This document shows positions 1 to 64,000 of a stretch of 64,000 nucleotides of DNA, in pieces. Source of the stretch: Lutibaculum baratangense AMV1 (GTDB taxonomy: Bacteria; Pseudomonadota; Alphaproteobacteria; Rhizobiales; Tepidamorphaceae); assembly GCF_000496075.1 (NCBI RefSeq), contig NZ_AWXZ01000035.1:186001-250000 (forward strand), in the 5' to 3' direction. The translations under genes and the position numbers were made by a program. The first letter of the stretch is position 1. Each line of letters starts with the position of its first letter. A model generated the notes under the pieces. The model had not been told where the DNA came from. It did no database searches and saw only the letters and a list, made by a program, of their open reading frames with translations.

Positions 1-395
1 GCGGGCTCGTCTATCCCATGCCCGTCGATGGCGGGCTCGGCGTCCACTACACCGTCGACATGGCCGGACAGGGCCGCTTCGGACCGGACGTGGAGTGGCT
101 CGACCACGACGACCCCGCGCGCATCGACTACGCGGTCGACCCCAGCCGCGGCGATGGATTCTACGCGGCGATCCGGCGCTACTGGCCCGGTCTTCCGGAC
201 GCGAGCCTCGTGCCCGCCTATAGCGGCGTCCGGCCGAAGGTCGGGGCGCGGGGCGGGCCGGCAGGGGATTTCCTGCTGCACGGGCCCCGGGAGACGGGGC
301 TGCCCGGCTATATCTCGCTCTACGGCATCGAATCGCCCGGCCTCACCTCGAGCCTCGCCATCGCGGCGCGGGTCGGCGACCTCACGGGCGCCTGA
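1..395 (+). CDS. FAD-dependent oxidoreductase, L-2-hydroxyglutarate oxidase-like (3' part)
   Basis: Only the last 130 or so codons are in the window; the frame is open from position 3 and stops with TGA at 393-395. The segment [15 protein letters not shown] followed by GPDVEW, and the ending [22 protein letters not shown] then LTSSLAIA, match the C-terminal part of LhgO/L-2-hydroxyglutarate dehydrogenase-like DAO-family flavoproteins. These oxidise L-2-hydroxyglutarate to 2-oxoglutarate and pass electrons to the quinone pool or oxygen. The N-terminal FAD-binding GxGxxG motif lies outside the window, so substrate and length cannot be judged. No link to the following regulator is visible. Confidence 0.75.
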
Positions 396-601
396 CCGGC
401 ACGAAGCCGTACCCAGCGTCAATTTCGCTGAACCGCGCCACCTGGATGATCCTTTTTCGTGGCCGCTCCGTAGACATCCCGATTTGCGCCCTCATCGCAT
501 GTCGGTGATGCTCAGAGGATTGACCGTGCACTGGACTTCCGTCGCGTCGCACACGATCAATCCCTAAGAGGGCGGGCCCGCTCACAAGAAAAAGCCTGCA
601 T

Positions 602-1636
602 GTGAACAGCATGATTTCCGATGAAAGCAGCTCGAAGTCCAGGATGGGATGCGAGTACTTCGACATCCTCGAGGAGCGGGGGCATGTCGGGGTCTGGACG
701 TGGAACCTCGTCGACGACGAGCTCGACTGGTCTGACGGCCTCTACCGGCTGTTCGGACTCGTGCCGGGACACGGGCGCCCGACGCGCGAGTTCTTCCATT
801 CGATGATCCATCCGGAGGACCGCCCGCTGCAATTGAAGCGGGCGCAGGCCATGCGCGACGGGTTGGCGCTGAGCTTCGATTTCCGGCTGATCCGGCCGAA
901 CGGCTCCGTGCGCTGGATGACCACGAAGACGGAGTCGCTGTCGGATCGCGACGGGCGGCCGGTGCGCGTCGTCGGCATCGTGCTCGACATCACGGCGCGC
1001 AAGCGCCTCGAGGGCGAGCTCGGGGCGTCGACCGAGCGGTTCAAGGCCCTGGCCGCCGCCGCGGGCGGTCTCGTGTTCGCGGCGCATACGGATGGAAGCG
1101 CCGAACTGCTTTCCGACCCGCAGGGTCTGTTCGAAGGCGCGTTGATGGACGGCCTCGAGAGTTGGATCGACCTTCTCGCGCCGGAGGACCGGCCTCCGGC
1201 CCGTCACGCGTGGGAGCGTGCGGTGGCGCATGGCGAGCCGCTGGAGATCGACTGCCGGCTGGCGTCCGGGGAGGTGGACGGACACAGCTTCCGGGTTCAC
1301 ATGACACCGGTCGCCTCGTCGGACGGCCAGACGCGGGAGTGGCTGGGCTTGTGCCGGGATTTCGGACTCGCCGGCCTCGGGAGCGTCGCGGGCGAAGAGG
1401 CGCATCAGCCGACCGGCGCCCAGCTCCGCGCCGCCCGGGGCATCCTCAACTGGTCGGTGCGCGAGCTGGCAGAAGCCGCCGACATCTCCGTCTCGACGAT
1501 CCGCCGGCTCGAGGAGATGGACGGGGCGCCGCCGAGCTTCGAGCCGAAGCTGGCCGAGGTGCAGAAGGCGCTGGAGGCGGCCGGTGTCGAGTTCATCTTT
1601 CCGCAGCTCGGCCAGCCGGCCGTGCGCCCGCGCTGA
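602..1636 (+). CDS. PAS-PAS sensory protein with C-terminal XRE-type HTH domain
   Basis: This 344-residue soluble protein starts at GTG 602 (an ATG at 611 is possible). Residues about 20-135 form a PAS_3-like fold: WTWNLVDDELDWSDGLYRLFG, then SVRWM, ending VVGIVLDITARKR. Residues about 143-255 look like a second, weaker PAS domain. Residues about 270-340 resemble a Cro/C1-type helix-turn-helix (QLRAARGILNWSVRELAEAA, SVSTIRRLEE). There is no kinase, cyclase or membrane segment, so the protein is probably a one-component transcription regulator whose PAS domain binds a small ligand or flavin. It lies alone, 364 bases upstream of the chemotaxis block, and could control it, but that is only inference from position. 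Confidence 0.7.
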   Translation: MNSMISDESSSKSRMGCEYFDILEERGHVGVWTWNLVDDELDWSDGLYRLFGLVPGHGRPTREFFHSMIHPEDRPLQLKRAQAMRDGLALSFDFRLIRPNGSVRWMTTKTESLSDRDGRPVRVVGIVLDITARKRLEGELGASTERFKALAAAAGGLVFAAHTDGSAELLSDPQGLFEGALMDGLESWIDLLAPEDRPPARHAWERAVAHGEPLEIDCRLASGEVDGHSFRVHMTPVASSDGQTREWLGLCRDFGLAGLGSVAGEEAHQPTGAQLRAARGILNWSVRELAEAADISVSTIRRLEEMDGAPPSFEPKLAEVQKALEAAGVEFIFPQLGQPAVRPR

Positions 1637-2000
1637 CCTCTCCGATCCTGCCGCGGTGCCACGGCAGCGGACGAATCTCCAGTCGGACGCGTGATTCCGT
1701 AGAGAGTCTCGACAGTCGACGCGCATATGCTGCAGAATCGACGCGTTTATACTGAGAACTCGGCTTAAATCTCTAGAAACAAAACAGTTCTACGCTCCTC
1801 TCCGGTGGTGGTCCCGATCTCGGGCCGCCGTCACGAAGTTCGTGGGGACGGCGGAGCCTATGCTCCGGCGGACCCTAGATAACGCGCCTCCGGGCGCATC
1901 CGTCCCGTGCGGTGCCCCCGGTGCCGCCGACAGCCCCTGCAGCGGGGCCGCCATTGGGTGGAAGGCGGGGACGGAACAACAATCAGAGAGGGGACAGCAA
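1637..2000. other. 364-base intergenic region upstream of the chemotaxis block
   Basis: No coding gene is seen here. It holds a short hairpin without a T tract just after the PAS gene (CTGCCG 1648-1653 with CGGCAG 1662-1667), a pair of direct repeats at 1716-1754 overlapping a TATACT that could be a -10 box (1748-1753), and an inverted repeat CCGCCGTC (1825-1832) / GACGGCGG (1847-1854) with an inner CACGAA/TTCGTG arm. The ribosome binding site AGAGAGGGGAC at 1986-1996 serves the next gene. Promoter assignment is by eye only. Confidence 0.5.
1716..1754. repeat. Two 17-bp direct repeats at a 22-bp offset, possible operator
   Basis: TCGACGCG at 1716-1723 recurs at 1738-1745, and the match extends so that 14 of 17 positions agree (1716-1732 against 1738-1754). 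The offset of 22 bp is about two helical turns, typical of tandem sites on one DNA face. A weaker third copy with one extra base, TCGGACGCG, begins at 1683, 33 bp upstream of the first. The second copy covers the sequence TATACT. No regulator is identified. Confidence 0.45.
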
Positions 2001-2591
2001 ATGAAGAACACGATCCTGAAAGTCTCGGCCATCGCGGCGGTCATGGCGGCTGCGGCGACGCCCGCACTCGCTTCCGACGACCACGTCGCGCCGATCCGCG
2101 ACTACGTGAATGCGGAGCTCATGCAGGCCCTGCAGGATCCGGCCGTCATCGCGGCGATCAGGGAGCAGAACGAGGAGACGGGGGCCTTCGGCCAGGCCAA
2201 GGTCGACGAGCTCGATCTGCAGTGGCGGCAGGAGGTGAAGGACGGCGGCGGTCCGCTGATGGAAGAGACGATGGCATCCGCCCTGTCCGACTACCTGAAG
2301 GGCGTGAAGGACGGCCAGCAGGGGATGATCACCGAGCTCTTCGTCATGGACGCCAAGGGCCTGAACGTCGGGCAGAGCGACCCGACCTCGGACTTCTGGC
2401 AGGGCGACGAGGCCAAGTGGCAGAAGACCTATGGCGCGGGCAGCCGCGAGATCTTCGTCGACGAGGTCGAGCACGACGAGTCGACGCAGACCCTGCAGTC
2501 CCAGGCGAGCGTCGCGATCGTCGATCCGGAGAGCGACGAGCTCGTCGGGGCCGTCACCATCGGCATCAACCTCGAACTGCTCGCGATGTGA
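2001..2591 (+). CDS. Exported PDC/Cache-like sensor protein
   Basis: This 196-residue protein has a clear signal peptide: MKNTILKVSAIAAVMAAAA, cleaved around ALA-SDD near residue 25. Start ATG 2001 follows a good ribosome binding site. The mature part contains DAKGLNVGQSDPTSDFWQGD followed by EAKWQKTY, a pattern I associate with periplasmic PDC/single-Cache sensor folds, and ends in a beta-rich segment (SVAIVDPESDELVGAVTIGI). It has no membrane anchor or output domain. It lies 27 bases upstream of a membrane chemoreceptor on the same strand, so the two are probably co-transcribed. It may be a soluble ligand-binding partner of that receptor. The ligand is unknown. Confidence 0.65.
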   Translation: MKNTILKVSAIAAVMAAAATPALASDDHVAPIRDYVNAELMQALQDPAVIAAIREQNEETGAFGQAKVDELDLQWRQEVKDGGGPLMEETMASALSDYLKGVKDGQQGMITELFVMDAKGLNVGQSDPTSDFWQGDEAKWQKTYGAGSREIFVDEVEHDESTQTLQSQASVAIVDPESDELVGAVTIGINLELLAM

Positions 2592-2618
2592 TCGACGACG
2601 CGTAGGGAGTAGAGTGCC

Positions 2619-4517
2619 ATGTCTCGCTTCATGCCGAGCCCGTTCGGCCGAACGCGGTCGATAGGGTTCAAGGCCGCCATCGCCACGGCCGTGCCTGTCC
2701 TCATAGGTATCGCGGCGCTCGTCGCGCTCGAGCTCAAGAATCTCCGTGATTCCGTCTACGAGCAGGCCGAGATGAGCACGTCCGACATCGTCCAGCTGAT
2801 GTCGAACCAGATGGCCGGCGGCGTGAAATGGGGCAAGGCCGATGTCGTCGACAAGGTCTACGCGGATCTCGTCGCCGGCTCGGACAACGAGCTCTCGAAC
2901 CTCCTGGTCCTGAACCGGGACGGGGCTGTCGTGACGAGCTTCGACAGCCCCAGCCTCGCGAGCTTCGGCGCGCTGGCGTCCCTGACGGAAGCATCGGCGG
3001 AGCGGTTGGCCGCCGGCGAGGTGGTGACCGGTTGGGAGGGCGGACATCTCGTCGTCCTCGCGCCGATCATGCCGGGCGGCGAGCGGCTCGGCACGCTGGC
3101 CACGGCCTGGGATCAATCCAGGCTCGAGAGCCTCGCAGCCGACAAGATGATGAAGGGCGCGTTGTTCGGGCTCCTTCTGGCGGCGATGGTCGTGGGTGTC
3201 GTCGCCCTGTTCCTGTCGCGCAGCGTCACCCGGCCGATCCGCGAGGTGACCGACGTCATGACGGCGCTGGCGGCGGGCGACAACCAGGTGACGGTGCCGT
3301 ATGTCGGGCGGTCCGACGAGGTCGGCCGCATGGCCCAGGCGGTCGAGACCTTCAAGCAGGCGGCCGTGGAGAAGCTGCGTGTGGAGGCTGAGGCAGCGGA
3401 GCGGCGGCGGGAGGCCGAGAGCGAGCGGGCGGCGTCCGAGGAGAGCCGGCGTGCGGCCTCCGAGGAGCAGGAGATCGTGGTCGGCGAGATCGGCCGCGGC
3501 CTGTCGCGGCTGTCCGACGGCGATCTCGGCTACCGGATCGCGCGCGCCTTCCCGGCGAATTACGAGCAGCTGAAGGCGGACTTCAACGGCGCGATGGCGC
3601 AGCTCGAGGAGGCGATGCGCACGATCGCGGCCTCGACGACGGCGATCCGCTCGGGCACGGGCGAGATCAGCCAGGCCTCCGACGACCTGTCGCGGCGCAC
3701 CGAGCAGCAGGCGGCGAGCCTCGAAGAGACGGCCGCCGCCCTCGACGAGATCACGGCGACCGTGAAGCGCACGGCGGACGGGGCCGGCCACGCCCGCGAC
3801 GTGGTCGGCCGCACGACGTCGCTCGCCGAGCAGTCGGGCGCGGTGGTCGGCGACGCGGTGAAGGCGATGAGCGGCATCGAGGCGTCCTCGAAGGAGATCT
3901 CGCAGATCATCGGCGTGATCGACGAGATCGCCTTCCAGACGAACCTGCTCGCGCTGAACGCGGGCGTCGAGGCGGCGCGTGCGGGCGACGCCGGCAAGGG
4001 CTTCGCGGTCGTCGCGAGCGAGGTGCGCGCGCTCGCCCAGCGCTCGGCGGAGGCGGCGAAGGAGATCAAGGGCCTGATCGACAACTCGACGGCGCAGGTC
4101 GACCAGGGCGTCGACCTCGTCGCCCGCACCGGCGAGGCGCTGAAGGAGATCGCCGCGCAGGTCGCCGAGATCAACGCCATCGTGCGCGACATCTCGGCCT
4201 CGGCGCAGGAGCAGGCGACCGGCCTCGCCGAGGTCAACACCGCCGTCAACCAGATGGACCAGGTGACGCAGCAGAACGCGGCGATGGTCGAGCAGCAGAC
4301 GGCGGCCTCGCACACGCTGTCCAGCGAGACGGGCGAGCTCGTCCGCCTCGTCTCGCGCTTCCGCCTGACGGGCGAGGCCCGGAAGGCGCATGCCGCAGAG
4401 CCGGCCGAGGCCCGGCGTCCCGCGCCCGCACGGCCGGCCCGGCGCCCGGCCACGCACGGCAACGCCGCCCTCCGCATGGAGCCCGCCAACGAGGACCAGG
4501 GCTGGGAGGAGTTCTGA
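2619..4517 (+). CDS. Methyl-accepting chemotaxis protein with periplasmic sensor domain
   Basis: This 632-residue transmembrane chemoreceptor has TM1 at about residues 13-35, a periplasmic domain of about 140 residues, TM2 at about 180-203, HAMP at about 203-255 and a long cytoplasmic signalling hairpin. The conserved tip EIAFQTNLLALNAGVEAARA lies near residues 430-450. The periplasmic part (QMAGGVKWGKADVVDKVY, then LLVLNRDGAVV) resembles a Cache-like fold. The last five residues are GWEEF, which fits the aromatic-x-x-aromatic tether that recruits CheR/CheB in receptors such as Tar (NWETF). The receptor is probably adapted by the CheR, CheB and CheD encoded downstream. A strong terminator follows at 4562-4600. 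Confidence 0.9.
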   Translation: MSRFMPSPFGRTRSIGFKAAIATAVPVLIGIAALVALELKNLRDSVYEQAEMSTSDIVQLMSNQMAGGVKWGKADVVDKVYADLVAGSDNELSNLLVLNRDGAVVTSFDSPSLASFGALASLTEASAERLAAGEVVTGWEGGHLVVLAPIMPGGERLGTLATAWDQSRLESLAADKMMKGALFGLLLAAMVVGVVALFLSRSVTRPIREVTDVMTALAAGDNQVTVPYVGRSDEVGRMAQAVETFKQAAVEKLRVEAEAAERRREAESERAASEESRRAASEEQEIVVGEIGRGLSRLSDGDLGYRIARAFPANYEQLKADFNGAMAQLEEAMRTIAASTTAIRSGTGEISQASDDLSRRTEQQAASLEETAAALDEITATVKRTADGAGHARDVVGRTTSLAEQSGAVVGDAVKAMSGIEASSKEISQIIGVIDEIAFQTNLLALNAGVEAARAGDAGKGFAVVASEVRALAQRSAEAAKEIKGLIDNSTAQVDQGVDLVARTGEALKEIAAQVAEINAIVRDISASAQEQATGLAEVNTAVNQMDQVTQQNAAMVEQQTAASHTLSSETGELVRLVSRFRLTGEARKAHAAEPAEARRPAPARPARRPATHGNAALRMEPANEDQGWEEF

Positions 4518-4826
4518 TCTCTGCGTGAAGGCCCCCGCCCCGACATAGGCACAGAGTAAGAGGGCGCGGCCGCCATGCACATGGCGCCGCGCCCTTGTTG
4601 CGTCTGCCAGGCGCAGGTCCGGCCGCCGGCGAAGGTTCGCCGACCACCCAAAATTTGCTCCCGAAGCTTCGCCGAAGGCAGAAAGTGCCAAGTGATCCGC
4701 AGATTAAGCCGTTGAGCCATTAGCGGAAATTTAGGCTCTTCCGTGTCACCTATCGGTTGCCGCACCCGCCGATGCTTCGACGGTAAAGGCGGAGCGGGCG
4801 CCCCCGCAGAAAGCGTGGGGCGCGTG
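4518..4826. other. Intergenic region: terminator and leader of the globin receptor
   Basis: About 309 bases separate two receptor genes. The left part holds a terminator hairpin (4562-4600). The right part (about 4690-4826) is slightly AT-richer and could hold the promoter of the globin-coupled receptor, but no convincing -35/-10 pair is seen. The receptor frame is open from 4743 and ATG 4827 is chosen as start because the globin fold begins soon after it. Confidence 0.45.
4562..4600 (+). terminator. Rho-independent terminator after the first chemoreceptor
   Basis: GGGCGCGG (4562-4569) pairs with CCGCGCCC (4587-4594), extended inward by CGCCATG/CATGGCG with a 2-3 base loop, followed by TTGTTG. 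The stem is long and very G+C-rich. It separates the receptor at 2619-4517 from the globin receptor gene. Confidence 0.75.
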
Positions 4827-6353
4827 ATGATCGGGAAGAAATCCGTGGACGTGAAACATCTTCTGGCCGAGCGTCTGAAGTTCATCGAACTCGACGGGGC
4901 CACCTGCGGCGAACTCAGAAAGATCAAGCCGATCCTCGACGAGGAGGTGCCGGCCGCCCTGGCGCTGTTCTACGAGAAAATCGCAGCCGAGCCGGCCGTC
5001 GCGCGGTTCTTTTCGAACCCCGAGCACATGAGCCGCGCCAAGCGCGCGCAGGCCGGTCACTGGTCGAACATCGCGAACGGCGACTTCAACGAGCACTACC
5101 TGGACGGCGTGACGACCGTCGGGAAGACCCATGCGAGGATCGGACTCGAGCCGCGCTGGTACATTGGCGGCTACGCCCTGATCGCCGACGAGGTGATCCG
5201 CGCGCTCGTCCAGAGGTTGCGCTCGCGCTGGGCGTTCCAGGGGCAGGCCCAGGCGGACGCGCTCGGCCGGTCGATCGGCGCCTTCGTGAAGGCCGTCCTG
5301 CTCGACATGGACCTTGCCATCTCCGTCTATATCGAGGCGGCGGAGGAGGCCCGGCGCCGCGAGGAAGAGAAGCGCCACGCTGCGGAAGCGGAGCGGGCCC
5401 AGGCCATGAGCCTGATCGAGGCGGGCCTGGCGCGGCTCGCGCAAGGCGACCTCGCCGTGCGTGTCGAGGGCCCCGTCGCACCGGCTTTCCAGAAGCTCAA
5501 AGACGACTTCAATCACGCCGCGGAACGCCTCGAGGCCGCCATGCAGACGGTGGCGGAGCGCGCCGGCGGTATACGCGCGGCGGCCGGCGAGATCAGCCAG
5601 GCCTCGGGCGACCTCTCGCGTCGCACGGAGACGCAGGCCGCGAGCCTCGAGGAGACCGCGGCGGCGCTCGACGAGATCACGGCCACTGTCCGGCAGACCG
5701 CACAAGGGACCCGGAAGGCCGGCGAAGCCGTCGGCGAGGCGACGAGAGAGGCCGAGGAGAGCGGTCGGGTGGTCGAGCAGGCCGTCACGGCGATGAACGC
5801 GATCGAAGGCTCGGCGAAAGAGATCTCGCAGATCATCGGCGTCATCGACGAGATCGCCTTCCAGACGAACCTTCTCGCGCTGAACGCGGGCGTCGAGGCG
5901 GCCCGCGCCGGCGAGGCCGGAAAGGGCTTCGCCGTCGTCGCGCAGGAAGTCCGTGCGCTCGCGCAGCGCTCGGCCGACGCGGCCCGCGAGATCAAGTCGC
6001 TGATCCAGACGTCGGGTGAGCAGGTCGAGACGGGCGTCGCGCTCGTGGGAAGGACCGGACAGGCGCTGCACCGCATCGTCGACAAGGTCCAGAGCATCAA
6101 CGGGCTCATCTCCACGATTGCGTCGTCCACGGCCGAGCAGGCGACGGGGCTCGGCGAGGTGAACACGGCCGTCAACCAGATGGACCAGGTGACGCAGCAG
6201 AACGCCGCGATGGTCGAGGAGGCGACGGCCGCCTCCCAGAGCCTCGCGAAGGACGCTGCGGAATTGTCCCGCCTCGTTGCGCAGTTCCGCCTCGGCGCCG
6301 CGGCCGGGCGGTCCGACGACATGGCGCGGCCGCGCCTGCGCCGGGCGTCCTGA
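4827..6353 (+). CDS. Globin-coupled aerotaxis chemoreceptor (HemAT-like)
   Basis: This is a cytosolic 508-residue receptor with no membrane segment. Residues about 8-160 are a protoglobin-type sensor globin. THARIGLEPRWYIGGYALIA carries the proximal haem-ligand His102 and the GLxPxWY signature of globin-coupled sensors such as HemAT. A short linker (residues about 175-195, EEARRREEEKRHAAEAERAQ) leads to the MCP signalling hairpin with tip EIAFQTNLLALNAGVEAARA near residue 345. In the family, oxygen binding to haem changes CheA activity and drives aerotaxis. ATG 4827 is preferred over an upstream in-frame ATG at 4743. The C-terminus (RPRLRRAS) lacks the GWEEF tether of the two neighbouring receptors. 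Confidence 0.92.
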   Translation: MIGKKSVDVKHLLAERLKFIELDGATCGELRKIKPILDEEVPAALALFYEKIAAEPAVARFFSNPEHMSRAKRAQAGHWSNIANGDFNEHYLDGVTTVGKTHARIGLEPRWYIGGYALIADEVIRALVQRLRSRWAFQGQAQADALGRSIGAFVKAVLLDMDLAISVYIEAAEEARRREEEKRHAAEAERAQAMSLIEAGLARLAQGDLAVRVEGPVAPAFQKLKDDFNHAAERLEAAMQTVAERAGGIRAAAGEISQASGDLSRRTETQAASLEETAAALDEITATVRQTAQGTRKAGEAVGEATREAEESGRVVEQAVTAMNAIEGSAKEISQIIGVIDEIAFQTNLLALNAGVEAARAGEAGKGFAVVAQEVRALAQRSADAAREIKSLIQTSGEQVETGVALVGRTGQALHRIVDKVQSINGLISTIASSTAEQATGLGEVNTAVNQMDQVTQQNAAMVEEATAASQSLAKDAAELSRLVAQFRLGAAAGRSDDMARPRLRRAS

Positions 6354-6355
6354 GG

Positions 6356-6661
6356 ATGGCGACCTTCGTCGCATGGTGCGCCGGCGCGGCGATGGCCTCG
6401 GCGACGCTCGCCGTCGCTCTCGCCGCGCCCGTGCCGTCCGACGCTCGCGCGGTGGCCGCGGTCTTCCCGCCCTGGTGGACGGTCGAGAGGGCCTACGCCG
6501 CAGCGAGTGACGCCGGACACGTTCTGGGGCCCGGCATGTGGAGGAACGTGCTCGTGCTGCGGCCTTCCGAGGATCTGGCATCCCGCCTGTCGGCGATGGG
6601 TGCCTGGATCGTGGTCGATGCCGACATGCTTGGTTGCAGCCCGCAGGAAGCGGGCACGTGA
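6356..6661 (+). CDS. Small exported or membrane-anchored protein with FPPWW motif, function unknown
   Basis: This 101-residue protein begins two bases after the stop of the globin receptor and ends just upstream of the next receptor, so it is almost certainly co-transcribed with both. Residues 4-24 (FVAWCAGAAMASATLAVALAA) form a signal peptide or single membrane helix. The rest has VFPPWWTVERAYAAA, then NVLVLRPS and a short ending with one Cys. I recall similar small FPPWW proteins in related bacteria without an assigned role. Its position between two chemoreceptors suggests an accessory periplasmic role in receptor sensing, which is inference. Confidence 0.6.
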   Translation: MATFVAWCAGAAMASATLAVALAAPVPSDARAVAAVFPPWWTVERAYAAASDAGHVLGPGMWRNVLVLRPSEDLASRLSAMGAWIVVDADMLGCSPQEAGT

Positions 6662-6675
6662 AGGGGGAGGCGGGG

Positions 6676-8358
6676 GTGCTCAATTTCAATGCTCAGAGAC
6701 GGCGCGGCACCGTGCTCGTCTGCGCGCTCGTATGGCTGCAAGTGCCGCTCGTCGCCGCCATCGCCGCGGCCACGGCAGGCGCGATCCTCTTGCCGGTCGC
6801 AGCGGCGATCTCCGTCGCCGGCCTCTGCACCTTCGCCGTGTACGCCACGCAGGCCGCGCAGACCTCGCGCATCCTGCTCGGCGTCGCGCTGATGGGCCTG
6901 ATCTCGACCGAGGTGGCGCTCCTGGCGGGCAACCCGCTGCAGGTCGACATGCACATGTACTATTTCGCCGCGCTGGCGGTGCTGATGGTCATGCTGGACT
7001 GGCGGGTGATCGCCGCCGGCGCGGCGACGGTCGCCGCGCATCACGTCGTGCTGAATTTCGCGCTGCCGGCGATGATCTATCCCGGCGGAGGCAGCCTCGT
7101 TCGCCTTTCGATGCACGCGGTGATCCTCGTCGTCGAGGCGGTGGCACTCGTCTGGCTCGCCTTCACGCTGACGCGGATGTTCGCGGCCCTCGCCAGGGAG
7201 CGGGAAGTGGCCGAAGAGAGCCGCCGCGCGGCCGAGGAGGCCCGTCGCGAGGCGGAGGCGATGGGCGAGGCGGCCGCACGCGAGCAGACCCAGACGGCGG
7301 CGCTCCGTCAGGAGGCGTCGGACAAGCAGGCGGTGGTCGTCGGGGGGCTCGCGGAGGCGCTGCGGCGGCTGGCCGAGGGCGAACTTACCTACAGGCTCCG
7401 CCAGGACTTTCCGGACGAGTATGCCGCGCTGCGCGACGACTTCAATGCGGCGCTGGAACGGCTCCAGGCGACGATGCAGGCGGTGGCGACCTCGAGCGGG
7501 CAGGTTTCCTCGGGCAGCGGCGAGATCCAGCAGGCCTCGAACGACCTCTCGCGCCGGACGGAGACGCAGGCCGCGAGCCTCGAGGAGACGGCGGCCGCGC
7601 TCAACCAGACGACGGACGCGATCCGCAAGGCCGCCGGCAACATGCGCCAGGCCTCGCAGGTGATGCAGCAGGCGAAGGCCGACGCGCAGGCCGGCGGCGC
7701 CATCGTCAACCGGGCGGTCGAGGCGATGGCCTCCATCGAGAGCTCGTCCGCGCAGATCGGCAAGATCATCGGCCTGATCGACGAGATCGCCTTCCAGACG
7801 AACCTTCTCGCGCTCAATGCCGGCGTCGAGGCAGCCCGGGCCGGGGAGGCCGGCAAGGGGTTCGCCGTGGTGGCGCAGGAGGTGAGGGCGCTCGCGCAGC
7901 GCTCGGCCGACGCCGCCCGCGAGATCGGCGAGCTGATCGAGGCGTCCGCGCGCCACGTGGAGTCGGGCGCGGGTCTCGTCGGCGAAAGCGGCGACGCGCT
8001 TGGGCGCATCGTCGAGCGGGTCGTGCTGCTCGACGGCCTGATCGCGGAGATTTCACGGTCCGCCGAAGAACAGTCGACCGGACTCGGCGAAATAAGTTCC
8101 GCTGTTAACCAGATGGATCAAGTCACTCAACAGAATGCGGCCATGGTCGAGCAGACGAGCGCGGCGAGCGAATCGTTGAGCCGGGAGGCCCAGCGACTGG
8201 CGAAGCTGATCGAGGCCTTCAAGGTCGGCGGCGCGCGGGCATCGGCAGGTTCGACCGCAACGCGGGGAAGCCGAAGCGTGCGCGTGACCTCGGGCCGGTC
8301 CGCGGCCGCCGCGGTTTCCGCCGTCACGGCCGACGAAGCTGGATGGGAAGAGTTCTAG
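6676..8358 (+). CDS. Chemoreceptor with multi-span membrane sensor domain
   Basis: A 560-residue receptor starts at GTG 6676, placed by the AAGGGGGAGG ribosome binding site at 6661-6670. The first 170 residues form about five or six hydrophobic helices with almost no periplasmic loop, then a charged helix (EEARREAEAMGEAAAREQ) leads into an MCP signalling hairpin with tip EIAFQTNLLALNAGVEAARA. The membrane part contains His93 (VDMHMYYFAALAVL), the pair His122-His123 (ATVAAHHVVLN) and His147 (LSMHAVIL). It ends in GWEEF, the same CheR/CheB tether as the first receptor. It is the first gene of the che operon proper, the place taken by icpA or mcpA in Sinorhizobium and Caulobacter. Its stimulus is unknown. 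Confidence 0.88.
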   Translation: MLNFNAQRRRGTVLVCALVWLQVPLVAAIAAATAGAILLPVAAAISVAGLCTFAVYATQAAQTSRILLGVALMGLISTEVALLAGNPLQVDMHMYYFAALAVLMVMLDWRVIAAGAATVAAHHVVLNFALPAMIYPGGGSLVRLSMHAVILVVEAVALVWLAFTLTRMFAALAREREVAEESRRAAEEARREAEAMGEAAAREQTQTAALRQEASDKQAVVVGGLAEALRRLAEGELTYRLRQDFPDEYAALRDDFNAALERLQATMQAVATSSGQVSSGSGEIQQASNDLSRRTETQAASLEETAAALNQTTDAIRKAAGNMRQASQVMQQAKADAQAGGAIVNRAVEAMASIESSSAQIGKIIGLIDEIAFQTNLLALNAGVEAARAGEAGKGFAVVAQEVRALAQRSADAAREIGELIEASARHVESGAGLVGESGDALGRIVERVVLLDGLIAEISRSAEEQSTGLGEISSAVNQMDQVTQQNAAMVEQTSAASESLSREAQRLAKLIEAFKVGGARASAGSTATRGSRSVRVTSGRSAAAAVSAVTADEAGWEEF

Positions 8359-8370
8359 GGGAAGAAGACT

Positions 8371-8667
8371 GTGGAATCCCGGATCCAAGACAAGGCAGAG
8401 ACGCTGCGCCTGCCGCCAATACTCGACCTCAAGGCCGCAGCACCTCTGCGGGAGCAGTTGCTGGGCCTGCGGGGCAAGCCGGTGGAGCTGGACGGCGCGG
8501 AGGTCCAGCGGCTCGGCGGGCTGTGTCTGCAGGTCCTGCTGTCGGCGCGCGACAGCTGGCACAACGACGGACTGCCGTTCTCCCTGGGCGCGGCCAGCGA
8601 GGCTTTCGACCAGTCCCTAAGCCTGTTCGGCGTGCATGCCGACGAATTTCAGTCATCAGGAGTGTGA
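8371..8667 (+). CDS. STAS-domain chemotaxis protein (CheS/CheX position)
   Basis: A 98-residue protein starting at GTG 8371, 12 bases after the receptor stop. It shows the STAS pattern: ILDLKAAAPLREQLLGLRGK, then PVELDGAEVQRLGGLCLQVL with the central loop where anti-sigma antagonists carry Ser/Thr (here RLGG, so no obvious phosphosite). The gene lies between the receptor and cheY1, exactly where Sinorhizobium has cheS (a helper of CheA that speeds CheY1 dephosphorylation) and Caulobacter has cheX. By position it is likely a CheA/CheY1 accessory. Sequence alone supports only the STAS fold. Confidence 0.75.
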   Translation: MESRIQDKAETLRLPPILDLKAAAPLREQLLGLRGKPVELDGAEVQRLGGLCLQVLLSARDSWHNDGLPFSLGAASEAFDQSLSLFGVHADEFQSSGV

Positions 8668-8670
8668 CCA

Positions 8671-9036
8671 GTGTCGATGACCATCCTGACGGTCGACGAT
8701 TCTAGGACCATGCGCGACATGCTGAAGATGTCGCTCCTCAGGGCCGGCTTCACGGTCGTACAGGCCGAAGACGGCGTGCACGGTCTCGAGGTGCTGCAGG
8801 AACAGCATGCCGACGTGATCATCACCGACATCAACATGCCGCGGATGGACGGCTTCGGCTTCATCGAGGGCGTGCGCGGCAAGGACGCCTTCAAGGCGAC
8901 GCCGATCCTCGTGCTCACGACGGAAGGCGACCCGGAGAAGAAGGCGCGCGCCAAGCAGGCGGGCGCGAGCGGCTGGATCGTCAAGCCGTTCAATCCGGAA
9001 AAGCTGATCGACGCCATCAGGCGCGTGGCCGCCTGA
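8671..9036 (+). CDS. cheY: Chemotaxis response regulator CheY (first copy)
   Basis: A single receiver domain of 121 residues, with acidic pair Asp9-Asp10, phospho-acceptor Asp53 (IITDINMPRMDGF), Thr83 and Lys105 (IVKPFNP). Start is GTG 8671 or ATG 8677. In rhizobial two-CheY systems the copy next to cheA usually acts as a phosphate sink, while the CheY encoded near cheB controls the motor. Which role applies here is inferred from position. It lies three bases after the STAS gene and 32 bases before cheA. Confidence 0.93.
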   Translation: MSMTILTVDDSRTMRDMLKMSLLRAGFTVVQAEDGVHGLEVLQEQHADVIITDINMPRMDGFGFIEGVRGKDAFKATPILVLTTEGDPEKKARAKQAGASGWIVKPFNPEKLIDAIRRVAA

Positions 9037-9068
9037 GCCAGGGCGGCCGCCACGGGGGGACTTAGGGC

Positions 9069-11411
9069 ATGGATCCATTCGAGGAAATCAAGGACACCTT
9101 CTTCCAGGAGTGCGACGAACAGCTCTCCGAACTGGAAGCGGGTCTCCAGGCGATGAAGGACGGGGCGGGTGACGACGATACCGTCAACGCCGTGTTCCGG
9201 GCGGTGCACTCCATCAAGGGAGGCGCGGGCGCGTTCGGCCTGGAGGATCTCGTCCGGTTCGCCCACACGTTCGAATCCGTCCTGGACGAGGTGCGCGGCG
9301 GCAGGCTGGCCGCGGATGCCGACCTCCTGAACCTGATGCTCACGTCCTCCGACATGCTGTCCGACCACGTGCGGGCAGCCCGCGGCGGCGAGCCGGCCGA
9401 TCCGGAGCGCAGCCAGAGCCTCGTGCAGCAGCTCGACGCCCGCCGGCTCGGCGGTGCCGCACCCGCGCCTCAGCCCGCCCCGGCCCAGGGCTCCCGCCCG
9501 GGGCCCGTCCTGACCCCCGGTGTCTCGGAGGACGGCGGCATCGAGGGCTTCGACTTCACGCCCGTGGTCATGGCGTTCGACGTGGACGACGAGGCGTCGC
9601 AGACCGAAGAGCCTGAGCTTCCGATCCTCGCCGAGCCCGAGGTCGCGGACGCCAGGCCGAGCTGGCAGATCAGCTTCCGCCCGAAGGCCGCCCTCTACGC
9701 CTCCGCCAACGAGCCGGCGGTGCTCCTGCGCGAGCTCGGCCGCCTCGGCGAGATGAGCGTGCGCCTCGAGGCCGGAGCCCTGCCGCTGCTCGAGGACATG
9801 GAGCCGGAGGAGAGCTACCTCGCCTGGTCGATTCAGTTGGCAACCGAGGCCGGCCGGGACGAGATCGCCGAGATTTTCGAATTCGTCGAGGACGACTGCG
9901 ACCTCGGCATTACCCTGATCGGAGAGGCTTCCGGAGAGGCCGAGGCGGCGGAGCCGATCGAGGCCTTCGAGCCGGAAGGGGAGTTCCCCGCGCCCGAGGC
10001 CGCGCCCGACGTCGAGGCGCTGATCGCGATGGCGCAGGCGATGAGCGAGCCCGAGCTCCATGTCGAGGAGCCTGCCCCGCAGCCCGCCCCTGCCGCGGCG
10101 CTGCCGGCGGCGCCCGCAGCCGAGCAGCCGGCCGCCGCGGAGAAGGAAGCCGGCGGCGCGGCAAAGGCGGCGACGCAGCAATCTGCCCAGCAGTCGGCCC
10201 AGCCGACCCAGACGATCCGCGTCGAGCTCGAGCGTGTCGACCGGCTGATCGACCTCGTGGGCGAGCTCGTCATCAACCAGGCGATGCTGGCGCAGCGGGT
10301 CTTCGAGTCGGGCGCCGCGCGGAACTCCGACGTCGCGCTCGGTCTCGACGACCTCGAGCACCTGACGCGCGACATCCAGGAAAGCGTGATGGCGATCCGC
10401 GCGCAGCCGGTGCGGTCGGTGTTCCAGCGCATGCCGCGGCTCGTGCGCGAATGCGCGGCGATGACCGGCAAGCAGGTGCGCCTCGAGATGGAAGGCGAGG
10501 GCACCGAGGTCGACAAGACGGTGGTCGAGCGCCTGTCGGAGCCGATCACCCACATGATCCGCAACGCGATCGACCACGGCCTCGAGTCCACGGCCGACCG
10601 CGTGGCCGCGGGCAAGGCGGAGGAGGGCGTCGTCACGCTCTCCGCCAGGCACCGCAGCGGCCGGATCGTCATCGAGGTCGCCGACGACGGCAAGGGCATC
10701 AACCGCAAGGTCGTCCGCCAGAAGGCGATCGAGAAGGGGCTGATCGAGCCAGACCAGCAGCTCTCCGACGAGGAGACGGACAACCTGATCTTCCTGCCGG
10801 GCTTCTCGACGGCGAACGAGATCTCCGACCTGTCCGGCCGCGGCGTCGGGATGGACGTGGTGCGCCGCTCGATCCAGTCGCTCGGCGGCCGCATCTGGAT
10901 CACCTCGCGGCCCGGCTACGGCTCGACCTTCACGATGAGCCTGCCGCTGACGCTCGCCGTGCTCGACGGCATGGTGGTGACGGCGGGCGGGCAGACCCTC
11001 GTGACGCCGCTCGCGACGATCCTCGAGACGCTTCAGCCGAAGCAGGCCGACCTGCGCCGGCTCGGGCCGAACTCGTGGGTGATCGCGATCCGCGACACCT
11101 ACGTGCCGTTGATCGACGTCGGCTGCGTCCTCGGCTACCGGGACCAGCCGCTCAGGCCCGGCGAGGGCGTGGCGCTGCTGATCGAGGCGGAGGGTGGCGG
11201 GCGCGCGGCCTTCCTCGTCGACGCGATCCAGGGCCAGCGCCAGGTCGTGATCAAGAGCCTCGAGCAGAACTACCGCAAGGTCGAAGGCATCGCGGCCGCC
11301 ACGATCCTCGGCGACGGGCGGGTGGCGCTCATCCTCGACGTCGACGCGATCCTCGCCAAGCGCAAGCACGACGCTCCCCAGACGAACACCCTCATGGCAG
11401 CAGTGGGGTAA
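9069..11411 (+). CDS. cheA: Chemotaxis histidine kinase CheA
   Basis: 780 residues with the full CheA layout: P1 HPt domain with His47 ([13 protein letters not shown]); an Ala/Pro linker; a P2-like regulator-docking domain at about 195-290 ([37 protein letters not shown]); a second Ala/Pro-rich linker; P3 dimerisation helices with [14 protein letters not shown] near 380-400; the ATPase with N box [12 protein letters not shown] near 495, G1 ADDGKGIN and G2 GRGVGMDVV; and a P5 CheW-like domain from about 625. It autophosphorylates in response to receptor arrays and donates phosphate to both CheYs and CheB. Confidence 0.97.
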
Positions 11412-11415
11412 GGAC

Positions 11416-11877
11416 ATGAACGAAACGATCAAGTTTCCGAGCAGCGGCGAGCTCATCGCCTTCTCCATCGGCGAGCAGGAGTTCTGCGTCGACATCATGG
11501 CGGTGCGGGAGATCCGCGGCTGGACGAACACGACGCCCCTGCCGCAGTCGCCGAACTACGTTCGCGGCGTCATCAACCTGCGCGGCGCCGTGCTGCCGGT
11601 CGTCGATCTCGGCGCCCGCCTCGGTATGCGCCCGGCCGAGCCGACGGCACGCAGCGTGATCATCGTGGTGCGGGTGAAGAGCCAGACGGTGGGCCTGCTG
11701 GTCGACGCCGTGTGCGACATCCTGACGGTCACCGAGGACATGCTCCAGCCGACCCCGGACGTGACCTGCGACATGGTCACGCGCTTCGTCACCGGCATCA
11801 TCGCGGTGGACGGCCGCATGATCAGCCTCGTCTCGCTCGACAGCGTGCTCCCCGAGCTCGAGGTCGAAGCAGCATGA
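11416..11877 (+). CDS. cheW: Chemotaxis coupling protein CheW
   Basis: A 153-residue SH3-like coupling protein. Recognisable segments are [20 protein letters not shown] near residues 14-34, [19 protein letters not shown] in the middle and [18 protein letters not shown] near the end. It joins CheA to receptor tips in the signalling array. The gene begins four bases after cheA stops and overlaps cheR by four bases (ATGA at 11874-11877), so CheA, CheW and CheR are made from one coupled message. Confidence 0.96.
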
Positions 11878-12767
11878 ACACCCACGCAGGTGCCGGCATG
11901 AGCCGCTCCAGGAACGAGCGATTGGTCGAGGGAGAGTTCCTCTTCACGACGGAGGATTTCCGCCACATCGCGGAGATGCTCCATGCCGACGCCGGTATCT
12001 CGCTTCCCGACACGAAGGCGACGCTCGTCTACTCAAGGCTCGCGAAGCGCCTGCGCGCGCGCGGCCTCGAGAGCTTCCGCGAATACTGCGACATCGTCGC
12101 CAGCGAGGAGGGCATCGACGAGCGCAAGCGGATGCTCGCCGCGCTCACGACCAACGTGACGCGCTTCTTCCGCGAGCCGCACCATTTCGAGCACCTGAAG
12201 ACGCATGTGCTCCCGCCGCTCCTCGAGGCGGCGAAGCGCGGCGGGCGGGTGCGGCTGTGGTCGGCCGGCTGCTCCACGGGCCAGGAGCCGTTCTCCATGG
12301 CGCTGACGATCCTGTCGCTGATGCCCGATGCGGCCGACCGCGACATCAAGATCCTCGCGACCGACATCGATCCCGACGTGGTGGCGATCGGCCGCCGCGC
12401 CGTCTATCCGGAGGGCGCGATGGCAGGCATGCCGGATCCGATGCGCAAGCGCTGGATGTCGAAGGTCGACGATGCCGGCGGTGCCGCCTGGCAGATGGGC
12501 GAGGAGCTGCGGCAGCTCGTGGCGTTCCGCGAGCTGAACCTGATCGGCCAGTGGCCGATGAAGGGGCCGTTCGACGCGATCTTCTGCCGCAACGTCGTGA
12601 TCTACTTCGCCGAGGACACACAGAGCCGCGTCTGGGCTCGCCTCAAGTCGATGCTCGCGCCTGGCGGCCGCCTCTATATCGGCCACTCCGAGCGCATCAC
12701 CGGCGTCGCGGACTCCTTCCGCAGCGACGGTCTGACCACCTACCAGCTCATGGGAGGCGCAAGATGA
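11874..12767 (+). CDS. cheR: Chemoreceptor glutamate methyltransferase CheR
   Basis: 297 residues. The N-terminal helical domain ([19 protein letters not shown]) is followed by the SAM-dependent methyltransferase fold: [11 protein letters not shown], the SAM-binding loop [16 protein letters not shown], and [10 protein letters not shown], ending with LYIGHSERI. It methylates receptor glutamates during adaptation and can dock on the GWEEF tails seen on two receptors here. Start ATG 11874 overlaps the cheW stop. The C-terminus overlaps cheB by four bases. Confidence 0.95.
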
Positions 12768-13828
12768 CGGTGAAGGTTCTCGTCGTCGACGATTCACCGA
12801 CCATGCGCTCCCTGGTCGCGACGATCCTGAAGCGCGACCCCGAGATCGACGTGGTCGGCACGGCGGGCGACCCGCTGGAGGCGCGCACGGCCATCAAGGC
12901 GCTGAACCCCGACGTCATCACCCTCGACGTCGAGATGCCGAACATGGACGGCCTGGACTTCCTCGAGAAGATCATGCGCCTGCGCCCGATGCCGGTGATC
13001 ATGGTCTCGACGCTGACCCAGCGGGGCAGCGACGTCGCCGTTCAGGCGCTCGAACTCGGGGCGTTCGACTGCGTCGGCAAGCCCACCTCCGGCGCACCCG
13101 CTCACGTGGCGTTCGGCGACCTCGCCGAGAAGGTGAAGGCCGCCGCCCGCTCCCGCGTGCGGCCCCGCCAGCAGGCCGGCAAGCCGGTCGAGCGGCGGAC
13201 GGGCTTCATCGGCAACGGCAAGGTCGTGGCGATCGGCTCGTCGACGGGCGGCGTCGAGGCGCTCCTCGCGGTCCTCTCGACCTTCCCCGAGAATTGCCCG
13301 CCGACAGTGATCACGCAGCATATGCCCGCCACCTTCACGGCGAGCTTCGCCCAGCGCCTCGACCGCGTCTGCCTGCCGAGAGTGTCCGAGGCGCGTGACG
13401 GCGACGTGCTCGAAGGCGGCCAGATCTATCTCGCTCCCGGCGGCGAGCTCCACCTGGAGATCTCGGGCACCGCAACCCGCCGCTGTCGGCTCGTGGCGGC
13501 TGACCCGGTCAACGGGCACCGGCCGTCCGTCGACGTGCTGTTCCGCTCCGTTGCGAGAACCGCCGGCCGCGCCGCCGTCGGCGTGATCCTGACTGGGATG
13601 GGCCGCGACGGTGCCAGCGGCCTGGCCGAGATGAAGGGGCAGGGTGCCTCCACGATCGGCCAGGACGAGGCCTCCTCCGTCGTCTACGGAATGCCCCGCG
13701 TCGCCTACGAGATCGGCGCCGTCGACCACCAGCTTCCCCTCGAGAGGATCGGTCACCGGATTCTCGAGCTCTGTTCCTCTGCAAACACGAGAGAGGTCAC
13801 ATGCCAGCCGCTCGCTCCCTCAGCGTGA
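12764..13828 (+). CDS. cheB: Chemotaxis response regulator protein-glutamate methylesterase CheB
   Basis: 354 residues: an N-terminal receiver domain ([12 protein letters not shown], phospho-site in [13 protein letters not shown]), a linker at about 125-145, and the C-terminal CheB_methylest domain with the Ser-His-Asp triad visible as [18 protein letters not shown] and LTGMGRDGA. It removes methyl groups from receptors when phosphorylated by CheA. Start ATG 12764 overlaps the cheR stop. The 3' end overlaps cheY2 by 28 bases in another frame, so the last nine residues of CheB share DNA with the CheY2 start. Confidence 0.96.
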
Positions 13829-14190
13829 TGACCGTCGACGACCAGTTCTCGATGCGCTCGCTGATCCGGAATGGTCTGCGCGAAATCGGGTTCACGGACG
13901 TTCGCGAATGCGCCAACGGTGAAGAGGCGCTCCGGCAGCTCATCACGCAGCCGGTGCACCTCGTCATCTCCGACTTCAACATGCCAAAGCTCGACGGGAT
14001 CGGTCTCCTGCGCTCGATTCGCGCCTACCCGCCGCTGAAGAACACGGCGTTCATCATGCTCACCGGCTCGACCGACACCGAGGTCGTGAAGCGGGCCATG
14101 CAGTACGGCGTGAACAACTACATCGTGAAGCCCTTCACGGTCGCCGCGCTCAAGGGGCGTATCGAAGCGGTCGTCGGAAAGCTCAATTGA
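13801..14190 (+). CDS. cheY: Chemotaxis response regulator CheY (second copy)
   Basis: A 129-residue receiver-only protein: [18 protein letters not shown], phospho-Asp in [12 protein letters not shown], Thr in IMLTGSTD and Lys in IVKPFTV. Placement after cheB matches cheY2 of Sinorhizobium and cheYII of Caulobacter, the copies that act on the flagellar motor. The motor role is inferred from that synteny. The gene overlaps cheB by 28 bases and meets cheD at a shared base (TGA/ATG at 14188-14192). Confidence 0.93.
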
Positions 14191-14771
14191 TGGCGACCGG
14201 TTTCGACTACCGGCCCGACCCGGCGACGGGCGAACGGCGCGTGCACGTCGTCCAGGGCGAGTATCACGTGACGGACGATCCCTCGATCGTTCTCACGACG
14301 ATCCTCGGCTCCTGCGTCGCGGCCTGCATGCGCGATCCCGTGGCCGGGGTGGGGGGCATGAACCACTTCCTCTTGCCGGACGGCGGAACCTCATCCTCCG
14401 GCCCCGAAGCGCTGCGCTACGGCGTCCACTCGATGGAGCTGCTGGTCAACGGTCTCCTGAAGCGCGGCGCCCGCCGTGACAGGCTCGAGACGCGGCTGTT
14501 CGGCGGCGCCCGGATGGTGCAGGGGCTGACGGATATCGGCGAGAAGAACGGCAGCTTCGCCGTGGAGTTTCTGCGGCGGGAGGGCCTCGCCTATCTCGGC
14601 GGCAGCCTCGGCGGCACGCACGGGCGCCGGGTCCAGTTCTGGCCGGTGGCGGGACGCATGCGGCAGATGATGGTCGGCCGCGAGGAGGAACGCATCTTCG
14701 AGAAGGAGCGGCGCAGCGCCGTGGTGCCGCAGGCGCCGCAGGTTGCGACGGGCGAGCTCGAACTATTCTGA
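14190..14771 (+). CDS. cheD: Chemoreceptor glutamine deamidase CheD
   Basis: 193 residues starting at ATG 14190 (an in-frame TTG lies one codon upstream). The catalytic Thr, Cys and His of CheD are visible in [15 protein letters not shown] and [25 protein letters not shown] is also typical. CheD deamidates receptor glutamines to glutamates, creating methylation sites. It ends in ATGELELF, almost the same octapeptide as the end of the next gene product (ASGEFELF), which suggests a shared docking tail. Confidence 0.94.
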
Positions 14772-14782
14772 AGGCAGAAGAG

Positions 14783-15184
14783 ATGGCGCACACCGCGACG
14801 AAGACGACGCCACGGAACGAGACACTGCCGATGTGCGGGTCAGCCGACATGCCGATGACCGAGATCCTCGGCGCGCTGCGCGTCGAGCTCGGCGAACTCG
14901 CCGCTTCGGCGCGACAGGTGGAGGGCCTGCTGGCCGATCTCGTGGCGCGCGTCGATCCGTCCGTCGTCGATTCCGTCGTCACGGACGCGCAGCTCGTCGA
15001 CGCGATGAGCCAGCGGCTCGAGGCGCTGGAGATCTATGTCCGCGCGCTTCGCGGACTGACGCCCGGCGAATGGGAGATGGACCCGCGGCCGGCGAGCGCG
15101 CTCCTGACCGTCTCCCAGCTCGCACGTCGGCTGACGGGCGAGCAGGAGGAGGAGGAGGCCTCGGGCGAGTTCGAGCTCTTCTAG
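14783..15184 (+). CDS. CheT-like protein at the end of the che operon
   Basis: A 133-residue, largely helical acidic protein, 11 bases after cheD. Its position matches orf10/CheT of Sinorhizobium, described as a CheZ-related protein that binds CheR. Residues 73-77 read DAMSQ, giving the DxxxQ pattern of the CheZ phosphatase active site, inside a helix (VTDAQLVDAMSQRLEALEIY). The disordered acidic end GEQEEEEASGEFELF is reminiscent of the CheY-binding tail of CheZ and is nearly copied in CheD. Whether it is a CheY phosphatase, a CheR partner or both cannot be told from sequence. Confidence 0.65.
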   Translation: MAHTATKTTPRNETLPMCGSADMPMTEILGALRVELGELAASARQVEGLLADLVARVDPSVVDSVVTDAQLVDAMSQRLEALEIYVRALRGLTPGEWEMDPRPASALLTVSQLARRLTGEQEEEEASGEFELF

Positions 15185-15321
15185 CCGGGCGACGTCGAAA
15201 CTCCCGGGCCGAGAGGCGAGGGGCGACGAGGCCCCCGTCCGTGCCGGACGGCGCACGTCCCAGCGACGCATGGGACGCAACGGGGCTCTGCGCGGGCAGG
15301 GCTTGCCCCGCGCGCCGGACC

Positions 15322-16266
15322 GTGATCTCCGGGACGTCTCGGGAGGGTCCCCTGCAACATCTCATCGGCATCGGCTTCAAGATCGGTTCGGCGCTCGCCT
15401 TCACGATCATGGGGGCACTCGTGAAGATCCTGTCGGAGACGGTGCCGATCGGCGAGATCGTGTTCTTCCGCAGCCTTTTCGCCCTGCCTCCGCTGCTCGT
15501 CTGGCTCGTCGTTCGACGGGAGCTGCCGGGCGCGCTCCACACGCGGCAGCCGATGGCGCATTTCTGGCGCGCCGTCGTCGGTCTCCTCGGCATGGTGCTG
15601 AACTTCTACGCGCTGTCGCTCCTGCCGCTGCCGAACGTCACCGCCATCATCTTCGTCTCGCCGCTGATCGTCCTGCCGCTCGCGGCGATCTTCCTCGGCG
15701 AGCGGGCGGGGATCTACCGCTGGTCCGCCGTCGGCGTCGGCCTCTTCGGCGTCCTGGTGATTCTCTCGCCGAACCTCTCGGGAGGCCTGTCCGCCGGCGA
15801 CGGCGCCGCCCTCGGCAGCGTCTCGGCGCTCTCGGCCGCCGTCATGATGGCCGTCGTGGTGATCCACGTCCGCAACCTGACGAAGACCGAATCGACGGGC
15901 GCCATCGTCTTCTACTTCTCGGCCTACAGCACGCTGCTCGGCCTGGCGACGTTGCCGTTCGGGTGGATCCTGCCCGGCGGGACGACGCTGCTCCTGCTCG
16001 TGCTGACGGGCCTCATCGGCGGCGTCGGGCAGATCCTCATCACCCAGAGCTACAAATACGCGCCCGCCTCGGTCGTCGCGCCGTTCGAGTACACGACGAT
16101 GATCTGGTCGCTGCTGCTCGGCTTCTTCGTCTTCGGCGACGTGCCGCAACTCGTCGTGCTGGTCGGCGCGACGATCGTGATCGCGGCGAACATCTTCGTC
16201 ATCCTGCGCGAGCGTCGGCTCGGCATCGAGCGCGATAAGGCCCGCAAGGCGGGCACGTACACCTGA
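15322..16266 (+). CDS. EamA/DMT-family transporter
   Basis: About 314 residues with ten predicted membrane helices in two EamA halves (IGSALAFTIMGALVKILSET, then the second half from about residue 160: LGSVSALSAAVMMAVVVIHV). The motif VFFRSLFALPPLLVW and the end VGATIVIAANIFVILRERR are typical of inner-membrane drug/metabolite exporters. The start is uncertain: GTG 15322 has no clear ribosome binding site, and CTG 15352 after GGGAGGG is an alternative. The substrate is unknown. It follows the che operon on the same strand but looks functionally separate. Confidence 0.8.
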   Translation: MISGTSREGPLQHLIGIGFKIGSALAFTIMGALVKILSETVPIGEIVFFRSLFALPPLLVWLVVRRELPGALHTRQPMAHFWRAVVGLLGMVLNFYALSLLPLPNVTAIIFVSPLIVLPLAAIFLGERAGIYRWSAVGVGLFGVLVILSPNLSGGLSAGDGAALGSVSALSAAVMMAVVVIHVRNLTKTESTGAIVFYFSAYSTLLGLATLPFGWILPGGTTLLLLVLTGLIGGVGQILITQSYKYAPASVVAPFEYTTMIWSLLLGFFVFGDVPQLVVLVGATIVIAANIFVILRERRLGIERDKARKAGTYT

Positions 16267-16284
16267 GGGACCGTCCCTGGGGCC

Positions 16285-16521
16285 TCAGAACGCCTTGTAG
16301 GTGATGATCGTGTAGGTGTCGCGGATCCCCTCGAAGCAGTGGACCTTCTCGTTGACGAAGTGGCCGATGTCGGTGTCGCGGTCGACGTAGAACTTCACGA
16401 GCAGGTCGAACTCGCCGGCGGTGGAGTAGATCTCCGACGCGATCTCGGCGTCGGCGATCTCGTTCGCCACCTCGTAGGCGCGGCCGAGCTCGCATTTGAT
16501 CTGGACGAAGAACGGGATCAT
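16285..16521 (-). CDS. Stand-alone Lrp/AsnC ligand-binding (RAM) domain protein
   Basis: 78 residues that match only the C-terminal effector domain of Lrp/AsnC regulators: VQIKCELGRAYEVANEIA, YSTAGEFDLLVKFYV and HCFEGIRDTYTIITYKAF. There is no DNA-binding HTH. Such single-domain proteins form ring-like dimers or octamers that bind small molecules, often amino acids, and may modulate full-length Lrp proteins. It is convergent with the transporter and divergent from the thiamine operon. The ligand and partner are unknown. Confidence 0.85.
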   Translation of the reverse strand: MIPFFVQIKCELGRAYEVANEIADAEIASEIYSTAGEFDLLVKFYVDRDTDIGHFVNEKVHCFEGIRDTYTIITYKAF

Positions 16522-16656
16522 GACGGAGCTCCTGATGGCCGGCGGGATCGGGGGGCGATGTCACCAAAACCCGAAGGCCCTAGCAACCCGCCCGGCCCTC
16601 TTTACACCCCTTGCGTGCGCGGCGGCAGTCCACTAGGTGCAGGTTTCCGAAGATCT

Positions 16657-16737
16657 CATTGGGGTGCCCATCGGGGCTGAGAGGCGCTAAGCCAACCCAC
16701 CGAACCTGATCCGGGTCGTGCCGGCGGAGGGAGTTGA
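16657..16737 (+). promoter_or_regulatory. TPP riboswitch (THI box)
   Basis: The conserved aptamer parts are in order: GGGGTGCCC (16661-16669), GGGGCTGAGAGG (16673-16684), then CCGAACCTGATCCGGGTCG (16700-16718) and GCCGGCGGAGGGAG (16720-16733). The GCTGAGA and CCTGATC cores bind thiamine pyrophosphate. The 3' strand overlaps the GGAGG ribosome binding site at 16726-16730, so TPP binding would hide it and block translation initiation. It precedes thiM and thiD, as expected for thiamine salvage. Confidence 0.95.
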
Positions 16738-16738
16738 G

Positions 16739-16798
16739 ATGACCGACGACGCATATCCCACACCGATGGCCCCACGCGCCGCAGAGGCGCGGCCGTGA
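16739..16798 (+). CDS. 19-codon leader ORF between TPP riboswitch and thiM
   Basis: The riboswitch ribosome binding site (GGAGG 16726-16730) is eight bases ahead of ATG 16739, not of thiM. This ATG opens a 19-codon frame (MTDDAYPTPMAPRAAEARP) whose TGA at 16796-16798 overlaps the thiM GTG at 16795 (GTGA). This would couple thiM translation to leader translation, so the riboswitch could act through the leader. Alternatives are chance, or a frameshift that once joined it to thiM. The standard ThiM N-terminus does not need these residues. Confidence 0.4.
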   Translation: MTDDAYPTPMAPRAAEARP

Positions 16799-17559
16799 CC
16801 GCCTCCCTGATCTCCGCGAACGATGTCGCCGGTGCCTTCGAGGCGCTGAAGGCCGCGCGGCCGCGCGTGCACGCCGTCGTCAACAGCGTGGCGGAGACGT
16901 TCGCGGCGAACGTGATGCTGGCCCTCGGGATCACCCCCTCGATGACGAGCAACCCCGAGGAGGTGGCGGATTTCGCGACCGGCGCCGATGCTCTTGTCGT
17001 CAATCTCGGGACGCTCGACGCGGGCCGGCGAGAGGCCATCACCCGCCTCGTCGACTCGGCCGGCCACAGGCCGTGGGTGCTCGATCCGACCTTCGTCGAC
17101 CGCTCGCCGCTGCGCTGCGACTTCGCCGCGGGCCTCATCGGGCGCCGGCCGACCATCCTGCGGGCGAACCCGGCCGAGCTGGCCGCGCTGGGGCGGGGCG
17201 AGGCGTCTCTGCCGGCGCTCGCCGCCCGCTGGAACACCGTCCTCACGGTGACGGAGGCGGTCGACCAGGTGGCGAGCGGGGAACGGCTCGACCGCGTCGC
17301 CAACGGCCACGAGCTCATGTCGCGGGTCACCGCCTCCGGCTGTGCGCTGGGCGCCGTCATGGCCGCGTTCGCGGCCGTCGATCCCGATCCTCACGACGCG
17401 GCGGTGGCCGCCCTCGTCACCTACGGCGTCGCCGGAGAGATCGCCGGCCGCGCCGCCAAAGGTCCGGGCTCGTTCCAGGCTGCCTTCCTCGACGCGCTCT
17501 ATGCCCTGTCCCCCGATGCCGTCGCCTCCGGCGCGCGCATCCTGGAGGTGCAGGACTGA
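16795..17559 (+). CDS. thiM: Hydroxyethylthiazole kinase ThiM
   Basis: 254 residues of the ribokinase-like ThiM family. It phosphorylates the thiazole alcohol for thiamine salvage. Recognisable parts are RVHAVVNSVAETFAANVML, ITPSMTSNPEEVADF, WVLDPTFVDRS, ILRANPAELAALG and the anion-hole/catalytic segment VTASGCALGAVMAAFAA. Start GTG 16795 overlaps the leader ORF stop. Expression should fall when TPP is plentiful because of the upstream riboswitch. thiE, the usual third salvage gene, is not beside it. Confidence 0.92.
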   Translation: MTASLISANDVAGAFEALKAARPRVHAVVNSVAETFAANVMLALGITPSMTSNPEEVADFATGADALVVNLGTLDAGRREAITRLVDSAGHRPWVLDPTFVDRSPLRCDFAAGLIGRRPTILRANPAELAALGRGEASLPALAARWNTVLTVTEAVDQVASGERLDRVANGHELMSRVTASGCALGAVMAAFAAVDPDPHDAAVAALVTYGVAGEIAGRAAKGPGSFQAAFLDALYALSPDAVASGARILEVQD

Positions 17560-17596
17560 CATCAAGACGGGCCCGCCAAGGGCCGGGAGGAGACCA

Positions 17597-18418
17597 ATGA
17601 CACCCATCGCCCTCACCATTGCCGGCACGGATCCGACCGGCGGGGCCGGCATGCAGGCCGACACCAAGACCTTCGCCGCGCTCGGGGTCTACGGCGCCTC
17701 CGTCGTGACCGCGCTCGTCGCCCAGAACACGACGGGCGTGCAGGCGGTCCACGACATCCCGGCGGCCTTCGTGCGGCGGCAGATGGATTCGGTGTTCGAC
17801 GACCTGAAGGTCGATGCGGTGAAGATCGGCATGCTGAGCGTGCCGGAGGTCATCGAGACGGTGGCCGCAGGGCTCGCGGCGCACCGGGCGAGGAACGTGG
17901 TGATCGACCCGGTGATGGTGGCGGCGAGCGGGGATCCGCTCCTGCGGCCCGAGGCGGTGGCCACGCTGCGCGACACGCTCCTGCCGATGGCGCTCGTCAT
18001 CACGCCGAACCTGCCGGAAGCGGCGGCGCTCCTCGACGCGCCGATGGCCTGCAGCGAGGAGGAGATGGCATCGCAGGGCGCCGCCCTCCTCGAGCTCGGG
18101 CCGCGCGCGGTGCTGATGAAGGGCGGCCACGGCTCGGGTGCCGAATCCGTCGACCTCCTCGTCACGATGGGCGGGGTCACCCGGCTCGCGGCGCCGCGCC
18201 TCCCCACCAAGAACACGCACGGCACCGGCTGCACCCTCTCCTCGGCGATCGCCGCCGGCCTCGCCCGTGGGCAGGATCTCGGGAGGGCGGTGGCGGTCGC
18301 GAAGGACTACCTGACGAAGGCTCTCGCCGCGGCGGACGACATCGAGATCGGCCGCGGGCACGGGCCGGTCCACCACTTCCACGCCGTCTGGCCGGAGCTG
18401 GAGAGGGCGCGCGCATGA
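17597..18418 (+). CDS. thiD: Hydroxymethylpyrimidine/phosphomethylpyrimidine kinase ThiD
   Basis: 273 residues of the ribokinase fold: ALTIAGTDPTGGAGMQADTK at the N-terminus, VVIDPVMVAASGDPLL in the middle, VLMKGGHG, and the C-terminal active-site KNTHGTGCTLSSAIAAGLA. It phosphorylates HMP and HMP-P to HMP-PP, the pyrimidine half of thiamine. Start ATG 17597 has an AGGAG ribosome binding site. The stop overlaps the following TRAP binding-protein gene by four bases. Confidence 0.95.
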   Translation: MTPIALTIAGTDPTGGAGMQADTKTFAALGVYGASVVTALVAQNTTGVQAVHDIPAAFVRRQMDSVFDDLKVDAVKIGMLSVPEVIETVAAGLAAHRARNVVIDPVMVAASGDPLLRPEAVATLRDTLLPMALVITPNLPEAAALLDAPMACSEEEMASQGAALLELGPRAVLMKGGHGSGAESVDLLVTMGGVTRLAAPRLPTKNTHGTGCTLSSAIAAGLARGQDLGRAVAVAKDYLTKALAAADDIEIGRGHGPVHHFHAVWPELERARA

Positions 18419-19500
18419 AGGGGCTCATGGATCGGCGCGCCGTCCTGCGGGGCGGTGCGGTCGCGGGGGCGGCGACGCTCGCCGCGCCCGCCCTGGCACA
18501 GGGCGTGGAGCGCTGGCGGATGGTCACCTCCTGGCCGAAGAACCTGCCCGGCCCCGGCGTCTCTGCGGAGCGGCTCGCCCGGCGCATCGGCGAGCTCAGC
18601 GGCGGCGGCCTGACCGTCGATGTCCACGCGGCGGGCGAGCTCGTGCCGGCCTTCGAGGTGTTCGACGCGGTGTCGCAGGGCGTCGCGCAGATGGCCCACA
18701 CCGCCTCCTTCTTCTGGGCCGGCAAGGCGCCGGCCGCCGTGTTCTTCACGACCGTTCCGTTCGGCCTCACGCCGCCCGAGCACGTCGCGTGGATCGAGCA
18801 GGGGGGCGGCCAGGCGCTCTGGGACGAGCTCTATGCGCCGTTCGGTCTCAAGCCGTTCATGGCCGGCAACTCGGGCTTCCAGATGGGCGGCTGGTTCAAG
18901 AGGCCCGTCAACTCGCTCGCCGACCTCAGGGGCCGCACGATCCGCAGCGCCGGCCTCGGTGCGGAGGTCTTCCGGCGCCTCGGCATGGGTGCCACCGCGA
19001 TCCCGCCGGCGGAGATCTACCAGGCGCTGCAGTCGGGCGTCGTGGACGCGGTCGAGTTCCTGGGCCCCTTCTCCGACCAGGCCCTCGGCTTCGACGAGGT
19101 GGCGAGCCACTATCTCTGGCCGAGCTTCAACAAGCCGAACGGCACGGCCGAGGCTCTGGTGTCCAGAGGGGCACTGGAGGCGCTGCCGGGCGAGCTGCAG
19201 GCCGTCGTCGCGGCGGCCTGCGCGGAGGAGGCGTCCCGCGGCCTGGCGGAGGCGGACTGGATGAACGGCCGGGCGATCGCGCAGCTCGAGGAGGAGGGGC
19301 GCGTCGCCCTGCAGCGTTTCCCTCAGGACGTGATCGACGCCGCCCGCGACGCCGGCGAGGCGGTGCGCGCCGAGCTCGCCGCGGGCTCGCCCGAGGCGGG
19401 GGCGATCGCCCGGTCCTACGAGGCGGCCGTGGAGACGCTCGGCGGCTGGTCGCGCGTGTCGATGGCGCCGTTCCTGCAGGGACGCGGCATCGAGGCGTGA
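18415..19500 (+). CDS. TRAP transporter substrate-binding protein (DctP family, TakP-like)
   Basis: 361 residues with a Tat-type leader (MDRRAVLRGGAVAGAATLAA) and a DctP fold. The stretch SWPKNLPGPGVSAERLARRI, then HTASFFWAGKAP, GLKPFMAGNSG, QMGGWFKR and VEFLGPFSDQALGF closely resembles the TakP/2-oxo-acid subgroup, with the conserved Arg region RTIRSAGLGAEV. It should deliver an organic acid to a DctQM permease in the inner membrane, but no dctQM gene is nearby. Its ATG overlaps the thiD stop, placing it in the TPP-riboswitch operon. A link to thiamine precursors or 2-oxo acids is possible but unproved. Confidence 0.85.
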   Translation: MKGLMDRRAVLRGGAVAGAATLAAPALAQGVERWRMVTSWPKNLPGPGVSAERLARRIGELSGGGLTVDVHAAGELVPAFEVFDAVSQGVAQMAHTASFFWAGKAPAAVFFTTVPFGLTPPEHVAWIEQGGGQALWDELYAPFGLKPFMAGNSGFQMGGWFKRPVNSLADLRGRTIRSAGLGAEVFRRLGMGATAIPPAEIYQALQSGVVDAVEFLGPFSDQALGFDEVASHYLWPSFNKPNGTAEALVSRGALEALPGELQAVVAAACAEEASRGLAEADWMNGRAIAQLEEEGRVALQRFPQDVIDAARDAGEAVRAELAAGSPEAGAIARSYEAAVETLGGWSRVSMAPFLQGRGIEA

Positions 19501-19631
19501 TCGGCAAGCTGCGCTGGATCACGCGCTTGTCATGGCGATGGAGGTTTGCGCGGGCGCTTGGTGCCCCAGCTTTGCGAAGGAACCTCGGGGCCCTCGCGCC
19601 GCGATCCCTCCGATCGAGCATGGAGACCTTC

Positions 19632-20846
19632 ATGAGACATCTCGCTCTCGCGCTCGCCGCTTCCACCGCCCTCGTCGCCCCTTCGGCCTTCGCCCAGACG
19701 GTGCAGACGGCCGCTCCGGCCGCGCCCGACCAGGAGCCCGCCTTCGAGAACCAGACACGCGCGCCTCAGCCGCCGGCGGACGCGGAGGTGTCGACGGAGA
19801 CCGTTGGGGACGGGCTGCCCAACCTCTGGAGCCTCGAGTTCCTGCCGGACGGGCGCATGCTGGTCTCGGCCAAGCAGGGAGACCTCTATCTCCTCGGGCC
19901 CGACGGAGAGCTCGGCGATCCGATTCCGGGCGTTCCGGAGGTCGACGCCAGGGGACAGGGCGGGCTGCTCGACGTGGCGCTCGGCCCCGACTTCGCCGAG
20001 ACGGGGACGATCTATTTCTCCTACGCGGAGCCGCGGGAGGAGGGCGGTAACGGCACGAGCGTGGCGCGCGGCCGGCTGGAGACGGGCGACGCCGGCACCC
20101 CCGAGCTGCGCGACGTCGAGGTGATCTTCCGCCAGACGCCGGCCTATGACGGTGACAAGCACTTCGGCTCCCGCCTCGTCTTCGCGCCCGACGAGACGCT
20201 CTACGTCACCGTCGGCGAGCGCTCCGACGCCCGGATCCGCGACCGCGCCCAAGACCTCTCGGCCGGGATGGGGAAGATCTTCCGCATCACGCCGGAGGGC
20301 GCGCCGGCCGACGGGAACCCCTTCCTCGACCAGTCGGACGCCCAGCCCGAGATCTGGTCCTACGGCCACCGCAACCTGCAATCGGCGGCGCTCGACGGCG
20401 AGGGGCGGCTGTGGACCGTGGAGCATGGTCCGAAGGGCGGCGACGAGCTGAACCGCCCGGAGGCGGGCCTCAACTACGGCTGGCCCGTCATCACCTACGG
20501 TGTCGAGTATAGCGGCCAGCCCGTCGGCGAGGGCAGGACCGAGGCCGAGGGCATGGAGCAGCCGGTCTACTACTGGGACCCGGTCATCGGCCCCTCCGGC
20601 ATGGCCTTCTACGATGGCGACGAGATCCCCGAATGGCAGGGCGCGTTCCTCGTCGGCGGCCTCGTCTCGCAGGGCGTCGTCGTGCTGCACATGGAGGACG
20701 ACCGCGTGGAATACGAGGAGCGCCTGTCGCTCGGCGCCCGTATCCGGGACGTGAAGGTCGGCCCGGACGGCGCCGTCTACGCCGTGACGGAGACCCGCGG
20801 CGGCGGCGGCAGCACGATCGTCAGGATCTCGGGCCAGGCGGGGTGA
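19632..20846 (+). CDS. PQQ-dependent sugar dehydrogenase (soluble aldose dehydrogenase family)
   Basis: 404 residues. Signal peptide MRHLALALAASTALVAPSAFA is cleaved near residue 21. Start ATG 19632 is preferred over ATG 19620 because GGAGA at 19622 serves it. The rest is a six-bladed beta-propeller of the GSDH/YliI type: LWSLEFLPDGRMLVSAKQG, GGLLDVALGPDF, KHFGSRLVFAPDETLYV, YGHRNLQSAALD, LWTVEHGPKGGDELN and LNYGWPVITYG. The family oxidises aldoses in the periplasm using PQQ. Many close relatives are apo or of unknown substrate. Confidence 0.9.
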   Translation: MRHLALALAASTALVAPSAFAQTVQTAAPAAPDQEPAFENQTRAPQPPADAEVSTETVGDGLPNLWSLEFLPDGRMLVSAKQGDLYLLGPDGELGDPIPGVPEVDARGQGGLLDVALGPDFAETGTIYFSYAEPREEGGNGTSVARGRLETGDAGTPELRDVEVIFRQTPAYDGDKHFGSRLVFAPDETLYVTVGERSDARIRDRAQDLSAGMGKIFRITPEGAPADGNPFLDQSDAQPEIWSYGHRNLQSAALDGEGRLWTVEHGPKGGDELNRPEAGLNYGWPVITYGVEYSGQPVGEGRTEAEGMEQPVYYWDPVIGPSGMAFYDGDEIPEWQGAFLVGGLVSQGVVVLHMEDDRVEYEERLSLGARIRDVKVGPDGAVYAVTETRGGGGSTIVRISGQAG

Positions 20847-20883
20847 CCTTCGGTCCGCGCGTCTCTTCACGCCGATAAACGCG

Positions 20884-20913
20884 GCGCGGCCGGTCCGTTC
20901 GGACCGGCCGCGC
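20884..20913. terminator. Perfect 14-bp inverted repeat between convergent genes
   Basis: GCGCGGCCGGTCCG (20884-20897) and CGGACCGGCCGCGC (20900-20913) are exact reverse complements with a two-base loop. The repeat lies between the ends of two convergent genes and abuts the sulfotransferase stop codon. There is no long T run; a short TTTAT follows on the minus-strand side. It most likely serves as a shared bidirectional terminator or transcription block. Confidence 0.65.
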
Positions 20914-21696
20914 TCACTCGTTCGGGCCGGTTCGATCGCGATAGAGGCTGGCGTCCTCGGCATAGGTCTCCGCGACGTCCGCCCTTAGCTCGGCGTCGTA
21001 GAGCGCGAGGTGGTCGGGCGTCCGGCCCTCGCGGCGCATCGCCCGTATCTCGTGCGGCGAGGCATCGGCATAGCAGCGGTCGGCGACCTGTTCGAACCTC
21101 GTGTTGTCGTGCCGCGTGAGGTCGCGCGCATCGTGCACCGTCAGGCCGGCGCGTGCCTCGATCTCCGGCACGAACGTGGCGAAGCGCTCGAGCGGCACCC
21201 ACAGGTCGTATTCGTCGTAGACGAGGAAGTCGACCTGCGGGCGCCAGTGGATGTCCGCCCTCAGAATGTCCGGCCGCAGGACGGCCAACACGAAACGGCG
21301 AAAGGACATCTCGTCCGGCCGGTCGGGGTGATGCAGGAGGCCGTTCAGATGCCAGAACGGCTCGCGGCGCTCGACGATCTTGTCGAGATAGACGGAGGCG
21401 AGCCGCCGGAGCGGCTCCCGCAGGATCACGAAGGTGAACGGCGCCCTGACGAGCTCGCGAAGCGAGGCGACGAAGGTCGCGTTGTTCTGGTGCACCCAGG
21501 CGTACTCCGACGGGTCGCGGATGCACCCGTTCGCGATGGCCAGGCTGACCCGCATCGTCGTGCATCCGTTCTTCGGGATGAAGGTGTACACAGCCCCGGT
21601 CGGATAGACGCACAGCGCATGGCTGGCGGCGAAGACGTGCCGCTCGTTCGACGCCAGCGCGACGATGGACCGTCGCGCGTGTCTCAGCTGTCGCAT
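20914..21696 (-). CDS. Sulfotransferase family protein
   Basis: 260 residues. The pattern AVYTFIPKNGCTTMRVSL near residue 40 matches the 5' phosphosulfate loop, and FTFVILREPLRRLASVYLDK near residue 90 matches the 3' phosphate binding site of PAPS-dependent carbohydrate sulfotransferases (Sulfotransfer_2 type). It would move a sulfate group to a surface glycan or lipid. It stands alone, with no PAPS or polysaccharide genes directly beside it, between two unrelated genes, so the acceptor is unknown. Start ATG 21696 is the first in frame. Confidence 0.75.
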   Translation of the reverse strand: MRQLRHARRSIVALASNERHVFAASHALCVYPTGAVYTFIPKNGCTTMRVSLAIANGCIRDPSEYAWVHQNNATFVASLRELVRAPFTFVILREPLRRLASVYLDKIVERREPFWHLNGLLHHPDRPDEMSFRRFVLAVLRPDILRADIHWRPQVDFLVYDEYDLWVPLERFATFVPEIEARAGLTVHDARDLTRHDNTRFEQVADRCYADASPHEIRAMRREGRTPDHLALYDAELRADVAETYAEDASLYRDRTGPNE

Positions 21697-21719
21697 CGCC
21701 CGCCCGCCTGCGCCCCCGC

Positions 21720-22562
21720 CTAGCGGAAGACGACCTTCTGCCGCTGCTCGCCCAGGCCTTCGATCGTCACGCGCATCTCGTCACCGTGCGCGAGGAAGCG
21801 CTGCGGCTTCCGGCCCATCCCCACGCCGGGGGGCGTGCCCGTCACGATCACGTCGCCCGGCAGGAGCCGCATGAACCGGCTCGTGTAGGAGACGATCTCG
21901 GCGACGCCGAAGATCATCGTCCGCGTCGAGCCCTGCTGCATCGTCTCGCCGTTCACCTCGAGGCGCATCTCGAGCGCCTGCGGGTCCGGCACCTCGTCGG
22001 TCGTCACGAGCCACGGCCCGAGCGGCCCCCAAGTGGGCGCGCTCTTGCCCTTCAGCCACTGGCCCGTGCCCTCCAGCTGCCAGGCGCGCTCGGAGACGTC
22101 GTTGGAGATCGCGTAGCCGGCGACGTGGTCGAGCGCCCGCGCCTCCGGCACCTCGAAGCTCTCCGAGCCGATCACGATGGCGAGCTCAACCTCCCAGTCT
22201 CCCTTCGTCGAGCCCTTCGGGAAGACCACGTCGTCGTTCGGGCCGGAGAGCGAGGTCGGGGCCTTCGTGAAGAGGATCGGCTCCTTGGGGATCGGCATGC
22301 CGGCCTCCTCGGCGTGATCGGCATAGTTCAGCCCGACCCCGATATAGTTGTAGGGCATCGGGACGACGGCGCCGATCCTCGTGCCGGCCGGGACCTCCGG
22401 AAGGCCCGACGGGTCGATTCCCGCCAGCCGCTCAAGGCCCGCAGGCGAGAGGATGCCCGCCGCGAGATCCGCGACCCCGCCCGAGATGTCGCGGACAGTG
22501 CCGTCACCGGCGACGATGGCGGGTCGCTCCTGACCGGATTCCCCGAAGCGAAGCAGTTTCAT
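21720..22562 (-). CDS. Fumarylacetoacetate hydrolase family protein
   Basis: 280 residues starting at ATG 22562 after AAGGGGGACAAGGG; the upstream in-frame extension lacks conserved residues. FAH-fold signatures are YNYIGVGLNYADHAEEAGMP, KGDWEVELAIVIG (metal-binding acidic residues), YAISNDVSERAWQ and GDVIVTGTPPGVGMG. The best family match is the group annotated as 2,4-diketo-3-deoxy-L-fuconate hydrolase or ureidoglycolate-lyase-like enzymes. The true substrate is not decided by sequence. It is divergent from the FadL gene. Confidence 0.85.
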   Translation of the reverse strand: MKLLRFGESGQERPAIVAGDGTVRDISGGVADLAAGILSPAGLERLAGIDPSGLPEVPAGTRIGAVVPMPYNYIGVGLNYADHAEEAGMPIPKEPILFTKAPTSLSGPNDDVVFPKGSTKGDWEVELAIVIGSESFEVPEARALDHVAGYAISNDVSERAWQLEGTGQWLKGKSAPTWGPLGPWLVTTDEVPDPQALEMRLEVNGETMQQGSTRTMIFGVAEIVSYTSRFMRLLPGDVIVTGTPPGVGMGRKPQRFLAHGDEMRVTIEGLGEQRQKVVFR

Positions 22563-22963
22563 TCCCTTGTCCCCCTTGATTCCATATCGGCGGATCTTGA
22601 AGCAGCCGATGAAGCGAGTCACCTGCCGGTACGTGACCCCAGTGCCGGACGACATTCCGTAGCGTCGGTTCGCGTGGTGACCGCGTCACACATGGTGCAA
22701 AAAGGTCGTGTGCTCGCGGGGGCTCCGCAGCGGAGCGGCCGGCACTGTCAATGCCGCGATCCTGTCGAAACCATGTCTCTCGCGAGGCTACTCATGGCTT
22801 CTTTCGCCGATTTGCGGGGGAACACCTTCCGGAAGCGTGGTGTTGCGGTGCAGCGCAAATGTCACGCCGATCCCCGGTGGTGATTGAACGTAAACGGTCT
22901 GCGGAATACTCGATTCATCAGAAGCATCGCGGTCTGCGCCGCGAGACGCGAGAAGGAATCGAG
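22563..22963. other. 401-base divergent intergenic region
   Basis: This separates the FAH-family gene (minus) from the FadL porin gene (plus). It must hold both promoters. I see no recognisable operator, small RNA or terminator, and no convincing -35/-10 pair. A GAAGGAATCGAG ribosome binding site lies just before ATG 22964. Confidence 0.4.
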
Positions 22964-24295
22964 ATGGGTATCGAGCTCACGAGCTGGCGGTTCGTCGGGG
23001 CCGCCGCGATCCTGGGGAGTGTGACGATCTTTCTGCCGGGCGAGGCGGAGGCGGGCGGCTTCGCGCTGCGCGAGCAGAGCGCCTACAGCCAGGGCGCGAG
23101 CTTCGCGGGCGCTGCGACGTGCGGCGATTCGATCCAGGGCATGTTCTGGAATCCGGCCGTCGTGACCTGCGCGCGGGGCTTCGACGTGGAAGGCACCGCG
23201 AGCCTCATCATGCCGAGCGCGGAGTTCACCACCTTCCCGTTTCCCGACAGCACGTTCGGCCCCGGCAGCCCGCTCGGCTATGTCGGCAACCCGGGCGATG
23301 TCGGCCGTGACGCCCTCGTGCCGTCGAACGCCGCAGCCTTCAATTTCAACGACCATCTCTTCTTCGGCGTCTCCGTGAACGCCGGCTACGGTCTCGTCAC
23401 GAAGACGAACGTGAACCATGCTGCGCAGATCTACGGGCGTACCTCCGATGTCTTCTCGCTGAACGCGCAGCCGACCGTCGGCTACCGCATCAACGACATG
23501 ATCTCGGTCGGCGTGGGCCTGCAGATCCAGTATTTCGACGTGCGCCTCACGCAGGGCGTCGCGCCGGGGCCGGGCGCGCCGACCGCCATCCTCAGCGGCG
23601 ACGACACGGGCTTCGGCGCGACCGCCGGCATCCTGTTCACGCCGATGCCCGGCACCGAGATCGGCCTCGGCTACCGTTCGCGGATCGAGCACAGCCTCGA
23701 GGGGAGCGTCGCGGTGCCGGGCCTCGGCTCCTTCCCGATCGCGACCGACATCACGCTGCCGGACATCGTCAGCCTCGGCGTGCGGCACCGCTTCAACGAC
23801 CGCTTCACGCTGCTCGGCACGGTCGAGTGGTCGAACTGGAGCGAGTTCAGCACCTTCCGCATCACCGGGCCCGGCAGCGCCGTGGTCCCCGAACTGCCCT
23901 TCGAGTACGAGGACGGCTGGTTCTATTCGGTCGGCGGCGAGTACGCCGTCAACGACCAGCTGACCCTGCGCGCCGGCATCGGCTGGGAGGAGTCGCCGGT
24001 CTCCGACGAGGTCCGCACCGTTCGTCTGCCGGACAACGACCGCCTCTGGCTGAGCGCCGGCGCGTCCTACGACGTCAATGAGCGGTTGAAGCTCAACGCC
24101 GCGTACACCTACCTCGCCACCTCCGACACCGAGGTCGTCTACGCGCCCGGCAACCCGCACTACGAGCCGGGACTGCCGCTCTACAGGGCCGACGTCGACG
24201 CCGACGTGCACATCGTCTCGCTCGGCCTGAAGTACAGCTTCGGCGGCGCTCCGGCGGCGGCCGAGCCGGCCTACGCGCCGGTCTACAAGCCCTGA
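22964..24295 (+). CDS. FadL/OMPP1-type outer-membrane transporter
   Basis: 443 residues with a signal peptide ending GEAEA-GGFAL near residue 30. The mature start GGFALREQSAYSQGASFAGA and FWNPAVV are the FadL hatch-domain hallmarks (NPA motif). They are followed by a beta-barrel with alternating strands ending VHIVSLGLKYSF. FadL proteins pass long-chain fatty acids or other hydrophobic compounds across the outer membrane. A nearby FAH-family hydrolase is divergent, but a shared catabolic role is only a guess. Two Cys (TCGDS, VTCAR) near the N-terminus may form a disulfide. Confidence 0.9.
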   Translation: MGIELTSWRFVGAAAILGSVTIFLPGEAEAGGFALREQSAYSQGASFAGAATCGDSIQGMFWNPAVVTCARGFDVEGTASLIMPSAEFTTFPFPDSTFGPGSPLGYVGNPGDVGRDALVPSNAAAFNFNDHLFFGVSVNAGYGLVTKTNVNHAAQIYGRTSDVFSLNAQPTVGYRINDMISVGVGLQIQYFDVRLTQGVAPGPGAPTAILSGDDTGFGATAGILFTPMPGTEIGLGYRSRIEHSLEGSVAVPGLGSFPIATDITLPDIVSLGVRHRFNDRFTLLGTVEWSNWSEFSTFRITGPGSAVVPELPFEYEDGWFYSVGGEYAVNDQLTLRAGIGWEESPVSDEVRTVRLPDNDRLWLSAGASYDVNERLKLNAAYTYLATSDTEVVYAPGNPHYEPGLPLYRADVDADVHIVSLGLKYSFGGAPAAAEPAYAPVYKP

Positions 24296-24479
24296 CGCGA
24301 CCGTACCAAGATCCATGCTCTCTACGCAGGGCCGCCTCGCGCGAGGTCGGCCCTGCTTGCTTTTGCGGCCGAAGACGGCATCTTCCCATGGGAGGTTTCG
24401 TTCATATACCGCCCGCGTGGCGGTCGAGCGTCATATTCATGCAAAGCGAATCCAGCATATGCGCGAAGATGAGAGCTTG

Positions 24480-25298
24480 ATGGGGGCGGGCGTGCAGGAT
24501 CACATGCCGACGCGGAAATGCCGGAGCCTGTTCATCTCCGACATCCACCTTGGGACGAAAGGCTGCCAGGCCGAGCTGTTCCTCGACTTCCTGCGCTACC
24601 ACGAGGCCGAGACGGTCTACCTCGTCGGCGACATCATCGACTTCTGGCGGCTGAAGCGAAGCTGGTACTGGCCGCAGCTCCACAACGACGTCGTGCAGAA
24701 GCTCCTGCGCAAGGGGCGCAAGGGCACGCGGATGGTCTACATCCCGGGCAACCACGACGAGCTCCTGCGCGACTACGTCGCGATGAACTTCGGCGGCATC
24801 GAGATCGAGCGCCGGGCGGTCCACGAGACGGCGACCGGCGAGAAGATCCTGGTCCTGCACGGCGACGATTTCGACGCGGTGGTGCGCTACGCCAAGTGGC
24901 TCGCCTTCCTCGGAGACTGGGCCTATGCGATCGCGCTGACGACGAACACCTACTTCAACCTCGTGCGCCGCAGGCTCGGCTTCCCCTACTGGTCGCTCTC
25001 GGCGTGGCTCAAGCTGCGGGTCAAGAACGCGGTCAACTTCATCGGCGAGTTCGAGCAGGCGCTGGCCGCCGAGGCCGAACGGCACGAGGTGAGCGGCATC
25101 ATCTGCGGCCACATCCATCACCCCGCGATCCGGGACATGAACGGCCTGACCTACATGAACTGCGGCGACTGGGTCGAGAGCTGCACGGCCATCGTCGAGA
25201 ACATGGACGGCACGTTCGAGATCGTCCACTGGCCGCAGCTCGCGGCCGAGCAGATCGAGCAGCGGCGGATCGCCGCCGAGGCGCGGGCAGCCGCATGA
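24480..25298 (+). CDS. LpxH-like UDP-2,3-diacylglucosamine diphosphatase family metallophosphoesterase
   Basis: About 272 residues; ATG 24480 follows GAGAG, while ATG 24459 or 24504 are possible. All calcineurin-like metal motifs are present: FISDIHLGTK, VGDIIDFWRL, IPGNHDELLRD, LHGDDFDAVV and GHIHHPAI. The DIHLG/DFW form and spacing resemble LpxH-type phosphatases, which hydrolyse UDP-2,3-diacylglucosamine in lipid A synthesis. However, this subgroup pairs with GT4 glycosyltransferases and may act on another glycolipid. It overlaps the next gene by four bases. Confidence 0.8.
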   Translation: MGAGVQDHMPTRKCRSLFISDIHLGTKGCQAELFLDFLRYHEAETVYLVGDIIDFWRLKRSWYWPQLHNDVVQKLLRKGRKGTRMVYIPGNHDELLRDYVAMNFGGIEIERRAVHETATGEKILVLHGDDFDAVVRYAKWLAFLGDWAYAIALTTNTYFNLVRRRLGFPYWSLSAWLKLRVKNAVNFIGEFEQALAAEAERHEVSGIICGHIHHPAIRDMNGLTYMNCGDWVESCTAIVENMDGTFEIVHWPQLAAEQIEQRRIAAEARAAA

Positions 25299-26317
25299 AG
25301 CGCCTGATGATCGTCACGGATGCCTGGCATCCCCAGATCAACGGCGTCGTCCGCGTCCTCGAGCAGCTGCGCCGCGAGCTTCCGCCGTTCGGCATCGAGG
25401 TCGAGATGCTGTCGCCCGACGGCTTCCGCAGCGTGCCGCTGCCGACCTACTCCGAAATACGGCTGGTGATCAGCCGCCCGTCCGCGATCGCGCGGCGCAT
25501 AGAGGGCTTCGCGCCCGACTTCATCCATATCGCGACCGAGGGCCCGCTCGGCACAATGGCGCGGCAGTGGTGCCTGAAGAATCGCAAAGGCTTCACGACG
25601 AGCTTCCACACCCGCTTTCCCGAGTATCTCGCGGCGCGCCTTCCGGTGCCCGTCTCGGTCTCCTACGCCTGGCTCCGGCGCTTCCACAACGCGGGGCTCG
25701 CGACGATGGTGTCGACCGAGCGGCTGGCCGGAGAGCTGCGCGAGCGCGGGTTCGACAAGCTGCGCATCTGGACGCGTGCGGTGGACACGGATCGCTTCAC
25801 CCCCGGCGAGCCGGCGGAGCTCGGCCTCGCCGGCCCGATCTTCCTCTATGTCGGCCGCGTCGCCGTCGAGAAGGGCATCTCGAATTTCCTCTCGCTCGAT
25901 CTGCCGGGCACGAAGGTCGTCGTCGGCGACGGGCCGCAGCGGGCGGAGCTTCAGCGCAGGTTTCCGGACGTGAAGTTCCTCGGCGTTAAGACCGGCGACG
26001 AGCTCGTCCGGATCTACAGGGCGGCCGACGTCTTCGTCTTCCCGAGCCGCACCGACACGCTCGGCCTCGTGATGATGGAGGCCATGGCGTGCGGAACGCC
26101 CGTCGCCGCCTATCCGGTGACCGGTCCGCTCGACGTCGTCGCCGACAGCGGCGCGGGCGTCCTCGACGAGGACCTGCGCGCGGCGGCCCTTGCCGCCCTC
26201 GAAATTCCGCGGGATAAGTGCCTCGAACGCTCCCGAGACTTCAGCTGGCAGTCATCCGCCTCCAGCTTCGTCGAGGGGCTCTTCGAAGCCAATGGCGAGC
26301 TGCGGATGGCCGCCTGA
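25295..26317 (+). CDS. GT4 glycosyltransferase
   Basis: 340 residues with a GT-B fold. The N-terminal MIVTDAWHPQINGVVRVLEQ and the acceptor-side ATEGPLGTMARQWC and TTSFHTRFPEYLAAR resemble the group of diacylglycerol or mannosyl-lipid glycosyltransferases (MgtA/SqdX-like). The nucleotide-sugar domain has LYVGRVAVEKGI, VVGDGPQR, FVFPSRTDTLGLVMMEAMAC and GTPVAAYPV, including the EX7E-type region. Start ATG 25295 overlaps the phosphoesterase stop. A membrane glycolipid is the likely product, inferred from the family and the coupled partner. Confidence 0.85.
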   Translation: MKRLMIVTDAWHPQINGVVRVLEQLRRELPPFGIEVEMLSPDGFRSVPLPTYSEIRLVISRPSAIARRIEGFAPDFIHIATEGPLGTMARQWCLKNRKGFTTSFHTRFPEYLAARLPVPVSVSYAWLRRFHNAGLATMVSTERLAGELRERGFDKLRIWTRAVDTDRFTPGEPAELGLAGPIFLYVGRVAVEKGISNFLSLDLPGTKVVVGDGPQRAELQRRFPDVKFLGVKTGDELVRIYRAADVFVFPSRTDTLGLVMMEAMACGTPVAAYPVTGPLDVVADSGAGVLDEDLRAAALAALEIPRDKCLERSRDFSWQSSASSFVEGLFEANGELRMAA

Positions 26318-26333
26318 CAGGCGAGCCTCACCC

Positions 26334-27314
26334 GTGCCGACCGATCTTCCGAGCTTCGACGACGTCCGCCGCGCGTCCGAGCGCCTCTCCGGCGAGGCCG
26401 TCCGCACGCCGCTCGTCCGCTCCGCCATCCTCGACGAGCGGGCGGGGCGGCCCGTCCTCCTGAAGGCGGAGGTCCTGCAGCGCACCGGCTCCTTCAAGTT
26501 CCGCGGCGCCTACAACGCGATCGCATCCCTCGACGCGGATGCGCGCGCGAAGGGCGTCGTGGCGTGCTCCTCGGGCAACCATGCGCAGGGCGTGGCCGAG
26601 GCGGCGAGGCTCTTCGGCGTCAGGGCCACCATCGTGATGCCGGCCGACGCGCCGGCCCTGAAGGTCGCCCGCACGAAGCGCTCCGGCGCCCACGTCGTGA
26701 CCTACGACCGCGTGAACGAGAGCCGTGAGGAGATCGCGCTGCGGATCGTGGCGGAAACGGGCGCGGACTTCGTGCCGCCCTATGACGACCGCCGCGTGAT
26801 CTCGGGGCAGGGCACCGTCGGCATCGAGATCGCCGAGCAGGCCGAGGCGCTGGGCCTCGATCCGGCGCGGATCCTCGTGCCGTGCAGCGGCGGAGGCCTG
26901 AGCGCCGGCATCGCGCTCGCCGCCGAGGCGCTCATGCCGTGGGCGCGCGTGACGACGGTCGAGCCGGAAGCCTTCGACGATCACGCACGCTCGTTCCGCT
27001 CGGGCGAGCGCGAGGGCAACACGGCGCGGTCGGGCTCGATCTGCGATGCGCTCCTGGCCGACCGGCCGGGCGAGATCACCTTCGCCGTGAACCGGCCACG
27101 CGTGCCCTCCGGCCTCGCAGTCTCCGACGACGAGGTGCGGACCGCGATGCGCTTCGCGTTCGAGGAGCTGAAGCTCGTCGTCGAGCCAGGCGGCGCCGTC
27201 GGGCTCGCGGCGGTGCTTGCCGGGCGGCTCGACGAGGGGCCGCAGCCTGTCGTCGTCGTCCTGTCGGGCGGCAACGCCGGTCCGTCCGCCTACGCCGAGG
27301 CGATCGGCGGCTGA
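26334..27314 (+). CDS. Threonine/serine dehydratase family PLP enzyme
   Basis: 326 residues of fold-type II. The PLP-binding Lys55 lies in TGSFKFRGAYNAI. The phosphate loop is CSGGGLSAGIAL, and SSGNHAQGVAEAARLFG is the substrate Asn/Ser loop. There is no C-terminal ACT regulatory domain, so this is the short catabolic type (threonine dehydratase or serine racemase). Start GTG 26334 lies 17 bases after the glycosyltransferase stop. It is convergent with dgcA, which handles glutamate isomers, so a D-amino-acid role is conceivable. Confidence 0.88.
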   Translation: MPTDLPSFDDVRRASERLSGEAVRTPLVRSAILDERAGRPVLLKAEVLQRTGSFKFRGAYNAIASLDADARAKGVVACSSGNHAQGVAEAARLFGVRATIVMPADAPALKVARTKRSGAHVVTYDRVNESREEIALRIVAETGADFVPPYDDRRVISGQGTVGIEIAEQAEALGLDPARILVPCSGGGLSAGIALAAEALMPWARVTTVEPEAFDDHARSFRSGEREGNTARSGSICDALLADRPGEITFAVNRPRVPSGLAVSDDEVRTAMRFAFEELKLVVEPGGAVGLAAVLAGRLDEGPQPVVVVLSGGNAGPSAYAEAIGG

Positions 27315-27342
27315 GGCGGCCAGCCGTCCTAAGGACGCTGGT

Positions 27343-28326
27343 TCAGCCCCACAGGTCGGGATCGGGCGGGCTGATCGTCGCCCCGTCGAAGACGAGGCCC
27401 GGCTCGCGGTCCTGCGACAGGATCAGCGGGCCGTCGAGGTCGACCCACTGCGCCCGCTGCGCGACCAGCATGGCCGGTGCCATGGCGAGCGAGGTCGCGA
27501 CCATGCAGCCGACCATGATCTTCAGGCCGGTCGCCTCCGCCTCCTCGGCGAGGAGCAGGGCTTCCGTCAGGCCGCCCGTCTTGTCGAGCTTGATGTTCAG
27601 CGCGTCGTAGCGCCCCTTCAGCTTCGGCAGGCTCAGCCGGTCATGGGCGCTCTCGTCCGCGCAGATGACGACCGATCTCTCGAGCCGCTCCAGCGCCGCG
27701 TCGTCGTCGGACGGCAGGGGCTGCTCGACGAGCTCGATGCGTGCGTCCTCGCAGGCGCGCATCAGCGCCGGCAGCTCGTCGACCGCCCACCCCTCGTTCG
27801 CGTCGACGACGATCCGCGCCTTCGGCGCCGCCTCGCGCACGGCGGCGATCCGCTCCGCGTCGCCGGGCTTGCCGAGCTTCACCTTGAGGAGCGGCCAGTC
27901 GGCCTTCTTCCGCGCCGCCTCGGCCATCTCCTCGGGCGTCCCGAGGCTGATCGTCGTGCAGGTGACTTGCGGCTCGAGAGGGGGAAGGCCCGCGAGATCC
28001 GCCGCGCGGCGGCCCGACCGCTTCGCCTCGAGGTCCCAGAAGGCGCAGTCGAGCGCGTTGCGGGCGGCACCGGCCGGCAGCGTCGTCACGAGCTGGTGCC
28101 GGTCGAGCCCCATCTGCACCTCGTGGGTGAGGCCGAGGATCGTCTCGGCGACGCCCTCCGGCGTCTCGCCGTAGCGCGGGTAGGGCGTGCACTCGCCGCG
28201 GCCCGTGTGGATGCCGTCGACGAGCTCGGCGACGACGGTGACGGCCTCGGTCTTCGTGCCGCGGGAGATCGTGAAGCCGCCGGCGATCGGCCACTTCTCG
28301 ATCCTGACGTCGAGACGGGGCGGCAT
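27343..28326 (-). CDS. dgcA: N-acetyl-D-glutamate racemase DgcA (enolase superfamily)
   Basis: 327 residues of the dipeptide-epimerase-like branch of the enolase superfamily. Catalytic residues are visible: KVKLGKPGD (KxK base), VVDANEGW, VEQPLPSDDD and ICADESAHD (three metal acids), and NIKLDKTGG (second Lys). Paired with DUF1611-type DgcN, it belongs to the D-glutamate route in which DgcN makes N-acetyl-D-Glu and DgcA converts it to N-acetyl-L-Glu. Start ATG 28326 overlaps the dgcN stop by one base within TCAT, so the pair is coupled. Confidence 0.88.
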   Translation of the reverse strand: MPPRLDVRIEKWPIAGGFTISRGTKTEAVTVVAELVDGIHTGRGECTPYPRYGETPEGVAETILGLTHEVQMGLDRHQLVTTLPAGAARNALDCAFWDLEAKRSGRRAADLAGLPPLEPQVTCTTISLGTPEEMAEAARKKADWPLLKVKLGKPGDAERIAAVREAAPKARIVVDANEGWAVDELPALMRACEDARIELVEQPLPSDDDAALERLERSVVICADESAHDRLSLPKLKGRYDALNIKLDKTGGLTEALLLAEEAEATGLKIMVGCMVATSLAMAPAMLVAQRAQWVDLDGPLILSQDREPGLVFDGATISPPDPDLWG

Positions 28327-29336
28327 CAGCCGGGAAACTCCTCGATCAGGCGGTTGACGATCGGCTGGACGCCGAACCGGACGGGGTCGCTGGCGGGCAG
28401 TCCGTAGCGCGTCGAGGTCTCCTCGATCGTCCGGCGGGCGGCCGCCTCGTCGAGGGCGGCCGTGTTGATCGCGATGCCGACGCAGCGGATGTCGGGGTTC
28501 GTCAGCTGGCCGCAGCGCACCGTCAGGTCGATCACGTCGGCGATGTCGGGAATGGGGTGCTCGACATTGCGCATCTTCCGGCGCGTCGGCTCGTGGCAGA
28601 CGACGAAGGCGTCGGGCTGCGCGCCGTGCAGGAGGCCCAGTGTCACGCCGGCGAAGGAGGGATGGAAGAGCGAGCCCTGTCCTTCGATCACATCCCAGTG
28701 ATCCGGCTCGTTGGCTGGGGACAGCCATTCCGCCGCGCCGGAGATGAAATCGGCGACGACCGCGTCCACCGCCACGCCACGCCCGGAGATGAAGACGCCG
28801 GTCTGGCCGGTGGCGCGAAAGTCGGCCTTGAGGCCGCGCTCCTGCATCCCCTTCTCGAGGGCGAGCGAGGTGTATTTCTTGCCGACGGAGCAGTCGGTGC
28901 CGACGGTCAGCAGGCGCCGGCCCGGGCGCCTCGTGCCCTTGCCGGTCGCGAATCGCTCGTTGGAGTGGCGAACGTCGGAGAGCTTGCGCCCGTGGGCCTT
29001 GGCTGCCTCGGCGATCTCCGGCACCGCGCCGAGCTTCATGTGAAGCCCGCTTGCAACATCCATCCCCGATTCGATCGCCGTCACGATCGTCTCGACCCAG
29101 CGGTCCGGCAGCACGCCGCCGGGGTTCACGACGCCGATCACGAGCGTCTTCGCCCCGGCCGCCCGGGCCTCCTCGATGCCCATATCCGGCAGCTTCGCGT
29201 CCGCCTTGCATCCGGGCAGCCGCATCTGGCCGACGCACCAGTCGCGTCGCCAGTCGACGATGCCGTAGCCGGTCTTGGCTGCGAGATCGTCGTGAACGTC
29301 ACCCAGAAACAGTAGATAAGGACGCTCGATTTGCAT
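28326..29336 (-). CDS. dgcN: DgcN, DUF1611-family N-acetyltransferase of D-glutamate catabolism
   Basis: 336 residues: PYLLFLGDVHDDLAAKTGYG at the N-terminus, a P-loop-like LTVGTDCSVGKKYTSLAL near residue 145, and ATGQTGVFISGRGVAVDAVV then EGQGSLFHPSFAGVTLGLLH. This layout is the DUF1611 family, whose member DgcN was shown in marine bacteria to acetylate D-glutamate. The GKK nucleotide-binding loop suggests acetyl-CoA or ATP-type phosphate contacts. Start ATG 29336. It is divergent from mlaE with 120 bases between. Confidence 0.85.
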   Translation of the reverse strand: MQIERPYLLFLGDVHDDLAAKTGYGIVDWRRDWCVGQMRLPGCKADAKLPDMGIEEARAAGAKTLVIGVVNPGGVLPDRWVETIVTAIESGMDVASGLHMKLGAVPEIAEAAKAHGRKLSDVRHSNERFATGKGTRRPGRRLLTVGTDCSVGKKYTSLALEKGMQERGLKADFRATGQTGVFISGRGVAVDAVVADFISGAAEWLSPANEPDHWDVIEGQGSLFHPSFAGVTLGLLHGAQPDAFVVCHEPTRRKMRNVEHPIPDIADVIDLTVRCGQLTNPDIRCVGIAINTAALDEAAARRTIEETSTRYGLPASDPVRFGVQPIVNRLIEEFPG

Positions 29337-29456
29337 AAGGGTCACTCCGGAGGATCGGCAAGGCGCGCTTCGTCCGACGCGTCCGCGCGACCAGGATGAT
29401 GCGTGCTGTTTATCGGGGCCGAGCCGATGCGCGCAAGCTGACTCTGCCGGGGTAGA

Positions 29457-30611
29457 ATGGCCAGGCCGGAAAAGCAGGAAACCTCGTCGTCCGTCACCGC
29501 CTCGAGCGAGGGCGGGACGGGCCGACTCGTGCTCGCCGGCACCTGGACGGTCGAGACGTGCCAGGCCCGCAGCGACGAGCTGGGCTCCGCGCTGCAGGGT
29601 CTGAACGGCGCTGGCGCGGTCGAGGTCGATCTCGCGGGAATCGGCCGCTTCGACACGGCGGGGGCGTGGCTCGTCCACCGCACTGCCGCGCGCCTCAAGG
29701 AGGCCGGGCGCGAGGTGCGGCTGCGCGACCTCTCGGAGAACCAGCGCATCCTTCTCGAGGAGGTCGGCGAGAACGCCCCGGGCGCGCCCCAGCCGCCGCG
29801 CCAGCGCTCCTTCGGCCGCGAGCTCGTCGAAGGCACGGGCGAGACGGTCATCAGCTCCTATCGCGACGTGAGGGAGCTCGTCGTCCTCCTGGGCCAGACG
29901 ACGCTCATCGGATTCGGCCTGATGCGGCACCCGGGCCAGGCCCGGTACACCTCGCTGATCTTCCACCTCGAGCAGATCGGCCTTCGCGCCGTGCCGATCG
30001 TGGTGCTGATCTCGCTCCTGATCGGCGGCATCATCGAGCAGCAGGGTGTCTACCAGCTGCGCGGCTTCGGCGCCGAGATCTACTCCGTCGACCTCGCTGG
30101 CATCCTGATCCTGCGCGAGCTCGGCGTGCTCCTCACCTCCATCATGGTGGCCGGCCGCACCGGCAGCGCCATCACGGCCGAGATCGGCTCGATGAAGATG
30201 CGCGAGGAGATCGACGCGATGCGGACGCTGGCGCTGAGCCCGACCGCCGTCCTCATCATGCCGAGGCTGACGGCCCTCATGATCTCGCTGCCGCTCCTCA
30301 CCTTCGTCTCCAACATGGCGTGCCTCGTGGGAGCGGGCCTGACGGCGTGGGTCTATATCGACCTCCCGCCGCAGTCCTTCATCTCTCACCTCAGGACGGC
30401 GATCGACCTCAACACGTTCCTCGTCGGCATGATCAAGGCGCCCTTCATGGCCGTGGCGATCGGGTTCATCGCCTGCCGCGAGGGCCTGGCGGTCGAGGGC
30501 AGCGCGGAGTCGCTCGGCGCCAGGACCACGGCCTCGGTCGTGAAGGCGATCTTCACCGTCATCGTGCTGGATGGCTTCTTCGCCATGTTCTTCAGCGCGA
30601 TGGATATCTGA
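29457..30611 (+). CDS. mlaE: MlaE-type ABC permease with fused STAS domain
   Basis: 384 residues. Residues about 20-105 are an MlaB-like STAS domain (GRLVLAGTWTVETCQARS, GRFDTAGAWLVHRTA). Residues about 130-384 are the MlaE permease with five membrane helices and the conserved ILRELGVLLTSIMVAGRTGS and AEIGSMKMREEIDAM coupling region. It forms the membrane core of an MCE-type lipid transporter with the ATPase, MCE protein and lipoprotein encoded next. The fusion of MlaB and MlaE into one chain is common outside the enteric bacteria. Confidence 0.92.
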   Translation: MARPEKQETSSSVTASSEGGTGRLVLAGTWTVETCQARSDELGSALQGLNGAGAVEVDLAGIGRFDTAGAWLVHRTAARLKEAGREVRLRDLSENQRILLEEVGENAPGAPQPPRQRSFGRELVEGTGETVISSYRDVRELVVLLGQTTLIGFGLMRHPGQARYTSLIFHLEQIGLRAVPIVVLISLLIGGIIEQQGVYQLRGFGAEIYSVDLAGILILRELGVLLTSIMVAGRTGSAITAEIGSMKMREEIDAMRTLALSPTAVLIMPRLTALMISLPLLTFVSNMACLVGAGLTAWVYIDLPPQSFISHLRTAIDLNTFLVGMIKAPFMAVAIGFIACREGLAVEGSAESLGARTTASVVKAIFTVIVLDGFFAMFFSAMDI

Positions 30612-30622
30612 CGGGGGCAGGG

Positions 30623-31426
30623 GTGGTCGTCGAATCACAGCGCGAACGCCAGCCGCGTGCGGCGGAGACGGTGATCGAGGCCCGCGGGCTGACGGTCGGC
30701 TTCGGCGACACGCTGATCCACCAGAACCTCGACCTCGACGTCTATCGCGGCGAGATCCTCGGCATCGTCGGCGGATCGGGCACCGGCAAGTCCGTGCTTC
30801 TGCGCACGCTGATCGGCCTCGTGAAGCCGCGCGCGGGCAGCATCCGGATGTTCGGCACGGAGATGGCCACCGCGGGCCCGGCCGAGGCCGCCGCGGTGCA
30901 GACGCGGTGGGGCGTGCTCTTCCAGCAGGGGGCGCTGTTCTCCTCGCTGAACGTCCAGCAGAACGTCGAGGCGCCGATGCGCGAGCATCTCGACCTCGAG
31001 CCGGAGCTGCGGGGCGAGCTCGCGCGGCTGAAGCTCTCGATGGTCGGCCTGCAGCCGGACGCGGCGAACAAGATGCCCTCGGAGCTCTCCGGCGGCATGA
31101 TCAAGAGGGTGGCGCTCGCCCGGGCGATCGCGCTCGACCCCGACCTTCTCTTCCTCGACGAGCCGACCTCGGGTCTCGACCCGATCGGGGCGGCGGATTT
31201 CGACAACCTGATCGCCAAGCTGCAGGAGACTTTGGGCCTGACCGTTTTCATGGTAACCCACGATCTCGACAGCCTATTCTCGATCTGCAGCAGGGTCGCC
31301 GCGATTGGAAACAAGAAGATCCTGGTGGCCGGAGACCTCGAGACGGTCGTGGCCTACGACGATCCCTGGATCAAGGCCTATTTCGGCGGCCAGCGTGGCC
31401 GCTCGGCGCAGCTAGCCCACGGATGA
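30623..31426 (+). CDS. mlaF: MlaF-type ABC ATPase
   Basis: 267 residues starting at GTG 30623, 11 bases after mlaE. It has Walker A VGGSGTGKSVLLRTL, Q-loop VLFQQGALFSSLNV, signature ELSGGMIKRVALARAIA, Walker B DLLFLDEPTSGLDP and switch His in MVTHDLDS. The FSSLNV and GGMIKR variants are typical of MCE-associated ATPases. It powers lipid movement between the inner membrane and the MCE protein. Confidence 0.94.
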   Translation: MVVESQRERQPRAAETVIEARGLTVGFGDTLIHQNLDLDVYRGEILGIVGGSGTGKSVLLRTLIGLVKPRAGSIRMFGTEMATAGPAEAAAVQTRWGVLFQQGALFSSLNVQQNVEAPMREHLDLEPELRGELARLKLSMVGLQPDAANKMPSELSGGMIKRVALARAIALDPDLLFLDEPTSGLDPIGAADFDNLIAKLQETLGLTVFMVTHDLDSLFSICSRVAAIGNKKILVAGDLETVVAYDDPWIKAYFGGQRGRSAQLAHG

Positions 31427-31433
31427 AGGCCTG

Positions 31434-33938
31434 ATGGAGACACGTGCCAACCCGCTGATCGTTGGGCTGTTCACGCTCGTCGTGATCATCGCCGCCTTCG
31501 GCTTCATCGTGTGGATGGGAAGCTACGGCGCGACCCGCGACCGCGTGACCTACCAGGTGGTGTTCCCCGGCGAGGTGACGGGCCTCACGGAGGGCAGCTC
31601 CGTCTACTACAACGGCATCCGCGTCGGCGACGTGGCGACGCTCGCGCTCGACCCGGACGATCCCTCCAAGGTCATCGCGGCGATCCGGATCAGGGACACC
31701 TATCCGGTGACGAGCAACATCCGCGCCCAGCTCCAGGTGCAGGGCGTGACGGGGCTCGCCTACGTGCAGCTTCAGCCGACGGACACGCCGGGCGAGCCGC
31801 TGCCGCCGGGCGCGACCATCACCGGCCAGCGCTCGAACTACCAGGACATTCTCGAGAGCGGCCAGTCGCTCCTGTCGAAGGTCGACGCGATCGCGACGAA
31901 GCTGAACTCGATCCTCGCCCAGAACGAGAACGCGGTCACCGCCACCCTCTCGAACGTCGAGATGTTCACCCGGGCGCTCGCCGACAACACGGACAGGGTC
32001 GTGAGCTTCATGGACGACGCGTCGTCGGCCGCGCGCGCCTTCGCCGAGCTCGGCGGGCGGATCGGCACGCTGAGCGACAGCCTCAACGGCATCGTGGAGG
32101 CGATCAACCCGCAGGACGTCGAGGAGATCGTCGCGAACGCCAGGCGCTTCTCCGCCTCGCTCGCCGACAATTCCGGCCGCATCGACGAGATCGCCCGGAA
32201 CGTCGGCGACGCCACCCAGCGCTTCAGCAACCTCGCCACCGAGCTCGAGGGGGCGGGGCAGCAGGTCTCGGCCGTCCTCGCGGCCGTCGATCCCGAGCGC
32301 GTGTCGAGCACGCTTGCGAACATCGACACGTTCTCGGGCCAGCTGGCCGGCGCGGGGCAGCAGCTCGATGCGCTCCTGACGGACGTGCGGGGCGCCGCGC
32401 AGCGGGTCGACACGGTCGGCGGCAGCGTCGAGACGCTGATCGCCGCGGTCGACCAGGAGAAGATCAACGCGACGATCGCCAACGCCGAGACCTTCTCCGC
32501 GGCTCTCGCCCGCAACGCCGCCGAGCTCGACGGGCTGATCGTCGACGCGCGTTCGACGGTGCAGGATTTCGGGGCCGCCGGCAGCCGGGTGGCGCAGCTC
32601 TCCGACCAGGTCGGCGCCGTCGTCGCCGCCGTCGATCCCGAGCGCCTGTCGAACACGCTCGCCAATGTCGACACGTTCTCCGGCCAGCTCGCCTCGGCCG
32701 GGCAGCGGCTCGACGGGGTGCTCGCAGACGCGCAGAGCGCCGCCTCGCAGATCGGCACCGCCGGCGAGAGCGTGAACACGCTCGTCGCCGCGATCGACCC
32801 CGCGCGGCTCGCCAACACGGTGGCGAACGCGGAGGCCTTCACGGCAGCCCTCGCACGGCAGGGGCCCGAGCTCGACGGGCTGATGGCCGACGCGCGCGCC
32901 GCGGCCCAGGGCGTGAACGCCGCGACGGGCACGATCAACGAAATCGTCGGCGCCGTCGATCCGGCCGAGGTTCAGTCTGTGATGGCGAATGTCCGCCAGT
33001 TCACCGACGTGCTCGCCGCGAATTCGGAGAAGGTGACCCAGCTCGCGGACGCGGCCGTCTCCGCCGCCGACCGCATCGACCGTGTGGCCGCGCAGATCGA
33101 GACGATCGGCGGCGATGTCGGGGCGATCGTGGCCGCCGTGGAGCCCGACAGCGTCTCCCGCACGCTGACGAACATCGAGAGCTTCTCGGCGACGCTCGCC
33201 GGCAACACGCAGGAGATCGACGCCTTCGTCGCGAGCGCCCGGGAGGCGGCCGACCGCATCGCCGCCGCGAGCGAGAAGGTGACGGCGATCACCGACCAGG
33301 CCCAGCAGGTCGTCGGCGCGGTCGATCCCGAGCAGGTGCGGGCGGTGATGGGCGACGTGCGGGACTTCACGGGCATGTTGTCGTCGAACCGCCTCGTCAT
33401 CGAGAGCCTCTTGAACAACGCCAACAGCGCAGCCGGCGAGATCTCGAGCTTCGCGGGCAGGGCGAACGAGATCGCCACGGCCCTCGACCCCACGGCGATC
33501 CAGCGCTCGATCACGAATGTCGAGAGCTTCACCGTCGGCCTCGCATCCAAGACCGAGCAGGTCGAGAGCTTCATCGACGACGCGAGCGCCGTGGCCGCCC
33601 AGCTGCGCGAGACGTCGCAGAAGCTCGACGGCCTGCTGACGCAGGCGAACGACATGCTCGAGGGCGGCGGAGAGGGCTTCATCACCCAGGCGACCGAAGC
33701 GGCGACCGCGATCAGGGACACCGCCAACAACCTCAACTCCCGCCTCGACGACATCACCGGCGACATCCGCCGCTACGGCACGGGCGGCCTGCGCGACTTC
33801 CAGCAGCTGATGGGCCGCGGCCAGCAGACGCTCCAGGAAGTCGACCGGCTGATCCGTCGGATCGAGCAGAATCCGGCGGGCTTCCTGACCGGTGGGGGCT
33901 CGGAGGTGCAAGATTACAACCCCGGCCGGAGGTTCTGA
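31434..33938 (+). CDS. MCE-domain protein (MlaD-like) with long tandem helical repeats
   Basis: 834 residues, far longer than MlaD (about 180) and than many alphaproteobacterial MCE proteins. It has one N-terminal membrane anchor (GLFTLVVIIAAFGFIVWMG) and one MCE domain at about 40-120 (YQVVFPGEVTGLTEGSSVYY, GVTGLAYVQLQPTD). From about residue 220 to 735 it has roughly nine tandem units of 54-60 residues with the pattern AVDPE-x-V-x-x-TLANxxxFSxxLA, predicted as a long helical rod across the periplasm. It works with MlaE, MlaF and the lipoprotein to move lipids between membranes. Confidence 0.9.
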   Translation: METRANPLIVGLFTLVVIIAAFGFIVWMGSYGATRDRVTYQVVFPGEVTGLTEGSSVYYNGIRVGDVATLALDPDDPSKVIAAIRIRDTYPVTSNIRAQLQVQGVTGLAYVQLQPTDTPGEPLPPGATITGQRSNYQDILESGQSLLSKVDAIATKLNSILAQNENAVTATLSNVEMFTRALADNTDRVVSFMDDASSAARAFAELGGRIGTLSDSLNGIVEAINPQDVEEIVANARRFSASLADNSGRIDEIARNVGDATQRFSNLATELEGAGQQVSAVLAAVDPERVSSTLANIDTFSGQLAGAGQQLDALLTDVRGAAQRVDTVGGSVETLIAAVDQEKINATIANAETFSAALARNAAELDGLIVDARSTVQDFGAAGSRVAQLSDQVGAVVAAVDPERLSNTLANVDTFSGQLASAGQRLDGVLADAQSAASQIGTAGESVNTLVAAIDPARLANTVANAEAFTAALARQGPELDGLMADARAAAQGVNAATGTINEIVGAVDPAEVQSVMANVRQFTDVLAANSEKVTQLADAAVSAADRIDRVAAQIETIGGDVGAIVAAVEPDSVSRTLTNIESFSATLAGNTQEIDAFVASAREAADRIAAASEKVTAITDQAQQVVGAVDPEQVRAVMGDVRDFTGMLSSNRLVIESLLNNANSAAGEISSFAGRANEIATALDPTAIQRSITNVESFTVGLASKTEQVESFIDDASAVAAQLRETSQKLDGLLTQANDMLEGGGEGFITQATEAATAIRDTANNLNSRLDDITGDIRRYGTGGLRDFQQLMGRGQQTLQEVDRLIRRIEQNPAGFLTGGGSEVQDYNPGRRF
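32091..33638 (+). repeat. About nine tandem 54-60 residue repeats within the MCE gene
   Basis: Each unit starts near [AV]-A-A-[VI]-[DE]-P-[EQ] and continues with a TLANxxTFSxxLA-like helix. Good examples are AAVDPERVSSTLANIDTFSG and AAVDPERLSNTLANVDTFSG, 18 of 20 identical. Diverged units include AINPQDVEEIVANARRFSAS and ALDPTAIQRSITNVESFTVG. Identity is higher between every second unit in the first half, suggesting past duplication of a two-unit block. This is a protein repeat, not a DNA satellite. Confidence 0.8.
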
Positions 33939-34024
33939 CCGGGAAGCCCTGCCCGCAATAGGACGGTCTCGGGCGATGTGCTACGAGAGCCTTGGGTAAC
34001 GTGTTCTCAAGGGGGCCCAACCAG

Positions 34025-34627
34025 GTGCCACGATTCGGCCGAATTGCCGCGAGCCTCATGCTTGCGACGATGTTGAGCGGTTGCGCCGCTGCCAGCCTGC
34101 TGACGGGAGGGGGGCCGCCGCCCGCGACCTTCGATCTCACGGCGCCGACGGCCTTCGGGCCGGTAGGGTCGACGCGCGCGCAGCTGGCGGTGACCGAACC
34201 GACGGCGATCGGTGCCCTGAACTCGGAGCGCATCGTCGTGCGGCCGTCCCCGACCGTCGTCACCTATCTCGCGGCGACGAGGTGGAACGACCGCCTTCCC
34301 GCCCTCGTGCAGGCGCGGCTGATCGAAGCGTTCCAGAACAGCGACGGCGTGCGCGCCGTGTCGCCTCCGGGCGGCGCCCAGGTGTCCGACTACGGTCTCG
34401 TCACGGACCTTCGGGCCTTCGAGGTGAACGCCTATGACCGGCAGGCCGTGGCGGAGCTCAACGCGCGCATCATCGCCGACTCGAACGGCCGCGTGGTCGC
34501 CTCGCGGCGGTTCCGGACCGTCGTGCCCATTCCCGACACGGAGGCCGCGACGGTGACGGCCGGGCTCAATGCGGCGTTCGAGGGCCTGTCGCGCGACGTC
34601 GTCGCCTGGACGCTCGGCGCCATCTGA
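34025..34627 (+). CDS. ABC-type transport auxiliary lipoprotein (MCE/PqiC-like)
   Basis: 200 residues starting at GTG 34025 after AAGGGGG. Signal peptide and lipobox LMLATMLSGC give a lipidated Cys near residue 19. The mature part (ATFDLTAPTAF, ATRWNDRLPALVQARLIEAF, YGLVTDLRAFEVNAYDRQAV) matches the ABC-transport auxiliary component family related to PqiC. This suggests an outer-membrane partner that completes the MCE system, replacing the MlaA/MlaC parts seen in enterics. It follows the MCE gene by 86 bases. Confidence 0.87.
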   Translation: MPRFGRIAASLMLATMLSGCAAASLLTGGGPPPATFDLTAPTAFGPVGSTRAQLAVTEPTAIGALNSERIVVRPSPTVVTYLAATRWNDRLPALVQARLIEAFQNSDGVRAVSPPGGAQVSDYGLVTDLRAFEVNAYDRQAVAELNARIIADSNGRVVASRRFRTVVPIPDTEAATVTAGLNAAFEGLSRDVVAWTLGAI

Positions 34628-34677
34628 AATCCGACGGACGCACGCGGGCGGCCCTCCCCCGGAGCGGCGCCCCGGTC

Positions 34678-35529
34678 TCAGGGCCTGAGGTCGGGGGGCA
34701 GCGGCGGATCCTCCTTCTTGAGAAGGATCGAGATCCGCCGGTTTGCGGCCATGAACGGGTTCTCCGGGAAGAGGGGCTCCGCGTCCGCCTTGCCGGTCAC
34801 GGCGGCGAACTGGTCCTGCGGCACGCCGTGCTCGGACAGGATCCCGCGCACCGCGTTCGCCCGCTCCGCGGAGAGGTCCCAGGCGGAGTGGCCGACCTCG
34901 TTCTCCGACTCCGCGCTCGTGTGCCCGGTGATGACGATCCGGTTCGGCATCCTGGCGATGATCGGCGCCATCTCCGACAGGATCAGGCGCGCGCGCTCGT
35001 AAGGGTAGCGCGATCCCGGCGGGAACATCGAGCGGCCTTCCTCGTCGACGATCTGGATGTCGAGCCCGTCCTCCGTCTCCTGGTAGATGATCTGGTCGGA
35101 CAGCTCCAGAATGTCGGGCATCTCCCGCCAGGCCTGGCGGAGCGAGGCCGAGGCGGTCGCGAACTGTCGCGAACTCTCGATGTCGGCGGGGTCGTTGCTG
35201 GTGGTGTTCGCCTCCGGGCCCTGCTGCGTGTAGGTGTCGCGCTGCTCGGTCGCGAAGGAGCTGTCCCTGTCCATCGGTACCGGCGACTGGCGCTTCAGGA
35301 ACTCGCGCTGCGGGAGCCCGTCGAGTTCGATGACGCCCGCCCGCTTCTCCTCCCGATTCACGCCGAAAGCCTCGCGCATCGATCCCGCGACGATTTGCAG
35401 CTTCTGCTCGTCCTGGATCGAAAAGGAGATGATCAGGACGAAGAAGCAGGAAAGCAGCGACATCAGGTCGGCGAAGGTGACGATCCACTCCGGCGGACCG
35501 TCTCTGCCAAGCTTCTGCTTGCGTGCCAT
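34678..35529 (-). CDS. motB: Flagellar stator protein MotB/PomB
   Basis: 283 residues: a short N-terminus, one membrane helix with the ion-binding Asp21 in PEWIVTFADLMSLLSCFFVL, a plug/linker region, and a C-terminal OmpA-like peptidoglycan domain (IVITGHTSAESENEVG, LSAERANAVRGIL, NRRISILL). The TFADLMSLLxCFFVL form is closer to PomB (sodium stators) than to the YADFMTAMMAFF form of enteric MotB. It pairs with motA (10 bases apart) and drives the motor controlled by the che operon. Confidence 0.93.
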   Translation of the reverse strand: MARKQKLGRDGPPEWIVTFADLMSLLSCFFVLIISFSIQDEQKLQIVAGSMREAFGVNREEKRAGVIELDGLPQREFLKRQSPVPMDRDSSFATEQRDTYTQQGPEANTTSNDPADIESSRQFATASASLRQAWREMPDILELSDQIIYQETEDGLDIQIVDEEGRSMFPPGSRYPYERARLILSEMAPIIARMPNRIVITGHTSAESENEVGHSAWDLSAERANAVRGILSEHGVPQDQFAAVTGKADAEPLFPENPFMAANRRISILLKKEDPPLPPDLRP

Positions 35530-35538
35530 CGTCGGGCC

Positions 35539-36309
35539 TCAGACCGCAAGGGCCGCGATCTCGGCGCGGTGCTTTTCGGGAATGTAGGCCTTCAGCATCT
35601 CGCGGATGAGCTGCGGGCTCTTGCCCTCCCGGATCTGCATGATGCCGTCGAGCACGAGCGTCTGGTTCACTTCCTCGATCTTCGCCTTGAGCGCGAGCTT
35701 GTCGCAGATCGGAAGGGCCACGAGGTTCGAGATGAGGGCTCCGTAGAGCGTCGTCAGGAGCGCGACGGCCATCGCAGGGCCGATCGAGGAGGGGTCGTCC
35801 ATGTTCGCCAGCATCTGCACGAGGCCGACGAGCGTGCCGATCATGCCGAAGGCCGGCGCGGAATCGCCGATCGCCTTGAAGATGCGCTGCCCGTCCTCCA
35901 GTCGCTCGAGATAGAGGTCCCGCTCGCGCTCGAGCGACTCGCGGATGAACCCTTCCTCGTAGCCGTCGGCGATGTACTGGATGCCCTGGGCGAGGAACTC
36001 GTTCTTCACCTCGACCGACTCCAGGCCGAGCGGGCCCTTCCTGCGCACGACGTCGGCCAGCGTCGAGATCTCGTCGATCACCTCGCGCGGTTCGGTCTTG
36101 CGCTGCGTGAAGGCGACCTTCGCGCCCACGGCCAGCGCGCCCATGACGCCCGAGAGGGGGAAGCGGATGATCGTGGCCGCCATCGCCCCGCCCACCACGA
36201 GCAGCATCGACTGCACGTCGACGAAGAGCATGAAGTCACCGCCCAGGAAGATGGCGGTCGCGACCAGTATCGACCCGGCGATGATGCCGACGATCGTTGC
36301 GAAATCCAT
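35539..36309 (-). CDS. motA: Flagellar stator protein MotA/PomA
   Basis: 256 residues with four membrane helices: an N-terminal pair (IVGIIAGSILVATAIFL, MLLVVGGAMAATIIRFPL), a large cytoplasmic loop with the charged rotor-contact region, and a C-terminal pair (GDSAPAFGMIGTLVGLVQML, GPAMAVALLTTLYGALISNL). The length and the GMIGTLVGLVQML/TTLYGAL motifs resemble PomA (about 254 residues). Start ATG 36309 precedes MDFATIVGI; upstream in-frame codons look non-coding. It is first in the motAB pair, divergent from the barrel gene. Confidence 0.94.
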   Translation of the reverse strand: MDFATIVGIIAGSILVATAIFLGGDFMLFVDVQSMLLVVGGAMAATIIRFPLSGVMGALAVGAKVAFTQRKTEPREVIDEISTLADVVRRKGPLGLESVEVKNEFLAQGIQYIADGYEEGFIRESLERERDLYLERLEDGQRIFKAIGDSAPAFGMIGTLVGLVQMLANMDDPSSIGPAMAVALLTTLYGALISNLVALPICDKLALKAKIEEVNQTLVLDGIMQIREGKSPQLIREMLKAYIPEKHRAEIAALAV

Positions 36310-36554
36310 GGACCTTCTGTCCCCAAAAATAGGTCGGGACGCCCTTCGGGGGCCCGCTTGGTGTCGGGACTGTAGGGGGCGTTGCTTATCATTCGCTAAA
36401 CGGAAAGCCGCAGGGTCGGCCGCGAATGCCGAAGCCGGGGCCGGAGGACCGATCACGCTTAACAGCGGATTAACCATGATGGCGGCAAGGTCAAGGCCCG
36501 ATTCCCTGCCCGCAGGAGGCCGGAATCAACCTTCGCGAACCGAACGCGCCCGGC

Positions 36555-37946
36555 ATGTCACCGCGACACAAGATCCTCGTCACCTTCGCCGCGGCGGCAC
36601 TCCTGCCCTTCGCCGCGCCGGGGCAGGCGATGGCGCAGGCGCTGAGAGGGCCGCTCCTGCCGCAGGTGGGCCTGGAGACGCTGCGCGGCGGTCTGGCCGC
36701 GTCTGCGGCGGCGGAGGAGGGGGTGGCCGCCACCACCACCGCCACGACACCCGCCGGTTCGGCGCCTTCGCAGGACGAGGCGGACGAGGCTCCTCAGCCC
36801 GCCCCGGCCGACGACGACCCGTACGCGCCGCTCGGCATCCGGCTCGGCAGCTTCCTGCTCTATCCCTCGCTCACCATCGTGGGCGGCCACAGCAGCAACA
36901 TCGATCTCGCCGAGGATCCCGTCTCCGGAAGCTTCTACTCGCTGCGCCCCGAGCTCGAGCTCCGCTCCGACTGGAGCCGCCACGAGCTCGCCGCCCGGCT
37001 CGCGGCCGACACGGAGTTCGACGACGACGGCGACACGACGACCAGCCTCGACAGCGAACTCGCCCTGCGCCTCGATCTCGTCCGCAGCCTCGTGGCGGAC
37101 CTGCGCGCGACCTACAACCTCGCGCCCGAGGCCTTGAGCGATCCCGATCTGCCGGCGGACGCGGTCGAGCGGCCGGATGTCGAGACATACGGCGTGTCGG
37201 CCTCGCTGTCGGACACGTTCGGCCGGGTCGGCCTGACCGGCAGCCTGTCCTACGAGGCCCACCGCTACGAGGACGCGCGCCTGTCTGACGGGTCGCTCTT
37301 CGACAACAGCGACCGCAACTACGACGAGACCGGGGCGAGGCTGCGGGCCAGCTACGACGTGGGCGCGTCGGTCGGCGTCTTCGTCGAAGGCGGCGTGAAC
37401 GAGCGTGACTACGAGCGGGAGGTGGACGACAACGGCATCCGCCGCGGATCGAGCGGCTACGAGGTGCTCGCGGGGCTGACGCTGGCACGCGGCGAGGTGC
37501 TCGAGGGCGAGCTCGGGATCGGCTACCAGCGGCAGACGCCGGTCGACGACAGCCTGGAGGACGTGGAGGGCCTTCTCTATCGCGGCTCGCTCGCCTGGCG
37601 CCCCACGGCGCTGACGACGCTGCGGCTCCAGGGCGAGCTGCGGCCGGAGGAGACGGTGCTGGAGCCCGGCGCGTCCGGCATCCGCACCGCGACGCTCGGC
37701 CTTTCGGTCGAGCACGCCCTGCGGCGCAACCTGCTCGTCGTCGCGACGCTGGGGGCCGAGCGCGCGGACTATGTCGGCGTGCCGCGCCTCGAGAAGAGCT
37801 ACACGGCCGCTCTCGAGGTCGACTACGCGATGAACCGCTTCATGTCGTGGCGGGCGGGCGTCGGCCACACGCGCCGCGACAGCAATGTCGACGGGTCCGA
37901 CTACGAGGAGACGCGCGTGGAGGCCGGCGTCACGCTCAGGCGCTGA
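36555..37946 (+). CDS. Outer-membrane beta-barrel protein
   Basis: 463 residues. A signal peptide ending AMAQA near residue 29 is followed by an Ala/Thr/Pro/Asp-rich low-complexity linker (about 45-92). From LGSFLLYPSLTIVGGHSSNI onward there are repeating amphipathic strands to the end (GVTLRR, then stop), consistent with a BBP2-type barrel of about 14-18 strands. Such proteins are often near exopolysaccharide genes and may be export or assembly porins. Here galU and galE follow. No enzymatic motif is seen. Confidence 0.75.
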   Translation: MSPRHKILVTFAAAALLPFAAPGQAMAQALRGPLLPQVGLETLRGGLAASAAAEEGVAATTTATTPAGSAPSQDEADEAPQPAPADDDPYAPLGIRLGSFLLYPSLTIVGGHSSNIDLAEDPVSGSFYSLRPELELRSDWSRHELAARLAADTEFDDDGDTTTSLDSELALRLDLVRSLVADLRATYNLAPEALSDPDLPADAVERPDVETYGVSASLSDTFGRVGLTGSLSYEAHRYEDARLSDGSLFDNSDRNYDETGARLRASYDVGASVGVFVEGGVNERDYEREVDDNGIRRGSSGYEVLAGLTLARGEVLEGELGIGYQRQTPVDDSLEDVEGLLYRGSLAWRPTALTTLRLQGELRPEETVLEPGASGIRTATLGLSVEHALRRNLLVVATLGAERADYVGVPRLEKSYTAALEVDYAMNRFMSWRAGVGHTRRDSNVDGSDYEETRVEAGVTLRR

Positions 37947-37969
37947 GGCCCGGCGGAAGCCCTTGCGGT

Positions 37970-38851
37970 TCAGCCGCGGCCCGACAGGATCGTGTCGATC
38001 ATCGCCTTCAGGTCGTCGGCCAGCTCCGGCCTGTCGAGCCCGTAGGCGACGTTCGCGGCGAGGAAGCCGATCTTCGAGCCGCAGTCATAGGTCGTGCCGT
38101 CGAACTTCAGGCCGTGGAAGGGCCGCGTCTCCATCAGGCGCTGCATCGAGTCCGTGATCTGGATCTCGCCGCCCGCCCCCTTCTCCTGGTTCTCGAGGAG
38201 GCCGAAGATCTCCGGCTCGAGGATGTAGCGCCCGGTGATGATGAGGTTCGACGGCGCCTCCTCCGGCTTCGGCTTCTCGACCATGCCGGTCACCTCGAAG
38301 GCACGGCCTTTCGTCTCGCCGACCGAGACGACGCCGTAGCTCGAGACCTTCGCCGGATCGCACTCCTCGACCGCGATCACGTTGCCGCCGCCGACCTCGT
38401 TGTAGACGTCGACCATCTGCGAGAGGCAACTGGGGCTCGCCTTCACGAGCACGTCGGGGAGGATGAGGGCGAAGGGCTCGTCGCCGACGAGCTCGCGGGC
38501 GCACCACACGGCGTGGCCGAGGCCGAGCGGGGCCTGCTGGCGGGTGAAGCTCGTCGCGCCGGCGGGCGGCAGGTCGCGCGCGAGGAGGTCGAGCTCCTTC
38601 GTCTTGCCGCGCTCCTTCAGCGTCATCTCGAGCTCGGGCTGGACGTCGAAATGATCCTCGATGATCTGCTTGTTGCGCCCCGTCACGAAGATGAAGTCCT
38701 CGATCCCGGCCTCCCGCGCCTCGTCGACGACGTGCTGGATCAGCGGCCGGTCGACCACCGTCAGCATCTCCTTCGGCATCGCCTTCGTGGCGGGCAGGAA
38801 GCGGGTGCCGAGACCGGCGACGGGAAACACGGCCTTGCGGATCGGTCGCAT
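37970..38851 (-). CDS. galU: UTP--glucose-1-phosphate uridylyltransferase GalU
   Basis: 293 residues of the GT-A nucleotidyltransferase fold: KAVFPVAGLGTRFLPATKAM (UTP-binding loop), KEMLTVVDRPLIQHVVDEA, LGHAVWCARELVG, FALILPDVLV and MVEKPKPEEAPSNL. It makes UDP-glucose for surface polysaccharides, glycolipids and osmoregulated glucans. It is convergent with the barrel gene and divergent from galE, which interconverts its product. Confidence 0.96.
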   Translation of the reverse strand: MRPIRKAVFPVAGLGTRFLPATKAMPKEMLTVVDRPLIQHVVDEAREAGIEDFIFVTGRNKQIIEDHFDVQPELEMTLKERGKTKELDLLARDLPPAGATSFTRQQAPLGLGHAVWCARELVGDEPFALILPDVLVKASPSCLSQMVDVYNEVGGGNVIAVEECDPAKVSSYGVVSVGETKGRAFEVTGMVEKPKPEEAPSNLIITGRYILEPEIFGLLENQEKGAGGEIQITDSMQRLMETRPFHGLKFDGTTYDCGSKIGFLAANVAYGLDRPELADDLKAMIDTILSGRG

Positions 38852-39011
38852 GTAGTGAGCTTCTCCCCTCGGAAACGTCGTTCGGTGGGCGAGGCGGCCA
38901 CCAGGCTCGTCTTCGCGGCCGGAAGACTAGCTTCGGCGGCTGGCGCTTACCAGCCGTAAAGCCCGCGGCTGCTAATGCGTTCCCGAGTTCGGCAAGGGAA
39001 AGAGGAAGAAA

Positions 39012-40007
39012 ATGGCGATCCTGGTGACGGGCGGAGCGGGCTATATCGGCAGCCACATGGTCCTGGCGCTCCTCGATGCCGGCGAGGAGGTGGTCGTCAT
39101 CGACAATCTCAGCACCGGCTTCCAGTGGGCGGTGCCGCCGCGAGCGCGTCTCGTCGAGGCCGACATCGCCGACGAGGCCGCGGTGGACGGGCTTCTGTCC
39201 GGCGGCGGGATCGAGGCGATCATCCATTTCGCGGGGTCGATCGTCGTGCCGGACTCGATCGCCGACCCCCTCGGCTACTACCTCAACAACACGGTGAAGA
39301 CGCGCGGCCTGATCGCCGCCGCCGTCCGCCACGGGGTCAAGCGCTTCATCTTCTCCTCCACGGCCGCCGTCTACGGCATGCCGGAGGAGAACCCGGTCGT
39401 CGAGACGGCCCGCCTTCGACCGATCTCGCCCTACGGCTCCTCCAAGCTGATGAGCGAGATCATGCTCGCCGATGCGAGCGTCGCGCACGACTTCTCCTAT
39501 GTCGCGCTGCGCTATTTCAACGTGGCGGGGGCGGATCCCGGCGGCCGGAGCGGCCAGTCGACGCCGCGCGCGACCCATCTCATCAAGGTCGCCTGCGAGA
39601 CCGCGCTCGGGCGTCGCGAGAAGCTGTCGGTCTACGGCACCGACTACGACACGCCGGACGGCACCTGCATCCGCGACTACATCCACGTGAGCGATCTCGC
39701 CGCGGCCCACCTCCTGGCGCTCGGCCACCTGAGGGCGGGCGGGGCCAGCGAGGTCATGAACTGCGGCTACGGCCGCGGCTACTCCGTGCGCGAGGTGATA
39801 GGGGCGGTGAACCGGGCCGCCGGCCACGAGATCCCGGTCGAGTTCACCGGGCGCAGGCCCGGCGATCCCGCCGCGCTCGTCGCGAGGGCCGACCGGGTGC
39901 GCGACGTCCTGGGATGGCGGCCGGCCCACGAGGATCTCGACGGGATCGTGGCGAGCGCGCTCGCCTGGGAGCGCGATCTTCCGGACCGGAAGCGCCAGGC
40001 GAACTGA
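39012..40007 (+). CDS. galE: UDP-glucose 4-epimerase GalE
   Basis: 331 residues of the extended SDR family: ILVTGGAGYIGSHMVLALL (NAD-binding GxxGxxG), HFAGSIVVPDSIADPLGYY, FSSTAAVYGMPE, the catalytic Tyr-Lys in SPYGSSKLMSE, RYFNVAGADPGGRSG and YDTPDGTCIRDYIHVSDLA. It interconverts UDP-glucose and UDP-galactose. Start ATG 39012 follows GGAAAGAGGAAGAAA. Together with galU it supplies sugar nucleotides. Confidence 0.96.
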   Translation: MAILVTGGAGYIGSHMVLALLDAGEEVVVIDNLSTGFQWAVPPRARLVEADIADEAAVDGLLSGGGIEAIIHFAGSIVVPDSIADPLGYYLNNTVKTRGLIAAAVRHGVKRFIFSSTAAVYGMPEENPVVETARLRPISPYGSSKLMSEIMLADASVAHDFSYVALRYFNVAGADPGGRSGQSTPRATHLIKVACETALGRREKLSVYGTDYDTPDGTCIRDYIHVSDLAAAHLLALGHLRAGGASEVMNCGYGRGYSVREVIGAVNRAAGHEIPVEFTGRRPGDPAALVARADRVRDVLGWRPAHEDLDGIVASALAWERDLPDRKRQAN

Positions 40008-40086
40008 AGCTTCTTCAGCGGCAGGGTAAACGATCTCTTTCGGGATCCGATAAACGACAAATTAAGTCTGTCTGGTCATTCCTTGA

Positions 40087-40106
40087 CGGGGAAAGCAGTT
40101 TCCCCG
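40087..40106 (+). promoter_or_regulatory. Inverted repeat immediately before the mltB ribosome binding site
   Basis: CGGGGAAA (40087-40094) and TTTCCCCG (40099-40106) are exact reverse complements with a GCAG loop. The TAGGAGGAG ribosome binding site starts at the next base. The hairpin could be a 5' UTR stem that affects translation, or a DNA operator. There is no T tract, so it is not a standard terminator of galE. Confidence 0.45.
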
Positions 40107-40119
40107 TAGGAGGAGCGAC

Positions 40120-41367
40120 ATGACCTGGCTCGGCCAGTGGAAATACCTTGGCGGCAAGTCCGCGCTGCGCTCGATCGTTGTGGGCGCGGGCCTCGTTTTG
40201 TTCAGCTTCGGGTCGGCGATGGCAGCACAGAGCTTCGAGGCCTGGCGCGACGGCTTCCAGGCCCAGGCGCGGCAGGCCGGAGTCTCGGCCGAGACGTTCC
40301 GCCGCGCCTTCGAGGGCGTGACGCCGGACCCGGCGGTCCTCGAGGCGGCGAACCGGCAGGCCGAGTTCGTGAAGCCGATCTGGGAGTACCTCGAGTCCGC
40401 CGTCTCGAACAGCCGCATCGAGACGGGCCGCCAGATGCTGCAGCGCTACGACCGGGAGATGGCCGAGATCGAGCGCCGCTACGGCGTCAGCCGCTACGTC
40501 TTCACCGCGATCTGGGGCATGGAGTCGTCCTACGGCGCCGTCCTCGACAACCACAAGGTCGTGCGGCCGGTCATCCGTTCGCTCGCGACGCTCGCCCACG
40601 GCGATCCGAAGCGGGCGGAGTTCGCCCGGACGCAGCTGATCGCGGCGCTGAAGATCCTGCAGAACGGCGACGTCCACCCCTCGCGCATGATGGGGTCCTG
40701 GGCCGGCGCCATGGGGCACACCCAGTTCATCCCCACGACCTACGAGGCCTATGCCGTCGACTTCACCGGCGACGGCCGCCGCGACATCTGGGACAGCGTG
40801 CCCGACGCGCTCGCCTCGACGGCGAACTACCTGAAGAACAGCGGCTGGGCCGACGGCGAGACGTGGGGCTACGAGGTGAACCTGCCGCGCGGCTTCGATT
40901 TCGGCCTCGCCGACGAGCAGACGAAGCGCAGCGTCACCGAGTGGGAGTATCTCGGCGTGCGCCGCACCCACGCGCGCGACTTCCCGCGGCCCAACGACCA
41001 GGCGGTTCTGATGCTGCCGGCCGGCGCGAACGGCCCCGCCTTCCTGATGCTCAGGAACTTCAACGCCATCAAGCGCTACAACAACGCCACGTCCTACGCG
41101 CTCGGCGTCGGTCACCTGGCGGACCGGCTCGCCGGCGGCGGCACCTTCGCCCAGAGCTGGCCGACGCAGGACCAGCCGCTCACGCGCACCCAGAAGGAGG
41201 AGATGCAGCGCCTCCTGTCGAGCCGCGGCTTCGATCCCGGCGGCGTCGACGGCCAGGTCGGGCCGATGACCCGCTCGGCCATCCGCTCCTTCCAGGGGCG
41301 CTCCGGCCTACCCGCGGACGGCTATCCGAGCTATAGTCTCCTGGAGCGCCTGCGGACGGGAAGCTGA
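40120..41367 (+). CDS. Lytic murein transglycosylase (MltB family) with peptidoglycan-binding domain
   Basis: 415 residues. The N-terminal hydrophobic stretch SIVVGAGLVLFSFGSAMAA is a signal sequence without a lipobox Cys. The SLT_2/MltB domain spans about 40-330 with catalytic Glu135 in AIWGMESSYGAV, plus GAMGHTQFIPTTYEAYAVDF and DGRRDIWDSVPDALASTANY. Residues about 345-410 are a PG_binding_1 domain (LLSSRGFDPGGVDGQVGPMT). It cleaves glycan strands with 1,6-anhydro ends in the periplasm. Confidence 0.94.
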   Translation: MTWLGQWKYLGGKSALRSIVVGAGLVLFSFGSAMAAQSFEAWRDGFQAQARQAGVSAETFRRAFEGVTPDPAVLEAANRQAEFVKPIWEYLESAVSNSRIETGRQMLQRYDREMAEIERRYGVSRYVFTAIWGMESSYGAVLDNHKVVRPVIRSLATLAHGDPKRAEFARTQLIAALKILQNGDVHPSRMMGSWAGAMGHTQFIPTTYEAYAVDFTGDGRRDIWDSVPDALASTANYLKNSGWADGETWGYEVNLPRGFDFGLADEQTKRSVTEWEYLGVRRTHARDFPRPNDQAVLMLPAGANGPAFLMLRNFNAIKRYNNATSYALGVGHLADRLAGGGTFAQSWPTQDQPLTRTQKEEMQRLLSSRGFDPGGVDGQVGPMTRSAIRSFQGRSGLPADGYPSYSLLERLRTGS

Positions 41368-41412
41368 CCTCCGCACCGGCGGATTGACGTCAGGCCCCGA
41401 AGGATCTCCGCC

Positions 41413-42855
41413 ATGAAATGGACCGGCAGCCACGCGCTCTCGGTCGTCGCGATCGCGCTGGCCGCCTGTCTGGCGGCCGGCGCACCGGACGCCGCGGCCC
41501 AGGAGCAGGGCCCGCGAAACCCGATCTCCTCCTTCTTCAACGCGATCTTCGGCGGCGGGCAGCAGCAGCGCCAGCAGCAACACTACGAGAACCCCAACCG
41601 GCGGCCGAGCGACCTCGTGCCGAACCGGCGCCCCTCCGAGAGGCGGACGGAGCAGCGCCGGAGCCGCCCCCAGCCGCAGCAGAGCGCCCCGCGCCGTTCC
41701 TCCACCCAGGCCGCGAGCGCCCCCGCTCCGAAGACGACGAAGAACCCCGACGCCATGAAGGTCGTCGTGTTCGGCGACGCCTTCGCCAGCGGCCTCGCGA
41801 AGGGGCTCGAGGACGCGTTCGCGGAGAATGCGGATCTCGTCGTCGTCGCCCGAGGCGAGGAAGGTCTCGGGCTGGCCGGCGCGGCACCCAACAGCCTGAA
41901 GGCGAAGGTCGACGCCTATATCGCCGAGGCGACGGAAGAGGCCCGGACGAAGGCCGCGGCCGCGGTTGCGGCCAAGGCGGAGGCGGAAGCCAGGGCGAAA
42001 GCCGAGGCCGAGGCTCAGGCCCAGGCAGAGGCCGCGGACGAGCCTGATGCTGCATCTGACGGCGCCGAGCTCGTGGCGGATCCGGACGCTCCCGGCGAGA
42101 CCGAAGGGGCCGGCGACGCCGCGCCCGTCGTCGAGGCGAGGCCGGATATCGGCGCGGCAGTCGTCATGGTCGGGATGGGGGATCGCACGCCCATCACCAC
42201 GGCCGACGGTTCGGTCGCCTTCGGCACCGAGATGTGGCGCGACCTCTACTCCCAGCGCGTCGAGGCCCTGATGGAGACGTTCACCACGGCCGGCATCCCC
42301 CTCTACTGGGTGGGGCTGCCGCCGGTGGAGGATTCGCGGCTCAGCGCGGAGCTCGGCTTCTTCAACGAGGTCTTCCGCATGCGCTCGTACAGGGCCGGCG
42401 CGGAGTTCGTCGACATCTGGAACGGCTTCGTCGACGCCAACAACGCCTACGCGCAGAGCGGCCCCGACATCAAAGGCGAGATCCGCGAGCTCCGGACCGG
42501 CGATGGCGCCGGCTTCACCGTCGCCGGCAACCGCAAGCTCGCTCACTTCGTGGCGCGCGAGATCAGGCGGGACTTCGTGCGGGAAGGCGAGGTCGTCACC
42601 GACGTCACCGTCATGTCGCGTGCCGGGCCACGCCCCTTCATGCCGAGCGAGGAGATGCGCAGGACGGGCCGCGGCGAGGTCGTGAACCTGAACGGCCTGT
42701 CGGGCACCGGCCTCTTGGCGGGCGGCCTCGACGAGGGGCCGACACCCCCGGAGAATTCGGCCTATCGGAAGGTCATCCTGCAGGGGCACACGCTGCCGCC
42801 GGAGAGCGGCCGTTCGGACGACTTCTCCTGGCCGCGCGAACCCGCCGGCGGGTGA
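41413..42855 (+). CDS. Exported DUF459/SGNH-like protein lacking the catalytic residues
   Basis: 480 residues with a signal peptide ending AAA-QEQG near residue 32, then a Gln/Arg/Pro-rich linker (about 48-113). The SGNH fold is recognisable: KVVVFGDAFASGLAKGL (block I), AAVVMVGMGD (block III) and FTVAGNRKLAHFVAREI (block V). The nucleophile Ser is Ala123 (GDA for GDS), the block III Asn is Gly256 (GMGD for GxND) and the block V His is Gly367 (DGAGFT for DGxHFT). An Ala/Glu-rich helical insert spans about 171-235. It is probably a binding protein or scaffold of the cell wall rather than an esterase. A terminator follows. Confidence 0.75.
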   Translation: MKWTGSHALSVVAIALAACLAAGAPDAAAQEQGPRNPISSFFNAIFGGGQQQRQQQHYENPNRRPSDLVPNRRPSERRTEQRRSRPQPQQSAPRRSSTQAASAPAPKTTKNPDAMKVVVFGDAFASGLAKGLEDAFAENADLVVVARGEEGLGLAGAAPNSLKAKVDAYIAEATEEARTKAAAAVAAKAEAEARAKAEAEAQAQAEAADEPDAASDGAELVADPDAPGETEGAGDAAPVVEARPDIGAAVVMVGMGDRTPITTADGSVAFGTEMWRDLYSQRVEALMETFTTAGIPLYWVGLPPVEDSRLSAELGFFNEVFRMRSYRAGAEFVDIWNGFVDANNAYAQSGPDIKGEIRELRTGDGAGFTVAGNRKLAHFVAREIRRDFVREGEVVTDVTVMSRAGPRPFMPSEEMRRTGRGEVVNLNGLSGTGLLAGGLDEGPTPPENSAYRKVILQGHTLPPESGRSDDFSWPREPAGG

Positions 42856-42906
42856 GGGGCGGGGCGGCGCGCAAGCGCGACGCGGGCAGGGTCGGAAACA
42901 GCGAAA

Positions 42907-42936
42907 CGGCGGCATCGCTGCCGCCGCTTTGTTGTT
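42907..42936 (+). terminator. Rho-independent terminator after the SGNH-like gene
   Basis: CGGCGGCA (42907-42914), loop TCGC, TGCCGCCG (42919-42926), then CTTTGTTGTT. The strong stem and following T-rich run suit a plus-strand terminator between the SGNH-like gene and convergent gltD. Confidence 0.75.
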
Positions 42937-42956
42937 CCTGAGGTCTGCCGCCCGTC

Positions 42957-44378
42957 CTATCGCGGGAGCGACGTCTTGCCCATCAGCGCCTTGTCGATCG
43001 AGTGCGCGGCCTGCCGGCCCTCGCGAATCGCCCAGACGACGAGGGACTGGCCGCGGCGCATGTCGCCGGCCGCCCAGACCTTCGGGTGCGAGGTCAGATA
43101 GGCCATCGTGTCGGCCTTCACGTTGCCGCGCTGGTCGAGCTCGAAGCCCATCGTCTCGACGAGCCCCTCGGTGACCGGCCCGGCGAAGCCGATCGCGAAG
43201 AAGACGAGGTCGGCCTTGATGTAGAAGTCCGTGCCCTCGATCGGCTTGCGCTTCTCGTCGACGCGGATGCAGTGAACCCGCTTGACCCGCCCGTTGCGCC
43301 CTTCGATGCCGAGCGTCGCGGCCGAGAACTCCCGCTCCGCGCCCTCCGCCTGGCTCGACGACGTGCGGAACTTCGTCGGCCAGTAGGGCCACACGAGGAG
43401 CTTGTCCTCGTTGACCGGCGGGATCGGGCGGATGTCGAGCTGGGTCACCTGCACGGCGCCCTGCCGGAAGGCGGTGCCGACGCAGTCCGACGCCGTGTCG
43501 CCGCCGCCGATCACCACCACGTGCTTGCCGCCGGCGAGGATCGGTGCGCCGTCGATCTGCTCGTTGCCGATGCGCCTGTTCTGCTGCACGAGATAGGGCA
43601 TGGCGTAGTGCACGCCCTCGAGCTCGCCGCCCGGCAGGCCCGGGTCGCGCGGCCGCTCCGCGCCGCAGGCCAGAAGCACGGCGTCGTGGCCCTCGACGAG
43701 CTCCTCGACGTCGACGTTCACGCCGATATTCGCGCCGTAGTGGAAGGTCACGCCTTCCGCTTCCATCTGCGCGACCCGGCGGTCGATATAGTGCTTCTCC
43801 ATCTTGAAGTCCGGGATGCCGTAGCGCAGCAGGCCGCCGGCCCTCATCTCACGCTCGTAGAGATGCACGTCGTGGCCGGCACGCGCGAGCTGCTGCGCGC
43901 CCGCGAGGCCAGCCGGCCCCGATCCGATCACCGCGACCTTCCTGCCAGTCTTGTGCTTCGGCGGCTCCGGCCGGATCCAGCCTTCCTGGAAGGCCCGGTC
44001 GGCGATCACCTGCTCGATGCACTTGATCGAGACGGGCGTGTTCTCGAGGTTCAGCGTGCACGCCTCCTCGCAAGGGGCGGGGCAGATGCGGCCCGTCACC
44101 TCGGGGAAGTTGTTCGTCGAGTGCAGGTTGCGCGAGGCCTCCTCCCAGTCCCCGGCATAGACGAGATCGTTCCAGTCGGGGATCTGGTTGTTGACCGGGC
44201 AGCCCTGCGGCCCGTGGCAGAAGGGGATGCCGCAATCCATGCAGCGCGCCGCCTGGCGGCGCACCTCCGGCTCCTCCATCGGCAGCGTGAACTCGCCGAA
44301 ATGGCGGATGCGGTCGGATGCCGGCTGGTACTTCAGATCCTGCCGGTCGATCTCGAGGAAGCCCGTTACCTTGCCCAT
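42957..44378 (-). CDS. gltD: Glutamate synthase (NADPH) small subunit GltD
   Basis: 473 residues. N-terminal [4Fe-4S] cysteines lie in AARCMDCGIPFCHGPQGCP. The FAD site is VAVIGSGPAGLAGAQQLARA, the NADPH site HVVVIGGGDTASDCVGTAFR, and the end KVWAAGDMRRGQSLVVWAIR is the second FAD contact. It passes electrons from NADPH to the large subunit for glutamate formation. It lies 10 bases downstream of gltB on the same strand. Confidence 0.96.
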   Translation of the reverse strand: MGKVTGFLEIDRQDLKYQPASDRIRHFGEFTLPMEEPEVRRQAARCMDCGIPFCHGPQGCPVNNQIPDWNDLVYAGDWEEASRNLHSTNNFPEVTGRICPAPCEEACTLNLENTPVSIKCIEQVIADRAFQEGWIRPEPPKHKTGRKVAVIGSGPAGLAGAQQLARAGHDVHLYEREMRAGGLLRYGIPDFKMEKHYIDRRVAQMEAEGVTFHYGANIGVNVDVEELVEGHDAVLLACGAERPRDPGLPGGELEGVHYAMPYLVQQNRRIGNEQIDGAPILAGGKHVVVIGGGDTASDCVGTAFRQGAVQVTQLDIRPIPPVNEDKLLVWPYWPTKFRTSSSQAEGAEREFSAATLGIEGRNGRVKRVHCIRVDEKRKPIEGTDFYIKADLVFFAIGFAGPVTEGLVETMGFELDQRGNVKADTMAYLTSHPKVWAAGDMRRGQSLVVWAIREGRQAAHSIDKALMGKTSLPR

Positions 44379-44388
44379 GACGCTCTCC

Positions 44389-47300
44389 TCACTGCGCCGC
44401 CACGGCGGCCAGCCGGTTCTTCTCCTCCATCTCGCGCAGGGCGCGGCGGTACTCCACCGGCATCACCTTCACGAACTTCGGGCGGTACTCCTCCCAGTTC
44501 TCCAGGATGTGCCGGGCGCGTTCGGAGCCCGTGTAGTGGAGGTGGTTCGATATCAGCGTGTGCAGCCGCTCGTCGTCGTGCTTCGTCATGTCGGCGGAGA
44601 CGTCGACGCGCCCGTGCCACTCGATGTCGCCGCCGTGGTGGTGCAGCCGCTCGAGGAGGTCGTCCTCCTCGGCCACCGGCTCGAGGTCGACCATCGCGAG
44701 GTTGCACCGCGCCTTGAAGTCTCCCTCCTCGTCGAGCACGTAGGCGACGCCGCCCGACATACCCGCCGCGAAGTTGCGGCCGACGCGGCCGATCACCGCC
44801 ACGGCGCCGCCCGTCATGTACTCGCAGCCGTGGTCGCCCGTGCCCTCGACGACGGCGACGGCGCCGGAGTTGCGCACGGCGAAGCGCTCGCCGGCCACGC
44901 CGCGGAAGTAGCACTCGCCGGAGATCGCGCCATAGAGCACCGTGTTGCCGACGACGATCGACTCCTCGGGCATGCAGCGGCTCTCTTCCGCCGGCCGGAT
45001 GACGATCCGGCCGCCCGAGAGGCCCTTGCCGACATAGTCGTTCGCGTCGCCGACGAGCTCGAGCGACACGCCGCAGGCGAGGAACGCGCCGAAGCTCTGC
45101 CCGGCCGTTCCGGTGAGCCTGATCGAGATCGTGTCCTCCGGCAGGCCTTCATGGCCGTAGCGCTTCGCGACCTCGCCGGAGAGCATCGCGCCGGCGGAGC
45201 GGTTCGTGTTGTTGATCGACTTGTCGATCTTCACCGGCTCGCCGCGCTCGAGCGCCGGCATCGCCTCCGCGATCAGCTCGCGGTCGAGCACGTCGTCGAT
45301 CGGGTGCTTCTGCGTCTCGGTGTTCCGGATCGACACGTGCTCCGGCACGCTCGGCTTGTGGAAGACGCGACGGAAGTCGAGCCCCTCGAGCCGTGCCTGG
45401 TCGATCAGCGCCTCCTTGTCGAGCATGTCGGACTGGCCGATCATCTCGTTGACGCTGCGGAAGCCCATCCCGGCCATCAGCGCACGCACCTCTTCCGCGA
45501 CGTAGAAGAAGTAGTTGATCACGTGCTCCGGCGTGCCCTTGAAGCGCTTGCGCAGAACCGGGTCCTGCGTCGCGACGCCGACGGGGCAGGTGTTCAGGTG
45601 GCACTTGCGCATCATGATGCAGCCGGCCGCGATCAGCGGCGCGGTCGAGAAGCCGAACTCGTCGGCACCGAGCAGTGCGCCGACGACGACGTCGCGCCCG
45701 GTGCGCAGGCCCCCGTCGACCTCGAGCCGGATGCGGCTGCGCAGGTTGTTGCCGACGAGCGTCTGGTGCGTCTCGGCGAGGCCCATCTCCCACGGGCTGC
45801 CGGCATGCTTCAGCGAGGTGAGGGGGCTCGCGCCCGTGCCGCCCTCGTAGCCGGCGATCGTGATGTGGTCCGCGCGCGCCTTGGCGACGCCGGCCGCGAC
45901 CGTGCCGACACCGACCTCCGACACGAGCTTGACCGAGATGTCGGCGGCCGGGTTCGTGTTCTTCAGGTCGTAGATGAGCTGCGCCAGGTCCTCGATCGAG
46001 TAGATGTCGTGGTGAGGCGGCGGCGAGATGAGGCCGACGCCCGGCGTCGAGTGGCGGACCTTGGCGATCATCGCGTCGACCTTGTGGCCGGGCAGCTGGC
46101 CGCCTTCGCCGGGCTTGGCGCCCTGCGCCATCTTGATCTGGATCTGGTCGGCGTTGACGAGATACTCCGCCGTCACGCCGAAGCGGCCCGACGCCACCTG
46201 CTTGATCTTCGAGCGCTTCGTGTCGCCGTTCGGCATCACGACGAAGCGGTCGGCCTCCTCGCCGCCCTCGCCGGTGTTCGACTTGCCGCCGATCCGGTTC
46301 ATGGCGAGCGCCAGCGTCTCGTGCGCCTCCTTGGAGATCGCGCCGTAGGACATCGCGCCGGTCGAGAAGCGCTTCACGATGTCGGCTGCGGGCTCCACCT
46401 CCCCGAGCGGAACCGGGCTGCGACCCGCCTCCTCGGCGCCCCGGATGCGGAACAGGCCGCGGATCGTGTTGCGGCGGCCCGCCTCCTCGTTCGTCAGCTT
46501 CGAGTACTGCTGATAGGTCTCGTAGGAGGCGCCGCGCACCGCGTGCTGCAGCGTCGCCACCGTCTCGGGGCTCCACATGTGGCTCTCGCCGCGCGTGCGC
46601 CAGGCATAGTCGCCGCCGACGTCGAGCGCGTTGCGCAGGACCGGGTCGTCGCCGAACGCGTCGACATGGCGGCGGAACGTGTCCTCCGCGACCTGCCGCA
46701 GCCCGATGCCCTCGATCAGCGTCGCAGTGCCGAAGAAGAAGCGGTCGACGAACTCGCTCGACAGGCCGACCGCGTCGAAGATCTGGGCGCCGCAATAGGA
46801 CTGGTAGGTCGAGATGCCCATCTTGGACATGACCTTCAGGATGCCCTTGTCGACGGCCTTGATGTAGCGCTGCACGATCTCGCGGTCGTCGACCTCCTCG
46901 GGGAAGTCGTCGCGCATGTCGGTCAGCGTCTCGAAGGCGAGATAGGGGTTGATCGCCTCGGCGCCGTAGCCGGCGAGCACGCAGAAATGGTGCACCTCGC
47001 GCGCCTCGCCCGTCTCGACCACGAGGCCGACCGAGGTCCTGAGGCCCCGGCGGATCAGGTGGTGGTGCACGGCGGCGGTGGCGAGCAGGGCCGGGATCGG
47101 CACGCGGTCCGCCCGCACCAGCCGGTCGGACAGGATGATGATGTTGTAGCCGTCGAGCACGGCCCGCTCGGCGCGCTCGCACAGCCGCTCGATCGCGACC
47201 TCCATGCCCTCCGGCCCGCGCTCGGCGGAGAAGGTGATGTCGAGCGTCTGCGTGTTGAACTGGTTGTCGGCGATGTCGCCGATCGTGCGGATCTTCTCGA

Positions 47301-49044
47301 GGTCCTCGTTCGTGAGGATCGGCTGGCGCACCTCGAGCCGCTTCTTCGTCGACAGGCCCTCGAGGTCGAACAGGTTCGGCCGCGGCCCGATGAACGAGAC
47401 GAGGCTCATGACGAGCTCCTCGCGGATCGGGTCGATCGGCGGGTTCGTGACCTGCGCGAAGTTCTGCTTGAAGTAGGTGTAGAGCGGCTTCGACTTCTCC
47501 GACATCGCCGAGATCGGCGTGTCGTTGCCCATCGAGCCGAGCGCCTCCTGGCCCGTCGTCGCCATCGGCGCCATCAGGATCTTCAGGTCCTCCTGCGTGT
47601 AGCCGAAGGCCTGCTGGCGATCGAGCAGGCTGACGCCGGTGCGCGGGGCGTTGCCCGGCACCGGCGGCAGCTCCTCGAGCACGATCTGCGTGCGCGACAG
47701 CCAGCTGCGATAGGGGTTCGCGTTGGCCAGCCTCGTCTTGATCTCCTCGTCGGAGATGATGCGGCCTTCCTCGAAGTCGATCAGCAGCATGCGGCCGGGC
47801 TGCAGCCGCCACTTGCGCACGATGCGGCTCTCGGGGATGTCGAGCGTGCCCATCTCCGAGGCCATCACGACGCGGTCGTCGTCGGTGACGAACCAGCGCG
47901 CCGGCCTCAGGCCGTTGCGGTCGAGCGTCGCGCCGATCTGCCGGCCGTCGGTGAAGGCGATCGCGGCCGGGCCGTCCCACGGCTCCATCAGCGCGGCGTG
48001 GTACTCGTAGAAGGCGCGCCGGTCCTCGTCCATCAGCGGGTTGCCGGCCCAGGCCTCCGGCACGAGCGTCATGACGGCGTGCGCCATCTCGTAGCCGCCC
48101 TGCACCAGGAACTCGAGCGCGTTGTCGAAGCACGCCGTGTCCGACTGGCCCTCGTAGGAGATCGGCCAGAGCTTCTGGATGTCGTCGCCGAGGAGCTCCG
48201 AGGAGACGCTCGCCTGCCGCGCCGCCATCCAGTTCACGTTGCCGCGCAGCGTGTTGATCTCGCCGTTGTGCGCGACCATCCGGTAGGGGTGGGCGAGCGG
48301 CCAGGCGGGGAAGGTGTTCGTCGAGAAGCGCTGGTGGACGAGGGCGAGGGCGGATTCCACCCGCTCGTCATTGAGGTCCGGATAGTACTCGCCGAGCTGG
48401 TAGGCGAGGAACATGCCCTTGTAGACGAGGGTGCGCGAGGACAGCGAGACGGGATAATAGTCCTCGTCCGCGACCTCTTCCATCTGCAGGCGCCGGTTCG
48501 ACACGACCTTGCGGGCGATGAACAGGCGCCGCTCGAAGGCGTCCTGGTCTTCGAGACCCTCGGGGCGGCCGATGAAGATCTGGACGTGCTGCGGCTCGAG
48601 CTTCGTCGTCGTCTCGGAGAGGCAGGAATTGTCGACGGGCACGTCGCGGAAGCCGAGGAAGGGCAGACCCTCGTCCTGCAGCACCTCGCGCCAGAGATCC
48701 TCCATCACCTTCCGGGCCGCGTCGTTGCGCGGCATGAAGAGGTGGCCGACGCCGTAGTGGCCGGGCTCCGGCAGGTCGATGCCGAGCTTGGCGCACTCCT
48801 CCTTCAGGAAGCGGTGCGGGATCTGCATCGTCATGCCCGCGCCGTCGCCGGCGATCGGGTCGGCCCCGACCGCGCCGCGATGCGTCAGGTTGACGAGCAT
48901 CTTCAGCCCGTCCTTCACGATGTCGTGCGAAGCCACGCCCTTCATATGCGCGACGAAGCCGACACCGCACGCGTCGAATTCGCGCTTCGGGTCGAAGAGA
49001 CCCTCGGGGCGCCGTGCACTGTCAGAAGCCGATGGGCGTTCCAT
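44389..49044 (-). CDS. gltB: Glutamate synthase large subunit GltB
   Basis: 1551 residues, the normal length. After a 25-residue propeptide, Cys26 ([16 protein letters not shown]) becomes the N-terminal nucleophile of the glutaminase domain. The central domain, the FMN/synthase domain ([43 protein letters not shown]), the 3Fe-4S cysteines in [17 protein letters not shown] and the C-terminal beta-helix ([20 protein letters not shown]) follow in order. With GltD it makes two glutamates from glutamine and 2-oxoglutarate, the core of ammonia assimilation. Confidence 0.97.
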
Positions 49045-49491
49045 GGCCTGCTCTCCTTCGTCTCCCTGCCGCCTGTCGGCTTCCCCGGAAGCGGCGTCTC
49101 TCGGCCCACCGCCTCGCCCGACCGGCTGGCGGCACCTGCCATTCTTGCTTCGTGGAACGATGGCGGACGCGCCGCACGTGCTGCCAGCTGGCCGCAGCCT
49201 CGTCCGCGAGACCGGCCAGAATGGGTCAGCATCACTGTCCTATCAGGCCGCCAAAATGCCAGATTTATAACCGGCCCGCAAGGCTCGAAACGAAGCATTG
49301 TTGCGTTGGGGCCCGTTGCTGCGACACATCCGGAAAGGTGGAGCGCCGGCAGTGGCAGAAACCGGGAGAAGAGCCGCGTGGCGGCATGGCACGCTCCGTT
49401 GCCCCGAGGCGCCGAAGCTCGGCCTTGCGCTCCGGCTGCGGCGGGATAGGTTGGCGGCTTCCCGACCCGCCAAACGGATCCCTTCCAGCCC
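49045..49491. other. 447-base divergent intergenic region
   Basis: This region lies between gltB (minus) and the threonine aldolase gene (plus). No coding gene is convincing. On the minus strand TTATAAAT at about 49264-49271 could be a -10 element for gltB, with no good -35. I find no clear sigma-54 site, NtrC box or small RNA by eye. Confidence 0.4.
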
Positions 49492-50544
49492 ATGAACTTC
49501 GCAAGCGACAACACGGCCGGCGTCTCGCAGCCGATTCTCGACGCCCTCGGCCTCGCAAATGACGGCCGGGCCTCCTCCTACGGTGCCGACGAGTGGACGA
49601 AGAGGGCGACGGAGGCGCTGTGCGAGGTGTTCGAGCGCGAGGTCGGCGTGTTCCTCGTCCCCACGGGAACAGCGGCGAACGCGCTCGCCATCGCGGCCGC
49701 GACGCCGCCCTGGGGCGCCGTCTTCTGCCATGCCGACAGCCACATCAACACCGACGAGTGCGGCGCCCCGGAGTTCTATAGCGGCGGCGCGAAGCTCGTG
49801 ACGCTCACCGGCGGCGGCGCCAAGGTCGACGCGGACGAGTGCGAGGCGATGCTGAAAGGCTGGGGCTTCGGCGTCGTCCACCAGGTCCAGCCGGCCTGCC
49901 TGTCGATCTCCCAGGCGAGCGAGTTCGGCCTCGTCTACAAACCGGACGAGATCGCCCGCCTGTCGGAGATCTGCCGCCGGCACGGGATGGCGCTCCACAT
50001 GGACGGCGCCCGCTTCGCGAATGCCGTCGTCTCGATGAACGCGTCGCCCGCCGACATCACCTGGAAGGCGGGCGTCGACATCCTGTCCTTCGGTGCGACG
50101 AAGAACGGCGCGATGTGCGCCGAGGCGGTGGTCGTCTTCCGCGACGACCTGCGGGCGAGCCTCGGCTACCGCCGCAAGCGGGCGGCGCAGCTCTTCTCCA
50201 AGGGGCGGTTCCTTGGCGCCCAGATGGCGGCCTATCTCGAGAACGGCCACTGGCTCGAGCTCGCGGGCCGCGCGAACGTCGCGGCCGCGCGTCTCGAGGC
50301 CGTGTTCCGGAAGGCGACGGGTGCTCGCGTCGCGGGGCCGGTCGAGGCGAACGAGGTCTTCGTGTGGCTGAACGAGGCGGCGGACAGGGCGCTGAAGGGG
50401 GCGGGCGCCGTCTACTACGACTGGTCCGGGGATCCCGGCCTCGGCGTGCCGGGCGGAGCCGGCGAGAAGCTCTGCCGGTTCGTCACCGCCTTTGCGACGA
50501 CCGAGGACCACATCGACGGCGTCGCCCGCGCCCTCGGAGCCTGA
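49492..50544 (+). CDS. Low-specificity threonine aldolase
   Basis: 350 residues of fold-type I PLP enzymes: FASDNTAGVSQPILDAL and SYGADEWTKRATEALCEVFE at the N-terminus, VFLVPTGTAANALAI, MALHMDGARFANAV (cofactor Asp) and SFGATKNGAMCAEAVV with the PLP Lys. The family cleaves L-threonine or allo-threonine to glycine and acetaldehyde. Start ATG 49492. It is a single gene, and its 3' neighbour hsp20 is convergent. Confidence 0.92.
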   Translation: MNFASDNTAGVSQPILDALGLANDGRASSYGADEWTKRATEALCEVFEREVGVFLVPTGTAANALAIAAATPPWGAVFCHADSHINTDECGAPEFYSGGAKLVTLTGGGAKVDADECEAMLKGWGFGVVHQVQPACLSISQASEFGLVYKPDEIARLSEICRRHGMALHMDGARFANAVVSMNASPADITWKAGVDILSFGATKNGAMCAEAVVVFRDDLRASLGYRRKRAAQLFSKGRFLGAQMAAYLENGHWLELAGRANVAAARLEAVFRKATGARVAGPVEANEVFVWLNEAADRALKGAGAVYYDWSGDPGLGVPGGAGEKLCRFVTAFATTEDHIDGVARALGA

Positions 50545-50550
50545 CAAGAA

Positions 50551-50578
50551 GAAAATCGCGCCCCGTCTCCGGGGCGCG
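50551..50578 (-). terminator. Terminator of hsp20
   Basis: CGCGCCCCG (50557-50565) pairs with CGGGGCGCG (50570-50578) across TCTC. Read on the minus strand the hairpin is followed by ATTTTCTTCTT, a good T tract, so it ends hsp20 transcripts. It may also slow transcription from the convergent aldolase gene. Confidence 0.75.
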
Positions 50579-50623
50579 ACACGGTGTCGATCAGCGGCTG
50601 CGCCGGTCCGTCCAGAGGGACGG

Positions 50624-51085
50624 TCAGGCGGCCTTCTGGTCGATGACCTTCTGCGGCTCGCCGCTCGCGATCTCGATCGTGCGGGGCTTCAGGGCCTCGG
50701 GGATCTGACGGACGAGCTCGACGTGGAGCAGGCCGTTCTCGAGCCGGGCGCCACGCACCTCGACATGCTCGGCGAGCTGGAAGCGGCGCTCGAAGGTGCG
50801 CTCGGCAATGCCGCGGTAGAGCACCTCGGACTTCGACTCGCCGTCGGCCTTCTTCTCGCCGCGCACGGTCAGCGCGTGCTCCTTGACCTCGATGGAAAGG
50901 TCCTCCTGGCCGAAGCCCGCGACCGCCATCGTGATGCGGTAGGCGTTCTCGCCCGTCCGCTCGATATTGTAGGGCGGATAGCCGGGCGTGCCGTTGTCGC
51001 CGTTCGACATGCCGTCGAGCATCGAGAAGAGCCGGTCGAAGCCGACGGTCGAGCGGTAGAGCGGGGAAAGGTCGTAGTGTCGCAT
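50624..51085 (-). CDS. Small heat-shock protein, Hsp20/IbpA family
   Basis: 153 residues: MRHYDLSPLYRSTVGFDRLF at the N-terminus, the alpha-crystallin domain at about 35-130 (YNIERTGENAYRITMAVAGF, ALTVRGEKK, VEVRGARLENGLLHVELVR) and a C-terminal tail with the IEIA-type anchor. It is a holdase chaperone that binds unfolded proteins. The start at 51085 follows AGGAGG. The leader forms a ROSE-type thermometer that should hide this ribosome binding site at low temperature. Confidence 0.93.
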   Translation of the reverse strand: MRHYDLSPLYRSTVGFDRLFSMLDGMSNGDNGTPGYPPYNIERTGENAYRITMAVAGFGQEDLSIEVKEHALTVRGEKKADGESKSEVLYRGIAERTFERRFQLAEHVEVRGARLENGLLHVELVRQIPEALKPRTIEIASGEPQKVIDQKAA

Positions 51086-51180
51086 CGCATATCCTCCTGT
51101 TGAAGCGACATGCCGCCGGACCCGCCGGAAAGGCCGGATCCGTTCGGTTTTCGTGCACCCGATCTCGGTATGGCGTGCAC
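51086..51180 (-). promoter_or_regulatory. ROSE-type RNA thermometer in the hsp20 leader
   Basis: On the minus strand the leader folds in three parts. The 5' hairpin is closed by GTGCAC/GTGCAC around CCGA/TCGG. The middle G+C stem contains CCGG...CCGG. The 3' hairpin (51113-51087) is closed by GCAT/ATGC, with GTCGCT facing AGGAGGAT across a TCAACA loop. The U-[UC]-G-C-U motif opposite the Shine-Dalgarno is the ROSE hallmark known from Bradyrhizobium hsp genes. Heating would melt the last hairpin and expose the ribosome binding site. Confidence 0.8.
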
Positions 51181-51342
51181 GGTCATAGATGTGGGTGGCG
51201 GCCGCGCGGCGTGCAAGAGGCTGCGGGCGGCCCCGGATGAACGCCACATGAACTCCCGGTTGGGTGGGGGTTCAGGCCGGCGGATGCACTCTCCCTCTCG
51301 TCGATTGAGGCGCCGGTGGCGCGAGACCTCGAGGAGAGAGAG

Positions 51343-51663
51343 ATGATCAAGCCGACCATCATCGCCGCGACCGCCCTGTTTGCGGCCACGTTCCTGATGC
51401 AGCCGCAGGCCGAGGCCGCCCCCGCCGCCGCGTTCAAGCCGAGCGTGGAGACCTCGCAGGTCCAACTCGTCCACAGCCGGGACCGGGATCGCGACCGCCG
51501 CTGGGATCGCCGCCGCGACCGCTACGAGCGCGGCCGCCACCAACGTGGGGGCTGGCACCACGGCCCGCACCGCCGCGGCCACCTCGTGCGCACCTATCAC
51601 CCCCGCTACGGCTGGGTCTGGGTCGAAGTCAGCCGCCGCGGCCATTCCGTCCACTGGCGCTGA
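51343..51663 (+). CDS. Small exported Arg/His-rich protein
   Basis: 106 residues with a signal peptide (MIKPTIIAATALFAATFLM, then QPQAEA) cleaved near residue 25. The mature part is very basic: an Arg/Asp tract (SRDRDRDRRWDRRRDRYERG), then GWHHGPHRRGHLVRTYHPR and GWVWVEVSRRGHSVHW. It looks like a small periplasmic protein of the RcnB-like or Arg-His-rich type, possibly binding metal ions or polyanions. It is divergent from hsp20 with a shared 257-base upstream region and is followed by a terminator. No enzymatic motif is seen. Confidence 0.75.
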   Translation: MIKPTIIAATALFAATFLMQPQAEAAPAAAFKPSVETSQVQLVHSRDRDRDRRWDRRRDRYERGRHQRGGWHHGPHRRGHLVRTYHPRYGWVWVEVSRRGHSVHWR

Positions 51664-51743
51664 GATGATATTCCCCGCCCTCCCTCGGGAGGTCGGGGCG
51701 GAGGACGGGCGCAACGTCTAGCCCCCGGAGCGCCCGGCCGACG

Positions 51744-51780
51744 CGCCGGCGGTTCCCCGACGGGAGCCGCCGGCGTTTCT
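51744..51780 (+). terminator. Rho-independent terminator after the Arg/His-rich gene
   Basis: CGCCGGCGG (51744-51752) pairs with CCGCCGGCG (51767-51775), followed by TTTCT. A second G+C hairpin without a T tract (CCCCG...CGGGG) lies at about 51674-51698, just after the stop codon. Confidence 0.65.
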
Positions 51781-51851
51781 TCGATCCGCCTTGAGCGTGG
51801 CGCGCGCCTTGCTGTAAAGCCGGGGCTCCTGGCCGCTGCGGAACGGACCCC

Positions 51852-52838
51852 ATGACGCTCGTCGACATTCCGGAGAACCCCGTTCCGCCCGGCGCGGTCA
51901 GCGGCGAGATCGTCGCCAGCGACGGCGTCCGCCTGCGCTACGCGCGCTGGCCGAAGAAGGACGGCGTGGCGCTCAGGGGCACGGTCTCGCTCTTCGGCGG
52001 CCGCGCCGAGTTCATCGAGAAGTATTTCGAGGTCGTCGAGGACCTGAGGAGCCGCGGCTTCGCCGTCGCGACGCTCGACTGGCGGGGGCAGGGGGGCTCG
52101 CAGCGCCTGACCCGCAACCCGCGCAAGGGGCATGTGCGCCGTTTCTCCGACTACGAGAAGGACCTCGCGGTCTTCATGCGCGAAGTCGTGCTGCCCGACT
52201 GCCCGGCGCCGCACTACGCGCTCGCCCACTCGATGGGCGGGGCCGTGCTGCTGCGCCATGCCCGCAAGTCGACGAATCTCTTCGACCGCATCGTGCTGAG
52301 CGCGCCGATGGTCTCGCTTCACGAGCGCACGATGCCGGGACCCTTCCTCTCCCGCCTGATCGCCGTGCTGCGATATGCCGGGCTCGCGCGCCACTACGTG
52401 CCGGGTGGCGGCGACACGGCCGTCAACACCCAGCCCTTCGACACGAACCCCGTCACCTCCGACCGCGCCCGCTACGACCGCACGGAGGCGGTGCTGCGCG
52501 CCGCGCCGGAGCTCGGCCTCGGCGCTCCGACGATCGGCTGGGTGCACGCCGCGCTGTCGACGATCCGGCTCTTCGCCGGCCGGCGCTTTCCCGGGCAGGT
52601 GCACGTGCCGGTTCTGATCGTCGTCGCCGGCGCGGAAGCGATCGTGTCGAACCTCGCGATCGAGCGCCTGGCGCTTCGCCTGAAGACCGGCGGGCAGGTC
52701 GTCGTGCCCGGCGCGATGCACGAGCTCCTGATGGAGCGCGACATCTATCGCGAGCAGTTCTGGGCGGCGTTCGAGGCCTTCGCGCGGCCGGACGACCTCG
52801 ACGCGCTCCTGCCGCCGCGCGAGACGCGGCGGGCCTGA
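51852..52838 (+). CDS. Alpha/beta hydrolase, lysophospholipase-like
   Basis: 328 residues of the Hydrolase_4/PldB family: RYARWPKK, GTVSLFGGRAEFIEKYFEVV, VATLDWRGQGGSQRL, the nucleophile elbow in ALAHSMGGAVLLRHA, and the catalytic His in VPGAMHELLMERD. Family members cleave monoacylglycerols or lysophospholipids. There is no signal peptide, so it should be cytosolic. It is convergent with hisN. Confidence 0.88.
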   Translation: MTLVDIPENPVPPGAVSGEIVASDGVRLRYARWPKKDGVALRGTVSLFGGRAEFIEKYFEVVEDLRSRGFAVATLDWRGQGGSQRLTRNPRKGHVRRFSDYEKDLAVFMREVVLPDCPAPHYALAHSMGGAVLLRHARKSTNLFDRIVLSAPMVSLHERTMPGPFLSRLIAVLRYAGLARHYVPGGGDTAVNTQPFDTNPVTSDRARYDRTEAVLRAAPELGLGAPTIGWVHAALSTIRLFAGRRFPGQVHVPVLIVVAGAEAIVSNLAIERLALRLKTGGQVVVPGAMHELLMERDIYREQFWAAFEAFARPDDLDALLPPRETRRA

Positions 52839-52854
52839 GGAGCCCAATGAGGCG

Positions 52855-53640
52855 TCAGGCGGAGAGCCGCCGCATCGCCTCCCCGTGCAGGGCCCGGTCG
52901 CCGGCCGCCACCACGTGGCCGCCGGCCGAGGCCGGTCCGCCGTCCCACGCCGTCACAAAGCCGCCGGCGCCGCGCAGGATCGGTATGATGCCGACGATAT
53001 CATATGGCTTGAGGCCGGCCTCCACCACGAGGTCCACGCGTCCCGCCGCGACCATCATGTAGGCATAGGCATCGGCGCTGTAGCGCACGAGGCGCGCCTC
53101 GGCCTCCACGCTCTCGTAGCGGGCGAGCGAGGCCGCGTCCGGCATCATCTCGGGCGTCGTCGTCATCAGGGTCGCCTCGGCGAGCGCCGCGCAGGGCCGC
53201 GTCTTCAGGGCGCCGCCGCCGCCGAAGCGGTCGCGCCGGTAGGCGACGCTCCCGTCCCCCCAGAACCGGTCGCCCACATAGGGCTGGTCGACGAGGCCGA
53301 AGACCGGCTCGCCGTCCTTTTCGAGGCCGATGATGGTCGTCCAGAGCGGGATGCCGGAGATGAAGGAGCGCGTGCCGTCGAGCGGGTCGAGCACCCAACG
53401 CCAGCCGCTGCCCGACCGCGTCTCCTCGAACTCCTCGCCGAGGACGCCGTGATCGGGATACTCCGCCGCGATCAGGTCGCGCATCGCCGCCTCGGCTCCC
53501 CGGTCGGCCTCGGTCACGGGATCGAACCCTGTGGCACCCTTGTCGTCGACGGCCAGGCTGCCGCGGAAGAGCCGCAATGTCACCGCGGCCGCAGCGTCGG
53601 CCAGTCGATGGGCGAAATCCTCGAATTCCCGGAAGTCCAT
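52855..53640 (-). CDS. hisN: Inositol-monophosphatase-family histidinol-phosphatase HisN
   Basis: 261 residues of the IMPase fold: DPVTEADRGAEAAMRDLI, GVLGEEFEE, the metal-binding WVLDPLDGTRSFISGIPLW and the C-terminal LKPYDIVGIIPILRGAGGFV. The GEE, DPLDGT and YDIVG motifs are complete. In alphaproteobacteria this subgroup often provides histidinol-phosphate phosphatase for histidine synthesis. Annotation as SuhB/inositol monophosphatase is an alternative. A small RNA of the suhB family lies upstream on the other strand. Confidence 0.85.
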   Translation of the reverse strand: MDFREFEDFAHRLADAAAAVTLRLFRGSLAVDDKGATGFDPVTEADRGAEAAMRDLIAAEYPDHGVLGEEFEETRSGSGWRWVLDPLDGTRSFISGIPLWTTIIGLEKDGEPVFGLVDQPYVGDRFWGDGSVAYRRDRFGGGGALKTRPCAALAEATLMTTTPEMMPDAASLARYESVEAEARLVRYSADAYAYMMVAAGRVDLVVEAGLKPYDIVGIIPILRGAGGFVTAWDGGPASAGGHVVAAGDRALHGEAMRRLSA

Positions 53641-53875
53641 CGGCCCGCGCTCGCTCCTTCGTCCCCGACGGCGCGCAGGCTAGATCAAGCCGTCTCCGGG
53701 CGGAACGGCGGTCACGAAAAAGTTGATCCGGATCCGGCCGGCTGCCGGCGGCCGTACAGTCCGCGTAACCGCTGCGCCGACGCGTGATTTTCCCGGAACG
53801 AAGCCGCCGTAGCGGCATTGTCATCGCGACCGGGCGGGCACATGGCTGCAATGCACGGGATGCGCACCGACGCGG

Positions 53876-53904
53876 TTGACTTGTGTGCGGTGCACGCGCA
53901 TATT
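53876..53904 (+). promoter_or_regulatory. Sigma-70-like promoter of the small RNA
   Basis: TTGACT (53876-53881) and CATATT (53899-53904) are spaced by 17 bases, with TATTTT just after as an alternative -10. Transcription would start near 53911, at the base of the first hairpin. The rest of the 437-base region between hisN and the amidohydrolase (53641-53875 and 54010-54077) shows no other clear feature. Confidence 0.65.
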
Positions 53905-53910
53905 TTTGCA

Positions 53911-54009
53911 GTGCGGTATCGCCCTGCCGTTTCGCGGTACCGCACATGCCCTCCTTGGGCGTTTCCTCCCTAGACTTGGGCCGTCCTTCAGTGGACGGCC
54001 CTTTTTTTT
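53911..54009 (+). ncRNA. suhB/alpha-r14 (MmgR)-type small RNA
   Basis: About 99 bases with a promoter and terminator of its own. Hairpin 1 is GTGCGGTA (53911-53918) with TACCGCAC (53938-53945). Hairpin 2 is GCCC-TCCTT-GGGC (about 53948-53960). A single-stranded TTTCCTCCC (about 53962-53970) follows, then the terminator. The two CCTCC elements, complementary to Shine-Dalgarno sequences, and the order of parts match the alphaproteobacterial suhB/alpha-r14 family, which includes MmgR of Sinorhizobium. The location beside an inositol-monophosphatase gene is also typical. Confidence 0.8.
53978..54009 (+). terminator. Terminator of the small RNA
   Basis: GGGCCGTCC (53978-53986), loop TTCAGT, GGACGGCCC (53993-54001), then eight T residues (54002-54009). 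This is the strongest intrinsic terminator in the window. Confidence 0.92.
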
Positions 54010-54077
54010 GCGCAGTCGCGAGGCCGCCGCTCCGGAAACCTCCGGGCGCCGCATCCGTCGGTCCGCCGGAGCTTCGC

Positions 54078-54986
54078 CTATTCGGCCGCCTGCCGGGTGA
54101 GGAGGGTGTCGGGGGCGATCTCGGTCAGGCGCTGGCAGAGATGGCCGATGTCGTTGGCGAGCCAGGAAAAGCCGCTCGTCCGCTCGTACTTCACCTCGTC
54201 CATGTAGAGCGCGCGGTTGATCTCGATCTGCAGGGCGTGCTGGCCGGCCGCGGGCGCCCCGTAGGTCTCGGTGATGTAGCCGCCGGCATAGGGCTTGTTG
54301 CGCGTCACCATGTAGCCCAGGCGCTGCAGCGTCTCCTGCGCCACGTCGGTGATGATCGAGGCGCAGCTCGTGCCGTAGCGGTCACCGAGCACGAAGTCCG
54401 GGCGCCGCCGGGGCTCGCGGGTGATTCGGCTCGACGGCATCGAGTGGCAGTCGATCACGATCGCCATGCCGAACGTGCGCCGCGCGCGGTCGACGAGGCC
54501 CCGCAGCGTGTGGTGGTAGGGCTTGTAGTAGCGCTCGATGCGCTGCAGCCCCTCGCGGACCGACAGCCGGTCGCGGTAGATCTCGGCGCCGTCCGCGACG
54601 ATCCTGGCGATCGTTCCGAGGCCGCCGGCGACCCGGATCGAGCGCGTGTTCACGTAAGGCGGGAGGGGGCCGTCGAACATCCGCGGGTCGAGCTCGTAGG
54701 CCTCGCGGTTCAGGTCGACGAAAGCGCGGGGGAAATGCGCCCGCATCAGCGGCGATCCGAGCGAGGTCGCGCAGGTGAAGAGCTCGTCGACGAAGGTGTC
54801 TTCCGACCGCCTGAGCGTCACCGCGTCGAGACGGGCCTGGTCGAGGAAAGCCTGGGGATAAAGGCGGCCGCTATGTGGCGAGTTGAACACGAAGGGGGAC
54901 GCGATCCCGCCCTCGGGCATCAAGACCTCGAAGGGCGTGTCGAAATCCCTCGATTCGTTGTCGTTCATCGGGTTATTCAGGTCCAT
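54078..54986 (-). CDS. N-formylglutamate amidohydrolase family protein
   Basis: 302 residues of the FGase family: FVFNSPHSGRLYP near the N-terminus, VDELFTCATSLGSPLMRAHF, FVDLNREAYELDP, VIDCHSMPS (metal and catalytic residues) and ALQIEINRALYMDE. The enzyme hydrolyses N-formyl-L-glutamate to formate and glutamate, the last step of one histidine-degradation route. No hut genes are nearby. Its divergent partner is cpdR, an arrangement I recall from other Hyphomicrobiales. Confidence 0.88.
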   Translation of the reverse strand: MDLNNPMNDNESRDFDTPFEVLMPEGGIASPFVFNSPHSGRLYPQAFLDQARLDAVTLRRSEDTFVDELFTCATSLGSPLMRAHFPRAFVDLNREAYELDPRMFDGPLPPYVNTRSIRVAGGLGTIARIVADGAEIYRDRLSVREGLQRIERYYKPYHHTLRGLVDRARRTFGMAIVIDCHSMPSSRITREPRRRPDFVLGDRYGTSCASIITDVAQETLQRLGYMVTRNKPYAGGYITETYGAPAAGQHALQIEINRALYMDEVKYERTSGFSWLANDIGHLCQRLTEIAPDTLLTRQAAE

Positions 54987-55150
54987 CCTCGCGGGGCGCT
55001 GAACTTTGCCAACATCGCTGGTCGAAGTCTATTCGGCAATTGCATGACGGCCGGCGATCCCGTATGGCCCGCCGGGTTGAGGGAATCTTCACCGCCTGTG
55101 AGGCGTTCTTGGTCGGCCCCTAGGAAGGGGAGATGAGGCTCCTGACGAAC

Positions 55151-55510
55151 ATGAACAAGATCCTGCTTGCCGAAGACGACAACGACATGCGCCGCTTCCT
55201 CGTGCGTGCGCTGACGAACGCGGGCTACGAGGTCATCGACTTCGACAACGGGCTGAGTGCCTATACCCGCCTCCAGGAAGAGAGCTTCACGCTGCTTCTG
55301 ACGGACATCGTGATGCCGGAGATGGACGGCATCGAGCTGGCCCGCCGCGCGACCGAGCTCGACCCCGACCTGAAGGTGATGTTCATCACCGGATTCGCCG
55401 CCGTCGCGCTCAATCCCGATTCGAACGCGCCAGCCAATGCGAAGGTTCTCTCCAAGCCCTTCCACCTGCGCGATCTCGTGACGCAGGTGGAGCGCATGCT
55501 CGCCGCCTGA
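55151..55510 (+). CDS. cpdR: Cell-cycle response regulator CpdR
   Basis: 119 residues, a receiver-only protein. The sequence KILLAEDDNDMRRFLV, TLLLTDIVMPEMDGIELARR (phospho-Asp52), VMFITGFAAVALNPDS and KVLSKPFHLRDLV is almost diagnostic for CpdR. In Caulobacter, unphosphorylated CpdR brings ClpXP to the cell pole and directs cell-cycle proteolysis, including of CtrA and PdeA. It ends in Ala-Ala, a ClpXP-type signal. Start ATG 55151 is preferred for family length; ATG 55133 would add six residues. A small hairpin CGCCT/AGGCG with TTCTT lies at 55093-55110. Confidence 0.92.
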   Translation: MNKILLAEDDNDMRRFLVRALTNAGYEVIDFDNGLSAYTRLQEESFTLLLTDIVMPEMDGIELARRATELDPDLKVMFITGFAAVALNPDSNAPANAKVLSKPFHLRDLVTQVERMLAA

Positions 55511-55523
55511 CCGGTCGGCCGAC

Positions 55524-56498
55524 CTAGCCCCTGCCGCGCCGGCGCTCCCGCTCCGGCTGGCGCCAGCGCCGGTGGAACCACAGCCACTGGCCCGGATGCT
55601 CCCGCACCCATCCCTCGATCGTCTCGTTGACGAGCCGCATCGTCGCCTCGACGTCGACGAGCCCCGCCTCGTCGCGGGGCAGCGTCAGCTCGTCCGTCAG
55701 CTCGACCCGGAACCGGTTGCCGGGCAGGCGGACGACGCGCGCGCCGTGGACGGGACAATCGAACTGCCGCGCGAGGCGGGCGAGCGTCGGGTTCGTCGGG
55801 GCTATCCGGCCGAAGAAGGGGATCTTCAGCCCCCGCGTCAGCCGCTGGTCGGCGAGCATGCCGAGATGGCCGCCCCGCTGGAGCACGGCGGCCATCGAGA
55901 AGGCGACCGCCTGGCCCGAGCCCGCGGCCAGCAGCTCGCCCATCGTGCCCTCGCGGATCTCCGCGATCTCCTGCGCCACCCGGGCGTTGTTCGGCGTGCG
56001 GTAGACGGCCGTCACGGGCAGGCCGTGGCGGGCCGCGCACACGGCCGGCAGCTCCCAGTTCGCGAGATGGGCCGAGAAGATGATCGCGGGCTTGCCGTCG
56101 TCCTTCAGCTTCATGAAGTTCTCGAGGCCCTGCACCTCCGTGCGGCCGGCGCCGGGATTTTCGGGGTCGAAGTCCCAGATCTCGGCGAGGTGGGGGTACT
56201 CCGCCCCGGTGCGCCCGAGATTCTCCCAGGCGTCGCGCAGGATCGCCTCGCGCTCCGCCTCGCTCTTCTCCGGGAAGGCGTGGGCGATGTTCTCGCGGCC
56301 GATCCGGTGCGTCGGCAGGAGCGGCCCGAACCGCCGCGCGACGCGGCCGCCGAGATCGCTCGCGCGGTCGGGACCGAGCGTGCGCACGAGGCGGTAGAAC
56401 ACGACCACCGCCTTCGCCGCGAGCCACTGGCTCGCAGCCCGCGCGCGGTGGCGCAGCCGCAGGAGAAGGAAGCCGTATCTGTACTTCAGCCGTTTCAC
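55524..56498 (-). CDS. lpxXL: Lipid A very-long-chain fatty acid acyltransferase LpxXL
   Basis: 324 residues of the LpxL/HtrB acyltransferase family, starting at GTG 56498. It has an N-terminal membrane-proximal helix, the catalytic H(x)4[DE] motif in IFSAHLANWELPAV, and LADQRLTRGLKIPFFGRIAP. Its place as the last gene after acpXL, fabZ, two fabF genes and an alcohol dehydrogenase identifies it as LpxXL. That enzyme moves a 26-30 carbon hydroxy fatty acid from AcpXL to lipid A in rhizobia. On sequence alone it would only be called LpxL-like. Confidence 0.88.
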   Translation of the reverse strand: MKRLKYRYGFLLLRLRHRARAASQWLAAKAVVVFYRLVRTLGPDRASDLGGRVARRFGPLLPTHRIGRENIAHAFPEKSEAEREAILRDAWENLGRTGAEYPHLAEIWDFDPENPGAGRTEVQGLENFMKLKDDGKPAIIFSAHLANWELPAVCAARHGLPVTAVYRTPNNARVAQEIAEIREGTMGELLAAGSGQAVAFSMAAVLQRGGHLGMLADQRLTRGLKIPFFGRIAPTNPTLARLARQFDCPVHGARVVRLPGNRFRVELTDELTLPRDEAGLVDVEATMRLVNETIEGWVREHPGQWLWFHRRWRQPERERRRGRG

Positions 56499-56515
56499 GT
56501 GCCGGTGATCGCCTC

Positions 56516-57538
56516 TCAGAGCTCGACGACGATCTTGCCGAAGACGCGTCGGCTCTCCAGCCGGTCGAGCCCTTGCTGGATGTCGTCGAGCGCGATCCTG
56601 GTGTCGATGACGGGCCTGATCCCCGACGCCATCTTGTCGAGGCTCTGGGCGATGTTCGCCATCGTGCAGCCGAAGCTGCCGAAGATCTTCAGCTGCTGCT
56701 GGAAGAGCTGGTAGAGGTTCATCTGCGTCGAGACGCCGGAGGTCGAGCCGCAGGTGACGAGCCGCCCGCCGCGCTTGAGGCTCAGCATCGAGCCCGCCCA
56801 GGTGTCGGGGCCGACATGCTCGAACACGACGTCGACGCCCTTCTTCTTCGTGAGCTTCCTGACGACGCTTTCGAAGCGGTCCTCGCGATAGTTGATGACG
56901 TGGTCGGCGCCGAGCTCGGCCGCCTGCGCCGCCTTCTCGTCGCTCCCGACCGTGGTGATCACGGTCGCGCCGATCGCCTTCGCCATCAGGATCGCCGCCG
57001 TGCCGATGCCGCTGCCGCCGGCATGGACGAGGATCGTCTCGCCCGGCTGAAGCTTCGCGTTGTCGAACAGCATGTGCTGCACCGTGCCGAAGCCGATGCC
57101 CGCGCACGCCGCCTCGGCCGCTTCCACTCCGTTCGGCACCTTCACGAGAAGCCGCGCCGGCATGTTCGCGTATTCCCGCGCGAAGCCGTCGACGTGGAAG
57201 CCCATGACGCCCCCGACATTCTCGCAGAGATTGTCGCGACCCTCGCGGCAGGCGCGGCACTCGCCGCAGGTCAGGGCCCCGTACGGCACGACCTTCTCGC
57301 CCGGCGCGAAGCCCTCGACGCCCTCGCCGACGGATGCGACCTCGCCCGCGGCCTCGGCGCCGATCACGAGCGGCAGCTTGCGCTTCGCGAAGGCCATGCC
57401 GCGCCAGCCCCAGACGTCGATATGGTTGAGCGCCATCGCCCGGATGCGGACCTGCACCTCGCCCGGTCCCGGGGACGGGGGAGCGTCGGTCTCGACGAGT
57501 TCGAGTTGGCGGTCGGCGACGAGCTTGAGGGCGCGCAT
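56516..57538 (-). CDS. Zinc-type alcohol dehydrogenase/quinone oxidoreductase of the VLCFA cluster
   Basis: 340 residues of the medium-chain dehydrogenase family: ALNHIDVWGWRGMAFAKRKL, the structural-zinc cysteines in CGECRACREGRDNLCENVGG, Rossmann loop ILVHAGGSGIGTAAILMAKA and VFEHVGPDTWAGSMLSLKRG. Its position matches adh2 of the Sinorhizobium and Rhizobium acpXL-lpxXL clusters. It may act as an enoyl or keto reductase in VLCFA elongation or in forming the omega-1 hydroxyl. The exact step is not settled. Confidence 0.88.
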   Translation of the reverse strand: MRALKLVADRQLELVETDAPPSPGPGEVQVRIRAMALNHIDVWGWRGMAFAKRKLPLVIGAEAAGEVASVGEGVEGFAPGEKVVPYGALTCGECRACREGRDNLCENVGGVMGFHVDGFAREYANMPARLLVKVPNGVEAAEAACAGIGFGTVQHMLFDNAKLQPGETILVHAGGSGIGTAAILMAKAIGATVITTVGSDEKAAQAAELGADHVINYREDRFESVVRKLTKKKGVDVVFEHVGPDTWAGSMLSLKRGGRLVTCGSTSGVSTQMNLYQLFQQQLKIFGSFGCTMANIAQSLDKMASGIRPVIDTRIALDDIQQGLDRLESRRVFGKIVVEL

Positions 57539-57574
57539 CGGTCTCTTCGGGTCCCTATTGGGCAGGGGGGCTGG

Positions 57575-58339
57575 CTAGCGCTGGATCGGCAGGCCGGACG
57601 ACAGGCCGCCGTCGACCGGCAGGGTCGCGCCGGTGATATAGCCCGCCTGTGGCGAGAGCAGGAAGCCCACGACGCCGGCGATGTCCTCGGGCGTCGCGAA
57701 GCGCCCGAGCGGGATCTGCTTCTGAAGCGTCTCCCGCCGCTCCGCATAGGGCGCCATCATGTCGGTGTCGATGAAGCCCGGCGCGACGTAGTTCACCGTC
57801 ACGCCGCGCCGCGCCGTCTCGGCCGCCAGCGTCTGGACGTAGCCGAGAAGCGCCGCCTTCGACGCGGCGTAGGCGGCGTTGCCGACGCTGCCGCGCAGCG
57901 CCACGACGGAGCCGATGACGACGATGCGCCCCTCGCGCGCCCTCGTCATCGGCCGCACGAGCGCCGGAACGAGCCGCGTCAGCGACCAGTAGTTGACCGC
58001 CATCACCTCCTCGGCGCGCGCCTGGTCCATCACGGCGGCGAGTGTGTCGTAGGTGTGGCCGGCATTGTGGACGAGGCCGTAGAAGGGCCCCGCCGCCTCG
58101 AGTTCGGAGCACAGGCGCGCGACGTCGTCGGTGCTCTTCAGGTCGGCCTGCAGCGTTTCGAAGGCCTGTCCGGGATAGGCTTGCCCGAGCCGCGTCGCAA
58201 GCTCCTCCGCCGGCCCGGCCGAGGCGTTGTAGGTGAAGACGACGTCGTGTCCCGCCGCGGCGAGCGTCTCGACGACGGCACGGCCGAGGCCACGCGCGCC
58301 GCCGGTCACGAGCGTCTTCCTGTTGCCCGGCCCGCTCAT
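57575..58339 (-). CDS. 3-oxoacyl-ACP reductase (FabG-like SDR) of the VLCFA cluster
   Basis: 254 residues, a classical SDR: TLVTGGARGLGRAVVETL (cofactor loop), LVHNAGHTYD, the catalytic Ser in IGSVVALRGSVG, Tyr-Lys in AAYAASKAALLGY, and PGFIDTDMM. It most likely reduces 3-oxoacyl-AcpXL during chain extension. Start ATG 58339 overlaps the fabF stop (ATGA), so it is translationally coupled. The six-gene rhizobial cluster I know lacks a fabG here, so this version is self-contained for reduction. Confidence 0.88.
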   Translation of the reverse strand: MSGPGNRKTLVTGGARGLGRAVVETLAAAGHDVVFTYNASAGPAEELATRLGQAYPGQAFETLQADLKSTDDVARLCSELEAAGPFYGLVHNAGHTYDTLAAVMDQARAEEVMAVNYWSLTRLVPALVRPMTRAREGRIVVIGSVVALRGSVGNAAYAASKAALLGYVQTLAAETARRGVTVNYVAPGFIDTDMMAPYAERRETLQKQIPLGRFATPEDIAGVVGFLLSPQAGYITGATLPVDGGLSSGLPIQR

Positions 58340-59628
58340 TGCGCCGGCTCGGCCGCGAAGATCAGGCAGACGTTCTGGCCGCCGAACCCGAAGGAGTTCG
58401 ACATCACCCGCCTGACAGCCGCGTCCCGCGCCACATTCGGCACGACGTCGAGCGGGATGGCCGGATCCGGCACCTCGTAGTTGATCGTCGGCGGGATGCG
58501 GCCCTCTCTCATCGTCGTCAGCGAGAACACCGCCTCGACCGCGCCGGCAGCCGTCAGCGTATGGCCGATCATCGACTTGTTGGAGCTCACCGGCATCCGC
58601 GCCGTGCGCTCCCCGAAGACCGCCTCGAGGCCCATGTGCTCCATCTTGTCGTTCTCGGGCGTGCCGGTGCCGTGGGCGTTGATGTGGTCGACCTCGTCGG
58701 GGGATACGCCGGCATCGTCGAGCGCCGCGCGGATCGCGGCGATGATCGCGTGGCCGTCCGGGCTCGAGCGCGTGCGGTGGAACGAGTCGGCGTGCTCGCC
58801 GCAGCCTTCCACGACGCCCAGGATCTCGGCGCCCCGCGCCACCGCGTGCTCGAGGCTCTCCAGCACGAGGGCGCCCGCGCCCTCGGCCATCACGAACCCG
58901 TCGCGGTTCTTGGAGAAGGGCTTCGCGGCCGCCTCCGGCGGATCGTTCTGGGTCGACAGCGCGGAGAGGAGCGAGAAGCGGATCAGCGCCTCCGCATGGA
59001 TCGACCCGTCCGTGCCCGCCGCGATCACGGCGTCGGCGTCGCCCCGCCGGATCGTCTCGAGACCGAGCTGGATCGCCGTGCCGCCGGACGCGCAGGCCGT
59101 CGACAGGGAGACGGGCATGCCCTTCGTGCCGTAGGTCTCGGCCAGGTGCTCCGCGACCGAGCCGAACAGGAACCGGCGGTGGAGCTCCGTCCCCTTCTCG
59201 CGCGCCACCGCGAGGAGGCGGGGATAGTCGATCTCGCCGCCGCCGCTCGTCGCCGCCGCCAGCGCCCGGCGCTGCGGCCATTCGAGCTCGACGGGCGGCA
59301 CCGCGATGAACATCGGGCCGGGGAAGTCGCCCTTGCGCCCGATCGCCGCCTGCGCGACCGCCTCGCCGATCGCGAGGTCGGCCAGCCTCTCGGACAGTTC
59401 GGGCGCGGAGAACGGTTCGGCCGTCACGAAGTCGACCGTGCCGCCGATCTTCGTCCTCAGGTCGTCCGTCGGAAAGCGGGTGATCGCGTGGATGCCCGAC
59501 CGGCCGGCCGTCAGGGCCGCCCAGTTGTCATGGAGCCCCGCGCCGAGCGAGGTCACCACGCCCATGCCGGTCACGACGACGATGGGGTGACCGTTGCGAT
59601 CCCGGTAGCTCCTGCCACTGGTCGACAT
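58336..59628 (-). CDS. Beta-ketoacyl-ACP synthase FabF1-type (catalytic) of the VLCFA cluster
   Basis: 430 residues with the full thiolase-fold condensing-enzyme triad: Cys in VSLSTACASGGTAI, His in INAHGTGTPENDKME and His in SNKSMIGHTLTAAGA, with the gatekeeper MSNSFGFGGQN near the end. Start ATG 59628 follows GGAGA. It condenses malonyl-ACP with acyl-AcpXL to lengthen the VLCFA. It probably pairs with the degenerate ketosynthase encoded just upstream (59664-60854). Confidence 0.92.
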   Translation of the reverse strand: MSTSGRSYRDRNGHPIVVVTGMGVVTSLGAGLHDNWAALTAGRSGIHAITRFPTDDLRTKIGGTVDFVTAEPFSAPELSERLADLAIGEAVAQAAIGRKGDFPGPMFIAVPPVELEWPQRRALAAATSGGGEIDYPRLLAVAREKGTELHRRFLFGSVAEHLAETYGTKGMPVSLSTACASGGTAIQLGLETIRRGDADAVIAAGTDGSIHAEALIRFSLLSALSTQNDPPEAAAKPFSKNRDGFVMAEGAGALVLESLEHAVARGAEILGVVEGCGEHADSFHRTRSSPDGHAIIAAIRAALDDAGVSPDEVDHINAHGTGTPENDKMEHMGLEAVFGERTARMPVSSNKSMIGHTLTAAGAVEAVFSLTTMREGRIPPTINYEVPDPAIPLDVVPNVARDAAVRRVMSNSFGFGGQNVCLIFAAEPAQ

Positions 59629-59663
59629 GATCAGTCTCCGGACGTGAGGGAAGGCCGCCTGCG

Positions 59664-60854
59664 TCAGGCCTTCCGCAACAGGGCCATGGCTTCGCCGCGC
59701 CAGTGGCCCCAGCAATTGACGAGAGCGCTGTCGGGCGCGGTGGCCGGCCGCTCATTTCCGCCGCGCGGGGCGAAGCTGCCGCCGTGTTTCAGGTTGATGG
59801 CGGCGAGGGCGACGAGGGCCGGGAACTGGATCTCGAGCCCGTGACCGATCGCCGAGCCGAGGGCCCTGACGGAGCCTCCGCCGTCGGCGAGCGGCTGGAG
59901 GAAGCCTTGCTCCTCCTCCGTCAGGCCGGCGATGCCGGTGGCGCCGGAGAAGACGGCGAGGCTGCCCTCGATCCCGCCTGCAAGCGCGTCGAGCTGCCGC
60001 CGCGCTGCCGCCGCTGCGTCGCCGGGGCCCCGCCGCGTGTAATCCGTCTGGACCCCCGAGATCCTCGCGATCGGCTCGGCGCCGCGTGCCCGCGCGTGGC
60101 TCTCGCTCTCGAGCACGAGAAACGCGCCGACCGAGCCCGTTATGACACCGCCGCCATGCGCTGCGCGCTCCCAGACCGGAGCATAGTCCTCCCGCCACTG
60201 GAAGCCGCCGAGCTCGAGGAGCAGCAGCATGTCCCAGCGCTCGGCGTTGTAGGATCCGCCGACGAGGCAGATCTCGCTCTGACCTGCGGCGATCCGCCCG
60301 TGTGCGCTCGAGATCGCGGACATGCCGGCCGCCTCCTCGCCCATCAGCGTGCGCGACGAGCCCGTCACCTTGTGGACGATCGAGATGTTGCCGGCCAGGA
60401 GGTTCGGCAGCTGCGCGAGGAACAGCGTCGGCCTGAGCTCGGTCGAGAGCTTCGCGTTGAGGAGCCGCTCGGGATCCTCGGCATCCCGCAGCGCCGTGAC
60501 GATCGCCGAATCGACCTCCGCGTCGCGTTCGCCGCCGCCGGCCGCGACGATCATGTCGGTGCGGTCGAGCAATGCCTCGTCGCCCTTGACGCCGGCATCT
60601 TCCAGAGCGAGGCCCGCCGCGTAAGTGCCGATGCGCTGCCACGGCTCCATCTGCCGCTGGTCGCCCTTCTTGGGGATCTGGCGGTCGAGCTCGAGCGGCA
60701 CGATCGGGTGAACGGGATAAGGCGCGAAGCGCTCGCGGTCGACATTCGGCCCGGCCCCGGCGACCAGCGCCTCGTGATGCGCCTCCTGGCCCTCGCCGAG
60801 GCTCGAGACGATGCCGATGCCGGTGATCCAGACGCTCCTGTCGCCGGCGCTCAT
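59664..60854 (-). CDS. Beta-ketoacyl-ACP synthase-like protein without active-site Cys (FabF2-type)
   Basis: 396 residues with the ketosynthase fold (VWITGIGIVSSLGEG at the N-terminus, LVNCWGHWRG near the end). The usual Cys segment is replaced by HKVTGSSRTLMGEEAAG (residues about 161-176), with no Cys at the nucleophile position. The first catalytic His region (NAHGT in FabF1) reads VFSGATGIAG, while the second His remains in GSAIGHGLEIQ. This resembles a chain-length-factor subunit that dimerises with an active ketosynthase. Its start overlaps the fabZ stop. Confidence 0.88.
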   Translation of the reverse strand: MSAGDRSVWITGIGIVSSLGEGQEAHHEALVAGAGPNVDRERFAPYPVHPIVPLELDRQIPKKGDQRQMEPWQRIGTYAAGLALEDAGVKGDEALLDRTDMIVAAGGGERDAEVDSAIVTALRDAEDPERLLNAKLSTELRPTLFLAQLPNLLAGNISIVHKVTGSSRTLMGEEAAGMSAISSAHGRIAAGQSEICLVGGSYNAERWDMLLLLELGGFQWREDYAPVWERAAHGGGVITGSVGAFLVLESESHARARGAEPIARISGVQTDYTRRGPGDAAAAARRQLDALAGGIEGSLAVFSGATGIAGLTEEEQGFLQPLADGGGSVRALGSAIGHGLEIQFPALVALAAINLKHGGSFAPRGGNERPATAPDSALVNCWGHWRGEAMALLRKA

Positions 60855-61318
60855 CACGCGACCTCCAGCGGGAATCCGAGCCGCTCCGCATAGCTGCGCA
60901 TCTCGGTCCGGAAGTCGGGGCTCGGGAACGGCATCACGCGGAAGGTCAGCTTCGCGCTCGCGACGGCCGAGCCCTCGTGGCGGATAGAGGCTTCGGTCAT
61001 CGCGAAGCCCGAGCCGTCGTGCTCGACCCTGGCTTCGACGTCGAGCTCGTTTCCGGGCGTCACGAACCGCCTGAGCTTCGCCTCCCGCACGCCGGCGAGG
61101 AAGGGCATGCCTTCGAATCCGTTCATGCCGAGGATCGCGAAGCCCGAGGTCTGCGCCATCGATTCGATCAGGAGCACGCCCGGCATCAGCGGGTGGCCGG
61201 GGAAGTGGCCCTCGAAGATCGTGCTCTCCTCGGGAACGACCGCGCGCGCGCGCGCCGTCCCCGCCGCGGTGTCGACGGCCTCGATGCGGCTGATGAGCTG
61301 GAAGTACTCGGGCCTCAT
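60854..61318 (-). CDS. 3-hydroxyacyl-ACP dehydratase (FabZ-like) of the VLCFA cluster
   Basis: 154 residues of the hot-dog fold. The catalytic His and Glu are in FEGHFPGHPLMPGVLLIESM. GVREAKLRRFVTPGNELDVE is the second strand region. It removes water from 3-hydroxyacyl-AcpXL in the elongation cycle. It lies 18 bases after acpXL and is coupled to the next ketosynthase gene. Confidence 0.92.
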   Translation of the reverse strand: MRPEYFQLISRIEAVDTAAGTARARAVVPEESTIFEGHFPGHPLMPGVLLIESMAQTSGFAILGMNGFEGMPFLAGVREAKLRRFVTPGNELDVEARVEHDGSGFAMTEASIRHEGSAVASAKLTFRVMPFPSPDFRTEMRSYAERLGFPLEVA

Positions 61319-61336
61319 GTCGCGCCCCCGCCTGCC

Positions 61337-61618
61337 TCAGGCCGGCTTGGCGGCGGTCAGCTCGTCGATCCGGGCGCAGAGGTTCTTGAGGACGAAGTAC
61401 TCCTCGGCGTCCGCCTTGCCTTCGTTCACGTCCTGCGTCCACTGCTCGAACGGCATCTTGATGCCGAACGCCTTGTCGATCGCGAAGGCGATGTCGAGGA
61501 AGTCGAGGCTGTCGATGCCGAGGTCGTCGATGACGTGGCTTTCGGGCGTGATCTCCTCGCGCGGAATGTCGCACGTGTCGGAAATGATGTCGGCGACCGT
61601 GTCGAAGGTGGACGACAT
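61337..61618 (-). CDS. acpXL: Acyl carrier protein AcpXL
   Basis: 93 residues, acidic. The phosphopantetheine Ser37 is in [20 protein letters not shown]. Features typical of AcpXL rather than the housekeeping AcpP are the extra length and [20 protein letters not shown] then EEYFVLKNL. It carries the 26-30 carbon chain made by the following enzymes and hands it to LpxXL. As first gene of a seven-gene minus-strand operon it marks the promoter side; selA is divergent with 266 bases between. Confidence 0.95.
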
Positions 61619-61884
61619 GAGCAGGTGTTCTCCAAGGATGCGGATACGCCGGCCGGTGCGTCTCGCACGAGCAGACCCGCCCACCTTGCGGCGGCGCGGC
61701 ATTTTTGCCCTCGTAGCCGAGCGCGGGAGGAAGTGCAATGCCCCTGCAGCACCATCAGCCGTGTCGGCAGGACCTCAAGGGCCGGAGGCCTCGCCCCGGA
61801 TGCCGCGTGGGGCGTTTGCCTTTCGCGGCCGGAGATAGCAGATTCCGCCCTCCGGATCCCGAATCTCCAGCCTGCGGCAGGGGC

Positions 61885-63303
61885 ATGAACGAGCTCGCAC
61901 GTCTTCCCTCGGTCGAAAGGCTGGTGCAGGCCCCGGAAGCCGCTCCGCTGGTCGAGGCGCATGGCCGCCGGGCGGTGGTCGAGGCCCTGCGCGCCGTCCT
62001 CGCGGGTGCCCGCGAGGCGGTGCTGGAGGGAGGCGCCGCGGTGCCCGCGGAAGCCGAGATCCTCGCCTCCGCCGCCCGCGCTCTCGCGGCGGAGGCGGCA
62101 CCGTCGCTGCGGCCGGTCCTCAACCTGACCGGCACGGTGCTGCACACCAATCTCGGACGCGCGCCCCTGCCGGAGGCGGCGGTCGATGCCGTCGCGGCGG
62201 TGGCGCGCGGGGCGTCGAACCTCGAATTCTCCCTCGACGAGGGCCGGCGCGGCGACCGCGACGACCATGTGGAGGACCGTTTGCGCCGCCTCACCGGCGC
62301 GGAGGCCGCGACCGTCGTCAACAACAACGCCGCCGCCGTCCTGCTCGTGCTCGACACTCTCGCGCGGGGGCGCGAGGCGATCGTGTCGCGCGGCGAGCTG
62401 ATCGAGATCGGCGGCGCCTTCCGCATGCCCGAGATCATGGAGGGCGCGGGGGTGCGGCTGCGCGAGGTCGGCACCACGAACCGCACGCACGCCCGCGACT
62501 TCGAGGGGGCGATCGGCGAGGCGACGGGCCTCGTCCTCAAGGTCCACAAGAGCAACTACGAGATCTCGGGCTTCACGAAGGAGGTGCCGGAGCGCGAGCT
62601 CGCCGCCATCGCCCGCGCGCGGGGCATCCCCTTTGCCGTCGATCTCGGCAGCGGCAGTCTCGCGGACCTCGCGGGCTTCGGCCTGCCGCACGAGCCGACG
62701 CCGCGCGCGTGCCTCGAGGCCGGCGCCGATCTCGTGACCTTCAGCGGCGACAAGCTCCTGGGCGGCCCGCAGGCAGGCCTCGTCGTCGGCCGCGCCGACC
62801 TCGTGGCCCGGCTGAAGCGGAACCCGCTGAAGCGCGCGCTACGCTGCGACAAGATGACGATCGCGGCCCTGTCGGAGGTGCTGCGCCTCCATCTCGATCC
62901 GCCGCGCCTCGCCACGCGCCTGCCGGCCCTGCGCCTGCTGACGCGGCCCGAGCCGGAGATCCGCGCGATGGCGGACGCGCTCATGCCGGCCGTGGCCTCG
63001 GCGCTTTCAGGCCTCGCCGCCGTCGAGCGGGTCGAATGCGCGAGCCAGATCGGCAGCGGCGCCCAGCCGGTCGACCTCCTGCCGAGCGCGGGCCTCGCGA
63101 TCGCGCCGCTAACTGATGGCGGCGTGGCGGGGCCATCCGCGTCCCGCATCCTCGCCGCGCTCCGCCGCCTGCCGTTGCCGGTCGTCGGGCGCATCGCGAA
63201 GGACCGGGTCGTCCTCGACCTGCGCTGCCTCGAGGATCCCGCCGCGCTCGCCGACCAGCTGCCGGCCTTGCGCGCGGCGCTGTCGCGGGAGGCGGAGGCG
63301 TGA
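61885..63303 (+). CDS. selA: L-seryl-tRNA(Sec) selenium transferase SelA
   Basis: 472 residues of fold-type I PLP enzymes: LARLPSVERLVQAPE at the N-terminus, LNLTGTVLHTNLGRAPLPEA, VVNNNAAAVLLVLDTLARG, the PLP Lys in TFSGDKLLGGPQAGL, and KRNPLKRALRCDKMTIAAL. It converts Ser-tRNA(Sec) to Sec-tRNA(Sec) using selenophosphate. Start ATG 61885 follows GCAGGGGC; the open frame upstream lacks family similarity. It overlaps selB by four bases. Confidence 0.95.
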   Translation: MNELARLPSVERLVQAPEAAPLVEAHGRRAVVEALRAVLAGAREAVLEGGAAVPAEAEILASAARALAAEAAPSLRPVLNLTGTVLHTNLGRAPLPEAAVDAVAAVARGASNLEFSLDEGRRGDRDDHVEDRLRRLTGAEAATVVNNNAAAVLLVLDTLARGREAIVSRGELIEIGGAFRMPEIMEGAGVRLREVGTTNRTHARDFEGAIGEATGLVLKVHKSNYEISGFTKEVPERELAAIARARGIPFAVDLGSGSLADLAGFGLPHEPTPRACLEAGADLVTFSGDKLLGGPQAGLVVGRADLVARLKRNPLKRALRCDKMTIAALSEVLRLHLDPPRLATRLPALRLLTRPEPEIRAMADALMPAVASALSGLAAVERVECASQIGSGAQPVDLLPSAGLAIAPLTDGGVAGPSASRILAALRRLPLPVVGRIAKDRVVLDLRCLEDPAALADQLPALRAALSREAEA

Positions 63304-64000
63304 GGAGGGCACTCGTCGGCGTCGTCGGCCATGTCGACCACGGCAAGACCGCGCTCGTGCGCGCGCTCACCGGCAGCGAGACCGACCGGCTTAAGGAGGA
63401 GAAGGCCCGCGGCCTGTCGATCGTGCTCGGCTTCGCGGTCCTGAAGCGGGCGGGCGTCGAGGTCGATCTCGTCGACATGCCTGGCCACGAGCGCTTCGTG
63501 CGCGCCATGATCTCCGGCGCCACCGGCATCGACGCGGTGCTCCTGGCGGTCGACGCCGGGGAGGGCGTGAAGCCGCAGACGGTCGAGCATCTCGACATCG
63601 CCGCCCTCGTCGGCGTCCGGCGCGGCGTCATCGCCGTCACGAAATGCGATGCCGCCGCCGCTGCCGACGTCGCGGCGGCGGGGGAGGCGGCGCGGGCGCT
63701 CTTCGACCGCCGCGGCATCGAGGCCCTGGCGGTGGCCGAGACCTCCGCCGTCTCCGGGCACGGGATCGATTTGCTGGCCGGCGCGCTCGCCTCGCTGGCC
63801 GCCGAGCCGGGCGAGCCCGACCCCGGCGCGCCGTTCTTCCTGCCGATCGACCGCAGCTTCACCGCTAAGGGCTTCGGCTCGGTCGTCACCGGCACGCTGC
63901 GGGGCGGCGCGCTTGCGGTGGGGCAGGAGGTCGAGATCGTGCCCTCCGGCCGGCGTGCCGAGCTGCGCGGCCTGCAGATCCACGGACAGGCGGCGGAACG
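63300..64000 (+). CDS. selB: Selenocysteine-specific elongation factor SelB (5' part)
   Basis: The first 233 codons are in the window; the frame is open to the end. Start GTG 63300 overlaps the selA stop (GTGA). GTPase motifs are present: G1 VGVVGHVDHGKTALVRALTG, G3 DMPGHERFVRAMISGATG, G4 as TKCD and G5-like SAVSGHG, followed by the start of domain II (FTAKGFGSVVTGTLRGGALA). It delivers Sec-tRNA(Sec) to UGA codons with a SECIS element. Presence of selAB implies a selenoprotein such as formate dehydrogenase elsewhere. Confidence 0.95.
   Translation, partial: MRRALVGVVGHVDHGKTALVRALTGSETDRLKEEKARGLSIVLGFAVLKRAGVEVDLVDMPGHERFVRAMISGATGIDAVLLAVDAGEGVKPQTVEHLDIAALVGVRRGVIAVTKCDAAAAADVAAAGEAARALFDRRGIEALAVAETSAVSGHGIDLLAGALASLAAEPGEPDPGAPFFLPIDRSFTAKGFGSVVTGTLRGGALAVGQEVEIVPSGRRAELRGLQIHGQAAE

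Follow-up and report, generated by a model that had tools for sequence, protein, structure and literature searches.

The DUF459 protein encoded beside mltB in Lutibaculum baratangense AMV1, within the 64,000-nucleotide stretch of DNA analysed here (the window), has lost the Ser, Asn and His residues of the SGNH active site, and its status as a pseudoenzyme is supported by alignment to homologues. Judged from sequence comparisons, it is the extreme of an order-wide pattern of loss in Hyphomicrobiales, which an earlier note on this DNA had missed. Since the losses recur and yet the fold, a C-terminal tail and the Asp of block V are kept, the protein is rather likely to be a retained pseudoenzyme with a non-catalytic periplasmic role in wall remodelling. 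The gene, its neighbours and the parts of its product are as follows.

37970–38851, minus strand: galU/exoN2-like uridylyltransferase, a conserved neighbour
39012–40007, plus strand: galE-like epimerase, a conserved neighbour with a homologue beside the locus in other genomes
40120–41367, plus strand: mltB-type lytic transglycosylase (SLT_2 and PG_binding_1), 45 bp upstream of the DUF459 gene
41413–42855, plus strand: DUF459/PatB-like pseudoenzyme CDS, 480 aa (ORF reading, Pfam and GC by codon position)
41413–41502, plus strand: signal-like N-terminus, residues 1–30 (sequence reading; hydrophobic stretch)
41773–41787, plus strand: block I, GDAFA, residues 121–125, with Ala123 at the nucleophile position (alignment to homologues)
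41863–41886, plus strand: degenerate block II, residues 151–158, in which the relatives' motif SSGLVRDDYxxW is gone except for Gly153
41887–42135, plus strand: insert region between blocks II and III, residues 159–241 (AlphaFold model; block spacing)
42172–42186, plus strand: block III, GMGDR, residues 254–258, with Gly256 at the oxyanion Asn position (alignment to homologues)
42502–42519, plus strand: block V, DGAGFT, residues 364–369, with Asp364 retained and Gly367 at the His position
42757–42837, plus strand: conserved C-terminal tail module ending in GRSDDFSWPRE, residues about 449–475 (tail alignments, pattern and model)
42957–44378, minus strand: gltD, glutamate synthase small subunit, a conserved convergent neighbour

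The GC contents at codon positions 1, 2 and 3 of the ORF at 41413–42855 are 71, 53 and 91%, backing the coding frame. The product exceeds the Pfam gathering score of DUF459 (PF04311), with 160.3 bits against a cut-off of 27.2 (E = 4.7e-47), and so belongs to the family by homology; it also matches the NCBIfam PatB model under that model's cut-off. A sequence search against solved structures at E ≤ 0.001 matched only the PatB/DUF459 entries 8gr2, 8tlb, 7trr and 7tjb. The ORF, listed as two pieces, is the only DUF459 gene in the genome. Its nearest relatives are about 50% identical, and the nearest named locus is that of a Tepidamorphus MAG (L040). A single-protein scan of genome contigs confirmed no relatives, and the relatives were gathered by an alignment-based scan, which gave 80 named loci. 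The protein appears to be an exported or secreted SGNH-fold relative of a cell-wall acetylating enzyme. The sequence LAAC at residues 16–19 (window positions 41458–41469) is also lipobox-like, so that the protein could be a lipoprotein rather than soluble.

In an AlphaFold prediction from 40 sequences, residues 111–389 are modelled well except for a disordered part of the insert. This predicted core has the SGNH alpha/beta/alpha fold of the PatB type and superimposes on 8tlb with a Z score of 24.8 and an rmsd of 2.8 Å over 203 aligned residues; the best Foldseek neighbours are the same PatB entries (E = 1e-13 to 5e-11). Together with the DUF459 match, the model bears out the claim of the earlier note that the fold blocks are recognisable.

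A functional SGNH or PatB enzyme has a Ser nucleophile in block I, an oxyanion-hole Asn in block III and an Asp and a His in block V. The earlier note had read GDA, GMGD and DGAGFT as replacements of Ser, Asn and His, and assignment by alignment to homologues, beyond inspection by eye, places Ala123, Gly256 and Gly367 at these three positions. Block II, which reads GLGLAG in place of SSGLVRDDYxxW, adds to the losses, and the block V Asp is kept as Asp364. The sole His of the domain, H378, is not a substitute base, because 13 of 19 intact orthologues have it too. As the alignment reads, the window protein cannot act by a Ser-His-Asp mechanism. A different enzymatic activity through other residues, such as Asp364 or residues from elsewhere, is improbable. 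The block V Asp is present in 79 of 84 representatives, many further positions are conserved, and PatB itself has a non-canonical oxyanion hole according to the excerpted text of PMC12148441, all of which would suit such an activity; against it, H378 is shared with intact orthologues, and the residues that replace Ser across the family are diverse (F, A, T, N, E, G, L, R, Y, D, W and I), with a new nucleophile fixed in none. The earlier proposal of a switch from hydrolase to binding function stands as regards the pseudoenzyme, but its term hydrolase should be replaced: PatB, the nearest relative with a characterised activity, is an O-acetyltransferase and no hydrolase.

Nearly every member of the order has DUF459, which was found in 366 of the 397 Hyphomicrobiales genomes searched. 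One genome from each of 45 families was surveyed, and one was unscorable at Ser. Of the remaining 44 families, 28 lack Ser, 24 lack His and 16 lack Asn; 30 lack Ser or His, 8 lack all three, and 9 have the trio intact. A single genome per family can mislead, as seen in the family f29, where the representative (L160) is dead, yet eight other loci in the tree (L010–L013, L015, L016, L027 and kin) are intact. A tree built from 87 representatives without the three catalytic columns requires at least 22 changes at Ser, 19 at His and 17 at Asn. Nearly all pairs of Ser and His losses on the tree run in the same direction; with a median p of 0.06 on supported branches, their co-loss is not significant and was rejected as a pattern. 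Because nine families remain intact, some lineages may still need catalysis.

The earlier note had proposed an orthologue alignment to see whether the losses are fixed. Within the GTDB family of the window, none of the six scored full-length relatives has an intact trio, but the order is mixed, with 9 of the 44 families intact. The Ser, Asn and His positions of these six relatives read FNH (L003 and L004), FNR (L005), SNN (L006), FNN (L007) and ING (L008). The window protein groups with L003, L004, L005 and L007 (support 96), and since this nearest clade is all Phe at the Ser site, the Ser loss is probably shared with it and predates the split of the window lineage. The Asn loss would be the window lineage's own, and His is mixed in the clade; this order of events is what we infer from the sequences.

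Outside Hyphomicrobiales, the catalytic residues persist. DUF459 was found in 22 of 289 alphaproteobacterial genomes drawn, and the trio is complete in all 19 scorable loci of other orders, which come from 7 families. Counted by family, all 7 are intact in other orders versus 9 of 44 in Hyphomicrobiales (Fisher p about 1e-4, with families that are not fully independent). Among Hyphomicrobiales homologues with neither tail nor adjacent MltB, 10 of 11 are intact, three of the 11 being tandem copies in one genome. Because the other-order loci and all but one of these off-locus homologues are intact, the intact state is most likely ancestral and the loss concentrated at the MltB locus of Hyphomicrobiales. 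One locus, L184 (genome G025, 4538–10097), has MltB followed by two DUF459 genes, of which one is intact without the tail and the other has Ser changed to Thr and has the tail, which suggests a duplication that split catalysis from the tail. Seven Bradyrhizobium DUF459 genes (L047, L053, L054, L069, L097, L100 and L118), alongside which MltB was not found, have a common, different C-terminus past the tail and partly lost catalytic residues; they may be second copies.

Structural residues are retained regardless of catalytic state, as are the block V Asp and the GRADDFSWP-like tail. Conservation reaches 85% or more in 33 columns of the 83 tail-bearing representatives; the window protein deviates in two of them, the block II Trp and a Gly, and keeps the other 31. 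This bears on the alternative that the window copy is decaying under relaxed selection on its way to becoming a pseudogene. The window protein is the most damaged of its family, with the trio and block II lost and a low-complexity insert, as such decay would produce. Nevertheless, the retained columns and tail, the intact 480-aa ORF with its strong codon-position GC bias, the confident AlphaFold core, and the recurrence of same-site losses in most sampled families while the gene persists make decay improbable. Recurrent loss with conservation of the rest suggests a non-enzymatic job in cell-wall maintenance.

The tail is a module of 35 residues whose G, G, R, D, D, F and W columns do not vary among 31 aligned tails picked as clear examples. 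A loose tail pattern occurs in 148 of 165 ORFs, 120 of which have lost at least one catalytic residue, as against 170 of 3300 trials with shuffled tails; by family, a loose pattern is present in 44 of 45. In each of 10 genomes, a tail model gives exactly one strong match, and each of these lies in the DUF459 ORF. Across the 289 class genomes it matches in only 2, both Hyphomicrobiales, and misses the related tails of other orders; GRADDW, GRADDL or GRSDDW tails, read by eye, are present on intact DUF459 proteins of other orders (L205–L209, L214 and L216), with no MltB within about 1.5 kb of these loci. Since intact homologues of other orders without MltB nearby have the tail, it is not a marker of the pseudoenzyme, its specificity to the order was likewise rejected, and it is probably older than the catalytic losses. 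The evidence for an FFxxLFGG-like motif conserved at the N-terminus (47 of 137, versus 414 of 2740 shuffles) is too weak for a claim.

The locus order galU-(galE)-mltB-DUF459-gltD-gltB is found in Kaistia, a Rhodobiaceae MAG and Methylobacterium, and Shinella and Sinorhizobium have the same order without galE. With its galU/galE-mltB-DUF459-gltDB order and its tail, the window gene falls within this MltB-linked Hyphomicrobiales group, whose members, such as those of Kaistia (L076), Rhodobium (L079) and Sinorhizobium (L201), are orthologous by synteny and tail. Unlike the window protein, most of the others keep the Asn and the block II Trp, and some are fully intact (SNH in L079). Beyond galU, a plus-strand ORF at 36555–37946 may match an outer membrane beta-barrel protein near the S. 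meliloti locus (L203, 1483–2919).

Experimental evidence comes from S. meliloti. In a Tn-seq study (mBio 2017), insertions in the transglycosylase gene smc04024 and the hydrolase gene smc04025, which are among six peptidoglycan genes so affected, reduce competitiveness under NCR247, and the effect with polymyxin B is not significant, as stated in the portions of PMC5539429 at hand. SMc04023 is the UTP-glucose-1-phosphate uridylyltransferase ExoN2 (PMC4941405, in excerpt). Since the Sinorhizobium locus (L201) has galU, mltB, DUF459, gltD and gltB in order, smc04025 is taken, by synteny and not by accession, as the orthologue of the window gene. The Sinorhizobium DUF459 protein reads GDF and DGIN (L201 and L203), with Ser changed to Phe and His to Asn, and smc04025 would thus lack both residues. 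This phenotype is the strongest indication that such a protein is of use without SGNH catalysis, with the proviso that the insertions may be polar between smc04024 and smc04025. In S. meliloti Ak57 (L203, 5431–6731) the DUF459 gene, whole in Sinorhizobium L201, lies in two frames and is unannotated, through either a sequencing error or a real break. The named S. meliloti Rgs polar-growth proteins were rejected as candidates, none being described as SGNH or DUF459 in the excerpted PMC7327166, as was the anhydroMurNAc deacetylase MdaA, a NodB/CE4 enzyme of another family (PMC10838918, likewise in excerpt). A search of open-licence PMC text found no study of Hyphomicrobiales DUF459.

The earlier note had suggested that the protein regulates the neighbouring lytic transglycosylase. 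In its specific form, a dedicated regulator or adaptor would bind the adjacent MltB, perhaps via the tail or the helical insert, and set where and when MltB cuts. Of 44 decidable family representatives, 38 have MltB directly upstream of the DUF459 gene and on the same strand (it is near in 1 and absent in 5), the Tn-seq phenotype is common to smc04024 and smc04025, and MltB carries a peptidoglycan-binding domain; the linkage and the shared phenotype are circumstantial support. The two are not an obligate pair, however. In G003 and G007 (same family), G032 and G221, DUF459 is kept at a locus without MltB, with other MltB_2 genes in the genomes, and G054 (98% complete) has no MltB_2 match genome-wide and retains the DUF459 domain and the tail. 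The window genome has three MltB_2 genes. Agrobacterium MltB3 (Atu3779) was considered as a candidate for the adjacent transglycosylase, but its published start sequence, as given in the excerpted PMC9238390, has no match in 394 genomes, among which C58 is probably not included. The tail, moreover, occurs in other orders without MltB nearby. As for the insert, the spacing from the block II Gly to the block III Asn position is 103 in the window protein versus 31–36 in 162 of 165 scored ORFs, the remaining outliers being L048 (40) and L044 (71). The insert reported earlier as a 65-residue Ala/Glu-rich helix is real but, by this spacing, nearer 70 residues, and it is predicted to form one Ala/Glu-rich helix (159–207) and a disordered acidic stretch (210–241). 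None of the other scored MltB-linked proteins has a 70-residue insert and, being unique to the window among the 165 ORFs, it cannot serve a conserved MltB contact. In the L044 ORF of Rhodoplanes tepidamans (3758–5491), the stretch from block II to block III has lengthened independently of that in the window protein. The protein may regulate MltB directly, but a dedicated MltB regulator is the less probable account.

PatB of N. gonorrhoeae (7tjb, 7tlv and 7trr) and C. jejuni (8tlb and 8gr2), which is of the same DUF459 family and fold and gives the best sequence and structure matches, is likewise periplasmic and wall-related. A review, in the text excerpted, describes DUF459 as the PatB O-acetyltransferase family with conserved catalytic machinery (PMC9487903). 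The window protein differs from PatB in lacking the Ser nucleophile, Asn and His, in adding the C-terminal tail and helical insert, and in the position of its gene beside mltB and gltDB. Furthermore, MBOAT (PF03062, the PatA partner) has no match at E ≤ 0.001 in the window genome, and is present in 4 of 8 genomes of the GTDB family; its absence from the window genome argues against a PatAB-type O-acetylation role for the window protein. EnvC/NlpD-type LytM factors are catalytically dead wall proteins that regulate hydrolases. They likewise put a degenerate periplasmic enzyme fold to a non-catalytic wall role, but their fold is unrelated to that of the window protein, and their regulation of hydrolases is here an analogy only. 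The idea of catalytically dead wall proteins regulating hydrolases appears in the abstract of PMC8416486.

These observations lead to a plausible course for the retained, non-catalytic wall protein favoured here. The Hyphomicrobiales branch to which it belongs has lost the catalytic residues many times and kept the fold, the block V Asp, other positions and the GRADDFSWP-like tail. Most likely, peptidoglycan or a partner still binds in the former O-acetyltransferase cleft and a partner docks on the tail, which would make the protein an adaptor in the wall-remodelling pathway that MltB also serves; MltB as the direct partner is the least certain step. In the window lineage, the cleft is the most decayed, with a helical insert added beside it.

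More tentatively, and with somewhat less than even confidence, the family may be regarded as a 'pseudo-PatB', an order-wide wall factor derived from an O-acetyltransferase fold in which catalysis is dispensable and the binding cleft and GRADDFSWP tail are the essential parts. Together with lytic transglycosylases, such a factor would shield the wall from threats such as host NCR peptides, and the window protein would be its most extreme, fully dead form. The whole order has recurrently lost the DUF459 catalytic machinery at one conserved locus, and the annotation 'SGNH/GDSL hydrolase' would be wrong for most sampled families. The finding yields a non-catalytic wall factor that can be tested, in an order some of whose members grow from the pole, and published Tn-seq (PMC5539429, in the portions at hand) ties this factor to survival against symbiotic host peptides.
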